Positions 1 through 64,000 of a DNA stretch of 64,000 bases are shown piece by piece. Source of the stretch: Desulfatibacillum sp. (lineage in GTDB: Bacteria; Desulfobacterota; Desulfobacteria; Desulfobacterales; Desulfatibacillaceae). The position numbers were made by a program, and so were the translations under genes. Position 1 is the first letter of the stretch, and the number at the start of each line of letters is the position of its first letter. Below the pieces are notes generated by a model. The model did no database searches, was not told the DNA's origin, and saw nothing but the letters and a program-made list of their open reading frames with translations. Location of the stretch: contig JAEINP010000007.1 of assembly GCA_016342355.1 (NCBI GenBank), positions 62,001-126,000 on the forward strand, given 5' to 3'.

Positions 1-1977
1 CACCGTGGACAAGCGATGGGCCACCACCAGGGTGGTTCTTTTGCCCGCAATCTTCAGGATAGCCCGCTGGATGGCCCGTTCTGTCTGGGGGTCCACGCTG
101 GAAGTGGCCTCGTCCAGAATCAAAATTTCCGTGTTGTAGGCCAAGGCCCTGGCAAAGGAAAGCAACTGGCATTCCCCGGCGGACAGGTTTATCCCCCGTT
201 CTGCAATATGATGGTCCATGCCTTTTTCCAGGTTCGCCACAAAGCCCGCCGCCTCGGCCTGATCCATGGCCTGGGCGATTGCCTCTTCCGTTATGTCCGG
301 ATTGCCCAGGGTAATGTTATCCCGAATAGTCCCGGCAAACAAAAAAACATCCTGCTGGATAAGGGCCATGTGGCTGCGTAGGGCCTTCAAATCCCAATCC
401 CGCAGGTTTGTGTCTTCCAGCCTGACCGTGCCTGTTTCCGGGTCGTAGAATCGGAAAAGAAGATGCATGAGGGTGGTTTTGCCCGAACCGGTACGACCTA
501 CCAGGGCGATCATCTCTCCGGGCTTTGCCGTAAAATTGATATCCTGGAGAATGGGCTTGTTGGCTTCGTAGCAAAAGCCGACTGCGTCAAACTCTGCGTT
601 GCCCAGCACATCATCTACAACCACAGGGTTTTTCGGCAGGTCCAGGGTCTGATCTTCGTCCAGGAATTCAAAAATGCGTTCCGAGGACGCCATGGCCGCC
701 TGCATGATATTGTATTTTTCCGCGATATCCCGCAAAGGCCGGAAAAATGTCCGCAAATAGCTGATAAAGGCCACCACGGTCCCCAGGGTTACCTGTTCGC
801 CCAGGACTCGCCTGCCCCCGTACCAAATAATGATGGCCAGTCCCAGATGGGAGAGGAATTCCATGACCGGCAAAAACACCCCAAAAACCCGGACTTGCTT
901 CATCCCGGCCTGGAAGTTTTTTTCGTTGATTTTTTCAAATCGGGCCATTTCGTGGGCTTCCACGGCGTAAAGCTGGATGGCCGCCATGGCTGCAAACCGC
1001 TCCTGGCAAAAGGAATTGATGGCCGATACCGTGGCTCTTAACTGTCGAAAAGCGTCCCTGGCCAGGGCGCTGAAAACAAAGGCGGAAATAACCACAACCG
1101 GAATGAGTGCATAACAAACCAGGGCGAGACGCCAGTCCAGATAGGCCATGACCGCAATGATGCCGGTCAAAAGGAACATGTCCTTAAACACCGTCACCAC
1201 GACGGATTTGAACATTTCGTTGAGGTTCTCGATGTCGTTGGTGGCCCGGGTGACCAGCCTCCCCACAGGATGTTTGTCAAAAAAACTCAAAGACTGGGAC
1301 TGGCAATGGGTGAACAGGTCAAGGCGAATATCCGCCATTATGTTCTGGCCAGCTTTTTCAAGGAGATTATATTCCAAATAGCTGAGGTAAAACGTGCCCG
1401 CCACAAAAACCAGCAACAGAAGGCCCAATTTCATCACCCCTGCCAAGTCTCCGGCCCGGAGGATAGCCATTTCTTCAGGAGCAAGGCTGTTGACCGCATC
1501 CTGGAGGACAAAATAATCCCCATCCTGTGCGGGAACAAGGCGGGTCTTTAATCGTTCCAGAACCGGCAAGGTGCGCTTTGTGGGAGTAATTTTATAATAG
1601 GTGTCCGAAAGCACCTGGCCGGTTTCCAGCACATGGAGATCCCTGGGGTCCAGCTTTCGGGTGTTGATGTGCGAAATAAAACGGCCTGCCCCGCGTGCTC
1701 CTGGCTCAAAATAGGATTGGTTCTGGTCCACCACGGCCTGTTGCTCCAGGGTGTTGGCCTGGGCCATGTACCAAGTGGCTATAATGTAACGGTCAATGGC
1801 CAGCTTGGAGATATACGGCGTGGCAAGGGCGAAAACCGTAATGCCCATGCTCACCAGCAGGGCGGTAAGGATAATGCGGAGATAGGGCCGGGCGTAAGGC
1901 CACAGCCTTTTAAGCAAATTGAGGTCGTAGGCCTTGCCAAGCCTGCCTTCCTCCATATGTCCGTATTCTCCGCGCAT
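1..1977 (-). CDS. ABC exporter half-transporter, MdlB-like subunit (partial)
   Basis: Fused membrane and ATPase subunit of a type IV ABC exporter; the C-terminus lies beyond the left edge, leaving 659 codons. The N-terminal part has several hydrophobic helices and a long insert between the first ones. The nucleotide-binding domain shows Walker A GRTGSGKTT, a Q-loop (IQQD), Walker B ILILDEATSSVD with the catalytic Glu, and the H-loop AHRLS just before the edge. The ABC signature is altered to LSAGECQ instead of LSGGQ. The ATG lies two bases after the stop of the next ABC gene, so the two subunits are co-transcribed and very probably form a heterodimer. The substrate cannot be read from sequence; lipids or drugs are usual for MdlAB-type pumps. 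Confidence 0.93.
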   Translation of the reverse strand, partial: MRGEYGHMEEGRLGKAYDLNLLKRLWPYARPYLRIILTALLVSMGITVFALATPYISKLAIDRYIIATWYMAQANTLEQQAVVDQNQSYFEPGARGAGRFISHINTRKLDPRDLHVLETGQVLSDTYYKITPTKRTLPVLERLKTRLVPAQDGDYFVLQDAVNSLAPEEMAILRAGDLAGVMKLGLLLLVFVAGTFYLSYLEYNLLEKAGQNIMADIRLDLFTHCQSQSLSFFDKHPVGRLVTRATNDIENLNEMFKSVVVTVFKDMFLLTGIIAVMAYLDWRLALVCYALIPVVVISAFVFSALARDAFRQLRATVSAINSFCQERFAAMAAIQLYAVEAHEMARFEKINEKNFQAGMKQVRVFGVFLPVMEFLSHLGLAIIIWYGGRRVLGEQVTLGTVVAFISYLRTFFRPLRDIAEKYNIMQAAMASSERIFEFLDEDQTLDLPKNPVVVDDVLGNAEFDAVGFCYEANKPILQDINFTAKPGEMIALVGRTGSGKTTLMHLLFRFYDPETGTVRLEDTNLRDWDLKALRSHMALIQQDVFLFAGTIRDNITLGNPDITEEAIAQAMDQAEAAGFVANLEKGMDHHIAERGINLSAGECQLLSFARALAYNTEILILDEATSSVDPQTERAIQRAILKIAGKRTTLVVAHRLSTV

Positions 1978-1979
1978 AT

Positions 1980-3755
1980 TTACAATCCGTTGCTCAGTTG
2001 CTGCCGCCGGTATAACGCCGCATACAAGCCCTTATGGTCAATGAGATCCTGGTGCACTCCGGACTCAACAAGGCGTCCCTTATCCAGTACAAAAATATTA
2101 TCAACCCTCTTAAGGGTGGACATCCGGTGAGTGACCACAATGGTGGTCCTTCCCTTGCGGTGGTTAAGAAGCCGATTGACGATCGTTTCTTCGGTGCGGG
2201 TGTCCACCATGGACAAGGCGTCGTCCAAAACCAGAATGGGCGGATCTTCCAGCAGGGCGCGGGCCAGGCACAGGCGCTGGCGCTGGCCCCCTGAAAGGGT
2301 GATGCCCCTTTCGCCCACCAGGGTATCCAAACCCTTTTCCATTTCCAGAACATCCTGATCAAAACTGGCGGCAGCCAGGGCTTCCATGACCTGTTCCCGG
2401 GTGATGCCGGGTCTTCCGAAAACCACATTGGACTCCACAGAGTCGGAAAAAACCGTGGATATTTGGGTGACAAAGCCCAGGCTTCTCCTGAGTTGATTCA
2501 GGGAAATATCGTGCACGTCCTTGCCGTCGAAAAACACCGCGCCTTCGGGGGGATCTATCAACCGAACCAGGGTATGGAGAAGGGTGCTCTTTCCGCATCC
2601 AACCGGCCCTACAATGGCGGTGGTGGACCCTTTGGGGATTTCCAAATTCAGGTTTTCAAGCACCAGCGTCCTGGACCCGGGGTGGACAAAATCCAGATTG
2701 CGTATGGAAATACCGCCATCCAACACCAAGCCGCCAACGTCCTCCACCCGGCTGGTGATTTCGGGCATGGTGTTCAGGATTCCGTTAATGCGCCGCATGG
2801 AAGCCCCGCCCCGTTGCACCAGATTGGTGACCCAGCCCATGGCCATCATGGGCCATGTGAGGAGGTTCAGGTATACGGTAAAGGCCACAAAATCGCCGAT
2901 GCTTATCTGGTCCAAAATAGCCAGCCTGCCTCCCAGACCCACGACAACCGCCAAGCCTGTGTTGGTAAAAATAGACATGAGGGGATAAAACATGCCCAGG
3001 TTTTTCGCCAGACTAAGGTTCACCCGCACGTAGTCCTGGCTTTTTTCCCGCACGCGATCCCGGGTCCATTCCTCCCTTCCATAGGCTTTAACCACACGGA
3101 TGCCGGCAAAGGCCTCCCGGACCCTTTCGGTCACATCGGCGAAACTCCTTTGTGTGGCTTCGTACCCGGCCGCCATCCTGCGGCTGTAAACCCGGCTCAA
3201 GAGGATTACAAAGGGGGCCGGGGCCATGGCGATGAGCGTGAGGAGAGGATGGATATAAATCATGATGCACATGGCTGCGCCCGCCATGAGAACGCCGTCC
3301 ATCAGGGAGACCAGGCCTATGCCCGTGGCCATGCGAATGGAATTTATGTCGTTGGTGGAGCGGGCCATGAGGTCGCCCGTGGGCATGTCCTGAAAAAAAG
3401 AGGCGGAAAGGGTCTGGATGTGCCCGTAGAGACGGGCGCGTAAGCCTCTTTCCACTATTCTGGCATGGCCCAACAGCAAGGTGCGCCAGATATAGCGAAT
3501 AGCCCCGGCGATACCGGCCAAGGCGACAATCACCATGCCATAGGTCAGGAGATCATGGGCAGTGGCTGCCCTCCGAGTGAGGGCATCCACTGCGTCCCTG
3601 ATTATAAAGGGAAGATAAAGCTGGATTCCGTCCACGATAAACAGGCACAGGAATCCTACAGCCAAGCCTTTCCGATTATCCACAAAGGCCTTTTTAAGGG
3701 GTGCGAACTCTCTCAGTGCTTCCCTGAAGGAAAGGCGTTTGGACTTTTTCTTCAA
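1980..3755 (-). CDS. ABC exporter half-transporter, MdlA-like subunit
   Basis: A 591-residue ABC half-transporter with an N-terminal six-helix exporter domain (about residues 25-320) and a C-terminal ATPase domain. Walker A is GPVGCGKSTLL, the signature LSGGQRQRL is canonical, and Walker B reads LVLDDALSMVD, so the catalytic Glu is replaced by Asp. That is the known pattern of MdlA and other heterodimeric exporters with one degenerate ATP site. The partner starts immediately downstream. In the ATP sandwich this altered Walker B faces the altered signature of the partner, so one site should be weak and the other fully catalytic. Confidence 0.95.
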   Translation of the reverse strand: MKKKSKRLSFREALREFAPLKKAFVDNRKGLAVGFLCLFIVDGIQLYLPFIIRDAVDALTRRAATAHDLLTYGMVIVALAGIAGAIRYIWRTLLLGHARIVERGLRARLYGHIQTLSASFFQDMPTGDLMARSTNDINSIRMATGIGLVSLMDGVLMAGAAMCIMIYIHPLLTLIAMAPAPFVILLSRVYSRRMAAGYEATQRSFADVTERVREAFAGIRVVKAYGREEWTRDRVREKSQDYVRVNLSLAKNLGMFYPLMSIFTNTGLAVVVGLGGRLAILDQISIGDFVAFTVYLNLLTWPMMAMGWVTNLVQRGGASMRRINGILNTMPEITSRVEDVGGLVLDGGISIRNLDFVHPGSRTLVLENLNLEIPKGSTTAIVGPVGCGKSTLLHTLVRLIDPPEGAVFFDGKDVHDISLNQLRRSLGFVTQISTVFSDSVESNVVFGRPGITREQVMEALAAASFDQDVLEMEKGLDTLVGERGITLSGGQRQRLCLARALLEDPPILVLDDALSMVDTRTEETIVNRLLNHRKGRTTIVVTHRMSTLKRVDNIFVLDKGRLVESGVHQDLIDHKGLYAALYRRQQLSNGL

Positions 3756-3780
3756 TTACACCTTGCTGTCTATATTCAAA

Positions 3781-4635
3781 TTATACAAAAAACCGGGTCC
3801 CCGGATTTTTCACCATTTTCTTCAGCCCCCGCAACATCTTGGCCATACCCTCAAGATTCGCCGTCCTGGCCTGAAATTCACAGGTCCACAGGCATTGGTA
3901 ACAGCGGAAACAGGTGCTGTGATTGGTCACTATTTTACCGTCCCGGGCCTGGATGCTGCCGGTTGTGCAATTCCTGATGCATTTACCGCAATCCGTGCAT
4001 GATTCCTCAACCCATTGCACCTTTGGCAGGGCGCTGCGCTGCATGCTAACGGGCATAAGACCGTCCAAAAAGGTAATCACAGGTTTTGGGGAACGCAAGG
4101 CATTAATGTCAAACCCGTTCACATTGCCCTCCACCTTGGCGGCTACAGACCGGACTGTGGCCCGGAAATCCGCCAGAACCCGGGCGTCAGGCTGGCCTTT
4201 GCCAAAGTCGTCAAAGGCGTCCCCCAACCGCTGGGTGGCGTTTATCTTGAAATTATGGGGCGCCATGACCGAGGCGCCGCCAAGGACCTTAGCCCCCTTT
4301 TTTTCAATTTCCATGGCCAGTTGATAAGGGGCGTTCCCGTCAAAAACCGTTCCATAGGTAAGGAATACAAAAGCGCCGGCGCCCCCAAAGTCGGGCAGGT
4401 TGCGGATCATGCCGACTGCGGGAACCGGAACCTGCCAAAAATGGATGGGCGTTCCCACCAAAACCAGGTCCGGCTTTTTCCCGGGCAGGCCTTCATGGGC
4501 CTTTCCCAGGGGTATTTGGTTAACCAACCACCCCTGGGCCTCCAGGGTTTGAGCGGCTTCCTTGGCCAGGGTGGCTGTATTGCCCGTGTTGGAATGATAT
4601 AGCACCAAGGCTGTGCGTTGTTTTTCCTCAGACAT
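3781..4635 (-). CDS. Flavodoxin plus 2[4Fe-4S] ferredoxin protein (EFR1-type)
   Basis: A 284-residue electron-transfer protein. The N-terminal half is flavodoxin-like with an FMN phosphate loop SNTGNT near residue 17. The C-terminal part has two ferredoxin cluster motifs, CTDCGKCIRNC and CFRCYQCLWTC, each C-x2-C-x2-C-x3-C. The chosen ATG is preceded by GGAGGGG at good spacing; an in-frame ATG ten codons upstream lacks a site. This architecture is widespread in strict anaerobes as a flavin/Fe-S electron carrier, but partners are unknown. It lies 25 bp upstream (on this strand) of nothing essential to the exporter; shared transcription with the ABC genes is possible but not shown. Confidence 0.9.
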   Translation of the reverse strand: MSEEKQRTALVLYHSNTGNTATLAKEAAQTLEAQGWLVNQIPLGKAHEGLPGKKPDLVLVGTPIHFWQVPVPAVGMIRNLPDFGGAGAFVFLTYGTVFDGNAPYQLAMEIEKKGAKVLGGASVMAPHNFKINATQRLGDAFDDFGKGQPDARVLADFRATVRSVAAKVEGNVNGFDINALRSPKPVITFLDGLMPVSMQRSALPKVQWVEESCTDCGKCIRNCTTGSIQARDGKIVTNHSTCFRCYQCLWTCEFQARTANLEGMAKMLRGLKKMVKNPGTRFFV

Positions 4636-4671
4636 TTCTTCCCCTCCAAAATAAACGGATTCCATGCTTCT

Positions 4672-5613
4672 TTAGTTAGGCATTGTTTTGGTGTCTTTGA
4701 GAACCGAGCCAATGGCGGCCACCATGCTGGACACATCGGAAAGATCCGAGGGAATGAGCATGGTGTTATTGGTCTTGGCCAGTTTTCCAAATTCCGTAAT
4801 GTAGCTTTCCGCAATGCGCAGGTTCACGGCGTTCATGCCGCCTTCCTGGTTGATGGCGGCGGCGATTTCCCTAAGCCCGCGGGCTGTGGCGGCGGCGATC
4901 CGCAAGATTTCCTGTGCCCGGCCATCGGCCTCGTTGATCCGTTTTTGTTTTTCGCCCTCGGACCTTTCGATGAGTTCCTGCTTGTCGCCCTGGGCCCGGT
5001 TGATCTTGGCCTGCTTGTCGCCCTCGGATTCGGCGATCATGGCCCGCTTTTCCCGTTCGGCCCTCATCTGCTTTTCCATGGCGTCCTTGATGCTCTTGGG
5101 CGGCATGATGTTTTTGACTTCATACCGGGTGACCTTGACCCCCCAGGCGTCCGAGGCTTTGTCCACAGCGGCAACAATGGTGTTGTTGATGGAATCGCGT
5201 TCTTCAAAGGTTTTGTCCAGGTCCAGCTTGCCGATTACGCTACGCATGGTGGTCTGTGCAAGCTGGATGGAAGCAAACTGGTAATTGTTGATGCCGTAGG
5301 AGGCTCTAGCAGGGTCCACCACCTGGAGATACAGGATGCCGTCCACTTCCACGGCAATGTTGTCCTTGGTGATGCAGGACTGGGGCGGCACGTCAATGGC
5401 CTGTTCTTTAAGGGTCTGCTTGTAGGCCACCGTATCCAGAAATGGGAGCAAAATATGAAAGCCCGCTTCCAGGGTTTTACGGTATTTGCCCAGGCGCTGT
5501 ACAATGAAGGCCGATTTTTGGGGGACGATCTGCATCGTCCTCCAAAGGAGGATAAATACCAAGATAATCAGACCCAATAAAATTCCGATGCTAATGATAG
5601 TTCCAGATCCCAT
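4672..5613 (-). CDS. Stomatin/prohibitin-like SPFH (band 7) membrane protein
   Basis: A 313-residue SPFH protein of the QmcA/YbbK type. An N-terminal membrane segment (about residues 4-24) is followed by the band 7 domain (starting near VPQKSAFIVQRLGKYRKTL) and a long charged Glu/Lys/Arg/Gln-rich helix around residues 180-240 typical for oligomerisation, then a Ala-rich tail. The ATG has AGGAG upstream. The next gene upstream on the same strand encodes an NfeD-like protein, the classic partner of this family. The pair is thought to build ring or cage assemblies in the inner membrane; some members aid FtsH-type proteolysis. No protease gene is adjacent here. Confidence 0.93.
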   Translation of the reverse strand: MGSGTIISIGILLGLIILVFILLWRTMQIVPQKSAFIVQRLGKYRKTLEAGFHILLPFLDTVAYKQTLKEQAIDVPPQSCITKDNIAVEVDGILYLQVVDPARASYGINNYQFASIQLAQTTMRSVIGKLDLDKTFEERDSINNTIVAAVDKASDAWGVKVTRYEVKNIMPPKSIKDAMEKQMRAEREKRAMIAESEGDKQAKINRAQGDKQELIERSEGEKQKRINEADGRAQEILRIAAATARGLREIAAAINQEGGMNAVNLRIAESYITEFGKLAKTNNTMLIPSDLSDVSSMVAAIGSVLKDTKTMPN

Positions 5614-5648
5614 GCTTTGTCTCCTTTTTATGAAAGTATGGTTAGCCT

Positions 5649-6107
5649 TTAATTGCCATTTATGGGTTTTACAATGAGTGTGATGCAATCCTGCCGGACA
5701 ATTTCCACTGCCCGGGATTCCTGAATGGGTTCCTCGGCAATGGCTTTCCACTGGGTGCCCCGGAACTCCACTTTGCCAGGATAGCCCGGCTTGATCGCCT
5801 CCACCACCACGGCAGTCTGTCCCACCACTTCGGAATTGCTGAACCCGCTCTCCCCGTCCTGGGAGTGGCCCACAAACACCTTTTGGACCCAACCGCGCAG
5901 AAAAACCAGGCAAAGAACGGACGACACAAGAAAAACCAGGAGTTGCAGATTAAGGGATGCGTTGAACATGGCGCACATGGCGCTCACCACCCATGCTCCC
6001 ACCCCGAAAAAGACCAGGATAATGCCCGGCACGGCAAATTCTGCAAGGATCAGCACCAGACCAAAGACAAACCAAATGAGTATGGGGCTTGTGAGAGCTT
6101 CAACCAT
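5649..6107 (-). CDS. NfeD-like membrane protein
   Basis: About 152 residues: two to three hydrophobic segments in the first 80 residues (with EFAVPG typical of the family) and a C-terminal OB-fold-like beta domain (VVGQTAVVVEAIKPG ... GTQWKAI). The start at 6107 has AAGGA nine bases upstream; an in-frame ATG at 6125 has no ribosome site. It precedes the stomatin-like gene by 35 bp, the common NfeD/SPFH operon arrangement, and is likely its structural partner in the membrane. Confidence 0.9.
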   Translation of the reverse strand: MVEALTSPILIWFVFGLVLILAEFAVPGIILVFFGVGAWVVSAMCAMFNASLNLQLLVFLVSSVLCLVFLRGWVQKVFVGHSQDGESGFSNSEVVGQTAVVVEAIKPGYPGKVEFRGTQWKAIAEEPIQESRAVEIVRQDCITLIVKPINGN

Positions 6108-6194
6108 AGCCAATAATCCTTTCATTCAGGGGAGTTATCATGATACCATGCCTGTGGCCTCCGGGCGGCGTTTCGTATTAGCCGGCTGCACAAC

Positions 6195-7094
6195 TCAGGT
6201 TTCCAAAGCCCGCTTGAGCAGCAGGTTGGTGTATGCCAAAAGCGCGTCATCGGGAAAAATCTCAAAAAGGCCGAAGGCATGCATTCTATGAGCCCAGTCC
6301 AGGGCCACTTCATCGGGAGAGCGGCCCTCCTGCAACTGCTTTTTCATATCATCCTGCATGTCATAGGATGCCGCAATAGCCCGATCAAGAAAATCCAGGC
6401 AATTTTCCTCCCCTTCCACCATCAGGTCATGGCCCAGGGCCAGCCTTTGAGGCATGATGGAGCGAAGTGTTTTTAATGACTCCACATATTGCTGGAAATT
6501 GTAGAAGAACATGGGGTAAATCTCGGTCTGGCTTTTCCCCAGGCCCGCGGCATCGGACATCAACAAGGTCCTGTCGGGTTCCACAAAATAGGACAGACTG
6601 CCGGGAGAATGGCCTGGAGTGGGTATGGCCTTGATTTGCACCCCGCCCAAGTCCAGAACCTGGTTGGGCTGGATAATCATATCCAACTCCAGGGGTTCGG
6701 GAGGCAGCATTTCCGGGCTGGAGTCCGCCAGTTTCAGGCCATGGAGCACGTCCCCGAAAACCTTGTCCTCCATGACGAATTTGGTCATGACCTTTTCTTT
6801 GGCCAATATCTCGGCCGCGGTTTGCGAGCCGACCAGGATTAATTCCGGCGTTTGTTTTTTCATGGTTACAAAGCCGCAAACATGGTCCGAGTGTTCATGG
6901 GCCACCACGAGATACTTCAAAGGCACATTCAAATTCATGGCTTCGATTTGGGCCAGGGCCGTGGGCGCCACGCAGGACAGGCTGCCCTCCACCAGAGCGC
7001 AGGCCTCGTTCCCCACTATCAAAAAGAATGGGTATCCTTCATTGCCTAATAGCCAAACATGATCTGAAAACTGCAAAGGAAATTGTTTTGACAT
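6195..7094 (-). CDS. MBL-fold metallo-hydrolase
   Basis: A 299-residue metallo-beta-lactamase-fold protein. The metal-binding series is complete: HEHSDH near residue 62, a His in PTPGHSPGSLSYF, an Asp in LLMSDAAG, and a final His in LALGHDLM. An AGGAGGG lies 12-13 bases before the ATG. The family includes glyoxalase II-like thioesterases, lactonases and flavodiiron-like hydrolases; nothing in the sequence or neighbours settles the substrate. It has no signal peptide and is probably cytoplasmic. Confidence 0.88.
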   Translation of the reverse strand: MSKQFPLQFSDHVWLLGNEGYPFFLIVGNEACALVEGSLSCVAPTALAQIEAMNLNVPLKYLVVAHEHSDHVCGFVTMKKQTPELILVGSQTAAEILAKEKVMTKFVMEDKVFGDVLHGLKLADSSPEMLPPEPLELDMIIQPNQVLDLGGVQIKAIPTPGHSPGSLSYFVEPDRTLLMSDAAGLGKSQTEIYPMFFYNFQQYVESLKTLRSIMPQRLALGHDLMVEGEENCLDFLDRAIAASYDMQDDMKKQLQEGRSPDEVALDWAHRMHAFGLFEIFPDDALLAYTNLLLKRALET

Positions 7095-7187
7095 GACTGC
7101 TGTTTTGCCCTCCTGAGGACATGGGAAACCTGTCTTTACTCATTTTTAAGCATATCAAGGCGGGAACCCTTAGTCCGCTGTTGCATA

Positions 7188-8876
7188 CTACGGGGTGATC
7201 ATAAAACGGTAACTCCGGCCTTCCAGGTCCAGGGTCTGACCAAAACCAATATGTTCTGTCCGGGAATCTATCTTTCCATCCTTGTCAATGTCCAGATAAA
7301 TACCGTCGTTAGTGAAATCTCCGTCGTTTATCCTGGTTTCCACCAGGTAGGCGGTATAGTTCTTTTCCGCTATTTCCACATTGCCATGCAGTTGGGTCTG
7401 GCTGTAATGGCTTGCCGCTCCGTCCCAATCACTCTCCCTCATATAAAACCAGAGTTTAAAGTCATCCGCGCCCTTGTAACGCTCGTGCACCAGGGAAAGG
7501 GGGATGCTGACGGAGGCGGAAAAAAAGCCATCGCCATTATTAAGGATGGGAGGTCCGTCGTCTTCCAGGTCGCCGTTTCGATTGGAGTCAAAATAAATAA
7601 CCGGGTGGGGGCCGTTACTCCGGTCCAGGGCAAAATAATAGGCATGGGCGGGGACGCCTAGTTCAATACCGCCGTATCTGCGTTCGATTCCCTGATATTG
7701 GGGTTCCTTGATGATAGCTGCCGGACGGATTGGGGAAAGCATGTCCGTACCCGGTATCCAGGCGCCGTTGGGTCCATTGGAAGACTGGGCTGTTGGCTTG
7801 AATTTGAGAGCGACGGATAGGTTGATAACCTGTGCGCCGTCCTTACCCCAGTTTGATTTTGGCGAAGCCTCCATTTCGATGGAGTTTTGGAACTGACCGG
7901 CCTGTTCCCGCATTTGTGCGGCCTTTTCAGTTTTTCCTATGGCATCCAAAAAACGGGCTTTTTCCAGCATGAGGCCTACCGAGTTTGTATTGCCTGCTCC
8001 CCGGTGTATATCCCAAATTCTGATTGCATCATCGTACAGGGCTTCCACATTGTCCAGCCTGCCCTGCCGCGCATGGATGCGGACCAGCCCCTGTTTGGCA
8101 TGGGCAATTCCCATGTCATCAGGTTTTCCCGCTCCCATGGCGTCGTCAATCGCCCGCAGGTAATAGACTTCGGCCTCGTCGTCCCTGTTTTGTTTTTCCA
8201 GGGCAGAGGCCAGGTTGTTGTATGCCGCGATCCTGGCGCGCCCTCCCAGGTCTCCTGCTTTTTGGACAAGGGTGAGAGACTGACGAAACATTTCTTCAGC
8301 TTGTTCAAAATTTCCGTCCCGGAATGCCTGGGCGCCCTCCTGGGAGAATTTCAGGGCTTCCTGAACCATCGTCCGTTCAAACGGAGTTTCAGACGGCTTA
8401 TCCTTGGGCTTTTCAGGCGCAATGGCCTTTTCCTGCGCGGGTTTTTCCAATTTTCGTTGGATTTCCGCCGCCTGCATCGCGGCTCTTTGGGATTCCCGAA
8501 TTTCATACTCATGCACCTGCCGGGTCCTGTATACATTCAGGCCTGCAGTAACAATTAGGGCTATGACAAACAACATGGCGATCAGGGCGATTGCTTTCCC
8601 TTTGGGCTTGGAAGGCTTTTGCTGACCTGCGGGTTTGGACAAAGGAACTTCCGGTGGTGTGGAAATTATAGCATACCCGGGTTGGGCGGAAACAAAATCC
8701 CTGACCTCCAAACATGAAAACTCTGTCGCCTTGGGATTTTTGCCAGTCACCTTGTTTTTCAGGACATAAAATAGCACAATCAGGATCACGGCCCATACCA
8801 CGGTCAGGATGATCCATAAAGCCAGCGGTGCGCCCAGCAACTCGTTCGGAAGATTATACAAGTCCATAGGGTCCAT
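7188..8876 (-). CDS. Membrane TPR protein with C-terminal Ca-loop-like domain
   Basis: About 562 residues, not recognised as a named family. Two transmembrane segments flank a short linker (about residues 10-30 and 100-120), followed by a charged Glu/Pro/Lys-rich stretch and four or so tetratricopeptide repeats (around residues 165-320). The C-terminal beta-rich region has two acidic loops, DSNRNGDLEDDG and DIDKDGKIDSRT, that look like EF-hand or dockerin calcium loops. Start choice is uncertain: GTG at 8891, ATG at 8876 or ATG at 8867 are all in frame and share one AGGA. It is divergent from the SDR gene. A scaffold exposed outside the inner membrane is plausible. Confidence 0.75.
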   Translation of the reverse strand: MDPMDLYNLPNELLGAPLALWIILTVVWAVILIVLFYVLKNKVTGKNPKATEFSCLEVRDFVSAQPGYAIISTPPEVPLSKPAGQQKPSKPKGKAIALIAMLFVIALIVTAGLNVYRTRQVHEYEIRESQRAAMQAAEIQRKLEKPAQEKAIAPEKPKDKPSETPFERTMVQEALKFSQEGAQAFRDGNFEQAEEMFRQSLTLVQKAGDLGGRARIAAYNNLASALEKQNRDDEAEVYYLRAIDDAMGAGKPDDMGIAHAKQGLVRIHARQGRLDNVEALYDDAIRIWDIHRGAGNTNSVGLMLEKARFLDAIGKTEKAAQMREQAGQFQNSIEMEASPKSNWGKDGAQVINLSVALKFKPTAQSSNGPNGAWIPGTDMLSPIRPAAIIKEPQYQGIERRYGGIELGVPAHAYYFALDRSNGPHPVIYFDSNRNGDLEDDGPPILNNGDGFFSASVSIPLSLVHERYKGADDFKLWFYMRESDWDGAASHYSQTQLHGNVEIAEKNYTAYLVETRINDGDFTNDGIYLDIDKDGKIDSRTEHIGFGQTLDLEGRSYRFMITP

Positions 8877-9046
8877 TTCCTTCCCGGCCACTTCCTGCCG
8901 AGGACCGGAAAATCAGGCAAAAACAGCACCGGAAGTCCGCCATGATTGACAAGGTAACCATCTTGGTGCTTTTATGTTATAGTTACAGATGCCGCCTCTT
9001 CCCACAAGCAGGCATGCTTTTCTTTTCTCAATCAAGGAGGTTTAGT

Positions 9047-9808
9047 ATGGTGGATTTTTCCCTTAAAGGCAAGTACGCACTTATCACCGGCGCCAGCAGG
9101 GGCATTGGTGAAGCTATAGCCATGGCCCTGGGACAGTACGGCGCCCATTGCATTCTGGTGAGCAGAAAAATGGAAGGCCTGGAGGCTGTGGCCGCCAAGA
9201 TGAAAGAGAAAGGCTACGAAGCCACCCCTATGGTTTGCCACATGGGTTATGTGGATAAAATCGCCGAACTCTTTGTTGAAGTTAAGAAACGCTTTGGAAA
9301 GATAGATATTTTGGTGAACAACGCGGCCGCCAATCCTTATTTTGGAGACATGCTGGGTGCAGACGAAGGGGTATGGGACAAGACCAACGCCGTCAATCTC
9401 AAGGGTCCCTTTTTCATGATCCAGAATGCCGCCAAGCTCATGATTGAGACCAAAACCAAGGGCGCCATCGTGAATGTGGCCTCCATTGCCGGAATCAGGC
9501 CTGCCGAGTTCCAGGGAATCTATTCCACCACCAAGGCGGCTTTGATCCACCTTACCAAATCTTATGCCAAGGAACTGGCGGCCCATGGCATCCGGGTCAA
9601 CGCGCTGGCGCCGGGCCTGACCGAGACCAAATTTGCCGGGGCGTTGTTTCAAAACGAGGATATCTACAAGATGGCCACTGCCGCCATTCCTATGCATCGC
9701 CATGCCAGTCCGGAAGAAATGGCGGGAACGGTCCTTTACCTGGTTTCCGATGCGTCTTCCTTTACTACAGGCGAAACTGTAGTATGCGACGGCGGCATGG
9801 TGATCTAA
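9047..9808 (+). CDS. SDR family NAD(P)-dependent oxidoreductase
   Basis: A 253-residue classical short-chain dehydrogenase/reductase. It has the dinucleotide motif TGASRGIG, the NNAA structural motif, and the catalytic Ser-Tyr-Lys series ending in YSTTK. The C-terminal LAPG.TET and the final DGGMVI fit the glucose/3-ketoacyl reductase-like branch. The ATG has AGGAGG at optimal spacing; a longer in-frame extension upstream has no site. The substrate is unknown. In a fatty-acid or alkane-degrading anaerobe a hydroxyacyl or ketoacyl role is possible but is only inference. Confidence 0.92.
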   Translation: MVDFSLKGKYALITGASRGIGEAIAMALGQYGAHCILVSRKMEGLEAVAAKMKEKGYEATPMVCHMGYVDKIAELFVEVKKRFGKIDILVNNAAANPYFGDMLGADEGVWDKTNAVNLKGPFFMIQNAAKLMIETKTKGAIVNVASIAGIRPAEFQGIYSTTKAALIHLTKSYAKELAAHGIRVNALAPGLTETKFAGALFQNEDIYKMATAAIPMHRHASPEEMAGTVLYLVSDASSFTTGETVVCDGGMVI

Positions 9809-9877
9809 CTCTTCTCTTTTACGCTATGAGTTGAACGGAACTATCAGCCCCCTTGGGCCGTATGAATCGGAAATACC

Positions 9878-10804
9878 TTGGAAAACCAGCAGATTCCTTT
9901 GGGAAGCGTTTTAATAGTTGATGATGACGAACCGGCCCGTGAGGCCCTCTATGAGATGGTCCTCACGACCGGCTATAAAGCGGCATTCGCTTCAGACGCC
10001 ACCTCTGCCCTGGAGATCTTAAGAAGCCACCCGATTGAAGTGGTTTTGACAGATATCCAGATGCCGGACATGGATGGATTGGAGCTCACCGCCATCATCA
10101 AACAGAAGTTTGGCGCCGATGTGATAGTCATCACAGGGTTTGCGGACAGCCACACCTATGACGAGGCTATAGGCCGGGGCGCCAGCGATTTCATTCTCAA
10201 ACCTGTGCGTTTGCCAGAACTCAAGGCCCGTATTCAAAGGGTTTTCCGGGAACGAAAACTCTGGAAAGAACGGGATGCCCTGTTGGAGCAGTTGAAAAAG
10301 CTGTCCATCACCGATGGTCTCACCAACCTGTATAACCGGCGGCATTTTTACCGGCAATTAGCCATGGAAGCCAACAGAGCCGAAAGGTACGCCCGGGTTT
10401 TGTCCCTTTTGTTTTTTGATATTGACAGCTTTAAACGTTTCAACGACACATACGGTCATCTCGCAGGGGACGAGGCTCTGAAAAGCATTTCCCGCGCCAC
10501 CGAGACCTGCCTACGCATCGCGGATTCCATTTTCAGGTATGGCGGGGAAGAATTTTCGGTCATCCTTCCCGAAACGTCCGGTGAGCAGGCCATGATAGCG
10601 GCCCATCGTTTGAGAAACGATATTGACCAACTCAGGCTTTCCGTTGGCGACGGAGAAACTGCCAGGGTGACAGTAAGTATTGGAGTTACGGAATTTTCTC
10701 CCGGTGAAGAAATGGAAAGCTGTGTAAAAAGGGCGGACCAGGCCATGTACATTGCAAAACGCAGCGGCGGCAACCAGGTCCACTTTATCCTGCCGGAATC
10801 TTAG
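9878..10804 (+). CDS. Diguanylate cyclase response regulator (REC-GGDEF)
   Basis: A 308-residue protein with an N-terminal receiver domain (phospho-acceptor Asp in VVLTDIQMPDMDG, Lys in FILKPV) and a C-terminal GGDEF domain (about residues 140-305). The active site reads GGEEF, which is catalytically competent in known cyclases, and RIAD five residues before it matches the RxxD inhibitory site for c-di-GMP. The start is a TTG: the same frame has a TGA at 9863 and no ATG or GTG between. No sensor kinase is adjacent, so the input is encoded elsewhere. Confidence 0.93.
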   Translation: MENQQIPLGSVLIVDDDEPAREALYEMVLTTGYKAAFASDATSALEILRSHPIEVVLTDIQMPDMDGLELTAIIKQKFGADVIVITGFADSHTYDEAIGRGASDFILKPVRLPELKARIQRVFRERKLWKERDALLEQLKKLSITDGLTNLYNRRHFYRQLAMEANRAERYARVLSLLFFDIDSFKRFNDTYGHLAGDEALKSISRATETCLRIADSIFRYGGEEFSVILPETSGEQAMIAAHRLRNDIDQLRLSVGDGETARVTVSIGVTEFSPGEEMESCVKRADQAMYIAKRSGGNQVHFILPES

Positions 10805-10835
10805 AATCCAACAAAACACTCGGACCCAAAAATAT

Positions 10836-12545
10836 ATGGAAGAAGATCATTGTATTGCGGCCGCAAGGGGAGATATCCCTTGCGACCTGGTTTTAAAAAA
10901 CGCCCGGATAGTTAATGTTTTCACTGGAGAAATTCAGCACGGGGACATTTCCGTATACGGCGGGCGCGTGGTGGCTATGGACTCCCGCAAAGCATCGAAA
11001 ACCATAGATCTGCAAGGGCAATACCTGGTTCCCGGCCTTATGGACTCTCATGTTCATATCGAAAGCTCCATGGTCAATCCGTACCAGTATGCCCGAACCG
11101 TAATCCTCCATGGAACAACAACGGTTTTCGCAGACCCTCACGAAATCGCCAATGTCCTGGGAACGGAAGGCATTTCTTATATGCTTCAGGCCGCAGAGGG
11201 CCTGCCCATGGACATCTTTTACACGCTTCCCTCCTGCGTTCCGGCCACACATCTGGAGACCTCCGGGGCCAGCCTGGAAACCAAGGATCTGGTCCCTTTC
11301 CTAAGCCATCCCCGGATTGTTGGCTTGGCAGAAATGATGAATTTTCCCGGGGTGATCCACAGGGACCCCAAAGTGCTGGCCAAGATCAACGCTGCCAAAT
11401 CCTTTGGAAAGATTGTGGATGGACATTCTCCCGGCCTGACGGGAAACGACCTCCAGGCCTATCTGACAGCAGGCGCAGGCAGCGACCACGAATGCACCAC
11501 GCCGGAAGAGGCGTTGGAAAAACTGGCCAGCGGCATGCGCATCATGATCCGGCAGGGTACCGGCGCCAAAAACCTGGATGCCCTTCTGCCCATTGTCACA
11601 GAGAAAAACAGCCGACGCATCATGCTATGCTCTGACGACAGGCACCCCCATGACCTCCTGGATAAAGGCCACATCAACATCATGGTGGCCCGGTGCATTG
11701 CCCAGGGCGTGGAGCCGGTGACCGCCATTCGCATGGCGTCTCTCAACACGGCGGAATACTTTGGGCTGCGGGACCGGGGGGGCATAGCTCCGGGAATGCG
11801 AGCGGATCTTCTGGTTGTCCCGGATCTTTTGAATTTTTCCGTGGTGGACGTGTATACAGGAGGCATTAAAGTGGTGGAGGGAGGCTGCGCCCTGCCTTTG
11901 CCCCTGGACCCGCCGCACCAGCCCCAATCCCGCTCCATGAACCTTGCTCCGGGAATGCTGGATTTCACCATCCCCGCAGGCCCCGGCAAGGCCCGCATAA
12001 TCGAATTGATACCAGGCCAGGTGGTGACCGGCGCTTACACTGGAACGGTACGCCAGGAAGATGGCAAAGCCCTTTCCGACACAGAGAAAGACATTCTAAA
12101 GATCGCCGTGGTGGAGCGCCACCATGGAACCGGCAACATCGGGCTTGGTTTTGTCCACGGATTTGGCCTTCAAAAGGGCGCCCTGGCCTCCAGCGTGGCC
12201 CACGATTCCCACAACATCATCGTGGTGGGCGTGGATGACTCGGACATGAAAACGGCTGTGGACGCCGTGGCTAAAATGGAGGGAGGCCTGGTTGCAGTGG
12301 CGGACGGCAAGGTGCTTGCCGCGTGCCCCTTGCCCATTGCCGGGCTCATGAGCGACCAACCCATGGAGTATGTGCGTCAAAACCTGGATGCACTCATGAA
12401 AGTAGCCTGGGAACTGGGCTCCAAAGCAGCCGATCCCTTTATGAGCCTAAGTTTTTTGGCCCTGCCCGTCATCCCGGAATTAAAACTTACAGATAAGGGT
12501 TTGGTGGATGTTAACCTGTTCAACTTTGTTTCACTCTTTGAGTAA
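10836..12545 (+). CDS. ade: Adenine deaminase
   Basis: A 569-residue amidohydrolase that converts adenine to hypoxanthine and ammonia. It shows the metal-binding GLMDSHVHIESSM, the family-specific PHEIANVLG, a SDDRHPHDL motif, and the C-terminal adenine deaminase domain (RHHGTGNIGLGFVHG). Length agrees with the family (about 570-600). The chosen ATG begins just before EEDHCIAAARG; an upstream in-frame start would overlap the cyclase gene. MtnA follows 12 bp downstream. Methylthioadenosine phosphorylase yields adenine and methylthioribose-1-phosphate, and these two genes process one product each. Confidence 0.95.
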   Translation: MEEDHCIAAARGDIPCDLVLKNARIVNVFTGEIQHGDISVYGGRVVAMDSRKASKTIDLQGQYLVPGLMDSHVHIESSMVNPYQYARTVILHGTTTVFADPHEIANVLGTEGISYMLQAAEGLPMDIFYTLPSCVPATHLETSGASLETKDLVPFLSHPRIVGLAEMMNFPGVIHRDPKVLAKINAAKSFGKIVDGHSPGLTGNDLQAYLTAGAGSDHECTTPEEALEKLASGMRIMIRQGTGAKNLDALLPIVTEKNSRRIMLCSDDRHPHDLLDKGHINIMVARCIAQGVEPVTAIRMASLNTAEYFGLRDRGGIAPGMRADLLVVPDLLNFSVVDVYTGGIKVVEGGCALPLPLDPPHQPQSRSMNLAPGMLDFTIPAGPGKARIIELIPGQVVTGAYTGTVRQEDGKALSDTEKDILKIAVVERHHGTGNIGLGFVHGFGLQKGALASSVAHDSHNIIVVGVDDSDMKTAVDAVAKMEGGLVAVADGKVLAACPLPIAGLMSDQPMEYVRQNLDALMKVAWELGSKAADPFMSLSFLALPVIPELKLTDKGLVDVNLFNFVSLFE

Positions 12546-12557
12546 AGGTCTGAAATC

Positions 12558-13667
12558 ATGAACGTTAATGGAAAGTGGTACAGGGCTATTTGGCCTGACG
12601 AGCACGACCCGGAAACAATCCAAATCATTGATCAGCGCAAACTCCCCCACCGGTTTGAAACAGTGGGCCTGACCAATGTGGAGAAAACCATCCAGGCGAT
12701 CCGCGAAATGTACGTGCGAGGCGCCCCCTTGATCGGCGCCACCGGCGCCTGGGGTGTGTACCTATCAATGGTTAACATGGAGGACGGCCAGGACCCTCAT
12801 CAATACTTGAAAACAGAATGCTTGAAAATCAGTTCGGCCCGGCCTACTGCAGTGAACCTGGAGTGGGCGGTGAGCGCCATGGAGAAAACCCTTCTTGCCC
12901 AGGAAAACGTTGAAAATTGGGTCAAAACCGCCTGGGTCAAAGCCGTGGAAATCACGGAGGCGGAAGTGGAAAACTGCCGCCAAATCGGCCAGCATGGGCT
13001 TCCCCTTATTGAAGAAATCAGCCGAAAAAGAGATGGAAAAACCGTCAACATCCTGACCCATTGCAATGCTGGCTGGCTGGCATGCGTGGATCACGGAACC
13101 GCCACGGCGCCCATCTACGCGGCCTTTGACAAAGGCCTGGATGTCCATGTTTGGGTGGACGAAACCCGGCCGTTGAACCAGGGCGCCAGGCTGACCGCCT
13201 GGGAACTGGGCCAGCACGGGGTGCCCCATACAGTGATTACGGACAATGCGGGCGGGCACCTTATGCAGCATGGACAGGTGGATATGGTGATTGTGGGGAC
13301 AGACCGAACCACCCATACCGGGGACGTGGCCAATAAGGTGGGAACCTACCTCAAGGCTTTGGCGGCCAGGGATAATAATGTACCCTTTTACGTGGCCCTG
13401 CCTTCCAGCACCATTGACTGGGAAATTGAGGACGGGGTGAAATCCATCCCCATTGAAACGCGGGACCCTGACGAGGTCCGGATGGTCTGGGGCCTGCACG
13501 ACAAGCACCTGGTGGATGTACTGGTGCCCCCCGAGAACAGCCCGGCCCTGAACATCGCCTTTGACGTGACACCGGCCCGCCTTGTGACAGGGCTCATCAC
13601 GGAGCGCGGCCTGTGCAAGGCTTCGGCAGCGGGCATCAGAGCGCTTTTTCCCGATCTATCCAAATAG
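12558..13667 (+). CDS. mtnA: S-methyl-5-thioribose-1-phosphate isomerase
   Basis: A 369-residue aldose-ketose isomerase related to eIF2B subunits. It has the substrate-binding RGAPLIGATGAWG near residue 54, the catalytic Cys in THCNAGWLACVDHGTA, and the catalytic Asp region IVGTDRTTHTGDVANKVGTY. It converts methylthioribose-1-phosphate to methylthioribulose-1-phosphate in methylthioadenosine salvage. Length is slightly above the usual 345-360. Co-transcribed with adenine deaminase. No other mtn gene lies in the window, so where the product goes (methionine or a DHAP-type shunt) is open. Confidence 0.95.
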   Translation: MNVNGKWYRAIWPDEHDPETIQIIDQRKLPHRFETVGLTNVEKTIQAIREMYVRGAPLIGATGAWGVYLSMVNMEDGQDPHQYLKTECLKISSARPTAVNLEWAVSAMEKTLLAQENVENWVKTAWVKAVEITEAEVENCRQIGQHGLPLIEEISRKRDGKTVNILTHCNAGWLACVDHGTATAPIYAAFDKGLDVHVWVDETRPLNQGARLTAWELGQHGVPHTVITDNAGGHLMQHGQVDMVIVGTDRTTHTGDVANKVGTYLKALAARDNNVPFYVALPSSTIDWEIEDGVKSIPIETRDPDEVRMVWGLHDKHLVDVLVPPENSPALNIAFDVTPARLVTGLITERGLCKASAAGIRALFPDLSK

Positions 13668-13693
13668 CAGAATGATTGATTGTGTGATTAACT

Positions 13694-13721
13694 GGGGAAG
13701 ATCCTTTCAGGGGTCTTCCCC
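13694..13721. terminator. Bidirectional hairpin terminator
   Basis: GGGGAAGATCC and GGGTCTTCCCC form an 11-bp stem with one G-U pair around a 6-nt loop, followed on the plus strand by ATTATTGCTTT. It lies between the convergent ends of mtnA and the small minus-strand gene and probably ends both transcripts. Confidence 0.75.
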
Positions 13722-13730
13722 ATTATTGCT

Positions 13731-13925
13731 TTAGGGTTCCACAGCCACCAGGCTGATTCCCATTTTACTTTCAAGGGCCTGGATGCGCGCCAACTCTTCG
13801 ACAGACATTTGCGCCATATTGACATTCCGGCATGAAAAAGCCAGCAGAGGTTTATTGAGGCTTTCCTCCAATTTTTTGATGTCCTGAAGGTCCTGGTCGG
13901 TAAGGGTGGAAAGGGTGCATATCAT
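13731..13925 (-). CDS. Small conserved-type hypothetical protein (64 aa)
   Basis: A 64-residue protein with a strong ribosome site (AGGAGG, six bases before ATG). It reads as one compact, mostly helical unit with a Leu/Glu/Asp-rich N-terminal helix (TDQDLQDIKKLEESLNKPL) and a second helix ending in a short strand. The SVEELARIQALESKMG segment suggests a small helical domain. There is a single Cys and no signal or membrane segment. Function not recognised. It ends on the shared terminator with mtnA. Confidence 0.7.
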   Translation of the reverse strand: MICTLSTLTDQDLQDIKKLEESLNKPLLAFSCRNVNMAQMSVEELARIQALESKMGISLVAVEP

Positions 13926-14111
13926 GGCTGATCCTCCTTGCTAAAAGGGGTGGACGCATGGGGCTTATTCAGGCATTGGACCATATCCTCCGGGCTGAGG
14001 TCAAGCCAAGGCCCAAGGCGCCGCCGGAAGATTTTTGCCCCAGTCCCGTGTTATGTGCTATGTACCAGAAATTATGCCAAGATCGCTTTTATTTAGAACT
14101 GGAGATTCGCC

Positions 14112-15191
14112 ATGGAGAAAGCTAAAAAATCCGGTATTGTGTTATTATCCGCCAGCCTGTTTTTGCTGTCCCTTTCCATTTTTTATTTCGCCTTTAAAAT
14201 TTCCCAGATACACGGCCAGATTCCCCAATTACTGGCCCAGGTGGAGACTACCAGCCAGCACATAGGACCAGTGGTGAGCGAGGTTGCCCTGATTCGGGAA
14301 CAGATGCCTGGAATTATTGGGGAAGTGGAACAGGTTCGGCAAACGGTGGGCAAAGCTATTGCCGAGGTGGAAGCGTACCGGCAAATCCTGCCAGGCGTTC
14401 TGGAAGAAATACAACAAATCCGCGAACTGACGCCCTCAATCCTGGTGGAGGTGGAAGCCACTCGTAAAATGATTCTTTCCCTTACCCCTGCCCCCGATCC
14501 GGAGCGAGACAAAAAACCCAAGGCCTCTATTCCCGAAATTCTGGCGGAAGTCAGGCAGGTCCGGGAAACAGTCCCCATGATTCTTCAGGAATCCAAGGCC
14601 ATCAGGGAAGATGTCCCAAAAGTCATTGAAAGCCTGGACAAGGCCTCTTTGGCAGTCATGCGGGCCTCAGAAGCCGTCACGGAAGTCCGGCCTCTTGTCC
14701 CTGGAATTCTGGAGGAAGTCAAGGAAAGCCGGGAAGCCTTGCCCGACCTTTTGGATCAGGCAGAATCCATTTCCCTCAACGCCAGAAATCTTGGCAAGGA
14801 GGCAGGTCAGGGTGCAGTAGGCGGGGTCATCACCGGAGTGCTTACGTCTCCCTTGCGGCTTATGGAATCCGTCGGAACCACCTTTACCGGCTGGATTTTG
14901 CCTGAGGAATTTAAGGCCCTTACCGAGGATGACAAAAAGCTGTTATCGGAAAAATCCGCAGAGGTCATTGAAAGCGACGAAATCGGTTCTATCAAGAAAT
15001 GGAGTAATGATCGCAGCGGGAATCGCGGAACTGTCAAACTATTGTCAAGAGTTCAGGAAAATGGGCAGGATTGCAGGCTGTTGGAGTTCAAAGGAACTGT
15101 GGGCGGAGAAAAACGGAGCCTTATTATGAAAGTTTGCAAGGGAGCCAATGGCAAATGGGCTGTGAATGAAACCCGGGATGCCTTGGATTAA
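14112..15191 (+). CDS. Membrane-anchored protein with 14-residue tandem repeats
   Basis: A 359-residue protein. One N-terminal membrane helix (residues 8-30) is followed by two blocks of 14-residue repeats (about 40-123 and 143-226) with consensus [IV]-L-x-E-V-x-x-[IV]-R-x-x-[VL]-P-[GS], for example VLEEIQQIRELTPS and ILAEVRQVRETVPM. A Gly/Val-rich stretch (232-250) leads to a C-terminal domain with W...G..G.......G..CR.L pattern (about 255-359) resembling the small surface-antigen-like domain of envelope proteins. GGAG precedes the ATG. Probably anchored in the inner membrane and reaching into the periplasm. Function unknown. Confidence 0.8.
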   Translation: MEKAKKSGIVLLSASLFLLSLSIFYFAFKISQIHGQIPQLLAQVETTSQHIGPVVSEVALIREQMPGIIGEVEQVRQTVGKAIAEVEAYRQILPGVLEEIQQIRELTPSILVEVEATRKMILSLTPAPDPERDKKPKASIPEILAEVRQVRETVPMILQESKAIREDVPKVIESLDKASLAVMRASEAVTEVRPLVPGILEEVKESREALPDLLDQAESISLNARNLGKEAGQGAVGGVITGVLTSPLRLMESVGTTFTGWILPEEFKALTEDDKKLLSEKSAEVIESDEIGSIKKWSNDRSGNRGTVKLLSRVQENGQDCRLLEFKGTVGGEKRSLIMKVCKGANGKWAVNETRDALD

Positions 15192-15353
15192 ACAGGGCGC
15201 TTTTTAAAATTTCATAATTTCAACCATGGAACATCTTTTTTACAGGGAACTTGATTTTTCGGCCCGGGATAGGTAGTAGAGAGCCTTCGTTCTTCCCGCT
15301 TCCTGGTTTGGGGAAGATGCCACACCATAACTATTTGACACGAAGGGACATTC

Positions 15354-16007
15354 ATGTCGCTCAAACGGGCCGTCAGCGACGGAGATAAACAAAAAAAGCG
15401 CCAACTGATCATTGATACGGCCGCCAAGCTATTTTGTTCAAACCGTTTCAAAGATATCAAAATGATTGATGTGGCCAGGGCCGCTGGCATGGCCAAAGGC
15501 ACGGTTTTTCTGTATTTCAAGACCAAGGAGGAGGTTTTCCTGGAATTATCCCGGCAGAACTTCTCCCTATTCTTTGACCAAGCCAATATGGCTTTAGAGC
15601 AGGTTCTATCTGTCGGCGCCCCCCGGACTGTGGAAGATTTCATCGGCTCCCTTGCCATCATTCTGGATAATTTGCCCCTCATGCGGCCTCTGGTGTCCAT
15701 AAGCAGCGCCATCCTGGAGCAAAATGTCAGTTATGAGGCGGCTTTGGAATACAAAACCTTCCTCAATATAAACCTGGAAAAAACTGGCGGATTCATAGAA
15801 CAGTATTTCCAGGTTCTCAAACCCGGTTACGGGGTCAAAATCCTGCTTTGGAGTTTTAGCTTAATGATCGGTCTTCAACAACTTGCCGAACCTTCGCAAA
15901 TCTGCCAGGAAGTGCTATCCAAAGCCGACCTTCCCCATCTGGAAATGGATTTCCAGGAAGAATTCAGAATTATTATCCAAACCCTTCTTATCGGCCAGGG
16001 CTGCTAA
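15354..16007 (+). CDS. TetR/AcrR family transcriptional regulator
   Basis: A 217-residue TetR-type repressor. The N-terminal helix-turn-helix spans about residues 14-60 (IIDTAAKLFCSNRF, then AGMAKGTVFLYFKTKEEVF). The C-terminal ligand domain is divergent, as usual. It stands alone on the plus strand between the repeat protein and a convergent response-regulator gene, so its target is not obvious. Upstream there is a 162-bp spacer without a clear palindrome. The start ATG lies just after a weak GAAGGGA site. Confidence 0.9.
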   Translation: MSLKRAVSDGDKQKKRQLIIDTAAKLFCSNRFKDIKMIDVARAAGMAKGTVFLYFKTKEEVFLELSRQNFSLFFDQANMALEQVLSVGAPRTVEDFIGSLAIILDNLPLMRPLVSISSAILEQNVSYEAALEYKTFLNINLEKTGGFIEQYFQVLKPGYGVKILLWSFSLMIGLQQLAEPSQICQEVLSKADLPHLEMDFQEEFRIIIQTLLIGQGC

Positions 16008-16044
16008 CAGGGCAGACAAAGATTTCAATTTTTTTATAAACAGG

Positions 16045-17301
16045 TTAGGGCAGGAGATCCAGCTGCACGCGGTTTTTGCCATTTCCTTTGGCCTGGCAAA
16101 GCATTTGGTCGGCCTTTTTGATCATAATTTCCAGGGAATCGGCAAGCTCGGTGCAGGCGCCCAAGCTGATGCGGACCCCTATCTCATGCCCGTCCACGAG
16201 CACGGTATTGGCCTCCACGGCGGTTCGGATTCGCTCCAGCAGGCTGCCAACCTCTCTTTTATCCGGGTTGGATAGGATGATGCAGAATTCGTCTCCGCCA
16301 AAGCGGGCCACCACATCGGTCTCCCGAAAAGAATCAACCAGGGTGTCGGCTACGGCTTTGAGTACTTCGTCCCCGGCGCCATGGCCGTAGGTATCGTTGA
16401 CGGACTTGAATTCGTCCAGATCCAGCATGACCACAGCGATGGAGGTTTGATCCCGTTTGGCCGAGGCAAAGAGCTTTTGGCCGTACTCAAAAAAGGACCT
16501 GCGGTTGAAAAGATTGGTCAAATAGTCACGGCTAGATAATTCCTTGACCCGCCTGATATGCCGGAGAAGGTCAATATTCTGGGTAATCCGGCAATAAAAT
16601 TCTTCTGTGAGAAAAGGCTTGTTCAAAAAATCGTTGGCTCCGCTCTTGATGAACTGGGCCGAGATCATGCCTCCGCCTTCCGTGGACACGCCAATGATGG
16701 CCAATTGATCCCGGTTGTACATGCGGCGCAATTCATTGGTGAGTTCTATGCCGTCCATTTCAGGCATGTAGTAGTCTATGATAGCTAGGCGGATGTCCGG
16801 ATGCTGGCTCATGATTTTAAGGGCCTCTATTCCATTTTCAGCCTGAAAAATCTGGTATTGCCTGACTGCCAGGAGTTCGGAACCCATGGCCCGGAACACG
16901 CGGGAGTCGTCCACTATCAGAACCTTGGTTTCCCTTGCGTGGGAAATATGCCGGATAAGGGAGATAAGATATTCGATGCTTTCCGGACCGCCTTTTAGTA
17001 CGTAGTCCACCACTCTTTTAGACCAGATATAGTCCCGGGCGTCATCGTCAAAAATTCCGGAAAAAACAATGGAAGGGATATTCCAGGACAAAACACAGTC
17101 CATGATCTCCCCGTCAGGGGCGTCCGGGAGGTTGTAGTCCAGGATGCTGACAAAAAAATTGCCGTTTTCCTTTTCCAGTATCGCCTGGGCATCGGCCATG
17201 GTCTGGACCCACATGACCTGGCAATCGAATTCATCCTCGATAGTAGCCTTGACCGCATCCCCAAACATAGGGCTGTCTTCCACCAGCAATACCTTATTCA
17301 T
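16045..17301 (-). CDS. Dual-receiver diguanylate cyclase (REC-REC-GGDEF)
   Basis: A 418-residue protein with two receiver domains and a GGDEF domain. REC1 (residues 1-120) has its acceptor Asp in SILDYNLPD and a Lys in VLKGG; REC2 (about 127-245) has VLIVDDS, the Asp in AIIDYYMPEMDG and Lys in LNKPF. GGDEF (about 255-418) is canonical, with RETD at the inhibitory site five residues before it. The architecture resembles PleD. GAGG lies five bases before the ATG. It is the second c-di-GMP synthase of the window. Confidence 0.94.
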   Translation of the reverse strand: MNKVLLVEDSPMFGDAVKATIEDEFDCQVMWVQTMADAQAILEKENGNFFVSILDYNLPDAPDGEIMDCVLSWNIPSIVFSGIFDDDARDYIWSKRVVDYVLKGGPESIEYLISLIRHISHARETKVLIVDDSRVFRAMGSELLAVRQYQIFQAENGIEALKIMSQHPDIRLAIIDYYMPEMDGIELTNELRRMYNRDQLAIIGVSTEGGGMISAQFIKSGANDFLNKPFLTEEFYCRITQNIDLLRHIRRVKELSSRDYLTNLFNRRSFFEYGQKLFASAKRDQTSIAVVMLDLDEFKSVNDTYGHGAGDEVLKAVADTLVDSFRETDVVARFGGDEFCIILSNPDKREVGSLLERIRTAVEANTVLVDGHEIGVRISLGACTELADSLEIMIKKADQMLCQAKGNGKNRVQLDLLP

Positions 17302-17550
17302 CGAATCCTCGTGGAGGGTTGAATTCTTCCCTGGAAGGATAACTCATTATTTTTTTTGGGATCTTACGCTGTATAGCGTTTGTGGAGCCGCCCAAGGGCG
17401 GTCATTTTCTGATCCGGCGCCCATTTTCCCTTTTTGAGATTAAAGAATAGCACGAAACCAGGGAAGGTGTCTATGCAGGCATGTCTGTTTTTCTGCAAGG
17501 GGAGAGGAGGGCCTAAGCGCAAGGAAAAGGCCTATTGATTGTCTGAAAAA

Positions 17551-17580
17551 AAAAGGGCCTTCAATTGAACAGGCCCTTTT
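17551..17580. terminator. Bidirectional intrinsic terminator
   Basis: A perfect 10-bp stem, AAAAGGGCCT / AGGCCCTTTT, around a 10-nt loop, with A-runs and T-runs on both sides. It sits beyond the stop of the DUF3786 gene (minus strand) and inside the 312-bp gap 17302-17613. The remainder of that gap should carry the promoter of the REC-REC-GGDEF gene; no confident -35/-10 pair was seen. Confidence 0.85.
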
Positions 17581-17613
17581 CAAAAATTTCTGTTTTGGTG
17601 ACAAAAGCCCGAA

Positions 17614-18423
17614 TCACATTGTAAAACCATGGCGCACGGCCAGTTTTTCAAACATGGCAACCAGCCCAGCCCCTATACTGTAAATAGAACGGGTGGGTAG
17701 GTTTCTGTTGGTATTGGCGTCAAAAAACAGGTTGAGGCTGGATTCCATGCCGTCTTCAGGTTTCCAGTAGCAAACCATGATGGGGACCTTGGGCAGGACA
17801 GGCAAAACCACCGAGATGTCCGACTGGTAGGCAGGCGCCACTTCCTTTCCATTGAAAATCTCAACCATGTCCGCAAAAAGATCGGGGTAGTTGTCGGCCA
17901 CCTTTCGCAGGGGCTGCTCTACACGCTGGACATAAAGCCCATACAGGGGCGGGCCCCCTTCCAGTTCCCGCAGGGATATCCATTCCCCGGCCGGGTCTGC
18001 GCCCTCTGCATGCAGCACATAAGCAAAAAAGGGTAGGCCCACCCACGGGTTTACGTGGATATCCGTGTAAATTTTGCCGTTTTTGTCCACGGCAAAGTCT
18101 TTACCCAAAATTTTCAATATCAGCCTGCCATTCAAAAAGCGCCCGCCCAGTTGCTCTGCCCGGGCTTCCAAATCCAAAGTCTTCATCTGGCTTTTGAGTT
18201 CTTCCATAAACCTGTCCATTTCCTCCCTGGGATCTTCCACCTTGGCCGCAGCCACTCCCTGAGTTTTGGCAATGGCCGGGTCCAGGCGAGGACAGTCCGA
18301 CAGATTTTTGCGCCCTTGAAACACAGACGCAGCAAAGGCCATGCAGGTGGGAAAACCGCATTCCCGGCAATTGGATTTTTCCAGGAGTTTAAGAACATCC
18401 ACGGTGCTTTTTTTCTCGCCCAT
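17614..18423 (-). CDS. 4Fe-4S and DUF3786 domain protein
   Basis: A 269-residue protein. The N-terminus carries Cys19, Cys22, Cys27 and Cys44 (NCRECGFPTC ... DCP), the C-x2-C-x4-C-x16-C cluster pattern of the corrinoid Fe-S protein family. The rest matches the DUF3786 style, with an LGKDF/DIHVNPWVGLPFFAYVLH core. AAGGAG precedes the ATG. The family is common in acetyl-CoA pathway anaerobes, sometimes near one-carbon metabolism, but its role is unknown. Nothing adjacent here points to a pathway; it is divergent from the kinase-HDOD gene. Confidence 0.85.
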   Translation of the reverse strand: MGEKKSTVDVLKLLEKSNCRECGFPTCMAFAASVFQGRKNLSDCPRLDPAIAKTQGVAAAKVEDPREEMDRFMEELKSQMKTLDLEARAEQLGGRFLNGRLILKILGKDFAVDKNGKIYTDIHVNPWVGLPFFAYVLHAEGADPAGEWISLRELEGGPPLYGLYVQRVEQPLRKVADNYPDLFADMVEIFNGKEVAPAYQSDISVVLPVLPKVPIMVCYWKPEDGMESSLNLFFDANTNRNLPTRSIYSIGAGLVAMFEKLAVRHGFTM

Positions 18424-18871
18424 TCATTAGTCTCCTTTATAACCAGGTAAAAAATTCCTAATACATCATCATTAAAAGCATTAACTGGGAGGAATGCAAT
18501 CCCCCATTTGGGGGAGAACACGCCTTTTTGGGTATTTTGTTTTAAAAATCAAGCAGGAGGCGCTACCAGCCGATGCAATGAAAAGGCCATGCATAAAGCT
18601 GACAAAAAGATTGAAGCGCTCCGTGTCGGGAAAAGGCTGGCGCCTTTAGACGGAATCCGGTTTTTGACAAGTTCATGACGCGGTTCATGCATTTTGGGGT
18701 TACGATATGGCTTTGCTCCCGGCAATTTGGGGCATGCTGCGTTTCGGCCCGAATTTTGCAACCAACCAAAATGCAATTTTTGACGACCATACGGCCCCCC
18801 ATTGGGGTCAAACTTTGGCGTTCGGCCCTGTACATGTGTTCGTTATTCACCTCCTTAAGACAGGACCCTTC
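18424..18871. other. 448-bp spacer between divergent genes
   Basis: No convincing gene. It holds a short perfect inverted repeat, TCCCCCA-TT-TGGGGGA, at 18500-18515, about 80 bp upstream of the DUF3786 gene. An open frame continuous with the kinase gene extends back to 18707 but lacks a ribosome site and looks non-coding. Promoters for both flanking genes should lie here; none is clear enough to mark. Confidence 0.5.
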
Positions 18872-21322
18872 ATGCAACCTGTTGCTGTCAACGGTTCAGG
18901 CGGAGTTAATGATGGGACCCCCGCCAGGGGCACCCAGGTTAAGATAGGCAGATTCAAGATTCTTAAGGTCTTGGGTAAGGGGGCCCAGGGTGTTGTGTAC
19001 CTTGGACAGGACCCCAACCTTGGCAGGGTGGTTGCCATCAAAACCCTGGACGCCTACCGCAATATCAGCCCTGAAAAGCGCGAGAGGCTCATCCGCGAAG
19101 CCCGCACGGTAAGCAGGCTAAAACACCCCAATGTGGTCCCCCTGTATGAGGCAGGACAACATGGAGACCGCCCCTACCTTGTTTTTGAGCATGTGGAGGG
19201 GGGATCCCTTAAGGATATCCTGGCTACAGAAAAGCCCATGAAGGTCCATCGGGCTGTCAACCTTGTGATCAAAATCCTGGCGGGTGTGGGCAGCGCCCAC
19301 ACGGCGGGAATCATCCATAAAGACCTTAGCCCCAACAATATTTTGGTGGAAAAAGACGATACTCCGCGCATCATGGATTTTGGCATTTCCATCATGATGG
19401 GCGACCCCAAAAACCAGTCGGGCGAAGTATCCGGCACAGTCAGTTACATGTCCCCGGAGCATGCGGCGGATGCGCCCCTGGGTCCCCAGGCCGACATTTT
19501 TTCTCTGGGCCTTATATTTTTTGAAATGCTTACAGGCCGCCCTGCTTTCACGGGCAATAACGCTTATTCCATATTGTACCAAATTGCCTACGAGGCCGTA
19601 GCCAGCCCTTCAACCCTCAACACCAATGTGGATGACAAGCTGGAGCGTATTGTCATGAAGGCCCTGGAAAAGGAACCGGAAAAACGATATTCTTCCGCGG
19701 CGGAAATGAAATTGGACCTGGAAGCCTATTTGAAATCCGATGATGATTCCCAGAACAGCGATAACCTACCAGAATCCAATAGCGCTGTGGAGTTCATTCT
19801 CAAACGCATGCGGTACAAGAAGGATTTTCCCACTTTTTCCTCCAATGTCATTGAAATCAACAAAAAGGCCTCCATGGCCGGGAACAACATGGCGTCTGCA
19901 GCCGATCTCTCCCGGGTGATCCTCAAGGATTTTTCTCTCACCAACAAGCTGTTGCGCTTGGTGAATTCAGCCTTTTACGGCCAGTTTGCAGGCAAAATCA
20001 CCACCGTCAGCAGGGCTGTTGTGGTCCTGGGTTTCGAGGAAGTTCGCATGGCGGCGGCCAGCCTCATGCTCTTTGACCATATCCAGAACAAGGGCCAAAG
20101 GGAGGATTTAAAGGACGCCTCGGTTAAGGCATTTATGAGCGGTATGATCGCCAAGGAAATTGGCGACAGTATGCAGATGACGGGTGTGGAAGAAGCCCTT
20201 GTTTGCGCCATGCTTCATAATTTGGGAAGGCATTTGGCTGCGTTTTATCTCCCGGATGAATACGATGAAATCAAAAAACGGATGATCCAGAAAGGTTTGA
20301 CTGAAAAGCATGCGTCCAAGGCTATCCTGGGCGTTTCGTTTGAAGAGTTGGGTATGGCGGTCGCCAAAAACTGGAAATTTCCGGATAAAATTGTACAGAC
20401 ACTCCGATCTTTGCCCCCTGGCGATGTGGAACGCCCCAAAACCCCGGAGGAAATGCTGCGCAATCTGGCCAACCTGTCCAATGAGGTGTGCGAGGCCATC
20501 AGCACCTCCAACCCGGACGATCGGAACAGGATCCTGGACGGCATTGCCAAACGCTACCAAAAAAGCGTTCCCCTCTCCTCCAAGAAAATTGTGGGGTTGC
20601 TCAGGGGCGCCAAGGATATGATCGCCAAGTATGCAAACATTCTGGACATTGACGTGCAAGCAAGCCCGTTTCTGCGAGCCGTAGAGGACCATGTGCAGGA
20701 CGTCGCCGGGCCTGTGCCAGGCGTTGCCCAAACAGCGCCACTCGCGGGTTCTGCAGCAATGGGTTCCGGTTCGCCCGACCTCTCTCTCTCTCAAACCCAG
20801 GAACAGGTGAGCATACTCATCACGGGCATTCAGGAAATCACCAACACCATGCTGGAGGACTACAAGCTCAACGACCTTCTTTTCATGGTCCTGGAAACCA
20901 TGTATCGGGGCTTTGGTTTCCAAAGAGTTTTGTTTGCCGTCATGGATAACTCAAAAACCCACATGATCGCCCGTTTTGGTTTTGGCCAGGACATGGACAC
21001 CATTGTGAAGAAATTTTCCTTTGATGTGGGAGATCCTTCCAACCCCAGGGACGTGTTTCAATTGTGCGTGGCTCAGAAAAAAGATATTCGGATCGACGAT
21101 ATAAAAATACTCCATGAAAAGGGAAAAATTCCCAAGTGGTATGTCGACGCCATCCTTGCCCCGGCCTTTGCCTTGTATCCCGTGGTGGTGAACCACCAAT
21201 GCATCGGCATGTTCTATATGGACAGAGGACAGCCAGGAGTAGTCATCGGCATGGAACATCACAACTATATTAAAACCCTGCGGAATCAGGCGGTCATGGG
21301 CATCCGACATACCAGGAAGTGA
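18872..21322 (+). CDS. Ser/Thr protein kinase fused to HDOD and GAF domains
   Basis: An 816-residue signalling protein. The Hanks-type kinase domain (about 24-285) has the Gly loop GKGAQGVVYLG, the VAIK lysine, and DFG, but the catalytic loop reads HKDLSPNN at 149-156 instead of HRDLKPxN: Asp151 and Asn156 stay while the usual phosphate-transfer Lys is Ser153. An HDOD domain follows (about 305-510; FSLTNKLLRLVNSAFYG), then a GAF-like domain (about 660-812). No membrane segment. AGGA lies seven bases before the ATG. HDOD proteins often relay c-di-GMP or stress signals, which would fit the two cyclases nearby, but this is inference. Confidence 0.9.
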   Translation: MQPVAVNGSGGVNDGTPARGTQVKIGRFKILKVLGKGAQGVVYLGQDPNLGRVVAIKTLDAYRNISPEKRERLIREARTVSRLKHPNVVPLYEAGQHGDRPYLVFEHVEGGSLKDILATEKPMKVHRAVNLVIKILAGVGSAHTAGIIHKDLSPNNILVEKDDTPRIMDFGISIMMGDPKNQSGEVSGTVSYMSPEHAADAPLGPQADIFSLGLIFFEMLTGRPAFTGNNAYSILYQIAYEAVASPSTLNTNVDDKLERIVMKALEKEPEKRYSSAAEMKLDLEAYLKSDDDSQNSDNLPESNSAVEFILKRMRYKKDFPTFSSNVIEINKKASMAGNNMASAADLSRVILKDFSLTNKLLRLVNSAFYGQFAGKITTVSRAVVVLGFEEVRMAAASLMLFDHIQNKGQREDLKDASVKAFMSGMIAKEIGDSMQMTGVEEALVCAMLHNLGRHLAAFYLPDEYDEIKKRMIQKGLTEKHASKAILGVSFEELGMAVAKNWKFPDKIVQTLRSLPPGDVERPKTPEEMLRNLANLSNEVCEAISTSNPDDRNRILDGIAKRYQKSVPLSSKKIVGLLRGAKDMIAKYANILDIDVQASPFLRAVEDHVQDVAGPVPGVAQTAPLAGSAAMGSGSPDLSLSQTQEQVSILITGIQEITNTMLEDYKLNDLLFMVLETMYRGFGFQRVLFAVMDNSKTHMIARFGFGQDMDTIVKKFSFDVGDPSNPRDVFQLCVAQKKDIRIDDIKILHEKGKIPKWYVDAILAPAFALYPVVVNHQCIGMFYMDRGQPGVVIGMEHHNYIKTLRNQAVMGIRHTRK

Positions 21323-21423
21323 TCCCTCGCCAGCCACCGGCAAAATGCCTTTCGGCATCAATACCCTGAATGCCGTCATCTTTGTCGGCCATATCATCCC
21401 TCCTTGCCATGTAAGAGAGTGTG

Positions 21424-21963
21424 CTACAGGTTCCCGGAAAACTTGGCGAACAGTTTGGACACGGTGGCGACCCGGAGATCATCCAGGGCCACGATGGCGC
21501 CCACCAGGCTGTCCAGGGAGTCGAAAAAACGTTTCATGGCCCCCATCCTCTCCTTGTAGAATGCGGCCAGCTTCTGTTGGGACGAAGCGCCCTCCCCTTC
21601 CAGCATTTCTAGGCTTTCGCCCACAGTACGCAAAGCCAGGTCGAACTCGTGTTTTTCCCTTTCCTTGAGGATGTTTTTGATAATCTTCCAAAAATCGGTT
21701 TCCGCGGTGTAATAGTCCTTGCGGTCCCCCACCTTAATCTTTTTGTGAACCATTTTCAGGCGCTGGAGGTGGCTCACGCTGGTGGAGACCGCCCCTTTGC
21801 TGACCCCTACCAGGGAGACTAGTTCGTCCAGGGTGGCAGGCTCCGGGGATAGATAAATAGTCGCATAGATAGCGCCCATGGCTTTGGGAAATCCCCAAAA
21901 ATGGGCGATCCTGCTGACCCCGGATACAAAGTGTTCCCTTGCTTGTGCGATGGCGTCATTCAT
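21424..21963 (-). CDS. GbsR/MarR-type transcriptional regulator
   Basis: A 179-residue winged-helix protein of the GbsR branch of MarR. The DNA-binding part (about 28-85) includes ATLDELVSLVGVSKGAVSTS and the wing MVHKKIKVGDRKDYY; a long charged C-terminal helix probably dimerises. AAGGAG precedes the ATG. A perfect 16-bp inverted repeat lies 11 bp upstream of the start codon, so autorepression is likely. GbsR proteins in Bacillus respond to choline; no osmolyte gene is adjacent here, so the ligand is unknown. Confidence 0.9.
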   Translation of the reverse strand: MNDAIAQAREHFVSGVSRIAHFWGFPKAMGAIYATIYLSPEPATLDELVSLVGVSKGAVSTSVSHLQRLKMVHKKIKVGDRKDYYTAETDFWKIIKNILKEREKHEFDLALRTVGESLEMLEGEGASSQQKLAAFYKERMGAMKRFFDSLDSLVGAIVALDDLRVATVSKLFAKFSGNL

Positions 21964-21974
21964 TTCAGACTCCT

Positions 21975-22008
21975 TATAGTATGTTTAGTTCAAACTAAAC
22001 ATACTATA
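21975..22008. promoter_or_regulatory. Palindromic operator before the GbsR-like gene
   Basis: A perfect 34-bp inverted repeat: TATAGTATGTTTAGTT, two-base centre CA, AACTAAACATACTATA. It lies 11 bp upstream of the GbsR-type start codon and abuts its ribosome site, a position suited to blocking transcription. TTTAGTT/AACTAAA cores are typical of MarR-class operators. Confidence 0.8.
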
Positions 22009-22114
22009 TAGAAACCACTAATCCCTTGTCAAGAAATCTATTCCTAAAATAAGCCCAACCACTAAAATTATAGTGCTGCTTAGGCTCATATGCAGGAGGA
22101 ATTTTCGAACAGGT

Positions 22115-23395
22115 TCAGGAAAAGCGGCGAACCAGGATGGTGGCGAAATTTTTGAAAAAACGGAGTTGGACCGGCGGCGGGGACCGGTCAAAGAGGGTGG
22201 CGGATATACGCATGAGCATGCAATCGGTATCCGCCGTTACGGTGGCGACCCGGGCCTGGCAGGCGATAAAGGCCATTTCTCCGAAGCATTCCCCGGCCCC
22301 CAACACAGCCACTTGCTGGCCCTGTTTGGTGATGAGGGTCTTGCCACTGAGGATAATGAAAAAATGATCGTCAATCTCCCCTTCCTTGACGATGATCTGG
22401 TCTTTTTCAAACCTTAAAATTTCCCCCACGTTGGCCACTTCGGCCACCTGGCCCTTGGTGAAATTCCTGAAAAAAGGCACATTATGGATGAAATCGATAG
22501 CATCCTGGACCTTGTCCCTTTTGGGCGCGCGTGCTTGCCCCAGACCCCGGAGCACAAACTTGAGGTCATAGGCGAAATCCATGCAGCTTTGGTAACGGTC
22601 CTCCTTGTTTTTGGCCAGGGCTTTGCCAAGAATTTGGTTCACTGCCGGGGGAAGGTCGGTGCGGATACTGGAGATGGGCTCAGGCTCTTCGTGGGTGATC
22701 TTATACATGATGGAAAAATTATTGTTGCCCGGGAAAGCCTGCACCCCTGCCAGGAGTTCGTAAAACACGCAACCCAGGGAAAAAATATCGGAAAAAGGCC
22801 CCACGTCCTCTTCCTGAAGCTGCTCCGGGGACATGTAACTGGGGGTGCCCCAAACGCCCATTTCCGAGGTTTCCTCGGTCATCTGGGCTGTGCCGAAATC
22901 CGTGATTTTTGCGTTCCCCATCACGTCCAGCATGATGTTGGAAGGCTTGATATCCCGGTGAATAATGCCTTCTTTGTGGGCGTACTCTATGGCGTTCACT
23001 ACGGAAAACATGGTTTCCAGGGCTTGCCGCGGAGGCAGAAGTTTCCCCTTGCAGCAGATTTTCTCCAGGGTATGGCCTTCCACATATTCCATGGTGATGT
23101 AGCAAAATTCATTGAACACCCCAATGTCATACACCGCTACAATGTTGGGATGGTTCAGACGGCCAGCGGATTGGGCTTCCACAAAAAAGCGTTCTTTGCC
23201 CCGTTCGGAGGTGGGGCGGGAAATTTTAATGGCGACATATCGTTTGATGTAGGGGTCACGGCCCAGGTAGACAATGCCTGCCGCTCCCTGGCCGATTTTG
23301 TAGATGATTTCATAGCGCCCCACGGATTGTAAATCCGCAAGGCCCGCCATAAAGGAATCATCCAGCTTGGATGGTTTGTCTGGGCTGTCTTGCAT
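22115..23395 (-). CDS. Ser/Thr protein kinase with C-terminal cyclic nucleotide-binding domain
   Basis: A 426-residue fusion. The kinase domain (about 28-280) is canonical: GQGAAGIVYLG, VAIK, HRDIKPSN, TDFG and a SPE motif. The C-terminal cNMP-binding domain (about 305-420) has the phosphate-binding cassette FGEMAF...RVAT with both the Glu and Arg needed for cyclic nucleotide contact, so ligand binding is plausible. The domain order is opposite to eukaryotic PKG, where the nucleotide domains come first. Start: ATG at 23395 with AGGGAG upstream; a GTG four codons earlier sits on that site. Soluble. Targets are unknown. Confidence 0.92.
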   Translation of the reverse strand: MQDSPDKPSKLDDSFMAGLADLQSVGRYEIIYKIGQGAAGIVYLGRDPYIKRYVAIKISRPTSERGKERFFVEAQSAGRLNHPNIVAVYDIGVFNEFCYITMEYVEGHTLEKICCKGKLLPPRQALETMFSVVNAIEYAHKEGIIHRDIKPSNIMLDVMGNAKITDFGTAQMTEETSEMGVWGTPSYMSPEQLQEEDVGPFSDIFSLGCVFYELLAGVQAFPGNNNFSIMYKITHEEPEPISSIRTDLPPAVNQILGKALAKNKEDRYQSCMDFAYDLKFVLRGLGQARAPKRDKVQDAIDFIHNVPFFRNFTKGQVAEVANVGEILRFEKDQIIVKEGEIDDHFFIILSGKTLITKQGQQVAVLGAGECFGEMAFIACQARVATVTADTDCMLMRISATLFDRSPPPVQLRFFKNFATILVRRFS

Positions 23396-23432
23396 CCGGA
23401 ACTGCACTCCCTATGCTAAATAAAACGCCCTG

Positions 23433-24620
23433 TCAGTCAAAAAGCCCTGCCTGGGCCGGGGGTTTGGGATCCTTATCGGATTTTTTCGTGGCCCGGGCCT
23501 TGGGCGGCGTTTTTGGGTCGGAGGAAAAATACTCATCCCAATCCTGGCTATCCTTGGTTTCCCCTCCCGGGCAATGGACCGCCTGGAAAGAGTCATCCCC
23601 TGTCTTGGATAAGGATACCAGCCTGTCAAAAACAAGCGCCTTTTCCTGGTTTGTCATAACAGGAAAGCCGTAATGGGTGTTTTTATACCGAAAAGCCCCT
23701 TTGTCTTCAAATCTCTTTAATATGAAATCCTTGTGCCGTGCAAGCCTTTCTTCCAAACGCTGGTTGGCAAGGCCCGGAAAAGCGTGAATATCCGGCGAAA
23801 ATGCATGGCAAAGGTCCAGGTCGGCCTCATAGGCCACGGAATGGCGGGCGCATGCCATGGCCGCAAGCAGGGTGGTCCCCATGCCGCCAAAGGGGTCCAG
23901 GACAGTGTCGCCTTTGGCCGAATACATATTAATGAGCCGGTAGGGCAATTCAAACGGAAAGGCCGCACTGCGCTGCCGGAGATTCGCGTCCCCTATCTCC
24001 TGGCGGGCGCCCTTAAGATCCATCCACACATCGGAAAACCACGTATTGCGCTCTTCCCAAAAATAGGCGCTATTCTGGCGATGGGCCTTTTCGTCCCCGG
24101 CAAATGTTCTTTTGCCGCCCTTGCGGGCGATGAGGATGAACTCGTGCTCCAGGGTCACATAGGCCCCGCCGGGAAGCATGCCCGAGCCCATGAATTTATT
24201 GGGCGCATTGGTCTGCTTACGCCACAGGATTTCGGGCAGAATGGTGAAACCGGTTTTTAGCAAATGGGAAAGGATGCGTGCGTGGTTGGAGTATAGGGCG
24301 AATTCACCATTAATGCTGCGGGTGGCGTCCCCTATGTTTACGCACAGAATTGCGCCCGATTTCATCACCCGAAAGCATTCGTCCCACACTTCGTCCAGCA
24401 AAGCGTGCATGCGTTCAAAGGCCCGGTTTCCAAGGCCCCGGTCCAGGGATTCGGCGATTTCAGGGTCCTGTCCCACAAACATGTCGTCCCACATTTGGAT
24501 CATGGGGTATGGGGGGGAAGTAACCACTAGATCCACGGTTAGGGCGCCGGTTTCACCCATTGCCGAGGAATTGCTGTGAATCATGGAATGATGCGTTAAG
24601 AAGGTGGAGTCCGAAGCCAA
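23433..24620 (-). CDS. Site-specific DNA methyltransferase, beta class (probably N4-cytosine)
   Basis: A 395-residue amino-methyltransferase. The catalytic motif IV, TSPPY, comes first (about residue 34) and the AdoMet motif I, DPFGGMGTT, comes late (about residue 240), the beta-class order. SPPY is usual for N4-cytosine enzymes, whereas adenine enzymes mostly carry DPPY; the base call is therefore likely but not certain. The C-terminal 40 residues are a Lys/Pro-rich low-complexity tail. The frame begins with TTG, with GGGGA eight bases before it; the first ATG (24584) has no site. No restriction endonuclease is adjacent, so it appears solitary and may have a regulatory role. Confidence 0.88.
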   Translation of the reverse strand: MASDSTFLTHHSMIHSNSSAMGETGALTVDLVVTSPPYPMIQMWDDMFVGQDPEIAESLDRGLGNRAFERMHALLDEVWDECFRVMKSGAILCVNIGDATRSINGEFALYSNHARILSHLLKTGFTILPEILWRKQTNAPNKFMGSGMLPGGAYVTLEHEFILIARKGGKRTFAGDEKAHRQNSAYFWEERNTWFSDVWMDLKGARQEIGDANLRQRSAAFPFELPYRLINMYSAKGDTVLDPFGGMGTTLLAAMACARHSVAYEADLDLCHAFSPDIHAFPGLANQRLEERLARHKDFILKRFEDKGAFRYKNTHYGFPVMTNQEKALVFDRLVSLSKTGDDSFQAVHCPGGETKDSQDWDEYFSSDPKTPPKARATKKSDKDPKPPAQAGLFD

Positions 24621-24757
24621 AAGAATATCCCCAGTGCTTTATTTAAGTTGCCGTTAACGAGCCGCTGTTGATTTATCCGTTCAACATAATTTCAGGAAAC
24701 GAAGGGTGAATGGGGATAACTATGTCACATTCCGGGCAATTGATAAAGAATCAACAA

Positions 24758-25630
24758 TCACCCAAAGCAATGGAGGCAGATTTTTTGGGCAAGGCGGGCC
24801 GCGGTGTATTCGGACACATGGGTGCAGGGAATGGCAGCCAGTTCGTTGATGTCCGCCGCCACCACCCTGCGGCGGCTGCCCAGAGTCCGGATCAGGTCCA
24901 GCACCTGGCGATAGCCTAACCCTCCTGGTTCGGGGGTCCCGGTACCGGGAATCACGGAAGGATCCAGGCCGTCCAGATCCAGGGTAAGGTAGACTTCCCG
25001 GGGCAAAAGGCTGATGATCTGGTCAATCCAGGTATCGTCGTTGGGGTCAATACCCTGAGCGAGAAAGACCTGATGGCCGGTTTGGCGGGCGAAATCCCGT
25101 TCTTCCTTGCTGAAAGACCGGATACCCACCGCCACGGAAGGTATTTTATCGTCGCCCGTAAGGCGGCGCATGACGCAGGCGTGGTTGAAACGGCTGCCGT
25201 TCCATGTATCCCGTAAATCCATATGGGCGTCTATCTGGAGGATGCCCATGCCCGGATACCTGGCGGCGGCGGCTCTTGCTGTGCCAATGGTGATGGCATG
25301 GTCCCCGCCCAGGGCCAAAAGGAATTTGTTATTATCCAAAATAGCTTGGGCGGCTTGCTGAATATCGGCAACCGCTTTTTCGGAATTAGAGGAGATTTCC
25401 GGGGGACGGCAGGTGTGAATTTTAAGCGTGGTCCATTCCTGGCCGGTTTCCTCGTCCACGGCTTCCATCTGGGTGGAGGCGTCCAGGATGTGAAAGGGGC
25501 CGTCCTGGCTTCCCCTGCCATAAGAAGGATTTGCCTCATAAGGAAGGGGAAGCACAACAATACGGCTGGACTCCAGGTCCACCAGTGGAATCTCTGTTCC
25601 TCCGAATGGTACGAAGTCCGGAACGATCAT
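24758..25630 (-). CDS. speB: Agmatinase
   Basis: A 290-residue ureohydrolase that splits agmatine into putrescine and urea. The binuclear manganese ligands are all seen: [15 protein letters not shown], and [20 protein letters not shown]. Start and preceding stop overlap (ATGA) with pyruvoyl-dependent arginine decarboxylase, whose product is agmatine, so agmatinase is a stronger call than arginase. Length is normal (about 290-310). Confidence 0.94.
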
Positions 25631-26172
25631 AGCACAAATACCGCGGCAGTCACCACTGTGGTCCAGAGGCTTCCCTCCGCACCCAGGGCAGCTTGGCTAA
25701 TGTTTTGGCTTTCCACAATTTTTCCGCTCATCTTGTAGACTTCCCGCCGTTCATCGTAGTCCTTGTCCGAGTCAAACTCTATACCCAGAGTGGTGGCCAG
25801 CATCTCGGCAGCCAGATCCTCTGCATATTCGCCTGCTTCCAATTCGGTCTGGCCGAATCCATGATGCTCGGACAAATAACCGTAACGACCGGATTCTGAT
25901 GGAATAGCCAGTCCCACACTGGAAAAAACCCTGCGCCCTGGCTCCATGGTTTCTTCCCTGGCCATAACGCAAAAGGTGATTTCTCCGGGATGAAGCAGGG
26001 AAAGCCCTTCGTCTAAGGTTACGATTTCACAATTTGGTGGAAAAATGGAAGAGACAGACACCAGGTTAAAGTGGGCAATCCGGGCCTGCCGAAGGGCTTC
26101 TTCGAAAGAGGCTAGTTTTTCCTTATGTATTCCAGCCCCCTTGGTAAAAAACATGCACCTAGGTACCATCAT
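25627..26172 (-). CDS. Pyruvoyl-dependent arginine decarboxylase
   Basis: About 181 residues. The proenzyme cleaves itself at a Ser, expected in SVSSIFPP, to create the pyruvoyl group. The [17 protein letters not shown] and SEHHGFGQ segments are typical of the PvlArgDC family found in archaea, chlamydiae and many Desulfobacterota. It converts arginine to agmatine, which the overlapping speB then turns into putrescine. The chosen ATG has AAAGGAG nine bases upstream; a TTG eight codons earlier lies within that site. Confidence 0.93.
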
Positions 26173-26297
26173 GGCATGTGGCTCCTTTATTTTCAAAAAT
26201 TAAAATAATTATCTATTGCCATGATTGTAATAAAATTACAAAAGAGGTCAATGACTTGATTTACATACGGCCTAAGCGCCATTTTGTCAATGGAAAT

Positions 26298-26639
26298 ATG
26301 CCTTTACAAAAGGAGTTTTACCCATTGAAAATATTGATAGATATCTCAAAAACATGTGTTCATGGTGGTGCTCGTAAGGCTTATGAAAAGGTGCTTGCCA
26401 AAAGCCTGAAAGCCACCCCAAACGATTTGGATAACCTGGAATTGGAGGTAGAGGCGCTTAAAAATTTTTTAGAGCGGGTGGATTTTCCATGTTTAAGGTC
26501 TCTTCACCCGGCCCTGGCCGGTGGGCAGGAGAAACATGCGATTATTCATTTTCAGGAGCCAGATAAATGCTGGGTGGAAGTGGCCGGAGAGAAGATTGCA
26601 CCACCAAGGATTTCACCTGTCGGAAGTGTTGCCGATTGA
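26298..26639 (+). CDS. Hypothetical protein
   Basis: About 113 residues, not recognised. The frame has coding-like codon use (LEVEALKNFLERVDF, then HAIIHFQEPDKCWVEV) and a likely helical middle with a beta-type end. Its start is unsure: the frame is open back to 26178, and no candidate has a strong ribosome site. It is AT-richer at the beginning than its neighbours. It lies between the divergent arginine decarboxylase and an enoyl-CoA hydratase gene 58 bp downstream. It may be a spurious frame. Confidence 0.45.
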   Translation: MPLQKEFYPLKILIDISKTCVHGGARKAYEKVLAKSLKATPNDLDNLELEVEALKNFLERVDFPCLRSLHPALAGGQEKHAIIHFQEPDKCWVEVAGEKIAPPRISPVGSVAD

Positions 26640-26697
26640 CGAGAGCCTTTTATTGTGGAACAAGATTGTAGAAAAAATTCACCTTAAGGAGAACACC

Positions 26698-27414
26698 ATG
26701 AGCGTAGCAGACCTCACCTATGACGGCACCGTGGCCATAATCACCATGGATAACGACCAGAACAAGCAAAACCTTGCTTTTGCCCAGGCCCTGAATCAGG
26801 CTTTTGACGAATCTTTAAAAAACGAAACCACTACCGCCATTGTTCTTAGTTCAGCAGGCGAAAAGTTTTTTTCTGCGGGCGTGGACCTGGACTGGATGAT
26901 GGGGCGATACCAGGCTCAGGACATGGACTCCATGCGGGCCTTTATGTACGGAATGAATGAAGTGTTTAAAAAATGCCTATTGGCTCCCGTGCCTGTCATC
27001 GCCGCTATCAATGGCCACGCCTTTGGTAACGGGGCAATGCTTGCCTGCGCCTGCGATTTCCGGTTTATGAAGTCCGACCGGGGCTATTTTTGCTTTCCCG
27101 AGGTGGACATCAACATTCCCTTTTTACCTGGCATGATCGCTTTTTCCAAAAAATCCATTCCGTATTACAAATTCAATGAACTGAAGCTGACGGGAAAAAG
27201 GGTTACGGCCCAGGAATTGGAGGAGCACCACGTAATCCAGAAGGCTTGTGCTGACAAAGAAGCATTAATGGCCGAGGCCATGGCCTTTGCCAAGTCTTTT
27301 CAAAAGCAGCGTGGCATCTTTGGGGAGCATAAAAAACGGCTTCATAAGGAAATTATCACCATCATGGAAACGGAAGACCCTGAATTTATAGAGCCATTGA
27401 ATGTCATGATGTAG
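26698..27414 (+). CDS. Enoyl-CoA hydratase/isomerase family protein
   Basis: A 238-residue crotonase-fold enzyme. The oxyanion-hole segments SAGEKFFSAGVDLDWM and INGHAFGNGAM are present and FPEVDIN supplies the acidic residue typical of the isomerase/hydratase site. AAGGAG lies seven bases before the ATG. It is a close paralogue of the minus-strand crotonase at 31389-32102: both share the unusual block PEVDINIPFLPGM. Substrate unknown; a delta-3-delta-2 enoyl-CoA isomerase role is possible because of the single Glu. Confidence 0.9.
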   Translation: MSVADLTYDGTVAIITMDNDQNKQNLAFAQALNQAFDESLKNETTTAIVLSSAGEKFFSAGVDLDWMMGRYQAQDMDSMRAFMYGMNEVFKKCLLAPVPVIAAINGHAFGNGAMLACACDFRFMKSDRGYFCFPEVDINIPFLPGMIAFSKKSIPYYKFNELKLTGKRVTAQELEEHHVIQKACADKEALMAEAMAFAKSFQKQRGIFGEHKKRLHKEIITIMETEDPEFIEPLNVMM

Positions 27415-27445
27415 AAAGCAAATACCCGGCGACGGACTGCGGGAT

Positions 27446-28345
27446 TTATAACTCGTCGGGCGTGAAGGCGTTCACCTTGGCGATGTCCGTAGTATCGGCA
27501 AAAAGCATTGCCAAGCGGTCCATGCCCAGGGCGATTCCTGCGGATGGAGGCATGGTTTCCAGGGCTTGCAAAAATCTGACAGGAGGAGGATAGGGCGCCT
27601 TGCCCGCTTGAAGGCGTTCTTTCTCTTCCTGATCAAAGCGTTCCCTTTGGATTTCAGGGTCCGTCAGCTCGGAGAAAGCATTGGCCAACTCCATACCCCC
27701 GATGTAAAGCTCAAAACGTTCCGCTACCTTGGGATTGCCCGGTTTAGGCCGGGCCAGGGCCGCCTTTTCCATGGGGTAATCCATGAGAAAAACCGGATTG
27801 GCGCCCAGGGCTGGTTCCACATTAAAAGCCATGATTTCGTCAAAGCGGTCAGTTGCCAGAGCATCCTCCACGGAAATGCCTGCATGCTTCAAAAAAGCCT
27901 CTGACACGGTAACGCGAGGCCAGGGGCGAGACAGGTCCGGACTTTCGCCCTGATAAACAAAAGGCTTTTTTCCCCATAGGTTGCCTATACAAAAGTCCAG
28001 CAGGTTTTCACAGTCCTCCATGAGATGGCTGTAGTCAGCCCTGGCTCTGTACCATTCCAGCATAGTGAACTCTGGCAAATGACGGGCGCCATACTCCTCT
28101 TGGCGAAATACTTTGCAAATTTGAAAGATATTTTCATAGCCCTGAGATAATAGCCTTTTCATGCAGGATTCGGGGGACGTTTGGAGAAACCAGCCATGGG
28201 AAGGCACCGCATCAATGTGTGCTTCCGGGATGGGCGCAGGAATGCGGACGGGTGTGTCCACTTCCAAAAAACCCTGGTTGCGGAAAAACCTGCGAATCTG
28301 GAAAAAAAGTTCCGCACGAAGCTGTAAACCTTTAAGGCTTGGCAA
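27446..28345 (-). CDS. epmA: Elongation factor P lysine-(R)-beta-lysine ligase
   Basis: A 299-residue class II LysRS-like protein without the N-terminal anticodon-binding domain. It contains class II motif 1 (FLEVDTPVRIP), motif 2 (FQICKVFRQEE...HLPEFTMLEWYRA) and motif 3 (GIALGMDRLAM). EpmA loads beta-lysine onto EF-P, encoded just upstream. The start is a TTG with GGAG six bases before it; no ATG fits. E. coli EpmA is about 325 residues. The beta-lysine-making aminomutase EpmB is not in the window. Confidence 0.92.
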   Translation of the reverse strand: MPSLKGLQLRAELFFQIRRFFRNQGFLEVDTPVRIPAPIPEAHIDAVPSHGWFLQTSPESCMKRLLSQGYENIFQICKVFRQEEYGARHLPEFTMLEWYRARADYSHLMEDCENLLDFCIGNLWGKKPFVYQGESPDLSRPWPRVTVSEAFLKHAGISVEDALATDRFDEIMAFNVEPALGANPVFLMDYPMEKAALARPKPGNPKVAERFELYIGGMELANAFSELTDPEIQRERFDQEEKERLQAGKAPYPPPVRFLQALETMPPSAGIALGMDRLAMLFADTTDIAKVNAFTPDEL

Positions 28346-28363
28346 AGGGGTCTCCCCAAAAAC

Positions 28364-28388
28364 AACGGGGGCCGCAAAAGCCCCCGTT
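28364..28388 (-). terminator. Hairpin between efp and epmA
   Basis: A 9-bp stem, AACGGGGGC / GCCCCCGTT, with a 7-nt loop. Read on the minus strand it is followed by GTTTTT, so it looks like an intrinsic terminator located after efp and 18 bp before the epmA start. It could make epmA expression partial relative to efp. Confidence 0.7.
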
Positions 28389-28417
28389 TAGTAAGCCAAA
28401 AAATGCTCGGCCATTCC

Positions 28418-28981
28418 TTATTTTTTCACCCGGGTTACATAAGCGCCGGTGCGGGTATCCACCTGGATGAGTGTGCCTTCTTCCACAAAGGGAGGCACCT
28501 GGAGGACCAAACCGGTTTGCAGAGTAACGGGTTTGGAGTCGCCCGCAACGGAATCGCCTTTTACCCAGGGGTCCGCCTGGGTGACTTCCAGTTCCACAAA
28601 ATTGGGCAGGGTGATGCCAATAGCCTTTTTGCCAAAGAACAGGATATCCATTTCCAGGTTATCTATCAGATAATCCTTGGCGTCGCTTACAGCTTCCGCA
28701 GTGAGCATGACCTGTTCATAGTTCTTGGTATCCATGAAATAGTACTCATCACCCTGGGCGTACTGGTACTGCATTTTCCTTTCGTCCAGCGCGGCTGGTT
28801 CAAAAGTATCGCCCGAACGGTAGGTTCGTTCCAACAGGGACCCGGTCATGAGGTTGCGCATTTTGCATTTATAAAAGGCAACCCCCTTGCCAGGTTTGAC
28901 GAACTGGACCTCCAGCATTACATAAGGGTCCCCTTCAATCATCAACTTGGTATTTTTTCTTAATTCGCCTGCGTTAATCAT
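28418..28981 (-). CDS. efp: Elongation factor P
   Basis: A 187-residue translation factor that rescues ribosomes stalled at polyproline stretches. It has the KOW-like N-domain, with the modification loop PGKGVAFYK carrying the Lys at about position 34, then two OB domains, ending in DTRTGAYVTRVKK. Length is exactly typical. The start ATG (INAGELRKNTK) has AGAGAGG upstream; a longer frame has no site. The Lys in the loop, with epmA next to it, indicates the beta-lysylation system rather than rhamnosylation (which uses Arg). Confidence 0.96.
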   Translation of the reverse strand: MINAGELRKNTKLMIEGDPYVMLEVQFVKPGKGVAFYKCKMRNLMTGSLLERTYRSGDTFEPAALDERKMQYQYAQGDEYYFMDTKNYEQVMLTAEAVSDAKDYLIDNLEMDILFFGKKAIGITLPNFVELEVTQADPWVKGDSVAGDSKPVTLQTGLVLQVPPFVEEGTLIQVDTRTGAYVTRVKK

Positions 28982-29204
28982 GCATACAACCTCTCTTGGT
29001 TTATTCCCGGCGCATATAAGCAAAGCCAGGTGATTTTTTGGCACAAAATAATGGAATTAAGCTGCCATGTCAACCACCTGGAAAAAGAGCGCATGCAAGC
29101 CTGTAACTCCGGCAAGGTTTGGAACCATGCCAGAGCCTGCCCCTTGGTTGGCTTAATGGTCCTGTCAGGCCGATGGGAATTCAATCTGCCGGGACATGCA
29201 ATGA

Positions 29205-29834
29205 TCAGGAAAAGGCAACCACAAGGTCCTCGAAGGATTTACGCCATTTGGCCTTGGGATATTCCTTGGACCGATCAAAGTAGCCCACGGCAATGAGCAA
29301 GGGAATCCAATAATTGTCCGGGATATGAAACTCCTTTTTCACGGCATCATGGTCAAAACCGTCCATGGGATGGGACTCCAGGCCCAGGCTTTTGGCGGCA
29401 TACATGAGGGACATGGCGAAAAAACCCGCATTTTTGCAGGCAAAAGCCTGTTGGGCTTCCTCGCTTTGACCATAGAGCTTGGCTGCCGTGTCCGCCAGCC
29501 AGCCGTATTGCTCCTTGGGCATGCCCGCTTCCACCATCTTGTCGAAATTGGTTTCAAAGGGTTCCGACCCTTTTTTCCATGCGTCCCTGTCCCCCAGGAC
29601 CAGAAGAACAAGAGGGGCGTCCGTAATTTTTGGCTGATCCATGGCCAGTTTCCTTAACCGGGCCTTGTCTTCCGAATTTTCCAGGGCCACCAGGGACCAG
29701 GGTTGGAAATTGAAGCTGGAAGGCGTCTGGGCCGCCATTTCCACCAGCCTTTTCAGGGTTTCCTGGGGCACAGGTTTGGAAGGATCGAAAAAACTTGCTG
29801 CGCGCCGTGATTTGACGATTTCGCTAAAATCCAT
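29205..29834 (-). CDS. Nitroreductase family protein
   Basis: A 209-residue FMN-dependent oxidoreductase. The N-terminus has the FMN-binding SRRAASFFDP and the QTPSSFNFQPW signature; GLESHPMDGF and a C-terminal AVGYFDRS complete the fold. It probably works as an NAD(P)H-dependent homodimer. No neighbour suggests a substrate. It is transcribed with the same orientation as pyruvate kinase, 28 bp away, and is likely downstream in the same transcript. Confidence 0.9.
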   Translation of the reverse strand: MDFSEIVKSRRAASFFDPSKPVPQETLKRLVEMAAQTPSSFNFQPWSLVALENSEDKARLRKLAMDQPKITDAPLVLLVLGDRDAWKKGSEPFETNFDKMVEAGMPKEQYGWLADTAAKLYGQSEEAQQAFACKNAGFFAMSLMYAAKSLGLESHPMDGFDHDAVKKEFHIPDNYWIPLLIAVGYFDRSKEYPKAKWRKSFEDLVVAFS

Positions 29835-29862
29835 GCCGACCTCCCTTGGTATCCTCTTGCAG

Positions 29863-31260
29863 TTAAAGTTGCATGACCCTCAACATATTCGTGGTGCCAG
29901 CTCCGCCAATGGGATGCCCTGCAGTGATAACCACCAAATCTCCCCGACAAACAAAACCTTTATCCAGGGCCGCCCTGGCCGAGGAATTGATAAGGGCGTC
30001 CGTATCCTTGGGAGAGGACACCAAAATGGGTATGCACCCCCAATACAGGGCCAATTCCCGCACCGTGGATTCGTTGGGGGAAAGAGCTACGATGGGCCGC
30101 TGGGGCCTGAAATGGGATATCTTCTTGGCTGTGAGTCCTGAAGAGGTGGCCGCCAGAATGGCCGCAGCTCCCAGGTGTTCGGCCAACACGCAGGAAGCAT
30201 GAGCAACCGAATCGGCCATGTCCTTTTCAGGGTGCTGCTTGAGCATGCGTTCGGCGGAAAAGGTCTCCTCCGCCTTCTGGGCGATGCGGGCCATGTATCG
30301 GACCGCAGCTATGGGGTAGGCGCCCATGGCGGTTTCCTCCGAAAGCATGACCGCGTCCGTGCCGTCCAGCACGGCATTCGCCACGTCCGTGGCCTCGGCC
30401 CGGGTGGGCCTTGGAGAATCCACCATGGACCGCAGCATCTGGGTGGCGGTAATGACCGGCTTGCCCATGGCGTTTGCTTTGCGTATTAGAATTTTCTGGT
30501 AGGTGGGCACATCTTCCAGGGGCACTTCCACGCCCAGATCCCCCCGGGCCACCATGATGCCATCCGCCTCCAGCAGAATTTCATCGATATTTTTAATGGC
30601 CTCGTGCTTTTCGATTTTAGCGATAATCAGTGCTTTTCTACCGATCATGCGGTCCTTGACCATCCGGATATCCGCGGCGGAACGCACAAAGGAGACCCCC
30701 ACATAATCCACGCCTGAATCCATGCCGAAATCCAGGTCCACGATGTCCTTTTCCGTAAGGGCGGAGGTTTTCAGGGTGCGTGTGGGCAGGTTGATGCCTT
30801 TATGGGAGGTGAGAATCCCTCCGGTGACCACCCTGCATTCCACAAAGGTGGGGTGGGTTTTGACCACCTCCAATTCCAAAAGACCATCAGCCAACAGAAT
30901 AGGGTCTCCGTTCTCCACTTCCATGGGAAGCTCGGGATAAGAGACAGATACACCTTCCTTGGCGCCCTTGCCAGGCTCTGAAAAAAGGTCGAACCTGTCA
31001 CCGGCCTTGAGCTGCACCCCGCTTTCCGGCAGCTCCCCCACCCTGATTTTTGGGCCTCCCAGGTCCTGGAGAATGGCTATAGGAATATCCAATTCCTTGG
31101 AAATGGCACGAAGATCATGAATTTTCCTGGCGTGCTCCTCGTGTGTGCCATGGGCGAAATTTATCCGGGCCACATTCATCCCATTTTTAATCAGGGCGCG
31201 CATAGCTTCGGGCGTGTCACTGGAAGGCCCTAGCGTGGCAACAATTTTTGTATATAGCAT
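29863..31260 (-). CDS. pyk: Pyruvate kinase
   Basis: A 465-residue glycolytic enzyme making pyruvate and ATP from phosphoenolpyruvate and ADP. It has the N-terminal TKIVATLGPSSD, MNVARINFAHG, the catalytic ALIIAKIEK, MVARGDLGVEVP, the TATQMLRSM signature and a C-terminal allosteric-type domain. Length is within the usual 460-480. The sequence INFAHG replaces the more common LNFSHG. GGAG precedes the ATG. It could supply pyruvate for the transcarboxylase operon further along. Confidence 0.95.
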   Translation of the reverse strand: MLYTKIVATLGPSSDTPEAMRALIKNGMNVARINFAHGTHEEHARKIHDLRAISKELDIPIAILQDLGGPKIRVGELPESGVQLKAGDRFDLFSEPGKGAKEGVSVSYPELPMEVENGDPILLADGLLELEVVKTHPTFVECRVVTGGILTSHKGINLPTRTLKTSALTEKDIVDLDFGMDSGVDYVGVSFVRSAADIRMVKDRMIGRKALIIAKIEKHEAIKNIDEILLEADGIMVARGDLGVEVPLEDVPTYQKILIRKANAMGKPVITATQMLRSMVDSPRPTRAEATDVANAVLDGTDAVMLSEETAMGAYPIAAVRYMARIAQKAEETFSAERMLKQHPEKDMADSVAHASCVLAEHLGAAAILAATSSGLTAKKISHFRPQRPIVALSPNESTVRELALYWGCIPILVSSPKDTDALINSSARAALDKGFVCRGDLVVITAGHPIGGAGTTNMLRVMQL

Positions 31261-31352
31261 AAATATGTCTCCTTTTTATAAGTGGGACGCAGCCCAATTC
31301 AGGCCATCAGAAAAGTTACATTGTAACAGGCAGGAGACGGGAGGACAAGCAA

Positions 31353-31377
31353 TGAGGACCGGCAGAGCCGGTCCTCA
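31353..31377. terminator. Strong hairpin between pyk and crotonase genes
   Basis: A perfect 11-bp stem, TGAGGACCGGC / GCCGGTCCTCA, with loop AGA. It follows the crotonase stop on the minus strand by 12 bp. There is no long T-run after it, so termination strength is uncertain; it may instead protect the 3' end of the mRNA. Confidence 0.55.
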
Positions 31378-31388
31378 CAAAAATGAAA

Positions 31389-32102
31389 TTATACCTGGAG
31401 TCGCCCCGTGTTGATAATGGGAGGATCCAATACGTTGATGGCGTGCAGGATGTCCCGGTGGAGTTCCTCCTTGATGCAGGCAACCACCTCACGGCGTTTG
31501 TTCTGGAGCAGGGCGAATTCCATGACCTTATCCACGAGCTCATCCATATGGTAAGCGCCCGACACCATTTTGGCGTCCAGGCATTGTTGGGCAGTCATGC
31601 GGGAGCCTGTAAGGCCCATGTAATGCATGACGTCATTGGACATGACATTGCGCAGGAGGGCCATCATTCCCGGCAAAAAGGGGATGTTGATATCCACTTC
31701 CGGGATGCAGAAAAAGCCCCGGTCCGTGCGCATGAACCGGAAATCAAAGGCGCCGGTAAAAATGGCGCCGCCTGCGAAAGCGTGTCCGTTGATTAGGGCG
31801 ATGGTAGTCAGGGGATAGGTCAGCACCCGCCGGAACAGGTCGTTCAGACGAAAGAAAAAAGCCTTGGAGGTGGCCACGTCATTGGCCTGAATCACTGGCA
31901 TGAGCCAGTCCAGGTCCAGCCCGTTGCTCCAGATTTTTGCGTTTGCGGATTTCACCACCAGGGTGGTGGCCTTGGTATTGTTTTCGATTTCGTCCAGGAC
32001 CCCCAAAAATTCTTCTAAATAAGTGGGGTTAAAGCGATTTTCACCGTTGTTCATGGTGAGTATCGCCACATGTTGATTCAGTTCGTATTCCACCAGTGCC
32101 AT
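31389..32102 (-). CDS. Enoyl-CoA hydratase/isomerase family protein
   Basis: A 237-residue crotonase. Motifs: AKIWSNGLDLDWLM, INGHAFAGGAIFTGAFDFRFM and PEVDINIPFLPGM. It lies downstream of an acyl-CoA dehydrogenase (57 bp) and an XRE-cupin regulator on the same strand, so it likely serves a short beta-oxidation-type step. It is paralogous to the gene at 26698-27414. Confidence 0.9.
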   Translation of the reverse strand: MALVEYELNQHVAILTMNNGENRFNPTYLEEFLGVLDEIENNTKATTLVVKSANAKIWSNGLDLDWLMPVIQANDVATSKAFFFRLNDLFRRVLTYPLTTIALINGHAFAGGAIFTGAFDFRFMRTDRGFFCIPEVDINIPFLPGMMALLRNVMSNDVMHYMGLTGSRMTAQQCLDAKMVSGAYHMDELVDKVMEFALLQNKRREVVACIKEELHRDILHAINVLDPPIINTGRLQV

Positions 32103-32158
32103 GTTCTTTCCTTTCCATGTTTGGAGGGCAGGCCCGTTGATTCGGAGGGCTTGGCGCC

Positions 32159-33298
32159 CTATTTTAGCAAATGGCGGGAAATCACAATGCGCTGAATTTC
32201 GGAAGTCCCTTCATAAATGGTGAAGACCCGCGCATCCCGATAATACCTCTCCACGGGATAATCCTTTGTATAACCGTATCCGCCATGAATTTGCAAGGCT
32301 TTGGCGGTCGTCCGGTTAACCATTTCGGAAGCGAAGAGTTTGGCCATGGAGGCTTCCATGGTGAAATTCACCCCCCGATCCTTACGGGACGCAGCGTCCA
32401 GCGCCATGAGCCGGGCCGCAAACAACTCGGTGGCCATGTCGGCCAGGGGGCCGGAAATTGCCTGAAACTGGGAAATGGGCCTGCCAAACTGCTCCCGCTC
32501 CTTGGCGTACTTGACGGCGGCGTCCAGAGCGGCCTGGGCCACGCCTATGGATTGGGCGGCGATTCCTATGCGGCCTCCGTCCAGGGCCTGCATGGCCAGG
32601 GAAAAGCCGCCTCCCTCGCCCCCCAGGATATTGGCGGCGGGAACCCGGCAGTCTTCAAAATACAGGTCCACTGTGTCCGAGGCCCGCAGACCCATTTTAT
32701 CTTCCACACGGCCAACGGAAAAACCCGGGGCGCCCCTGTCCACCAAAAAGGCGGAAATGCCTCTGTGGCGTTTACTGGGGTCGGTCTTGGCGGTAACGAT
32801 GACCACTCCCGCATTTTTTCCCGAGGTGATAAAGCGCTTGACGCCATTAATGATGAAGTGGTCCCCGTCCTGGACCGCCACGGTTTCCTGGCGCAGGGGG
32901 TCGGAGCCTGCCAGGGGTTCGGTCATGGCAAAGGCGCCGATGATCTCTCCCATGGCAAGAGGGGGAAGATACCGCTTTTTCTGATCGTCGGTGCCCAGGT
33001 GCAAAATGCTGTCGCACACAATGGAATTATGCACGCTCATGATCACAGCGGTGGAGGCGCAGGCATAAGCCACTTCGGACAAGGCCAGCACATAACTGAC
33101 CGCATCGGCCCCGGCCCCTTCGTACTCGGGGGGGACCATCATGCCCAACAGACCCAGTTCAGCCATTTGCCTCAGGTTTTCTGCGGGAAATTCTTTGGTA
33201 CGGTCCCTTTCGGCGGCGGTGGGCAATAATTCCCCTCGGGCAAATTCCCGCACCATTTTCCGGACCATTTTCTGCTCGGCGGTTAATCGGTAGGACAT
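32159..33298 (-). CDS. Acyl-CoA dehydrogenase
   Basis: A 379-residue FAD flavoprotein. The two family signatures are present: AMTEPLAGSD (signature 1) and QIHGGYGYTKDYPVERYYRDAR (split here around QIHGGYGY and YPVERYYRD), and the catalytic Glu is in YEGTSEIQR. Length fits short- or medium-chain members. It is in a three-gene minus-strand operon: regulator (30 bp upstream), this enzyme, then the crotonase. Electrons would pass to ETF, not encoded here. Chain length preference cannot be read. Confidence 0.95.
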   Translation of the reverse strand: MSYRLTAEQKMVRKMVREFARGELLPTAAERDRTKEFPAENLRQMAELGLLGMMVPPEYEGAGADAVSYVLALSEVAYACASTAVIMSVHNSIVCDSILHLGTDDQKKRYLPPLAMGEIIGAFAMTEPLAGSDPLRQETVAVQDGDHFIINGVKRFITSGKNAGVVIVTAKTDPSKRHRGISAFLVDRGAPGFSVGRVEDKMGLRASDTVDLYFEDCRVPAANILGGEGGGFSLAMQALDGGRIGIAAQSIGVAQAALDAAVKYAKEREQFGRPISQFQAISGPLADMATELFAARLMALDAASRKDRGVNFTMEASMAKLFASEMVNRTTAKALQIHGGYGYTKDYPVERYYRDARVFTIYEGTSEIQRIVISRHLLK

Positions 33299-33328
33299 GG
33301 TCCTCGCTCCTTTTTATAAGCTAAGGTT

Positions 33329-33883
33329 TTAAGGGGTGTACACAACGACAAGAAGCAGAGCAGTATCATTGCCCGGGTTCTTCAACAAATGGCGGAGGCC
33401 GGAATTAAAATGGAGGGTGTTTCCTTCTTCCAGCTTGTTCACATGCTCCCCTACCGTGACCTCCACCTGGCCGGAGAGTACATAAACGAATTCCTCCCCT
33501 TCGTGCTGGTAACTTACGCCATCGTGCTCCTGTTGGGGGGGGATTTCAATTTTGAAGGCTTTCATGTGTTTGTGTCTGGCGCCCGGAGAGAGGGTTGTAT
33601 AGGCGTAATGGGAGGTGCGTTCGGAATAGGCTTTGGCCAAGCCCTTTTTGGTGGTTTTGGTTTCCTTTTCCAGAAAAATGCCCGAATCCACTTCCAGCGC
33701 CCGCGCAATTTGAAGGAGAGCGCCCACGGAGGGCATGGACTCACCGGACTCGATTTTTTCCAGGGTGTCCACGGCCAGTCCGGTTTCATTGGCCAGGGTC
33801 TCCAGGTCCATATCCTTGTCCTCGCGCAGGTCATGGATTTTCTGTCCGGTGGACAAGCTCTTGGATTTTTTTTTGGGTGGCAT
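33329..33883 (-). CDS. XRE family regulator with cupin domain
   Basis: A 184-residue transcription factor. A basic N-terminus (PPKKKSKS) leads to an XRE helix-turn-helix (about 12-68: IHDLREDKDMDLETLANETG) and a C-terminal cupin (about 110-180: YQHEGEEFVYVLSGQVEVTVGE...LHFNSGLRHLLKN). AGGAG precedes the ATG. Such regulators usually sense a small metabolite through the cupin. It probably controls its own operon (acyl-CoA dehydrogenase, crotonase), and the AT-rich palindromes upstream may be its sites. Confidence 0.93.
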   Translation of the reverse strand: MPPKKKSKSLSTGQKIHDLREDKDMDLETLANETGLAVDTLEKIESGESMPSVGALLQIARALEVDSGIFLEKETKTTKKGLAKAYSERTSHYAYTTLSPGARHKHMKAFKIEIPPQQEHDGVSYQHEGEEFVYVLSGQVEVTVGEHVNKLEEGNTLHFNSGLRHLLKNPGNDTALLLVVVYTP

Positions 33884-33972
33884 GGCAATCTCCTGTTGGG
33901 TTGAGTGGGGTTATCTTGGGGGCATTGTGGGGGATTGTTTCTTACTTGTCAAAGAGATTTCCGAGTTGATTA

Positions 33973-33990
33973 AAAAACATTTTTGTTTTT
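33973..33990. promoter_or_regulatory. Palindrome copy 1 (AAAAACA-TTTT-TGTTTTT)
   Basis: Inverted repeat with 7-bp arms and a 4-bp centre, 90 bp upstream of the XRE-cupin start codon. A possible operator. Confidence 0.5.
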
Positions 33991-34156
33991 AAAATGCAAG
34001 CAACCATCCATTCCCATATTACAGGGAAAATTGTACAAATAAATAATGATTTTAGTATTATATCTCCAATACCCCATTTATGATTACTGACAGGCCTTAA
34101 AGACCATAAAATCTGTTTTTTCCTATACAGGCTTGCGATAGGAATTTGGGCTGATT

Positions 34157-34174
34157 AAAAACAAATTTGTTTTT
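34157..34174. promoter_or_regulatory. Palindrome copy 2 (AAAAACA-AATT-TGTTTTT)
   Basis: A perfect 18-bp palindrome with the same arms as copy 1, in the middle of the spacer. Confidence 0.5.
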
Positions 34175-34321
34175 TATCTCATTTATCCTAATATCTTTAA
34201 AACTTATTAATATTTCCAGCATTTAAAGATGGATGCAATAGCAAGCCCCTGGAATGCCCTGGAAGGTCCTGTTGAGGAAAAGACCCGGGCGCCCGCCAAG
34301 TCAAATTTCCTTGCGAATTTG

Positions 34322-34337
34322 AAAACAAAAATGTTTT
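34322..34337. promoter_or_regulatory. Palindrome copy 3 (AAAACA-AAAA-TGTTTT)
   Basis: Arms of 6 bp around a 4-bp centre, 155 bp upstream of the STAND-like gene. Confidence 0.45.
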
Positions 34338-34467
34338 ATAGCGCCCCTGCCCCACCAAGCCAAGCCCTATTCGGAAACAAGACCCCGGATGGAGCCCCCT
34401 GTCTTTCCAAAAAACTTTTGTCCAAGAGCTTGATCTTTCGTGTTATTTAAGATATTCTCCATTTGCC

Positions 34468-34479
34468 AACAAAATTGTT
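34468..34479. promoter_or_regulatory. Palindrome copy 4, weak (AACA-AAAT-TGTT)
   Basis: Short form with 4-bp arms, directly before the GGAGG ribosome site of the STAND-like gene. If real it would overlap the translation start region. Confidence 0.35.
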
Positions 34480-34491
34480 TACGGAGGCTCC

Positions 34492-37101
34492 ATGGAATCA
34501 GCCTTTCCCTATCGCCATAACCCCTTGCTCCCGGGGCAGCCCCCTCAACAACCCGTCGATGACCTCCGTAAAGATGCCCTGACCCGCTGCCTGGAGTTTC
34601 TCGCCCCCACCCCACCCCTTCCTCTTCACGGCCCGGGCCCTTGCCTGCTGATCCAAGGAGAATGGGGGAGCGGAAAAACCATGCTCGCCTCCGCGCTGAG
34701 AACAAAACTGACCCAATCCATAAAGTGGACGCCAGTCCTGTTCCCCCAAGACACGCCTCATATTCTGAACCTTGCCCAGTTTTTTACACAGGCGCTTACT
34801 CTTTTGCTACCCCCTCAGGACCCTGCTCTCAAGCGAGTGCTTGAAGAAAAATTCCCCGGCGCACGGCGTGGAAAGGCTTTGGACCTTTTACAACACACTT
34901 CACGTTCCCAAGGAAGATCCCTGGTTCTCGTCGTAGACAACCTGGACGTTTTCCTGAACGAACAATTGCCTGCCCAGGATGCCAAAATTCTGGGACAAAT
35001 ACTCGCCTTTGAACCATGGCTATCCATCGTGGGCACAATCAACTCCCGGAATCTCCCCGATTTTCCGCCTGCTCTTAAGGAATTCTTTAAAATACAAGCT
35101 ATTGGGCCGCTTACCGGCGGTGAAATGGCCCGGCTTTGGAAAAACATCACTGGCTATCCTCCGTCCTCTCTTGCCAAAGGCCTGTGTTCCTGCCTTTGCC
35201 GGGGAAACCCCAGGCTGATAGCGTTCCTGGCGGATGCATTCAACCATTCGAAAAGCGGCAGTCTCACCGAAGCCTTTTTTACCGCCCTTGATTGCCATAC
35301 ACCTTATTATAAGGGGCAGATGCAGGTCCTGCCCGCCGTGGAACGCAAGGTCTTTGCCATCCTGGCTGATCAATGGGCGCCTTCCACTGCCCGGGATATC
35401 GCCGAAATGGCGGACATGGACGTGAACAAAGCCAGCTCTTTGCTGAATCGATTGGTCAGGCGTGGACGGGTTCAGGTTGTCAGTAAACAAGGCCGCGTAA
35501 AGTGGTATGAGTTGGAAGGCCCGTTCAATAACCTGAACTTTTTAATGCGGACCGGATTGGAGAACAAGAAACGTATTTTGGGACTATGCCGCTTTATGGA
35601 AGCCCTGTACCAAGAGCATGTCGACAGAGAGCATGAAGGCATAAACAGATCTTCCCCCGATTTCACTCAGACCCGGGAGTCGCCGCAGCCGCCATCTTCC
35701 TCCGCAACGGATCCGCCTTCCATGCCTCAACCTGAAAAAGAGCCTCCCCCAGGATCCTTGCCCCTATCCCTGCCCGCGTTTACCATAAATCAACCATCTT
35801 CACAGCCAGCCTCAGACCCCACCGATGCTGCTGGCTGGATTGAGCTTGCCAAAACCCTGGAATCCGAAGGCCTGTGCGAAGACGCTGTCAGGGCTTATAA
35901 AAAATCACTGGATATCCAGCCAAACCACGCCTGGGCATGGGGAAGACTTGGACAATTGTTGCGTACCGAACTGCACCTGTACCCGGAAGCGGAAAACGCC
36001 TATCTTCAGGCAATCGAGCATGACCCGAACCAAGCCTGGATCTGGTCAGGCCTGGGCCAGCTACTCCATGAAAACCAACGCAACTATGTGGAGGCGGAGC
36101 AAGCTTACCGCATAGCCATTGAACTGGCTCCCCGCTCTTCCGAACACCGGGTTTGCATGGGACGCCTCCACGAAAAGCTGGACCGGCATCAATCCGCCAT
36201 CCGAACTTACCAGGAAGCAGCCAGCATGGAGCCGGATAATCCTTTGCCCTATAAGGCTTTGGGGGATATTTTTGAAAGCCAGGGCAAAACCGGAGAGGCG
36301 GAACAAGCGTACATCAAAGGGACCGAATGCCGCCCCTCTAACGCCAAAGGCTGGGCAATAATCGGTCACCTATTGGAACACAGACTTCAAGCTGAGGATG
36401 AGGCGAAAAACGCTTACCAGAAAGCCCTGCAACATGATCCGTCCTGTTATGCTGCATGGGAGGGCCTCATTCACATGGAACTTAAAGCATTCAACAATCC
36501 GGACAACGCTTTGGCCATGGCCCGATCCTACCTTGATGATAGAGGGCACAGTCCCATGGCTTGCAAAAACCTGACCAAGACCTTTTCACGGGAGAGCCTT
36601 AAGGACCTGCTCCCTGAAATCCTTGCTCTGAGCGGGCATGCACACATCGGCGGTTTTCAAGAGCCTGCCCCATCCCTGCCCTCCGAAACAATAGCCTTGC
36701 CCATAGAAACCCATTCCCATCCTGCTACCGAGCTCGGTTATAGTCCAAAAAACAGTAATTTAGACCCTAAAGCCCCAACCGCTATCTCTCCCGCCCAAAA
36801 CCACCATACAGGGCCGGAAGCCTTGATGGAAACACTGGAATCCCTGTCCATGCAGACCGAACCCTCCCGGGAGGCGTTGACCAGGATTATCAATGCGGCT
36901 CTCACCATGTCCGCCACTGGCCAGGGAGAGGATGCGGCCCAATTTATCGCCCAATCAGGCGCCTTTACCCATCTGCTCCCCCTTTGGGCGGGAATCCAGG
37001 TCTACCTGGGACAGGAGGTTCAAGTGGCGATGGAAATCCGGGAGGTCTCCCAAGAGGTGGTGAAGAGAATTCGCCTACTTAAAAATTTGGACATCCACTA
37101 A
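34492..37101 (+). CDS. STAND-like P-loop ATPase with winged helix and TPRs
   Basis: An 869-residue protein. An AAA/STAND-type ATPase (about 20-270) has Walker A GEWGSGKT near residue 57 and Walker B LVLVVDNLD near 143. A winged-helix segment follows (about 280-345: ARDIAEMADMDVNKASSLLNRL). After a Pro/Ser-rich linker there are about six TPRs (440-680), then a C-terminal part of unknown fold (about 750-869). GGAGG stands four bases before the ATG. The layout resembles MalT-like or NLR-like sensors, in which the repeats receive the signal. No effector domain such as nuclease or TIR was seen. Regulator or defence-type sensor are both open. Confidence 0.82.
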   Translation: MESAFPYRHNPLLPGQPPQQPVDDLRKDALTRCLEFLAPTPPLPLHGPGPCLLIQGEWGSGKTMLASALRTKLTQSIKWTPVLFPQDTPHILNLAQFFTQALTLLLPPQDPALKRVLEEKFPGARRGKALDLLQHTSRSQGRSLVLVVDNLDVFLNEQLPAQDAKILGQILAFEPWLSIVGTINSRNLPDFPPALKEFFKIQAIGPLTGGEMARLWKNITGYPPSSLAKGLCSCLCRGNPRLIAFLADAFNHSKSGSLTEAFFTALDCHTPYYKGQMQVLPAVERKVFAILADQWAPSTARDIAEMADMDVNKASSLLNRLVRRGRVQVVSKQGRVKWYELEGPFNNLNFLMRTGLENKKRILGLCRFMEALYQEHVDREHEGINRSSPDFTQTRESPQPPSSSATDPPSMPQPEKEPPPGSLPLSLPAFTINQPSSQPASDPTDAAGWIELAKTLESEGLCEDAVRAYKKSLDIQPNHAWAWGRLGQLLRTELHLYPEAENAYLQAIEHDPNQAWIWSGLGQLLHENQRNYVEAEQAYRIAIELAPRSSEHRVCMGRLHEKLDRHQSAIRTYQEAASMEPDNPLPYKALGDIFESQGKTGEAEQAYIKGTECRPSNAKGWAIIGHLLEHRLQAEDEAKNAYQKALQHDPSCYAAWEGLIHMELKAFNNPDNALAMARSYLDDRGHSPMACKNLTKTFSRESLKDLLPEILALSGHAHIGGFQEPAPSLPSETIALPIETHSHPATELGYSPKNSNLDPKAPTAISPAQNHHTGPEALMETLESLSMQTEPSREALTRIINAALTMSATGQGEDAAQFIAQSGAFTHLLPLWAGIQVYLGQEVQVAMEIREVSQEVVKRIRLLKNLDIH

Positions 37102-37132
37102 ACGGCCCCAAAACGGCCCTGGCCAGGGCCTC

Positions 37133-37154
37133 TCCATCATTTGATGGAATTTTT
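37133..37154 (+). terminator. Terminator after the STAND-like gene
   Basis: TCCATCA-TT-TGATGGA hairpin followed by ATTTTT. A perfect 16-bp palindrome, GGCCCTGGCCAGGGCC, precedes it at 37115-37130 and may add to termination. Confidence 0.65.
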
Positions 37155-37155
37155 G

Positions 37156-37491
37156 GGCCTCGGGCTAACCCGGCCTCTTCTTGATATTACACCAACTAAA
37201 CACAAACAAACCACTCGAATAGGCCCTTAAAGCCTCGTGTTTCGGCCCTTTGCCTGCTACTGGTCAAGTGGTCAAAAAGTCTGAGGCCGGGGCAAGTACG
37301 CGATTTTTACCTTGACTCAGGCAAAAACACTTGCTTCACTCAATAAGGATGTGCTTAGGATATCTTTTCCTGGACAGAAGCGGGTAGATAGTTGACTACC
37401 CCGTCAATAACTGGACAGATGTTCAATTACTTATAGGTTCATCACTTGTGTTAATAAAAAGACAACACCACCGTAAATAGAGGAGCAAACC
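37156..37491. other. Gene-free spacer with a possible IS-end remnant
   Basis: Nothing coding. CTGGACAGA occurs twice in direct orientation at 37370-37378 and 37411-37419, enclosing the inverted repeat GGGTAG / CTACCC (37382-37387 and 37395-37400). This looks like a leftover terminus of an insertion sequence, but no transposase fragment is visible. The operon promoter for mce should lie near the right end. Confidence 0.4.
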
Positions 37492-37896
37492 ATGAAGCTG
37501 TTAAAGATCGATCATCTGGGGATTGCAGTGAATGACATGGACGCCGCACGGCAGGTTTGGGAAAGCATCCTGGGCTTGTCTTTCGAGGGCAAGGAAACCG
37601 TTGAAGCCCAGAAGGTTACCACGGGTTTTCTTCCGGTAGGCGAGTCTGAAGTAGAGCTTCTGGAGTCCACATCCCCGGACGGCCCGGTGGCCAAGTTCAT
37701 TGAAAAACGCGGAGAGGGCTTTCAACATGTGGCATTTCGTGTGGAAAACATTGAGGAAGCCTTGGCCGAACTGAAGGAAAAGGGCGTACGCCTGATCGAC
37801 GAAAAACCGCGCAAAGGCGCCGGGGGGGCGATGATCGCCTTTTTGCATCCCAAATCCACCAATGGAGTCTTGGTGGAGCTGTGTCAGCGGGACTAA
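37492..37896 (+). CDS. mce: Methylmalonyl-CoA epimerase
   Basis: A 134-residue vicinal-oxygen-chelate enzyme that interconverts (R)- and (S)-methylmalonyl-CoA. Metal and catalytic residues are seen in [10 protein letters not shown] (His), VELLES (Glu), [12 protein letters not shown] (His) and NGVLVELCQ (Glu). It has AGGAGC upstream and heads a six-gene operon for the propionyl-CoA to succinate route. Confidence 0.95.
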
Positions 37897-37989
37897 CATA
37901 TATATGGGCAATTCATAAAAGAGGGACAAGACCGGAAAACTCAACCGGCCTGTCAAGGCAAGGCCAGGATTTTGAAAGGAACCGACGCT

Positions 37990-39543
37990 ATGGGTATTGT
38001 TGAGAGCAAAATCAAAGAGCTGAAGGAGCGGGAAGCCAAAATCCTTCAGATGGGGGGCGAGAAGGCGGTTGCCAAGCATAAGGCAACAGGCAAACTCACC
38101 GCTCGGGAACGCATTGGACGCCTGTTTGACCCGGGAACCTTCCAGGAAATCGACATGTTCGTTACGCACCGGTGTACCAATTTTGGCATGGAGACCAAAG
38201 AAATTCCCGCCGACGGTGTGGTCACAGGGCATGGCCTTGTGGAAGGCAGGCCTCTATTCGCCTACGCCCAGGACTTTACGGCCAGGGCAGGCAGCCTGGG
38301 GGAAATGCACGCGAAAAAAATCTGCAAGGTTATGGATCTTGCCATGAAGGCCGGGGTTCCGGTCGTCGGCATGAACGACTCCGGCGGAGCGCGCATCCAG
38401 GAAGGGGTGGACGCCCTTTCCGGGTACGGGGAGATCTTTTTCCGGAACTCCAACGCCAGCGGCGTGATTCCCCAGATTTCCGCCATCATGGGGCCCACGG
38501 CCGGCGGCGCGGTGTATTCTCCCGCCATGACCGACTGGATCTTCATGGTTAAGAAGACCAGCTACATGTTCATCACCGGTCCCAATGTCATCAAGGCGGT
38601 AACCGGCGAGGAAATCTCCTTTGAAGACCTGGGCGGCGCCATGGCCCACAACCAAAAGAGCGGCGTGGCTCACTTTGCCTGCGAGGACGATGCGGACGCC
38701 ATTGACAGTATCCGCCAGTTGCTCAGTTATCTGCCCTCCAATAATATGGAAGATCCTCCGGCCATCGCTCCCACAGATGATCCCCGGCGCGTTTGCCCGG
38801 AACTGGACACCATCATCCCCGACAACCCCAAAGCGGCCTATGACGTGAAAAAGGTCATTGAAGCCATTGTGGATAACGGCGAGTTTTTCGAGCCTCACAA
38901 GTACTTTGCGCAAAACATGATGATTTGCTTTGCCCGCCTCAATGGCCGGGTTATCGGCATCATCGCCAACCAGCCCAAATTCATGGCTGGTTGCCTGGAC
39001 ATCAACGCGTCGGACAAAGCCACCCGGTTTATCCGTTTTTGCGATGCCTTCAACATCCCCATGCTCACCATTGCCGATGTCCCGGGCTACCTGCCGGGCA
39101 GCCACCAGGAGCATGGGGGCATCATCCGCCACGGCGCCAAGCTGTTGTGGTGTTATTCCGAAGCCACGGTGCCCAAGCTGCTTTTGGTCACCCGCAAGGA
39201 TTATGGCGGATCCTACCTGGCCATGTGCTCCAAGCACCTTGGCGCAGATATGGCTTTTGCATGGCCTTCCGCAGAAATCGCGGTTATGGGGGCCGAGGGC
39301 GCGGCCAACATCATCCATGCCAGGGAAATCAAGGGCGCAGAAGACCCGGCAGCCAAACGGGCTGAAAAAATTGTTGAATACGACAAACTTTTTTCCAACC
39401 CTTACATGGCCGCTTCCCGGGGATTCGTGGATGCCGTGATCGTGCCCAGTGAAACAAGGTCCCGTCTTATCCAGGCCCTTGAAGTTATGGTCACCAAGCG
39501 CGAAACCAAACCTGCCAAAAAGCATGGCAATATACCGGTTTAA
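37990..39543 (+). CDS. Methylmalonyl-CoA carboxyltransferase, 12S-type subunit
   Basis: A 517-residue acyl-CoA carboxyltransferase (MmdA/PccB/12S family). It has N- and C-terminal crotonase-like halves, with the oxyanion Gly pairs in NDSGGARIQEGVDALSGYGE and SGASGV-like SNASGVIPQI, and the C-terminal VPGYLPGSHQEHGGIIRHGAK. The chosen ATG has AAGGA nine bases before it. With the biotinylated partner two genes on and no membrane beta subunit, it more likely acts in a soluble transcarboxylase (methylmalonyl-CoA plus pyruvate to propionyl-CoA plus oxaloacetate, reversible) than in a sodium-pumping decarboxylase. Confidence 0.93.
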   Translation: MGIVESKIKELKEREAKILQMGGEKAVAKHKATGKLTARERIGRLFDPGTFQEIDMFVTHRCTNFGMETKEIPADGVVTGHGLVEGRPLFAYAQDFTARAGSLGEMHAKKICKVMDLAMKAGVPVVGMNDSGGARIQEGVDALSGYGEIFFRNSNASGVIPQISAIMGPTAGGAVYSPAMTDWIFMVKKTSYMFITGPNVIKAVTGEEISFEDLGGAMAHNQKSGVAHFACEDDADAIDSIRQLLSYLPSNNMEDPPAIAPTDDPRRVCPELDTIIPDNPKAAYDVKKVIEAIVDNGEFFEPHKYFAQNMMICFARLNGRVIGIIANQPKFMAGCLDINASDKATRFIRFCDAFNIPMLTIADVPGYLPGSHQEHGGIIRHGAKLLWCYSEATVPKLLLVTRKDYGGSYLAMCSKHLGADMAFAWPSAEIAVMGAEGAANIIHAREIKGAEDPAAKRAEKIVEYDKLFSNPYMAASRGFVDAVIVPSETRSRLIQALEVMVTKRETKPAKKHGNIPV

Positions 39544-39563
39544 GGCATTAACGAGGAGCCCAC

Positions 39564-39761
39564 ATGGATAAGAAAAAAATTGCCGCTGCCATAGGCGGCG
39601 TCATGCAATACCTGAAAACCGAGGAAGAAGCCCGGGCCTGCGCGCCGCAAGCCCCCCAGCATGAAAAGCCCAATCTTTGGGGTCTTTCAGGCAGACAGGC
39701 TTCCATGCAAATGCGAAATCTGATGCAAATGAGGGCATTTGCCGGCAGAACCAAACTGTAA
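39564..39761 (+). CDS. Small protein of the carboxyltransferase operon (65 aa)
   Basis: A 65-residue soluble protein with GAGGAG before its ATG, 20 bp after the carboxyltransferase gene. The first helix, KKKIAAAIGGVMQYLKTEEEA, resembles the cytoplasmic tail of gamma/delta subunits of sodium-pump decarboxylases (OadG/MmdD) but has no membrane helix. The rest is Pro/Gln then Met/Arg-rich (QMRNLMQMRAFAGR). It may be an assembly or bridging subunit between carboxyltransferase and biotin subunit. Family assignment is inference. Confidence 0.75.
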   Translation: MDKKKIAAAIGGVMQYLKTEEEARACAPQAPQHEKPNLWGLSGRQASMQMRNLMQMRAFAGRTKL

Positions 39762-39812
39762 AAAATCCGGATTTATATGCGCCATAACACTTTTTTGGCA
39801 GGAGACTAAACA

Positions 39813-41777
39813 ATGAGTACGCACGGCAAAATAAAGACAACCGACATAGATTACGGGCCGGAACGCAAAAAGGAAAAGAACGCGGTCAAAATCCAGGACC
39901 TCTCCCTCCGGGACGGCCATCAGTCCTTGTTTGCGACCCGCGGTCGCACCGAAGACATGATTCCTGTCGCGGAAATGATGGACGAGGTAGGGTTCTGGGC
40001 CACGGAAACGTGGGGCGGCGCCACCTTTGACACCATGCACCGTTTTCTCAACGAAGATCCATGGGAACGCATCCGCACCCTGAAAAAGTACATGAAAAAG
40101 ACCCCCTTTTCCATGCTTCTCAGGGCGCAGAACCTGGTTGGATACAGGAATTATGCTGACGACGTGGCTGAAGCCTTTGTGGAAAGGGCCGCGGAAAACG
40201 GCATGGACGTCTTCCGCACCTTTGACGCCCTCAATGATTACCGGAATTTCGAAACCGTGGTTCCCATTATCAAAAAATGCGGCAAGCATTTCCAGGGCTG
40301 CATCTGCTACACCCTCACCGAGCCCCGCCTGGGCGGAGAGGTCTATAACCTGGATTACTATGTAAAAAAGGCCAAGGACCTGGAAGACATGGGCGCGGAC
40401 ACCATCTGCGTCAAGGACATGGCTGGCCTCATCGCTCCTTATGACGCCTATGAAATCATCAAGGCCCTCAAGGACAGCGTCAAGCCGCCCATCCACCTTC
40501 ACAGCCATTTTACCTCCGGCATGGCCCAGATGTCCCACCTCAAGGCCATTGAAGCCGGTGTGGATATCATAGACACCTGTATGGCCCCCTATGCTTTCCG
40601 GACTTCTCATCCCGCCATCGAGCCTTTGGTCATGGCGCTTTTGGGAACCAACCGGGACACGGGCTTTGACATTAAGCTCCTGGCCGCCATCAGCGAAAAG
40701 CTGGAAAAAGAAGTCATGCCCAAATACCGGTACCTGCTGGACGACACCAAGATGTCCATCATCGACATCAACGTGCTCCTGCACCAGACACCGGGCGGCA
40801 TGCTCTCTAACCTGGTTAACCAACTTCGGGACATGGACGCCCTGGACCGCATTGACGAAGTGTATGCCGAGCTTCCCAGGGTCCGCAGGGATTTGGGCCA
40901 GGTGCCGTTGGTTACCCCCACATCCCAGATCGTGGGTGTCCAGACGGTCATGAACGTGCTCAATGACACCCCGGGCGAACGGTACAAGATGATCACCGAT
41001 CAGGTGAAAGGCCTGTGCTACGGCCTGTACGGCAAAACTGCGGTGCCCATCAACGAGGAAGTCCAGAAAAAGGCTCTCAAGGGCTACGAACGCGGCGAAG
41101 AACCCATTACCTGCCGTCCCGCCGAGGTTCTGGCGCCTGAAATGGAAACCGCCAAAAAGGAAATCGGCGACCTGGCCAAAGACCTGGACGACCTGATTCT
41201 GTACGCCATTTATCCTGTCACCGGCAGAAAGTTCCTCCAGTGGAAATACGGCAAGGCTCCCGTGCCTGAGGAAGTGAAGCCCCGCAGCCTGGAACAGGCC
41301 CTGGCTGACGAGGAAATGGTCAGGAAGGCCCGCAAAGGCCTGCTCATTGAAAAGGTGGAAAAGGACTCCCCGGAAAAAGGCCCCGGCGTCCGTTCCTTCA
41401 ACGTGTTTGTGGATGACGAGTACTTTGAAGTGGATGTGGAAGAAGTGGGCGGCGCTCCGGTGGTTACCTCTGTGGTTCCTTCTTCCGCTCCTGCCGCTCC
41501 TCCCAGGCCTGCGGCCAGGACGGCCGCTGCCAAGCCTGCCCCTGCCGCGGCGCCTGCTGTGGACGGCACAGCCTTGACGGCTCCCATGCCCGGCATGATC
41601 ACCGCCCTGGAAAAAAACGTGGGCGATGTGGTTAAGGAAGGCGAGTCCGTATTGGTACTGGAAGCCATGAAGATGCAAAACGCCCTGCCTGCCCCTGTGT
41701 CAGGCACCATCAAGGCCATCAATTTTGCCGTGGGCGACTCCGTGTCCAAGGGCGAAGTTCTTTGCGTTATCGGGTAA
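39813..41777 (+). CDS. Pyruvate/oxaloacetate carboxyltransferase with biotinyl domain (5S + 1.3S type)
   Basis: A 654-residue protein of the OadA/PycB family. The TIM-barrel carboxyltransferase domain has DLSLRDGHQSL near the start, the carbamoylated/catalytic Lys region CVKDMAGL, and HLHSHFTSGMAQM for metal binding. A conserved PYC/OADA domain follows, then an Ala/Pro-rich linker (about 550-580) and a biotinyl domain with EAMKM, Lys620, 35 residues from the end. It transfers carboxyl between biotin and pyruvate. GGAG precedes the ATG. In this context it is the pyruvate-side subunit of a transcarboxylase. Confidence 0.93.
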   Translation: MSTHGKIKTTDIDYGPERKKEKNAVKIQDLSLRDGHQSLFATRGRTEDMIPVAEMMDEVGFWATETWGGATFDTMHRFLNEDPWERIRTLKKYMKKTPFSMLLRAQNLVGYRNYADDVAEAFVERAAENGMDVFRTFDALNDYRNFETVVPIIKKCGKHFQGCICYTLTEPRLGGEVYNLDYYVKKAKDLEDMGADTICVKDMAGLIAPYDAYEIIKALKDSVKPPIHLHSHFTSGMAQMSHLKAIEAGVDIIDTCMAPYAFRTSHPAIEPLVMALLGTNRDTGFDIKLLAAISEKLEKEVMPKYRYLLDDTKMSIIDINVLLHQTPGGMLSNLVNQLRDMDALDRIDEVYAELPRVRRDLGQVPLVTPTSQIVGVQTVMNVLNDTPGERYKMITDQVKGLCYGLYGKTAVPINEEVQKKALKGYERGEEPITCRPAEVLAPEMETAKKEIGDLAKDLDDLILYAIYPVTGRKFLQWKYGKAPVPEEVKPRSLEQALADEEMVRKARKGLLIEKVEKDSPEKGPGVRSFNVFVDDEYFEVDVEEVGGAPVVTSVVPSSAPAAPPRPAARTAAAKPAPAAAPAVDGTALTAPMPGMITALEKNVGDVVKEGESVLVLEAMKMQNALPAPVSGTIKAINFAVGDSVSKGEVLCVIG

Positions 41778-41792
41778 TAAGGAGATTTGTGC

Positions 41793-42953
41793 ATGAAGAT
41801 TCATGAGTACCAAGCAAAGGAGTTATTTGCTAATTATGGCGTACCTGTGCCTCAGGGCAAGGTGGTCTTCAGCGTGGAAGAAGCCATGGCTGCAGCCCAG
41901 GAACTGGGTGCATTCCCCGTGGTGGTCAAGGCCCAGATTCATGCTGGCGGCCGCGGCAAAGGCGGCGGTGTCAAGCTGGCTCAATCCCTGGATGAGGTTA
42001 AGACTGTCGCCGGGGAAATCCTTGGCATGCAACTGATCACCCATCAGACCGGGCCCGAAGGGCAAAAGGTTCGAAAACTTCTGGTGGAGCAAGGCCTGAA
42101 CATTGCCAAGGAATTATATTTCTCCATTGTTGTGGACCGCGCCACGGCCAAGATCGTCATCATGGCCAGCGAGGCAGGCGGCATGGACATTGAAGAGGTC
42201 GCCGCGTCCTCACCGGAAAAAATCGTCAAGGTGCCTGTGGACCCCCTCTTGGGAATCCAGGGTTATCATTGCCGTCAGGCGGCCTATCGGTTGAATCTGC
42301 CTGCCGCTGCAATCAAACCCTTCATCAAGATGGTGCAGGGGCTCTACAAGCTGTTCCTGGACAAGGATTGCTCTCTGCTGGAAATCAATCCCCTGGTCCT
42401 TACGGCCGACGACGGAATCATTGCTTTGGACGCCAAGATCAATTTTGACGACAACGCCCTGTATCGCCACAAAGACCTTCAGGAATACCGCGACCTTGAC
42501 GAGGAGGAACCCCTGGAGGTCGAGGCTTCCCAATTTAACCTTAATTACATCAAGATGGATGGAAACGTGGGCAACATGGTCAACGGCGCAGGCTTGGCCA
42601 TGGCCACCATGGACATCATCAAGCAGGCAGGCGCCGAACCCGCCAACTTTTTGGACGTAGGGGGCGGAGCCAACGCCGAGCAGGTGGAGAACGGATTTCG
42701 GATTATCTTGAGCGACAAGAACGTCAAAGGCATCCTGATTAATATTTTCGGTGGGATTCTCCGTTGCGATGTTTTGGCCAGCGGTGTTGTGGAAGCGGCC
42801 AAAAAGGTGGGTCTAAACGTGCCTGTTGTGGTGCGTATGGAAGGCACCAACGTGGATGAGGGACGCAAGATCCTTGCGGACAGCGGCCTCAATCTGATCG
42901 GCGCCAAGGACCTGAAGGACGCTGCGGCAAAAGTTGCCCAGATCGTTCAATAA
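41793..42953 (+). CDS. sucC: Succinyl-CoA synthetase beta subunit (ADP-forming)
   Basis: A 386-residue ATP-grasp subunit. It begins [19 protein letters not shown] and contains [16 protein letters not shown] for nucleotide binding, LEINPLVLT for metal, and the [10 protein letters not shown] loop. AAGGAG precedes the ATG; an in-frame TTG two codons earlier is unlikely. With sucD it interconverts succinyl-CoA and succinate with substrate-level ATP formation, closing the methylmalonyl-CoA route of this operon. Methylmalonyl-CoA mutase itself is not in the window. Confidence 0.96.
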
Positions 42954-42982
42954 ACATTGCTTCCAAGGGAGGAGGATTCCCC

Positions 42983-43852
<870 letters not shown>

Positions 43853-43868
43853 GTGAGATTTTCATCGA

Positions 43869-43892
43869 GGGAGCCTTTGCAAAAAGGCTCCC
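43869..43892 (+). terminator. Intrinsic terminator after sucD
   Basis: GGGAGCCTTT-GCAA-AAAGGCTCCC, a perfect 10-bp stem with a tetraloop, followed by TTATTATT. It ends the mce-sucD operon. Confidence 0.85.
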
Positions 43893-43971
43893 TTATTATT
43901 CTCTCCATGATTATACCCGGGCGCGTCCAACTCCCAAAACAGGGTTGAAATCCAGAGGCCCGTGAGTATTT

Positions 43972-45342
43972 CTATTTGCTTGCTTCGGTGGGAAAAAGCA
44001 GTTCTGGCAGAGTGGGGAAAAACAGGAAGACCAATGTGTCTTTAACCCATTGTCTGTATACCAGTGATGTTGGGTCCATGCCCACAATTCTGGCGGGATA
44101 AGCAGGGGCGCCCACGCAACTGTAGGTGATGGTCACCAGGCAATGGAGCCACATCCGCATGACCTTTGGCGAGACGCTGGGGAAAAATCGTTCCTTGATC
44201 ATGTCCGTAACGCATTGGTGATAAAAAAAGACGAACTCAAACCCCGGGATGTCCTCCCCCCGGTCCAACTGAGCCATATTCTGCATGAGGACCATTTCGG
44301 GCGCGGGATTGGCGAAACTGTTGGCCAGAATCCTGCCAAACGCCTCTGTCAGTCCCTGGAGGGCTGGCATGGCTTCCAGGCCGTCCATTATATCCTGATC
44401 CACTAGCAACGATCGCTCCAAAAGGTCCACTCCCACGGCTTCGAAGAGTTCCTTTTTGGTTGGGAAATAGTGGTGGATAAGGGTGAAATCAAATCCTCCG
44501 CGCTTTCCAATCATACGAATGCTCGCCGTGCTGTAGGGGTTGGTGGCGAAAACCTCCCTGGCTGCCTCCAGGATTTTTAAACGGGTGGCTTCCCCTTTTC
44601 TAAGGTTGTTGAGCAAACCGGATTTTTTCAGTTTTTTTCTCGGCGAATACCCGTGAGGCTCTATGGGACCCAAATCCTGACCTTTTGTGCCTCGAATAAG
44701 CCGTTTCAGGGGAGGCAGGAAAAGGAAGGTCATGGCCTCCTTCACCCATTGGCGGTATTGATCTTGGCCGGGGTCCAGCTCTTCAGCCCTTGCGTGGAAT
44801 TGCCTGGCGCCCATGAAATTGCCCATGACCAGTGCAAAGGCAAACATCCACATGGTGATCTCCCGGTCCGTGCCCTTGGGTTTGTAAGACTGACGGAAAA
44901 ACTCCACAACCTTTTCCAAGGCCTTGCGCATGTTACCCACGCCTGGCAGGGATTCATCCAGAAAGTCCATCCCCCCCACATTGAGCATCATCACAGGCAT
45001 ATAGGAGGATTGAAAGCCGAAGTCCAGAATTCGATCCAGGAACAATGACAGACCCTGAGCCGGATTGACTTTTTCCAGGCCGGGAAGCATGTTCAGAATG
45101 GCAACCACAAACTCTTCATTGAGCCCTGTGATATATTCTTCAAAAAGCCTGGCCTTGGTTTTAAAATGGTATTGGATCAGGGGATGCTCAAACCCCCCTT
45201 CCTTGGCGATCTTGCGCACACTGGCTGCTTTGAATGGGTATTGGGCAAACACCTTGTCTGCTGCTTCCAGTATCTTTCTCCGGGTGGCTTCGCCCCGGAC
45301 TTCCCCTTTTTCCGTGGTGTTCTTGGCGCTTTGAATCATCAT
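43972..45342 (-). CDS. Tandem TetR transcriptional regulator (two full TetR units)
   Basis: A 456-residue protein consisting of two TetR-like halves. Each has its own helix-turn-helix (GEATRRKILEAADKVFA near 17 and GEATRLKILEAAREVFA near 250) and its own C-terminal ligand domain; the ends of both match too (YRQWVKEAMTFLFLPPL and YRQWVKDTLVFLFFPTL). Single TetR proteins are about 200 residues and act as dimers, so this chain may fold as a built-in dimer. The ATG is one base after the stop of the epimerase gene (TGACATG), indicating translational coupling. Its target may be that operon. Confidence 0.88.
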   Translation of the reverse strand: MMIQSAKNTTEKGEVRGEATRRKILEAADKVFAQYPFKAASVRKIAKEGGFEHPLIQYHFKTKARLFEEYITGLNEEFVVAILNMLPGLEKVNPAQGLSLFLDRILDFGFQSSYMPVMMLNVGGMDFLDESLPGVGNMRKALEKVVEFFRQSYKPKGTDREITMWMFAFALVMGNFMGARQFHARAEELDPGQDQYRQWVKEAMTFLFLPPLKRLIRGTKGQDLGPIEPHGYSPRKKLKKSGLLNNLRKGEATRLKILEAAREVFATNPYSTASIRMIGKRGGFDFTLIHHYFPTKKELFEAVGVDLLERSLLVDQDIMDGLEAMPALQGLTEAFGRILANSFANPAPEMVLMQNMAQLDRGEDIPGFEFVFFYHQCVTDMIKERFFPSVSPKVMRMWLHCLVTITYSCVGAPAYPARIVGMDPTSLVYRQWVKDTLVFLFFPTLPELLFPTEASK

Positions 45343-45343
45343 G

Positions 45344-46510
45344 TCAGAAATTGTCCTGGCAGACTCCTTTAGGATTATAATCGGATTGCAGCCATCCCAT
45401 GCGTCGGAACCATTCAATGGTGGTGCGCATTCCTTCCTTGACATCCGGATGCTGGTAAACATACCCGGCATCCTTGGATTTTTTATTGGATATCCAATAG
45501 CTTGACGCCATATAAGTTGCAGAACCGACCTCAAAAACCCGAACTCGCGGCGCCTGGAATCTTTGCTCCAGGAACAGCCAGGTATGGGCTGCAACCACGG
45601 CCAAATTTTTCAGATATCTTTGGCGCACCAAGGGAATATCCCACAGGCGCCGCCCCAATAGCAAGGCCAAGTAGTGCAGGAACTCATGATATGAAATGAC
45701 GCTTTCGTCAACCACATTATAATCTTCCCCCAAGGCAAAGTCCTTTTCCGCCACGTGGACAGCCAGCCCGGCCATATCTTCCACATGCAGGGAGGTTGTG
45801 AGATAATTTACTGAATCTGCTGGAATAAACGGCAACAGCCCCCGATTGATGGCCAGGACAATTCCGCCATGGCCGTAATCGCTGCCCGGTCCGTACAACG
45901 GGGCCGGCCGCACCACGGTAAGGGGAAGGCGCCCCGCCCTGTATAATTTCCACGCAAATTGCTCCTGTTCCCATTTGGAAACCGAATAGTCGTTGACCAA
46001 ATAAGTGTTTTCAGGCTCTTTCTGGCCGAACACAGAGTTTTTGGGGGATGAATTGTCTTCGCTAAACGGAAGATTGCATTTGTCTCCCCCGGAAGCCGGG
46101 ACAGGCTTCCCGAAGACCCCGCAAGTGCTCCAATGGACAAATCGCTCCAGGCTCTTGCAGGAGCCAGCGGTTTCAAAGAAGTTTGAAGAACCTTCCACAT
46201 TGATTTTACGGAGCAGGCTCAGGGGCGCGGAATAATCATACAAAGAGGCCGTGTGGAACACGTGGGTCACGGGCCTTTTGAACAAGGCATCCAAACTGGA
46301 CTTGTCCAGCAGGTCGCTTGGGAGCACTTGGCAGCCGTCCTGTGAAAAATCCAGGTCAATCCCTTTGCAAACAGTCTGAATCTTGGGATGGGAAAAGGCC
46401 TTGGGCAGGTCAGTGGCTATAACCTCCTGGCCTTGGCTCAAAAGCATTTTTACCAAGTGCGACCCTGAGAAACCGCATGCCCCGGTCACCAGATTCAAAC
46501 GTTTCGGCAT
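45344..46510 (-). CDS. NAD-dependent epimerase/dehydratase
   Basis: A 388-residue extended SDR. The Rossmann motif TGACGFSGSHL begins at about residue 9, and the catalytic YSVSK is near 160 with the Ser/Thr of HWSTCGVFG before it. The family includes 3-beta-hydroxysteroid dehydrogenase-like and dihydroflavonol reductase-like enzymes; a sterol, hopanoid or sugar-nucleotide substrate is possible. The C-terminal third has a hydrophobic segment that may touch the membrane. AAAGGAG supports the chosen ATG. First gene of a two-gene operon with the tandem TetR regulator. Confidence 0.9.
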   Translation of the reverse strand: MPKRLNLVTGACGFSGSHLVKMLLSQGQEVIATDLPKAFSHPKIQTVCKGIDLDFSQDGCQVLPSDLLDKSSLDALFKRPVTHVFHTASLYDYSAPLSLLRKINVEGSSNFFETAGSCKSLERFVHWSTCGVFGKPVPASGGDKCNLPFSEDNSSPKNSVFGQKEPENTYLVNDYSVSKWEQEQFAWKLYRAGRLPLTVVRPAPLYGPGSDYGHGGIVLAINRGLLPFIPADSVNYLTTSLHVEDMAGLAVHVAEKDFALGEDYNVVDESVISYHEFLHYLALLLGRRLWDIPLVRQRYLKNLAVVAAHTWLFLEQRFQAPRVRVFEVGSATYMASSYWISNKKSKDAGYVYQHPDVKEGMRTTIEWFRRMGWLQSDYNPKGVCQDNF

Positions 46511-46691
46511 ATCCGTCTCCTTTCCCCATATACTGCATGGGGGTGAGGCACCCAATTTTTCTCAATTTATTATGATGTTCCAAGACTTAGCATAGGGAAG
46601 GAGGAACTGCAAGAAAGGGATGAAGACGCAATGTTGACAGAAACAACTTCGCACTATGCCTGCCCGATAATTGGCGAACCGGCGCATCAAC

Positions 46692-47054
46692 TTATTCCTC
46701 CCTAATAAAAAACCGGCACCGTCCCGGACAAGGGGGCATCTTCCGACGGCATAGGTCGAAATGAAGCAACCCGCAACTTAGGATGGAATTCTCTCCCGGA
46801 ATAAAATGGGGACACCTGACGCCGGCTTTGATGGTCGCAAATCTGCGTGACCAAATCCGCATGATGGTGTCCTGATCAATATCAAAGCAATCCACCTGAT
46901 CCAGATACGCGTCAAAGGCCGTCTCCCATTTTTCCAGAACAGAACATCGCCAGGCGTCATGGAATCCAGGGTCTGACTTGATTTTTCGCATGCAATGTCC
47001 CTGGGTGTAATAGGCGCATCCTGTTCCCGGGAGCGTGGATAACAACTCGGTCAT
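46692..47054 (-). CDS. Cys-rich hypothetical protein
   Basis: A 120-residue protein with nine Cys, including a C-terminal group LCRRKMPPCPGRC, which suggests metal or Fe-S binding. The middle is helical (WETAFDAYLDQVDCFDIDQDTIMRIW). GGGGAA lies a few bases before the chosen ATG; longer starts are possible up to 47165 but lack a site. Family not recognised. It is divergent from the CBS-domain gene. Confidence 0.65.
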   Translation of the reverse strand: MTELLSTLPGTGCAYYTQGHCMRKIKSDPGFHDAWRCSVLEKWETAFDAYLDQVDCFDIDQDTIMRIWSRRFATIKAGVRCPHFIPGENSILSCGLLHFDLCRRKMPPCPGRCRFFIREE

Positions 47055-47201
47055 GACATTTCCCCACATACCGCAAATTGAGATTTCAAATATATTGTGT
47101 AAAATCCACGTACCTTTCCATTGTTTATCTTGCCTTATCCAAGGCGTTTCTGGTACATATTTCATCTAAAATTTATAAGGCTTTGTCGCAAAGGAGAACG
47201 T

Positions 47202-47756
47202 ATGAGCGAAATACTTGTCAAAGACATTATGGTTCCATTGGATCAATACGCAACTGTCCATGAAGACGCCAACCTTTACGAGGCGGTGATAGCATTGGAA
47301 GAATGCCAGGCCCGCCAAGACAATCCGGATCCCCGGGCCATTCTGGTGGTGGACAAAAAAAACCATGTAGTGGGCAAAATGAGTTTTCTGGATGTCATTA
47401 AGGCTCTCGAACCCAGCTACGAAACAATATTGGAATCCAGACCAGGTTCGGCCCGCCTTGGTTTTTCTCGCCGATTCTTAAAACTTTTGGCTGATGACTA
47501 CAAGCTGTGGTCCAACCCCCTGGACGAAATTTGCAAAAAAGCCGCGGACATTAAGGTCAAAGATGTTATGTATTCTCCTTCCAGCGAAGGGGAGTTTGTG
47601 TCCGAGGACGCCACCTTGCCTGAAGCCATGCACCAGATAATCATGGGGCACCACCAGTCTCTGCTGGTCATGAAAAACAAACGCATCACCGGTATTCTTC
47701 GGGTCAAGGAGGTTTTCGCCCAGGTTGTGGAAAGCATGAAAGCCTGCGGCATATAG
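47202..47756 (+). CDS. CBS domain pair protein
   Basis: A 184-residue protein made of two CBS modules: residues about 5-65 (VKDIMVPLDQYATV...VVGKMSFLDVI) and about 118-180 (VKDVMYSPSSEGEFVSEDATLPEAM...ITGILRVKEVF). CBS pairs usually bind adenine nucleotides and regulate a partner. A helical insert of about 50 residues with many aromatic and basic residues joins them. AAGGAG precedes the ATG. No enzyme domain is attached. It converges with lptD, whose stop lies 8 bp away. Confidence 0.9.
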   Translation: MSEILVKDIMVPLDQYATVHEDANLYEAVIALEECQARQDNPDPRAILVVDKKNHVVGKMSFLDVIKALEPSYETILESRPGSARLGFSRRFLKLLADDYKLWSNPLDEICKKAADIKVKDVMYSPSSEGEFVSEDATLPEAMHQIIMGHHQSLLVMKNKRITGILRVKEVFAQVVESMKACGI

Positions 47757-47763
47757 CTGACTG

Positions 47764-50025
47764 TTATTGGGCGGCGGAACGTCCGATATTGCCTAAGCCG
47801 GCCAAAGTGACCTGAAAGGCGTACCGCTGTTCCCCGGGTTCGTCGGAGTAGCCGATATCTACGGACCAGCAGGCTGCTTCGTAAATGACGCCGGTATAAT
47901 TTCTCACCCGTTCGCCAGCGTCCAGATCCCGTTCCATCCCTCCATAAGCGGACCAGTTTTCGCCCAGGCGAATAAGGGCCTTGCCCAGGACAGTTTCGCT
48001 GGAGTCGTTGGCGTTAATGTATTCCGCCGAAAACTCGTGCCCCCTCCCATTAAAACGAATGCCCTGAGAATTATATACAAAGCTCCCGTCATAGGGCGAC
48101 CACTTTACCGTGCTTTCCAAACCAAACCAACTGGCCGGGTCCAGTTCCAGCCGGGCGCTGATGGGAGAGAAGGGCTGGCGCCGGTTGGGCTTGGTCCATT
48201 CTGACGAGTTCTCTTCATTGGCCTCGTTGATATCATAGGAAGCGGCAATTTCAAACCAGCACAATTTTTGGTATTCATAGGGCGAAGAATCATTTCCAGC
48301 CACGGTGGTTTTGCTCCGGGCAAGGAAACTATTGGCCATGGAAAAGGTTACCTGATTTTGCGCCTGAAGCCGGTCCACATAATCAAACAGGGGATATTTT
48401 TCCTGATCCTCGTCCGGAGCATATACATAGCTCAGGGTTGGGCTGAAAGCGTGGCGAATTTTTTCTATCCCGCCAGATCCGGACCCCACGGTAAACACCC
48501 GCACCAATTCAGATGAAAGTTCCGACTTCACATCGTACATTTCGCGGGAAAAGGATCGGTCATCCCGAGCCGGTTCTTCGTCCCAAGTGGTTACATTATA
48601 AAGGGTTTCCCGGAGACCCACCGAGGTTTCCATGTTTAGGAACCTGCCAAAATCGTAAGGGGCGATAATCCGCGGGTTCAGGTCGATCCGGTTTCCGCTG
48701 ATCCCTTCCTCCCGGTAAAAATGGGAATACCCCGTGTCAAACTGCCAAGCCAGAAAAGAGCCAAAAAACGACTGCCTGGCGCCTGAAAAACCCAGGTACG
48801 GCAGGGTCTGGAGGGTTGTATTCGGTTCGTCAAATCTTCGGGCAATGACGTTATCGTACCATTTAGTCTCTGCGTTGACGCTGTATCGATCCCAACCCTT
48901 TTGCAGGTAAAGGCTGTTCTTGCGTATGGTCTCGTCGTAGTCGTCCAGGTCCCGGCCGAAATCCTTGGAAAACTGCCGATTGATAGCACTGTATCCAGTG
49001 TATCCGTCCTTGAAGTCCCGCAGATAGTCCTGGTCGCTCACATAGTCTGCATCCAACCGGAGTCGGAGGCCGTTTTCCCATTGATGATCATGTTTGCCCA
49101 CCAACCAATACCGATCCTGGTTGGGCCTCAGATAAGTGTCGTTGTCGTATCCCCAGTCGTCGCTGTTGTTCCCCAGGCCATCGTCACGGGTATCGTCCTG
49201 GAGAAAGCTGCCGAAAAAATAGCCCTTGGATTTGGGATTGATGGCATAACGCAGTTCCGCCCCTGCCTGCACCCCTCTTTTTTCCATGGGATTAGCATAC
49301 AGTGTCATGTCTGCGCTTTCGTTCATGACCATGTACAAGGGTTGGTTAACGCCCCATCCATGGCGGGAGGACTGGCTCACCTGGGGTGGTAACAGGCCGG
49401 TTTGGCGCTCGGTTTTTGCGGGAAAAACCAAAAACGGAGAGTAAAACAGCGGCAGTTTGCGGGTTTTAAACACCAGGTTTTTGGCGGTGCCGTACCCCCC
49501 CACCGTCACCTTGACCTGGGAAGCCTTTATCACCCAATCGGGATCATCCGGGTCACAGGTTGTAAGGCTGGCATCCTCCACCCTGTAGGATTGGGTGCCA
49601 AGTTTTTCGATGCGATCCCCCCGAATAAAAAAATGGGTGGCCTGGATAAACAGGGTGCCATTTTCCACAAGGCCGGTTTCCGTAGCCAGGTCCATGAACA
49701 CACGGTCCCCTGTGACCACGTCTCCGCCGCCCTTGACCGTCACGTTCCCCACAGCCCACAGGCTGTTGTTGTTTCGGTCAAAGCCTGCCTCGTCCGCCTC
49801 CATGCGATAGCCTGAACGCCAGATCAGCACATTGCCGGAGCCTCGGTACGTGTTGGTCACGTTATCGTACTCCAGCTTATCCGCTGTAATGTTCCACGGC
49901 TCCGAGGGATCCATGTTCGCCAGGTCCAGTCCCTGACCAAACGCCGGAGCGTGCAATACCAATAACAGCGCCCACAGTGCCGCCCCTAACCTCATTAGTC
50001 CGGTTTTTAAGAATATTCTTTTCAT
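47764..50025 (-). CDS. lptD: LPS-assembly protein LptD
   Basis: A 753-residue outer-membrane protein that inserts lipopolysaccharide in the outer leaflet. A signal peptide (LRLGAALWALLLVLHAPAFG-like, cleaved near residue 30) precedes the periplasmic OstA domain (about 40-190: ITADKLEYDNVTNTYRGSGNV) and a C-terminal beta-barrel rich in alternating aromatic strands, ending with a short tail. E. coli LptD is about 784 residues. The ATG at 50025 is chosen because it gives a good signal peptide; ribosome site weak. LptE and other lpt genes are not adjacent. It shows the organism makes LPS. Confidence 0.93.
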   Translation of the reverse strand: MKRIFLKTGLMRLGAALWALLLVLHAPAFGQGLDLANMDPSEPWNITADKLEYDNVTNTYRGSGNVLIWRSGYRMEADEAGFDRNNNSLWAVGNVTVKGGGDVVTGDRVFMDLATETGLVENGTLFIQATHFFIRGDRIEKLGTQSYRVEDASLTTCDPDDPDWVIKASQVKVTVGGYGTAKNLVFKTRKLPLFYSPFLVFPAKTERQTGLLPPQVSQSSRHGWGVNQPLYMVMNESADMTLYANPMEKRGVQAGAELRYAINPKSKGYFFGSFLQDDTRDDGLGNNSDDWGYDNDTYLRPNQDRYWLVGKHDHQWENGLRLRLDADYVSDQDYLRDFKDGYTGYSAINRQFSKDFGRDLDDYDETIRKNSLYLQKGWDRYSVNAETKWYDNVIARRFDEPNTTLQTLPYLGFSGARQSFFGSFLAWQFDTGYSHFYREEGISGNRIDLNPRIIAPYDFGRFLNMETSVGLRETLYNVTTWDEEPARDDRSFSREMYDVKSELSSELVRVFTVGSGSGGIEKIRHAFSPTLSYVYAPDEDQEKYPLFDYVDRLQAQNQVTFSMANSFLARSKTTVAGNDSSPYEYQKLCWFEIAASYDINEANEENSSEWTKPNRRQPFSPISARLELDPASWFGLESTVKWSPYDGSFVYNSQGIRFNGRGHEFSAEYINANDSSETVLGKALIRLGENWSAYGGMERDLDAGERVRNYTGVIYEAACWSVDIGYSDEPGEQRYAFQVTLAGLGNIGRSAAQ

Positions 50026-50091
50026 ACCAGGGTTTTGTGACAATAGGACAAAAAAGTCAAGGATCAGGGCTTTACTGTTTTATAAAAGCAC

Positions 50092-50120
50092 TTGTTGGTG
50101 TATGATATGAATTCGATATT
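50092..50120 (+). promoter_or_regulatory. Possible promoter of the surE operon
   Basis: TTGTTG and GATATT are separated by 17 bp and end 24 bp before the surE start. The match to the housekeeping consensus is moderate, so this is only a candidate. Confidence 0.3.
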
Positions 50121-50144
50121 TTGAACATTAACGAGGACATGAGC

Positions 50145-50906
50145 ATGCACATACTTGTCACCAACGATGACGGCATTCATCATCCCGGGCTGGCTGCCCT
50201 GCGGGATAGCCTGGCCAAGGACCACAGGGTCCAGGTCGTGGCCCCGGACCGGGAGCGCAGCGCCATTGCCCACGCAATCACCCTGCATACGCCGCTAAGG
50301 GCCGCTTCTCTCCAAAACGGCAATGGGATACCTTCCTGGGCCATAAACGGCACCCCGGCAGATTGCGTGAAGCTGGGTGTCCTGGAACTCCTTGGGTCCA
50401 GGCCGGACCTGGTTGTTTCCGGCATCAACCCCGGCCCTAATGTGGGTGTCAACCTCAACTATTCCGGCACGGTGTCCGCCGCACGCGAGGCCGCTCTCCT
50501 GGGCCTGCCAGCCATAGCCGTTTCCGTTTGCAATCCCCGCAGCGTCCATTTTGAAGACGCCGCCCGCTTTATCAGCTTTTTAGTGGAGGATGTTGTCCGG
50601 CGTGGCTTGCCCAAAGGAGTGTTTCTCAACGTAAACCTGCCCGATTCCCCTTTGGATAAAATATCCGGAGTTCGCATTTGCAAGCAGGGCATTGCCCGCC
50701 TGGAAGAAGCCTTTCATGTGCGCAAGGATCCCCGGGATCAGCCTTACTACTGGCAAGGCAGTGAAACCCAGTTGTTCGGCGACACCCCGGATGAAGACGG
50801 CGTGGCCCTTAGAGAGAACTATATTGCCGTGACTCCAGTCCGGTGCGATATGACTGACTATGATTTCATGGGCCAGCTTAAGGATTGGAACATGGAAAAG
50901 CCTTAA
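50145..50906 (+). CDS. surE: 5'/3'-nucleotidase SurE
   Basis: A 253-residue phosphatase acting on nucleoside 5'- and 3'-monophosphates. The metal site begins at once (ILVTNDDGIHHPG), followed by VVAPDRERSAIAH, the NGTPADCVKLG motif and SGINPGPNVG...YSGTVSAAREA. GAGGA sits seven bases before the ATG at 50145; an ATG two codons earlier is too close to it. It starts a six-gene plus-strand operon. Confidence 0.96.
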   Translation: MHILVTNDDGIHHPGLAALRDSLAKDHRVQVVAPDRERSAIAHAITLHTPLRAASLQNGNGIPSWAINGTPADCVKLGVLELLGSRPDLVVSGINPGPNVGVNLNYSGTVSAAREAALLGLPAIAVSVCNPRSVHFEDAARFISFLVEDVVRRGLPKGVFLNVNLPDSPLDKISGVRICKQGIARLEEAFHVRKDPRDQPYYWQGSETQLFGDTPDEDGVALRENYIAVTPVRCDMTDYDFMGQLKDWNMEKP

Positions 50907-50938
50907 GGCTTTTTTAAACCTCAAACCTCCAGGAAAAA

Positions 50939-51913
50939 ATGACTAAAACGACCTTTGTGGAAAATATACAACCCGGTGAAAAGGTGGACGCCACCTTCGT
51001 TGTCACGGACAAATCCGTCTCCCATAGGAAAGACGGCGCGCCCTTTTTGAACCTCACCCTGGTGGACCGCACCGGCTCCGTAAGGGCCATCATGTGGGAC
51101 CTGGGGCCGGACACCTTGGCTTCCTTTGACAACGGGGACTACATTTCGGTAAAAGGCCAGGCAGGCACCTACCGGGATCAGGTGCAGGTTACCGTGAAGG
51201 CCATTGCCAAAGTTCAGGACGACAAAGTGGACCCGGGGGATTTTTTGCCTGTCTGCCCGACAGATCCCCAAAAGCTCCTTGCAAAGCTCCAGGAACTTAC
51301 GGCAACCATAACCGACCCGTTTTTGCTCAAACTCATGGAAACTTTCTGGCAGGACCAGGACTTTTCCAGGGCCTTTGCAACCGCCCCGGCCGGAAAGAAA
51401 ATGCACCATGCTTACATTGGAGGACTGGTGGAGCACACCCTGTCCGTGGCCCTTTTGGTGGACCCCCTGGCAGGCCATTATATAAAAAACAAAGGCGTAA
51501 ACCGGGATCTTTTGCTTACCGGGGCCGTGCTGCACGATGTGGGTAAGGTGGAGGAATTCCAGTGGAAAGCCGCCATTGACTATTCCGATGCAGGCCGTTT
51601 GATGGGCCACGCCGTTATAGGAGTCAGGATACTGGATGAAAAAATCGCCGCCATTCCTGATTTTCCTAACGAAACCGCCATGCTTCTCAGGCATATGATA
51701 GTCAGCCACCACGGTGAGCGGGACTTTGGCGCACTGGAACCGCCCAAAACCCTGGAGGCCGTCATATTACATAATATCGACGACCTGGATGCCAAAGTGA
51801 ACGGAGTCCGCACCTTTATGGACCAGGAAGATAACGGAGAAGCATGGACCGGATACCACAGGCTGATGGAACGCCACTTTTACCGGGGCAGGAAAGCAGG
51901 GGATCATGAGTAG
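50939..51913 (+). CDS. 3'-5' exoribonuclease YhaM family protein
   Basis: A 324-residue protein with an N-terminal OB fold (about 10-95: PFLNLTLVDRTGSVRAIMWD) and a C-terminal HD domain (about 155-290). The HD residues are in HHAYIGGLVEHTLSV and GAVLHDVGK, with a further His in VISHHGERDFG-like MIVSHHGERDFG. This matches YhaM/CBF1, a manganese-dependent exonuclease for RNA and single-stranded DNA. AGGA precedes the ATG. Its end overlaps tmk by 8 bp. Confidence 0.9.
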   Translation: MTKTTFVENIQPGEKVDATFVVTDKSVSHRKDGAPFLNLTLVDRTGSVRAIMWDLGPDTLASFDNGDYISVKGQAGTYRDQVQVTVKAIAKVQDDKVDPGDFLPVCPTDPQKLLAKLQELTATITDPFLLKLMETFWQDQDFSRAFATAPAGKKMHHAYIGGLVEHTLSVALLVDPLAGHYIKNKGVNRDLLLTGAVLHDVGKVEEFQWKAAIDYSDAGRLMGHAVIGVRILDEKIAAIPDFPNETAMLLRHMIVSHHGERDFGALEPPKTLEAVILHNIDDLDAKVNGVRTFMDQEDNGEAWTGYHRLMERHFYRGRKAGDHE

Positions 51914-52568
51914 ACCGGGCATCTTCATCACCCTGGAAGGCATAGAGGGCGCAGGAAAAACCACTCAGGTCCGCCGCATTGTGGAATTCATGGAATCTCA
52001 AGGTTTTGAATGCATTGCCACCCGGGAGCCGGGAGGAACCGATATCGGGGCTAAAATCCGGGCCATATTGCTGAATTCGGAACATATCACCCTGGCGCCC
52101 ATGGCAGAGCTTCTGCTCTATGAGGCGGATCGAGCCCAACACCTGGCCCGTTTGGTCAAGCCTGCCCTGGAGACCGGCAAATGCGTAATTTGCGATCGTT
52201 TTTGCGACGCCACTACCGCATACCAGGGGCACGCCCGAGGCCTTTCCCTGGATTTTATCAACGGATTGCACGCCCAGATTCTGGAAGGGCTGGCGCCGGA
52301 CTTGACCTTGCTTTTTGACCTTCCCGCTGAAATCGGGCTGACACGTGCAAGGGCGAGACTGGACGCACAAAACAGCACTGGCCTGGAAGGCCGTTTTGAG
52401 GCCGAGGAACTGGCCTTTCATCAAAAGGTTCGAAAAGGCTACCTGAGCCTGGCGAAAGATGCGCCAGGCAGGTTTGCAATCGTTGACGCAGAAGCCCCCC
52501 CGGACCAGGTTTGGGACCAAACAAAGGACTTGCTGGCCAGATTTCTGGCCCAACGGTCCGCAGCATAG
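51906..52568 (+). CDS. tmk: Thymidylate kinase
   Basis: A 220-residue kinase converting dTMP to dTDP. P-loop EGIEGAGKTT, the TREPGGT motif (substrate and DR region), and CDRFCDATTAYQGHARGL match the family; the lid carries TRARARL. AGGA of the upstream gene's end serves as ribosome site. Length is normal. It is translationally coupled to the exoribonuclease gene. Confidence 0.95.
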   Translation: MSRPGIFITLEGIEGAGKTTQVRRIVEFMESQGFECIATREPGGTDIGAKIRAILLNSEHITLAPMAELLLYEADRAQHLARLVKPALETGKCVICDRFCDATTAYQGHARGLSLDFINGLHAQILEGLAPDLTLLFDLPAEIGLTRARARLDAQNSTGLEGRFEAEELAFHQKVRKGYLSLAKDAPGRFAIVDAEAPPDQVWDQTKDLLARFLAQRSAA

Positions 52569-52590
52569 GCAACATGGCAGAATAAAGGTT

Positions 52591-54864
52591 ATGGATAGCA
52601 TACTGGACTACATAGGCAACACGCCCCTGGTGGAAATCAGGCATTTGAATCCCAATCCGGCGGTGCGGATGTTCGCCAAGTTGGAGTATTTCAACCCCGG
52701 AGGGTCGGTAAAGGACCGTGTGGCCCTGTCCATGATCGAAGACGGGGAAAAAACCGGTGAACTCACCAAGGATAAAACGGTTCTTGAAGCCACCAGCGGC
52801 AATACGGGCATCGGCCTGGCCCTGGTTTGCGCGGTTAAGGGCTATCGCCTGCTCCTGGCCATGAGCGAATCCGTCAGCGAGGAGCGCAGGAAAATCCTCT
52901 CCGCCCGGGGCGCGGAAATCCTCTTGACTCCCGGTCATTTGAGCACGGACGGCGCCATAGAAGAGGTCTATCGCCTGGTGCGGGAAAATCCCGGCAAATA
53001 CTTCATGACCGACCAGTACAACAACGACGCCAACTGGAAGGCCCATGTGCAGGGCACCGCCCCGGAAATCTGGGAGCAGACCATGCACAAACTTACCCAC
53101 ATGGTGGCTACCATTGGCACCACTGGCACCTGCATGGGGCTTTCCCGGGGATTGAAAGCCCTGAATCCTGCGATTAAAATGATTGGGGTGGAGCCCTACT
53201 TCGGCCATAAAATCCAGGGGTTAAAAAATCTCAAGGAATCTTATGTTCCGGAAATTTTTGACAAAACCGCTTTGGATGAAAAAATATATGTGGATGACGA
53301 GGAAGCATTTGACATGGCCCGGCGCCTGGCAAAAGAGGAGGGCCTGTTTGTAGGCATGAGCTCCGGGGCGGCTATGGCCATTGCATGCAAGAAGGCCATG
53401 GAACTCAAAGAAGGCGTGATTGTGGTTCTGCTGCCCGATTCCGGGGAGCGCTACCTGTCCACGACCCTGTTCGCCGTCAAGGAAAAATCCGGCCTTAACC
53501 TGTACAATACGATTTCCCGGAGCAAGGAGCCCTATATTCCCCTGAAAACGGGAAAAACCGGCATGTACTCCTGCGGTCCCACGGCTAACGAGCCCATGGG
53601 AGTTGGCCATTGCAGGCGATTTGTCTTTGCCGATCTTTTAAGCCGGTACCTCAGCTATAAAGACCTGGATGTCACCCATATCATCAATATCACGGATATG
53701 GATGATAAGACCATCGAAGGCTCCCAGGACGCGGGCACGGGCCTGGAGGAATTCACCCAAAGGCATATTGACCGGTTTATGCAGGATATTGCCTGTCTGG
53801 GCGTCCGCCCTGCCAACGCCTATCCTCGGGCCAGCAACCACATTGACGACATGGTTGCAATCGCCGCCAAGCTGGCCGGGACTGGTTTTGCCTACGAAAA
53901 AATGCGTTCTCTGTACTTTGATATTTCACGCCTTGAGGGATACGGCGATCTTTCCGGTATAGACCTGGATAAAATCCGCCTGGGCGCCACCGTGGACATG
54001 GACGACTACGAAAAGGACAATCCCCGGGATTTCACCCTGTTCAAACGCTCCCGCCTTAATGAATTAAAACGGGGGATTTTCGTCAAAACCGAGTGGGGAA
54101 ACGTACGCCCAAGCTGGCATATCCAATGTGCGGCCATGTCCATGAAATACCTGGGAGAAACCTACGACATCCATACTGCCAGCCGGGATCTTGTTTTTCC
54201 CCATCATGAAAACGAGGTCGCAATCGCCAAAGCCCTCACTGGCAAGCCGCTGGCGCGGTATTGGCTCCATTGCGATCAGGTGATTGTGGACGAAAAGGAA
54301 GCCTGGCCGGAAAAAATCACCCTCCAGGACCTTTTGGACAAGGGATACACAGGACGGCAGGTCCGATTCTGGCTTCTGGCCACCCATTACCGCAAGCCCC
54401 TGCATCTCACCCCTGCCAGCCTGGACAGCGCAGCCAAGGGGCTGGAACGCCTGGACCGGTTTACGGAAGCCCTGCGAATCGCCAATGGCAGGGGAGCAAC
54501 CAATGCGGACGTTGACCAACTGCTGTACGACATCAAACAGGGCTTTACCGCAGCTATGGACGATGATCTTTCGGTTTCAGCTGCTTTATCCGCTCTGTTT
54601 GCGGTGGTCAAGCAGGTCAACCGTTTGGTTTCTCAAAACACCCTGGATGGTGATAGCGCCCAAAAAATTCTGGACGCCCTGGAAAAAATCAATCAGGTTT
54701 TGGGAATATTCAATTTTGATGAAACTCCCCGGGACCCGGAAATCGCCACCCTTTTGAACAAAAGAGAAAATGCCCGGGCCGCAGGGGATTATGCTACGGC
54801 GGACGCCATTCGTGACGAGCTGACAGCCCGGGGAATAACTGTTCGGGACGGCAAAGCCAAATAA
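52591..54864 (+). CDS. Cysteine synthase fused to a cysteinyl-tRNA synthetase-like domain
   Basis: A 757-residue fusion. Residues 1-300 are a PLP cysteine synthase-type enzyme: Lys41 in GGSVKDR, TSGNTGIG, GTTGTCMG and SSGAAMA. Residues about 305-757 are CysRS-like up to the C-terminal DALR region and the ending ADAIRDELTARGI. Zinc and cysteine pocket residues are kept: Cys328, Trp509, Cys513, His538 and Glu542. The HIGH motif is GVGH (337-340), and the KMSKS loop is replaced by a shorter EKEAWPEK (568-575). Aminoacylation is therefore doubtful, and a cysteine-sensing or tRNA-related role may be possible. AAAGG precedes the ATG. Confidence 0.9.
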   Translation: MDSILDYIGNTPLVEIRHLNPNPAVRMFAKLEYFNPGGSVKDRVALSMIEDGEKTGELTKDKTVLEATSGNTGIGLALVCAVKGYRLLLAMSESVSEERRKILSARGAEILLTPGHLSTDGAIEEVYRLVRENPGKYFMTDQYNNDANWKAHVQGTAPEIWEQTMHKLTHMVATIGTTGTCMGLSRGLKALNPAIKMIGVEPYFGHKIQGLKNLKESYVPEIFDKTALDEKIYVDDEEAFDMARRLAKEEGLFVGMSSGAAMAIACKKAMELKEGVIVVLLPDSGERYLSTTLFAVKEKSGLNLYNTISRSKEPYIPLKTGKTGMYSCGPTANEPMGVGHCRRFVFADLLSRYLSYKDLDVTHIINITDMDDKTIEGSQDAGTGLEEFTQRHIDRFMQDIACLGVRPANAYPRASNHIDDMVAIAAKLAGTGFAYEKMRSLYFDISRLEGYGDLSGIDLDKIRLGATVDMDDYEKDNPRDFTLFKRSRLNELKRGIFVKTEWGNVRPSWHIQCAAMSMKYLGETYDIHTASRDLVFPHHENEVAIAKALTGKPLARYWLHCDQVIVDEKEAWPEKITLQDLLDKGYTGRQVRFWLLATHYRKPLHLTPASLDSAAKGLERLDRFTEALRIANGRGATNADVDQLLYDIKQGFTAAMDDDLSVSAALSALFAVVKQVNRLVSQNTLDGDSAQKILDALEKINQVLGIFNFDETPRDPEIATLLNKRENARAAGDYATADAIRDELTARGITVRDGKAK

Positions 54865-54897
54865 CCCGGCCCCGGCCACAACAAGAGAGACGGAACC

Positions 54898-55890
54898 ATG
54901 AACGCCACATTATTTCCCTATACATACATGACCGATGACGAAATCCAGGCTTTTAACCTGCTTTTCGGGCCGCCCAGGATATACCTGCCTTCGGATCTGG
55001 AAATGCCGCCGTCCTTGAGAGTGGCGCACAGGGAGGGCCTTGTTACATTGGCCTTGCCCCTGGAAGACCAGACCGACCGGAGAATGCTGCGGTCTGTCCT
55101 GGCTGAATGCCGCTCCTGGGCCGGAACCCTGGACCTTAGGGCCGTTGCGGCCCAAGGCGCCCGGGAACCTTTAACGGAAGAGGCCTTTGCAGCCAACATT
55201 CGGGCGTCCATTAAAAGGCAGGCAACATCAACTTCCAAGGGCCAGGAACCCTCGCCGCTTCTGGCGGACCTTGTCTTTTTGCAGATGGCTCAAGCCCTGG
55301 ACACCCAGCATTTTGACGTGGATCTTTCCCTGCGCAAATTCCAGGAAAAAGAAAACAACTTATTTAAGGAACTGGCGGAACCGGGGGAACAGGATGCCTG
55401 CAAACCGGGGATATCTCTATCCAATTCTGATGCACCCAGGGTTCGCAACCTGCCCCGCCGCTTACAAGCATGGTTTCACCTCTTGGAGGGGGATGCCTCG
55501 CCCAACGGATTATATTTTACGGTGGCAGGGGACGCCATGGACTTATTATTGGACAAGACAGATCCTGAACCGTTATCCTTTTATCTGAAAGACTTTCCCT
55601 GGCCCCCTGTTTCGGGAGAGGCGACAGCCCAATGGCAGGAGGCTTTTTCAGGGTGCATGGAGAGTTTTATTACTGGCACGGGAAATGCCGCCCAGGCGCT
55701 CCAAGCCTTGGAGGCCCTGTCGGGTATTCAGGCAGATTCCCATATAAGCGGAATTGACCTGCGGATTGCTTTGATAGAAGAAAATCCGCATGCTTTTTTT
55801 TCCCGCTGCCTGGGAGTCGACACCAACCAAGGGAAAACGCAAAACGTGCAAAACACTGTTCTGGTGTGCCTGGAACACCGGGCAGCCTGA
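54898..55890 (+). CDS. Hypothetical protein (330 aa) of the surE operon
   Basis: Not recognised. A soluble protein with no signal peptide or membrane helix. The N-terminal segment reads YTYMTDDEIQAFNLLFGPPRIYLPSDLEMP, split by aromatic residues, and the middle is helical with a KFQEKENNLFKEL region. The C-terminal half includes RLQAWFHLLEGD and PLSFYLKDFPWPP. It has AGAGA before the ATG and follows the CysK-CysRS fusion by 33 bp and precedes the acyl-CoA synthetase-like gene by 57 bp, so it is in the same transcript. It probably has a role in the same process, but nothing more can be said. Confidence 0.75.
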   Translation: MNATLFPYTYMTDDEIQAFNLLFGPPRIYLPSDLEMPPSLRVAHREGLVTLALPLEDQTDRRMLRSVLAECRSWAGTLDLRAVAAQGAREPLTEEAFAANIRASIKRQATSTSKGQEPSPLLADLVFLQMAQALDTQHFDVDLSLRKFQEKENNLFKELAEPGEQDACKPGISLSNSDAPRVRNLPRRLQAWFHLLEGDASPNGLYFTVAGDAMDLLLDKTDPEPLSFYLKDFPWPPVSGEATAQWQEAFSGCMESFITGTGNAAQALQALEALSGIQADSHISGIDLRIALIEENPHAFFSRCLGVDTNQGKTQNVQNTVLVCLEHRAA

Positions 55891-55947
55891 ACAAAAAATA
55901 TGTCCCAATAAATACCTACAGCCATACTTGACCAAGGGGGGAAAGTC

Positions 55948-57447
55948 ATGAGTCTGCACAGTTTAGGGGTCTATGAAATTTTCGCCAGGAACGCCCTGTC
56001 TTTTGGCAATGACAACGCGGTTGTTTTTAATCAGGAAAGAATCAGCTTTGACCGGTTAAAGGAACAGGTGGACTCCCTGGCCAACGGCCTGGAAGCCCGG
56101 GGAATTTCCAAAGGAGACCGGATAGGCATCCTGGGCCTCAATACCCACAAATACATGTGGATATTCGGGGCTGCCGCCGCCCTTGGAGCCATTGTCGTAC
56201 CCATCAACTGGCGTCTTGCCACGGAAGAAGTCCGATATATCCTGGAGGACACATCCCCAAAATTCCTGGTGGTGGACAAGGCCTTTGCCGATGTGGGCAA
56301 ACAACTGGAAGGGCAAACCGCCCTTTTGTGTTTTGATCAGGATGTAAACGGCATAGCCTTTTTGGACAGCCTCATGGATAACGCCGCACCCAGGCAGTGT
56401 CAGGGTTTTGGCGATGATCCATTTTGTATCATCCATACAGCCGCCATGGACGGCAAGCCCCGGGGCGCGGTCCTTTCCCATAACAACATCATTTACAGCA
56501 ACATGCAGGGCATCGCCACCATGCAATTGGGAAGGCGGGACGCTTACTTGAACATGCTGCCCATGTTCCATATTACCGGACTTAACCTGAGCATGGCGGT
56601 CATGCACGGGGGAGGCCGGAACATAATCATGGAAAAATTCGATCCGGCCCAGGCCCTTAATCTGGTCCAGGAGGAAATGGTTTCGGTGATTGGCAGTTTC
56701 CCCCCCATTTTGAACAATCTGGAAACGGAATTGGACAATAACCCCAGGGATATGTCTTCCCTGCGCCATGTCCTGGGCATAGACGCCCCGGATACCATGG
56801 CCCGATGGCAGGAAAAAACCGGCAGTATTTTTTGGGCATTATACGGCCAGACCGAAACCTCGGGCATGGTCACCACGGCCAAAAGTTCGGCAAGGCCGGG
56901 ATCAGCCGGGCGGGAGTCCTTGCTTGCCGCCATCAAAATAGTGGATGAAAGCGGAAACCAGGCGCCGATGGGAGTGGCGGGAGAAATTCTGGTCCGGGGT
57001 CCTTTGGTTTTTTCAGGATTTTGGGAGAAGGGGCAAATGTCCCGCCATAGTTTTGACAACGGGTGGCACCGCACCGGAGACCTCGGCAAACTGGACGAAC
57101 AGGGTTTCCTGTGGTTTGCAGGCCGCAAACCGGAAAAGGAGCTCATCAAGCCCGGTGGTGAAAACGTTTACCCCGCCGAGGTGGAGAACGTCATTATACA
57201 ACACCCCGACATCACCGAAGTGTGCGTCATAGGGGTTCCGGACCCCAAGTTCGGTGAGGGAATCAAGGCTGTGTGCGTGTGCCGCCAAGGGTCCTCCCCG
57301 AGTCCCGGAGAAATCATGGACTTTGTGGCGGCCCGTATAGCCCGCTATAAAAAACCGCGTTATGTGAGTTTTGTCGAGGCGCTTCCTAAAAATAAAGACG
57401 GCGAGATCAACCGGATCGAGGTCAAGAGTCAGCATGGCAAGGCGTAA
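55948..57447 (+). CDS. Acyl-CoA synthetase-like (ANL superfamily) protein with altered active site
   Basis: A 499-residue adenylate-forming fold protein. Motifs A5 (YGQTETSG), A7 (RTGDLG) and A8 (GRKPEKELIKPGGENVYP) are intact. Two key elements are not: the P-loop (normally TSGTTGxPKG) reads TAAMDGKPRG at 164-173, and the A10 catalytic Lys (PKxxxGKI) is Glu486 in PKNKDGEINR. Loss of the A10 Lys generally abolishes adenylation in this family while thioester formation may remain. GGGGAAAG precedes the ATG. It could be a binding or ligase-half enzyme rather than a true acyl-CoA synthetase. Confidence 0.88.
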   Translation: MSLHSLGVYEIFARNALSFGNDNAVVFNQERISFDRLKEQVDSLANGLEARGISKGDRIGILGLNTHKYMWIFGAAAALGAIVVPINWRLATEEVRYILEDTSPKFLVVDKAFADVGKQLEGQTALLCFDQDVNGIAFLDSLMDNAAPRQCQGFGDDPFCIIHTAAMDGKPRGAVLSHNNIIYSNMQGIATMQLGRRDAYLNMLPMFHITGLNLSMAVMHGGGRNIIMEKFDPAQALNLVQEEMVSVIGSFPPILNNLETELDNNPRDMSSLRHVLGIDAPDTMARWQEKTGSIFWALYGQTETSGMVTTAKSSARPGSAGRESLLAAIKIVDESGNQAPMGVAGEILVRGPLVFSGFWEKGQMSRHSFDNGWHRTGDLGKLDEQGFLWFAGRKPEKELIKPGGENVYPAEVENVIIQHPDITEVCVIGVPDPKFGEGIKAVCVCRQGSSPSPGEIMDFVAARIARYKKPRYVSFVEALPKNKDGEINRIEVKSQHGKA

Positions 57448-57495
57448 TCAGTTCCGTGCAGAGTGATCTAAGGGTCTGACAGCCTGGCGTGGGTT

Positions 57496-57663
57496 TTAAC
57501 CGTTTTGCTCGGTAAGGTTGAGCCTTTTGTCAGGCTGGCCCTTTCTCCGGCGGATAACGTTGCCAATCCCTGTATGGACTGGCCTCTGTACAACTTTTGG
57601 CTCCTGGCTTTCAAACAGTCTAAGCAGTTTTTCTTCCAGAGCCTTTTTCTTCTCAGGATCCAC
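57496..57663 (-). CDS. Small basic protein with GTG start (55 aa)
   Basis: A short frame with a strong ribosome site, AAAAGGAG six bases before GTG. The product is very basic: first a Lys/Glu/Leu helix (DPEKKKALEEKLLRLFESQ), then VVQRPVHTGIGNVIRRRKGQPDKRL. The amphipathic helix and basic tail suggest a nucleic-acid or ribosome contact, but no family is recognised. A still smaller six-codon frame (MSVKNY) ends 19 bp before it on the same strand behind GGGAGGG and may be a leader. It is antisense to nothing and converges with the acyl-CoA synthetase-like gene. Confidence 0.6.
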   Translation of the reverse strand: MDPEKKKALEEKLLRLFESQEPKVVQRPVHTGIGNVIRRRKGQPDKRLNLTEQNG

Positions 57664-58854
57664 AGTATACTCCTTTTTAATAATTTTTCACTGACATGGT
57701 GTTTCCCTCCCCCAAAGTCTGATTACCGGAGGACGAACACAACCAATTCTCTTGCGTTTTTTGCAAAGGGTTATTTTAGACTAATGCAATCCAGGCGCCA
57801 AAATCCATGGCAAGGCCACAGAATTGCGTTGTTTACCATTTCAAAATTTGTTGCACACCCTGATTGCTTTTCGGCAACACCTCTCAAAAAATTGAGTGGG
57901 AACCCACAGTCAGCCAGAACACTGTATCCCATACAGTTTTCGGTCAAAACCGGGTCCGGAAGGCAAAGGCCAAACAGCCTTCTGACGGGTGTCAAAACAA
58001 TGGCGCAGGCGTCCGATTCCTGGCGCCTTCGTTCCGTTTTCAAATCACCGCGCAGCCGCAACACATGGGGCTTGGGGGGAGTTCGTGAACAAACTCCGTG
58101 AGGAAAAGCGTGTTTTTCAAAATCCAAATCGCCCAGAACGCTGGCATACCCGCTCTGAGTGGAAACATTTTCAGCAGCCTGAAAAGTGCTATGGATATTC
58201 ATTCTATAACAAGGTCAGAACGACCTTGCATGAAATTTTCCGCTTTGTCCTCTTGCGCGCCACTTTTCAAAAAAACCGTAGCTCGCCTGTTGCGCCCATT
58301 CCAGACCAAAACAAAAGAACTATCGCCCTGCTTCTCCCTGTAGGGAGGTCGAAGGAGATTCTCCTGTCATATATGGACCAAACAGGGACTAACACATTGC
58401 GGCACTTGCCGCAGTAGCGGTTGTTTGGGGATATTCTCGCCCAATCCGACTGTGTGGGATTTTTCACAAAATAGAATGGAAATCAAACCTTTTTAATAAA
58501 AAAATGTTATTCAGGCAAAACAGCAGGAACGAGGCTATTTGCAGGCTATCAAGGTACAGAGGAACAACCAACACAGTTAGCAGCCTCGATTCATTTTTCG
58601 CCTTCAAATAACCACTGGATATCAAGAGCTTTTTACGCCCTTTTTAACGATTTAGGGAGGCTTGCTTCTTCGCTCTTGGGCACCCTAAGCTACCAAAAGC
58701 CCGACAACAAATCATGTCAAGGCAAGACGCGCCCATCTTTTCCGAAGGGATTTTTCTTTGCACAAGCGTAGAACCACGGAAAATTTCCTGAGGACGACCG
58801 GTCTCCCTCAATTCTCACGTTTCAGGATTTTGCATATTCTGTTATAAATGGGTC
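57664..58854. other. 1.2-kb gene-poor stretch with hairpins
   Basis: No convincing gene on either strand. Frames of 140-200 codons exist (57505-58101 plus, 57771-58202 minus) but have no ribosome site and odd composition. Three compact inverted repeats stand close together: CTCCCT-GT-AGGGAG (58334-58347), GGAGA-T-TCTCC (58354-58364) and TGCGGCA-CT-TGCCGCA (58398-58413). The remainder may be a decayed element. Confidence 0.5.
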
Positions 58855-60126
58855 ATGACTACCTTTTCGTTTGTGCATGCAGCGGACATCCACCTGGACA
58901 GTCCCTTTGCCGGAATCACGGCCTCGGCCCCCCATATTCGGGAGACCTTGATCCAGGCCAGCTTTCAGGCGTGGCGCAAGCTGGTGGAGTTCTGTATTGA
59001 CGAGCGAACGGATTTTCTGCTCCTTGCCGGTGATATCTTTGATTGGGAAGACCGGAGCGTCCGGGCCCAACTGGCTTTCAGGGACGGGTGCGCCCGTCTG
59101 GCGGATCATGGAATTCAGGTTTTTGCCGTGCACGGCAACCACGATCCCATTCAGGGCCGATATGCTGCTGTAGAGCTTACTGAAAACGTTTATGTATTCG
59201 GTTCCAACGGCCCGGAAACCCGGGTGGTGGAACGCCAGGGCAGCCCGATGGCCGCAGTGTCCGGGATCAGCTATCAAACCAGGGAGGAAAAGCGCAATCT
59301 GGCTTCCTTGTTTCCTGCACGCGATTCTTCTCCAAGGCTTTTCTCCATTGGACTGGTGCATGCCAATCTGGGGGGCGCTACCGGCCATGCCCCATACGCA
59401 CCCTGCACCATGAGCGACCTTGTTCAGGCTTCCATTGACTACTGGGCCTTGGGCCATGTACACCAACGGCGCGTTGTGAGTGAAGCTCCTTACGTGGTTT
59501 ATCCTGGCAATATCCAGGGCCGCAGCTTTATCGAACAGGGAGAACGCGGAGTTTATCTCGTTCATGTCCGGGCAGGCGCAGTCACGGACGTGGACTTCAG
59601 GGCCATGGATGCTGTCCGGTTTTTGGTGCTGGATATTTCCATTGAACCCCATGGTTCAGTGGACAGCCTCGTGCAGGACATGGCGAATGCCGTTTACAAA
59701 GCTCTGGATGATAACGGAGACCGGCCTCTGATTTGCCGTTTTACCCTGTCAGGCAGAGGCGCTTTGTTTTCCCAACTGATAAAGCCAGGCGTCGTGGAAC
59801 AAATCCTCGATAACGTGAGAGAATATTTCCAGGACAAGGATCCCTTTGTCTGGCTGGAAAACATTCGCACCCAATGCCTGCCCCTGGCAGACATCATGGA
59901 CCTCATGGAATCCGATGGCCTTCTTGCAAGAGTATTGCGGGATATGGCCGAAGTGGAAGATTCCCCCCTGGCGCTTTCAGACCTGGCTGAAAAAGTATTA
60001 AGCCCCTTGTTCGGCCGCAGACTGGTGTCCGGCGCCATTGGTAAACTGGCGGAAAAGGATATTGTTGACATGCTGGACAAGGCCCGAAATCTTTGCATCG
60101 ACCTTTTGGAACAGGAGGATGCATGA
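58855..60126 (+). CDS. DNA repair exonuclease, YhaO/SbcD-type metallophosphoesterase
   Basis: A 423-residue calcineurin-like phosphoesterase. Metal-binding motifs are complete: HAADIHLDSPF near the start, LLAGDIFDWED, VHGNHDP, GLVHANLGG and ALGHVHQRR. The C-terminal part (about 290-423) is a cap and helical arm that binds the ATPase partner. The gene overlaps the ATPase gene by 4 bp (ATGA). No clear Shine-Dalgarno precedes its ATG, and TATAAA ends seven bases before it. Together the pair resembles SbcDC/Mre11-Rad50 and should process DNA ends. Confidence 0.93.
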   Translation: MTTFSFVHAADIHLDSPFAGITASAPHIRETLIQASFQAWRKLVEFCIDERTDFLLLAGDIFDWEDRSVRAQLAFRDGCARLADHGIQVFAVHGNHDPIQGRYAAVELTENVYVFGSNGPETRVVERQGSPMAAVSGISYQTREEKRNLASLFPARDSSPRLFSIGLVHANLGGATGHAPYAPCTMSDLVQASIDYWALGHVHQRRVVSEAPYVVYPGNIQGRSFIEQGERGVYLVHVRAGAVTDVDFRAMDAVRFLVLDISIEPHGSVDSLVQDMANAVYKALDDNGDRPLICRFTLSGRGALFSQLIKPGVVEQILDNVREYFQDKDPFVWLENIRTQCLPLADIMDLMESDGLLARVLRDMAEVEDSPLALSDLAEKVLSPLFGRRLVSGAIGKLAEKDIVDMLDKARNLCIDLLEQEDA

Positions 60127-63100
60127 TTGTCGAGGGATTTCACATTAATGGCTTTGGTATTTTTTCCCAAATGGAAATCCGGGGGTTTTCGCCCGGGCTC
60201 AACATAATTCTTGGGGGTAACGAGGCTGGCAAATCCACAATCCTGGCCTTTTTGCGGGTTATGCTGTTCGGCTTTCCACGCAATACAACGGGGACAAATA
60301 CCTATCCTCCCCTGAAAGGCGGCGCCCACGGGGGGAGCCTCATACTGGCCAGCGACAATGGCCCCATCGTGTTGAACCGGAGCCCGGGCGCCCATGGCGG
60401 GAATATTAGTCTGTCCTATCCTGACGGAACCAAGGGAACCGGGGACGATCTTCAACGCCTCCTGGCCGGGGCCACCCCCACTTTATTCAATAATGTATAT
60501 GCCTTCGGCCTGTCCGAGTTACAAACCATACAAAGCCTCACCAATGAAGAAGTAGCTTCGGCCCTGTACGGCGCAAGCCTGGGCGCCGGAGTCCGGTCCC
60601 TGGCCGCTGCCAGAAAGCAGATTTCCCAACGCCAGGGAGACTTGTTCAAACCCACGGGAAAAAAGCCTGAAATTAATCAAAAAATCAGTGAGTTCAAGGA
60701 AAATGCCGCCCTCATTACCCAGGCAGCCAGGGACGCCGATATTTATCTGGCTTCTGTTAAGGCATTGGAAAGTATTCAGCAGGAACTCAACTCCCTGAAT
60801 CCATTAAAAATTCAATTAAACAAGAAAATACGTTTTTGTGAAAATATATTGGGATTGTGGGGCGATTGGCTGGACTATGCCCAGGCGCTCTCCCGCCTGG
60901 AGGAAATACCTCAAAATTTTGTCCAGCTTCCTGAAAACTCCCTCAGCCTGCTGGAATCCCTAAACGACAAGATAGGGTCTGCCACCGAAGAAATTTTGGC
61001 CTTGCAGGAAGAACTCGCGGGTCTTCAAAATCTGGCTGCTTCCCTGGAAGTGGAAACAGGCCTCATTGACCAGGGAGAACCGATTGTTTTGCTTAACTCG
61101 GAATATGCAGGCTACCGCATAAACCTGGAAAACGTACAACGCCACACACTCCAACTTGACGCTAAAAACGCCGAAATTCAATCAATTTGCACAAGCCTGG
61201 GAGCCGGTTGGACCCTGGAACGCCTTGCAGGCTTCGAGGGTTCTCTGTTTCTTAAACAGGATTTGGATAGACACGAAAAGGCGCTATCCATTGCGGCTCA
61301 GGCCAACCAACAGGCTTCAAGTCAGGTAATTCTGCGCCAGGAGAGCGTGGATGAAATCCTTGAAGAAATCCATAGACGCGCCGAGGCTGCGAATAAGGCC
61401 GGCACAACACCCCATGCCTGGGAGCAGGCATTCCAGGCAGGACAGGACCCTTTGGCTGCTTCCAGGGATGCAGGAAATAAACTCGCGGAGTTGCTTTCCC
61501 GCAAAGAATTCCTGGAGCAGGAACTGGCCCACCAAACACAACGTATGACAGACAAAGCCGTGTTTGCCTGGAGGCGCAGAGGGTATTTTGCGGCGGTATT
61601 TTTGTTTGGAGGAGCCCTCCTTGCGGGAACAGGTCTCATGATCTATGGCCTTGAATGGTATGCGCCTTTATCAGCCGTCGCCCTGGGCATGATCGCAGGC
61701 GCAATGTACCTGGCCCGAATTACCAAATCCCCTCCTCCGGAACGGTTTATAATAAAATTGGGCATCCGGGACCAGGAGTTTGCCCGGATGGGCACTGGCA
61801 TTGAAGCGCAACAAGCGAAATTGAGGGAAATTGAGGAGGACATGGGCCGTCTATCAGCCGGTCTTGGAATCGCAGTTCCTCAGACGAACCAGGAAATTTT
61901 GGACTTTATTGCTCACACAGACTTCGAGTTCAACCGATTTCGCTCATGGATGGGCTTCCGAACAGACCTGGAGGAATGCCGGGCCAGGGGCAAGGCCGCC
62001 GCCAAACGCCTGGATGCCGCCAGGGAAACTGCCATGCAAACGCAAATCAGCCTGGCCTCCTGTGAAGCAGCGTGGCAAGATTGGCTAAAGGGGCAGGAGT
62101 TTCCAACCAGTCTGTCACCCGTTTCCGCCAGAGAAGCCCTTTCACTCATGGAAACGGGGGCTGCCTTGCTGCGAGAAGCCTCCATCGAGGAGTTGCAACT
62201 AGTTCAATGCCGTAGCAAGGTCCAGGAATTTGAGGACAATCTACGCCAATTGACCATGGCCCTTTCCCTTCCTTTTCCCAAACCAGGTTTAGTGCAGGCC
62301 AGTCTTCAGGAGTTGGGAAGCAGACTTGACAAATCCAGGGAAAACCAGGCTGTCCAAAAGCAGGTTGCCTCCGGCATGGAGACAGTCGAGTTCAAAATCA
62401 AGGAAAAAGTGAGCCGCCTGGATAATCTTAACTGCGAAAGGAAAAACCTGCTGGCGTCCGCTCAGGCGCAATCAGAGCAGGAGTTCCTGGAAAAGTGCCG
62501 CCTCTCCCGGGAGCAAATCTCTTTGGAAAACCAATTGGAAAGAGCCGCTTCCGGCATCCGGAACGTTTCCGGCGAAAAGGATATTCAAGGCTTGCTGGGA
62601 AGGTTGTCCACTATGAGCAGGGACGAATGCCTGGCCCGGTTGCAAGAGGCCAATAATGAATTGAAATGCACGGAAGACGCATTGCAGGACTTGACTGGAA
62701 AATATGCGGAACTTAAAGCGGATATGAGAAGACTGGCCTCTGATACCAAGGTGTCTCTTCTGCGGACTAAGGAAGGAGAGATTGCCGAACAGATTAAAAA
62801 TCTCTCCTTTCAATGGGGGGCGTACACTCTTGCCGGGCTTTTTTTGGAGCGGGCGGTATCCTTTCTGGAGGAAGAGCAGCAACCCGAGGTAATCACCAGG
62901 GCCGGGACCCTATTCAAGGAAATTACAGATGGCCGCTATGAAAGGATTTATGCTCCTTTGGGAGAAAAATCCATAGAACTGATTATGACTGACGGCACGC
63001 GCAAGAACCCTGAGCAACTGAGTAGAGGAACGGCGGAACTCCTTTACTTGTGCATCAGGATGGGTTATATTCAGGCACGAGCTAAACAGGGTGCCAACCT

Positions 63101-63299
63101 TCCCGTTGTCATGGACGACGTTTTGGTCAATTTCGATGCAACACGGGCTACCCAAGCGGCGCACGCCATTTCCGGCCTTGCCCGGGGCCACCAGGTATTC
63201 CTCTTTACCTGCCATAAGCCTTTTTTAAAGTTGTTTGGGAATCCATCTCCCGATTTTCATCTATACACACTGCATCAAGGAAAACTGGCTCCGGCATGA
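60123..63299 (+). CDS. YhaN/SbcC-like ATPase with membrane segment
   Basis: A 1058-residue SMC/Rad50-type ATPase. The N-terminus has Walker A GGNEAGKST near residue 35; the C-terminus has the signature LSRGTAELLYLCIR and Walker B VVMDDVLVNFD. Long coiled coils fill the middle, interrupted at about 490-540 by two hydrophobic stretches (AAVFLFGGALLAGTGLMIYG and SAVALGMIAGAMYL) as in YhaN, which would hold the complex at the membrane. GGAGGA precedes the ATG, which overlaps the stop of the nuclease gene. Confidence 0.92.
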   Translation: MIVEGFHINGFGIFSQMEIRGFSPGLNIILGGNEAGKSTILAFLRVMLFGFPRNTTGTNTYPPLKGGAHGGSLILASDNGPIVLNRSPGAHGGNISLSYPDGTKGTGDDLQRLLAGATPTLFNNVYAFGLSELQTIQSLTNEEVASALYGASLGAGVRSLAAARKQISQRQGDLFKPTGKKPEINQKISEFKENAALITQAARDADIYLASVKALESIQQELNSLNPLKIQLNKKIRFCENILGLWGDWLDYAQALSRLEEIPQNFVQLPENSLSLLESLNDKIGSATEEILALQEELAGLQNLAASLEVETGLIDQGEPIVLLNSEYAGYRINLENVQRHTLQLDAKNAEIQSICTSLGAGWTLERLAGFEGSLFLKQDLDRHEKALSIAAQANQQASSQVILRQESVDEILEEIHRRAEAANKAGTTPHAWEQAFQAGQDPLAASRDAGNKLAELLSRKEFLEQELAHQTQRMTDKAVFAWRRRGYFAAVFLFGGALLAGTGLMIYGLEWYAPLSAVALGMIAGAMYLARITKSPPPERFIIKLGIRDQEFARMGTGIEAQQAKLREIEEDMGRLSAGLGIAVPQTNQEILDFIAHTDFEFNRFRSWMGFRTDLEECRARGKAAAKRLDAARETAMQTQISLASCEAAWQDWLKGQEFPTSLSPVSAREALSLMETGAALLREASIEELQLVQCRSKVQEFEDNLRQLTMALSLPFPKPGLVQASLQELGSRLDKSRENQAVQKQVASGMETVEFKIKEKVSRLDNLNCERKNLLASAQAQSEQEFLEKCRLSREQISLENQLERAASGIRNVSGEKDIQGLLGRLSTMSRDECLARLQEANNELKCTEDALQDLTGKYAELKADMRRLASDTKVSLLRTKEGEIAEQIKNLSFQWGAYTLAGLFLERAVSFLEEEQQPEVITRAGTLFKEITDGRYERIYAPLGEKSIELIMTDGTRKNPEQLSRGTAELLYLCIRMGYIQARAKQGANLPVVMDDVLVNFDATRATQAAHAISGLARGHQVFLFTCHKPFLKLFGNPSPDFHLYTLHQGKLAPA

Positions 63300-63316
63300 C
63301 CATTTTCACAGGTATT

Positions 63317-63339
63317 GGGTCTAAGACCCCTTGATTTTT
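63317..63339 (+). terminator. Weak terminator after the SbcC-like gene
   Basis: GGGTC-TAA-GACCC hairpin followed after six bases by TTTTT. The stem is only 5 bp, so efficiency is doubtful. Confidence 0.4.
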
Positions 63340-63425
63340 CAATAAAAATTTTGTAGCTATTGGAATACTCGGCACCGGATCACAGAGCCTCTTCCGGGTT
63401 GAAGGAGGCATTGGCGAGGAAATGT

Positions 63426-63899
63426 ATGCAGCAACCCAAAATTGTATATGTGAATTCCGATGAGACAGCCGTATTTGTGTGCCCTCATTGCGGAGCCTCG
63501 AAAACAACCTCGGTTTCCAAGTTCAAAAACCAGCGAGGCGCCATCAAGGTTCGGTGCGCATGTAAGGAAGTATACAGAACCCAATTGGAGTTCCGAAAGA
63601 CTTGGAGAAAGTCCACGGAACTGAACGGTTTGTATACCAAGGCCAGCGACGAGACCATGGGAGGGCGAATGGTGGTGAAAAACATTTCTCAAGGAGGAGT
63701 GGGTTTTGTCACTAAAAGTAAAAATCGCCTGGAAATCGGAGACTTGATCAACCTGAAATTCAACCTGGATGACACGGAAAAATCCCAAATAAGAAAAAGG
63801 GCCGTAGTCCGTGTGGTGGAGGAGAATTATACAGGGTGCCAGTTTACAGACATCTCTGGCACATATGACAAGGCTTTGGGTTTTTATCTTAAACGGTGA
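63426..63899 (+). CDS. Zinc-ribbon and PilZ domain protein
   Basis: A 157-residue protein. The N-terminal part has a Cys4 zinc ribbon (CPHCGASK ... CACK, about 19-50). The PilZ domain (about 60-155) has the c-di-GMP-binding RKTWR (RxxxR) and NISQGG (NxSxxG) motifs. GAGGA lies five bases before the ATG chosen, which is out of frame with a nearby ATG at 63422. It is a likely receiver of c-di-GMP made by the two GGDEF proteins in the window. The role of the ribbon, DNA, RNA or protein contact, is unknown. Confidence 0.88.
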   Translation: MQQPKIVYVNSDETAVFVCPHCGASKTTSVSKFKNQRGAIKVRCACKEVYRTQLEFRKTWRKSTELNGLYTKASDETMGGRMVVKNISQGGVGFVTKSKNRLEIGDLINLKFNLDDTEKSQIRKRAVVRVVEENYTGCQFTDISGTYDKALGFYLKR

Positions 63900-63901
63900 T
63901 C

Positions 63902-64000
63902 CTACAGGTGCTTAAAAGAAAAAGCCCGGACATCCCTGCCTGAAAAGGCCTGGGCTATGTCCCCTGCACTGGTGATGCCAGCCAATACACTGGCATAATC
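63902..64000 (-). CDS. C-terminal end of an unidentified protein (partial)
   Basis: The last 32 codons of a gene that begins beyond the right edge, ending in TAG at 63902-63904. The readable part (DYASVLAGITSAGDIAQAF, then SGRDVRAFSFKHL) looks like genuine protein and has no stops. It converges with the PilZ gene, with only 2 bp between the stops. Product not recognised from so short a piece. Confidence 0.55.
   Translation of the reverse strand, partial: DYASVLAGITSAGDIAQAFSGRDVRAFSFKHL

Follow-up and report, generated by a model that had tools for sequence, protein, structure and literature searches.

A Desulfatibacillum acyl-CoA ligase homologue that has probably given up adenylation and shares this change with a large family of relatives

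Acyl-CoA ligases are usually presented as enzymes working in two steps, and we know of no split acyl-CoA ligase besides PtmA1/PtmA2. PtmA2 of Streptomyces platensis (structures 5upq, 5ups and 5e7q), the partner of PtmA1, was reportedly described in a 2018 paper as non-adenylating, with its first step restored by mutation. PtmA2 is reported as an enzyme of the ANL superfamily that carries out the second half of the reaction only, and it belongs to a natural-product pathway (PMC6594144). Its P-loop position reads TAAMSGRQCG, and in its A10 region (LPRTVSGA) the lysine is replaced by alanine. Canonical AMP-forming acyl-CoA synthetases, such as FadD13 (3r44), have the same fold and the same A5, A7 and A8 motifs as the protein considered here, but keep TSGTTGxPKG and the A10 lysine. 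Fatty acyl-AMP ligases (FAAL) are marked by an insertion of their own and represent the loss of the CoA step, and the half retained in the present protein would be the opposite one. The nearest solved structure, 3ivr from Rhodopseudomonas palustris CGA009, is a putative long-chain-fatty-acid CoA ligase with HTAAVGGRPRGA at the P-loop, alanine in place of the A10 lysine and the hinge insertion GRAPEKELIK. A literature search found no function paper for 3ivr, no paper on the family and no assayed enzyme of this branch.

The window, which is the whole stretch of 64,000 nucleotides of Desulfatibacillum DNA that was analysed, contains the following features, all on the forward strand.

52591..54864, +, CysK-CysRS-like fusion, upstream of the ligase-like gene and on the same strand; the ORF opens at 52459 and the start is inferred from relatives
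54898..55890, +, 330-aa ORF directly upstream of the ligase-like gene, no Pfam or NCBIfam match
55948..57447, +, acyl-CoA ligase-like ANL protein (499 aa) of the 3ivr family, close to the PtmA2 group
56437..56466, +, A3 / P-loop position, residues 164-173 (TAAMDGKPRG); T164, A165, A166, G169 and G173 invariant in 102/102 family members
56833..56865, +, A5 motif, residues 296-306 (WALYGQTETSG); G300, Q301, E303 and T304 invariant in 102/102
57058..57084, +, A7 motif, residues 371-379 (NGWHRTGDL); T376 and D378 invariant in 102/102
57109..57183, +, A8 hinge and loop, residues 388-412 (LWFAGRKPEKELIKPGGENVYPAEV), with a family-specific insertion of two residues (395-396) and Lys401
57403..57405, +, Glu486, at the place of the A10 lysine; the family varies freely here (S47, A20, T10, E6, K5 and others, n=102)

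Translation bore out what an earlier note had read at this locus, namely TAAMDGKPRG at residues 164-173, Glu486 (ALPKNKDGEINR) and the presence of the A5, A7 and A8 motifs, the last one as GGENVYPAEV. Both hallmarks of a two-step acyl-CoA synthetase, TSGTTGxPKG at A3 and the lysine at A10, are absent from the protein. It is a member of the ANL superfamily, with Pfam matches to AMP-binding (PF00501, 2.2e-69) and AMP-binding_C (PF13193, 4.8e-19), both over the cut-off, and with corresponding fold matches. Among the NCBIfam matches listed (25 of 105), no model was over its cut-off, and the top one, PRK06187, reached 397.7 bits against a cut-off of 476. The genome of the window holds 61 stretches matching the protein; among the best 20 of these 61 loci, TAA occurs in the window copy only, and the other 19 have P-loops of the usual type, some of them variant, with the A10 lysine in 18/19.

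The match to 3ivr covers the full length (E 8.7e-127), and PtmA2 (5upq) is matched at E 1.3e-67. The AlphaFold model of the window protein (mean pLDDT 90.5) was used for structural matching, in which 3ivr was the top match (Z 55.4, rmsd 1.6, 387 residues) and PtmA2 (5ups) was also matched (Z 45.9, rmsd 3.4, 485 residues). These are fold results on a predicted model, and the Z scores do not imply function. 3ivr shares both alterations with the window protein; it is alphaproteobacterial and 35% identical to it in the structural alignment. PtmA2 shares them as well, but it belongs to a neighbouring clade rather than to that of the family, is devoid of the hinge insertion and has AAEN instead of GGEN in A8.

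The scan for relatives, performed with one genome per species, gave 534 encoding places; the best 80 of the 534 were used, and nearly all of these are titled Desulfobacterota. A match at 1e-105 or better was present in 36 of the 297 genomes of the phylum that were searched, and one scan of viral contigs found no copy of the family. In the first comparison, which comprised the window protein and 29 relatives, TAA was found in 30/30 rows and Lys at position 486 in 0/30. The loci compared encode 128 distinct ANL proteins; 102 of these have TAA and form the family, and the remaining 26 are canonical. T-A-A-x-x-G replaces the ATP P-loop in 102/102 distinct members. The A10 lysine is missing in 97/102 members, whereas it is present in 25/26 canonical ANL proteins of the same alignment. 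The earlier note had suggested aligning relatives at the two altered sites, and the two changes do go together across the family. Intact homologues with only the window copy changed were also looked for, and the relatives turned out to share the changes. The gene is therefore neither decaying nor unique, since the two changes are common to a large family.

The wording of the earlier note has to be corrected in two respects. The loss of the P-loop, which the note had called broken, stands, but the term is too weak, as the P-loop has been exchanged for a fixed motif in 102/102 members. Similarly, the loss of the A10 lysine stands, but the Glu itself was over-read, as it is one of 13 residue types at column 486. 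With 365/499 columns less variable than this one among the 102 members, the position is under relaxed constraint, Glu being one of the states that it may take, and a special role for Glu486 was rejected. Other positions are strictly kept: beyond the residues listed above for A3, A5 and A7, H208, R393, G403, G404, N406, K468, R489 and K493 are invariant in 102/102 members, K469 and P470 are likewise invariant, and K401 and K397 occur in 101/102 and 100/102, respectively. A further feature, which the earlier note had not mentioned, is a pair of extra residues in the A8 hinge (GRK-PE-KELIKPGGEN), present in 102/102.

The gene probably encodes a fatty-acid-activating enzyme in which the first step, the one that uses ATP, has been lost and the second alone retained. 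Among the readings considered, the likeliest is that the window protein, with its widespread family, is an acyl-CoA ligase that forms the thioester without adenylating. The half-reaction idea is well supported by homology, because both changes are found in 3ivr and PtmA2 and are fixed family-wide; the earlier note had likewise favoured a half-reaction or ligand-binding ANL protein, a proposal with which the family-wide double change and the same two changes in PtmA2 agree. The alignment showed that the family has lost the parts predicted to handle the beta and gamma phosphates of ATP and to drive adenylation (the P-loop and the A10 lysine). The parts predicted to hold the AMP moiety or to support thioester formation have been kept, namely the A5 Glu, the A7 Asp, the hinge Arg, the A8 GGEN and Lys401. 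The A5 Glu, the A7 Asp and the hinge Arg are the residues usually credited with holding AMP, and Lys401 was compared with the A8 lysine through the GrsA motif. By inspection, Lys401 appears to match the A8 lysine which is reported to stabilise thiolation (PMC11253843). This pattern of loss and retention fits that expected of a protein accepting acyl-AMP and CoA. Lys at position 486 in 5/102 family members counts against the half-reaction reading; the five members that have the A10 lysine despite a TAA loop are those of loci L080, L082, L103, L117 and L119.

In the proposed mechanism, acyl-AMP produced by another enzyme would be bound by the family protein, which would take up CoA and move the acyl group from acyl-AMP to it, as in the second half of the two-step reaction. 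The source of acyl-AMP would be an adenylation-competent ANL enzyme, in many relatives presumably the synthetase of an adjacent Liv-type transporter operon. A candidate source in Desulfatibacillum is the synthetase about 16 kb downstream.

The neighbourhood survey comprised 100 loci, of which 7 had no recognised family gene and the other 93 were merged to 85 distinct loci. The family gene precedes a same-strand acyl-CoA synthetase gene of about 640 aa and Liv-type transporter genes at 13/85 loci and follows them at 9/85. At 4/85 loci the synthetase lies on the opposite strand, at 5/85 a different ANL gene (about 530-550 aa) is near, at 3/85 there are Liv genes only, and at 51/85, some of them on short contigs, no ANL or Liv neighbour was found in the called genes. 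Two gene orders recur, with names read from the sequences and no profile search: family-LivG-synthetase-LivH-LivM-LivK-LivF-USP and LivG-synthetase-LivH-LivM-LivK-LivF-(USP or lipoprotein)-family. A Liv-type ABC operon with an embedded acyl-CoA synthetase gene and a small LEA2-like lipoprotein gene (L066:1648-9340 and similar) is recurrent in Desulfobacterota. A separate count of ANL proximity covered 98 loci, from which L079 was left out and the remainder merged to 89; another ANL ORF lies within 8.5 kb of the family gene at 35/89 loci, at 31 on the same strand. As a background, the share of the window's own genome within 8.5 kb of an ANL gene is about 13%, a value from a single genome with 44 ANL places, and the comparison of 35/89 with about 13% gave a binomial p of 7e-10, with loci that are not independent. 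Presence of the family was also compared with that of the Liv-operon synthetase, the latter scored as positive at a match of about 1e-170 or better, in 60 genomes: both occurred in 25, the family only in 7, the synthetase only in 2 and neither in 26 (Fisher p 1.6e-8, genome relatedness ignored; the family genomes G050 and G052 were assigned by E-value and identity, with motifs unread).

The Liv-operon synthetase belongs to the ANL superfamily and shares an operon with the family gene in many genomes, but it is a candidate partner and not a functional homologue; it has about 640 aa, intact adenylation motifs and an altered A8 loop. In 24 synthetases at no less than 69% identity, A3, A5, A7 and the A10 lysine are essentially invariant, five A8-loop positions vary comparatively strongly (column ranks 443 to 627 of 642), and the second A8 Gly is changed to Asp or Asn in 8/24. 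In a group of 19 synthetases at 40-45% identity the loop reads LxDG and the second A8 Gly is kept in 19/19, and TAGGKN stands at the place of this loop in three ordinary synthetases that are about as long. A complementary loss of the CoA step is therefore suggested by the motifs of the group at or above 69% identity only, and not for the group to which the Desulfatibacillum synthetase belongs. Since the latter group retains the second A8 Gly throughout, the Desulfatibacillum partner may be a complete two-step enzyme with no need of a helper. The adjacent synthetase is mostly absent in the window's own subgroup. In D. alkenivorans, the Liv operon starts about 15 kb and the synthetase lies about 16 kb downstream of the family gene; in the genome of the window, the matching Liv operon is carried by contig C68, whose expected place, judged from synteny, is after the window's contig. 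It is tentatively proposed that a split acyl-CoA ligase may exist in anaerobic Desulfobacterota, in which the Liv-operon synthetase would adenylate an imported acid and be losing its CoA step, and the family protein would make the thioester. By analogy, such complementary losses, as reported for PtmA1/PtmA2 in an antibiotic pathway, might here, though this is doubtful, have arisen in general metabolism and in many lineages.

Four loci (L112, L113, L107 and L130), from Deltaproteobacteria MAGs and relatives, have the family gene directly after a canonical ANL gene of 547-552 aa, with thiolase-like and OB-fold-like genes after it and Liv-type genes upstream; the operon is of another type, but the pairing is similar in kind. 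Among the annotated plasmid copies of the PtmA2 group, 5/7 (M. branderi, R. oxybenzonivorans, Massilia, R. jostii and Sphingomonas; loci L188, L189, L191, L193 and L194) lie no more than a few genes from an AMP-binding gene, either of the phenylacetate-CoA-ligase family or another one, and the Rhodococcus DMU1 and Novosphingobium plasmid copies have no AMP-binding neighbour within the stretch examined. The copy from Polaromonas belongs to the 3ivr clade, and a canonical gene for cyclohexanecarboxylate-CoA ligase follows it two genes later.

Other explanations of the protein differ in how much of the catalytic cycle they leave to it. It could be a complete acyl-CoA synthetase with unusual residues, in which another lysine replaces the A10 lysine and the TAAxxGxPRG loop still holds ATP. 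Suitable lysines are invariant or nearly so (K397, K401, K468, K469 and K493), the A5 Glu and the A7 Asp are intact, and more than half of the surveyed loci offer no ANL or Liv neighbour. However, the Ser/Thr/Gly-rich P-loop is replaced in every family member, and PtmA2, with the same two changes, is reported to catalyse the second half only (PMC6594144), so that a complete synthetase is unlikely. At the other extreme, a non-catalytic protein binding acyl-AMP or acyl-CoA might regulate or scaffold a neighbouring acyl-CoA synthetase or transporter. The loss of adenylation residues and the operon tie to the Liv-type transporter and synthetase in many relatives would suit such a role, but it seems improbable in view of the conserved A8 GGEN, hinge Arg, Lys401 and KKP before A10, which are expected of a working thioester-forming enzyme.

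AMP-forming synthetases of syntrophs can run in reverse, and the protein might convert acyl-CoA back to acyl-AMP so that the partner synthetase could make ATP out of AMP and PPi, or it might join acyl-AMP to some nucleophile in place of CoA. The ANL superfamily does include enzymes with a different second step (PMC6594144), but the CoA-side A8 loop is fully kept, and this explanation is very improbable. The chance that the gene is merely decaying is negligible: two textbook motifs are altered, but the frame is open, the identity to the D. alkenivorans orthologue is 83%, the same changes occur in all relatives and most other motif columns are invariant. Decay was rejected on account of this family-wide conservation.

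With regard to the upstream genes, the earlier note had seen an operon of two adenylate-forming enzymes, the ligase-like protein and the CysRS-like domain, each deprived of residues for using ATP. In most of 60 genomes, across the order, the CysK-CysRS-like fusion is matched over its full or nearly full length, and the genome of the window also has a normal CysRS, separate from the fusion. KMSKS and an intact HIGH are absent in the 11 fusion copies from other genomes that were compared, as in the window copy, and HHENE and CGPT are kept in the copies compared. The fusion looks like a conserved non-charging synthetase paralogue joined to cysteine synthase. The argument from paired enzymes fails, since the fusion was not seen adjoining the family gene outside Desulfatibacillum among the loci examined; the fusion and the 330-aa ORF adjoin the family gene only in the two Desulfatibacillum genomes among these loci, and a conserved operon of two degenerate synthetases was rejected. 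The neighbour that does recur is another ANL enzyme, that of the Liv-type transporter operon. In a Desulfopila locus (L103), a member of the fusion's cluster lies a few genes from the family gene. The cluster of the 330-aa ORF holds Desulfatibacillum copies only, among the loci clustered.

The descent of the family relative to PtmA2 depends on the columns used. With the motif columns, PtmA2 is sister to the family with support of 99/90, and without the A3, A8 and A10 columns the support for this grouping is 90/35. Rows L101, L123 and L128 fall inside the family on the tree. A wider tree added plasmid-borne relatives, eight of the PtmA2 type (from Rhodococcus, Mycobacterium branderi, Massilia, Sphingomonas, Novosphingobium and Nonomuraea) and one of the 3ivr clade (Polaromonas); all eight PtmA2-group rows carry TAA and lack the A10 lysine. 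In this tree, the TAA rows group with one long canonical row at 99/96, and the TAA rows alone have 37/0. One origin of the family and PtmA2 is compatible with the data, with a support that drops once the motif columns are removed.

If the proposed function is true, the solved structure 3ivr, for which the literature search returned no description, would be the structure of such an enzyme, and many genes annotated as long-chain-fatty-acid CoA ligase would be misannotated. The five family members that combine the A10 lysine with a TAA loop would serve as natural controls for whether the lysine alone permits adenylation. If the family works in the proposed way, split acyl-CoA ligases would be widespread in environmental bacteria, and the paired operon genes would lend themselves to asking why the two steps are kept apart in cells, for which channelling of reactive acyl-AMP, coupling to uptake or reversibility are candidate reasons.
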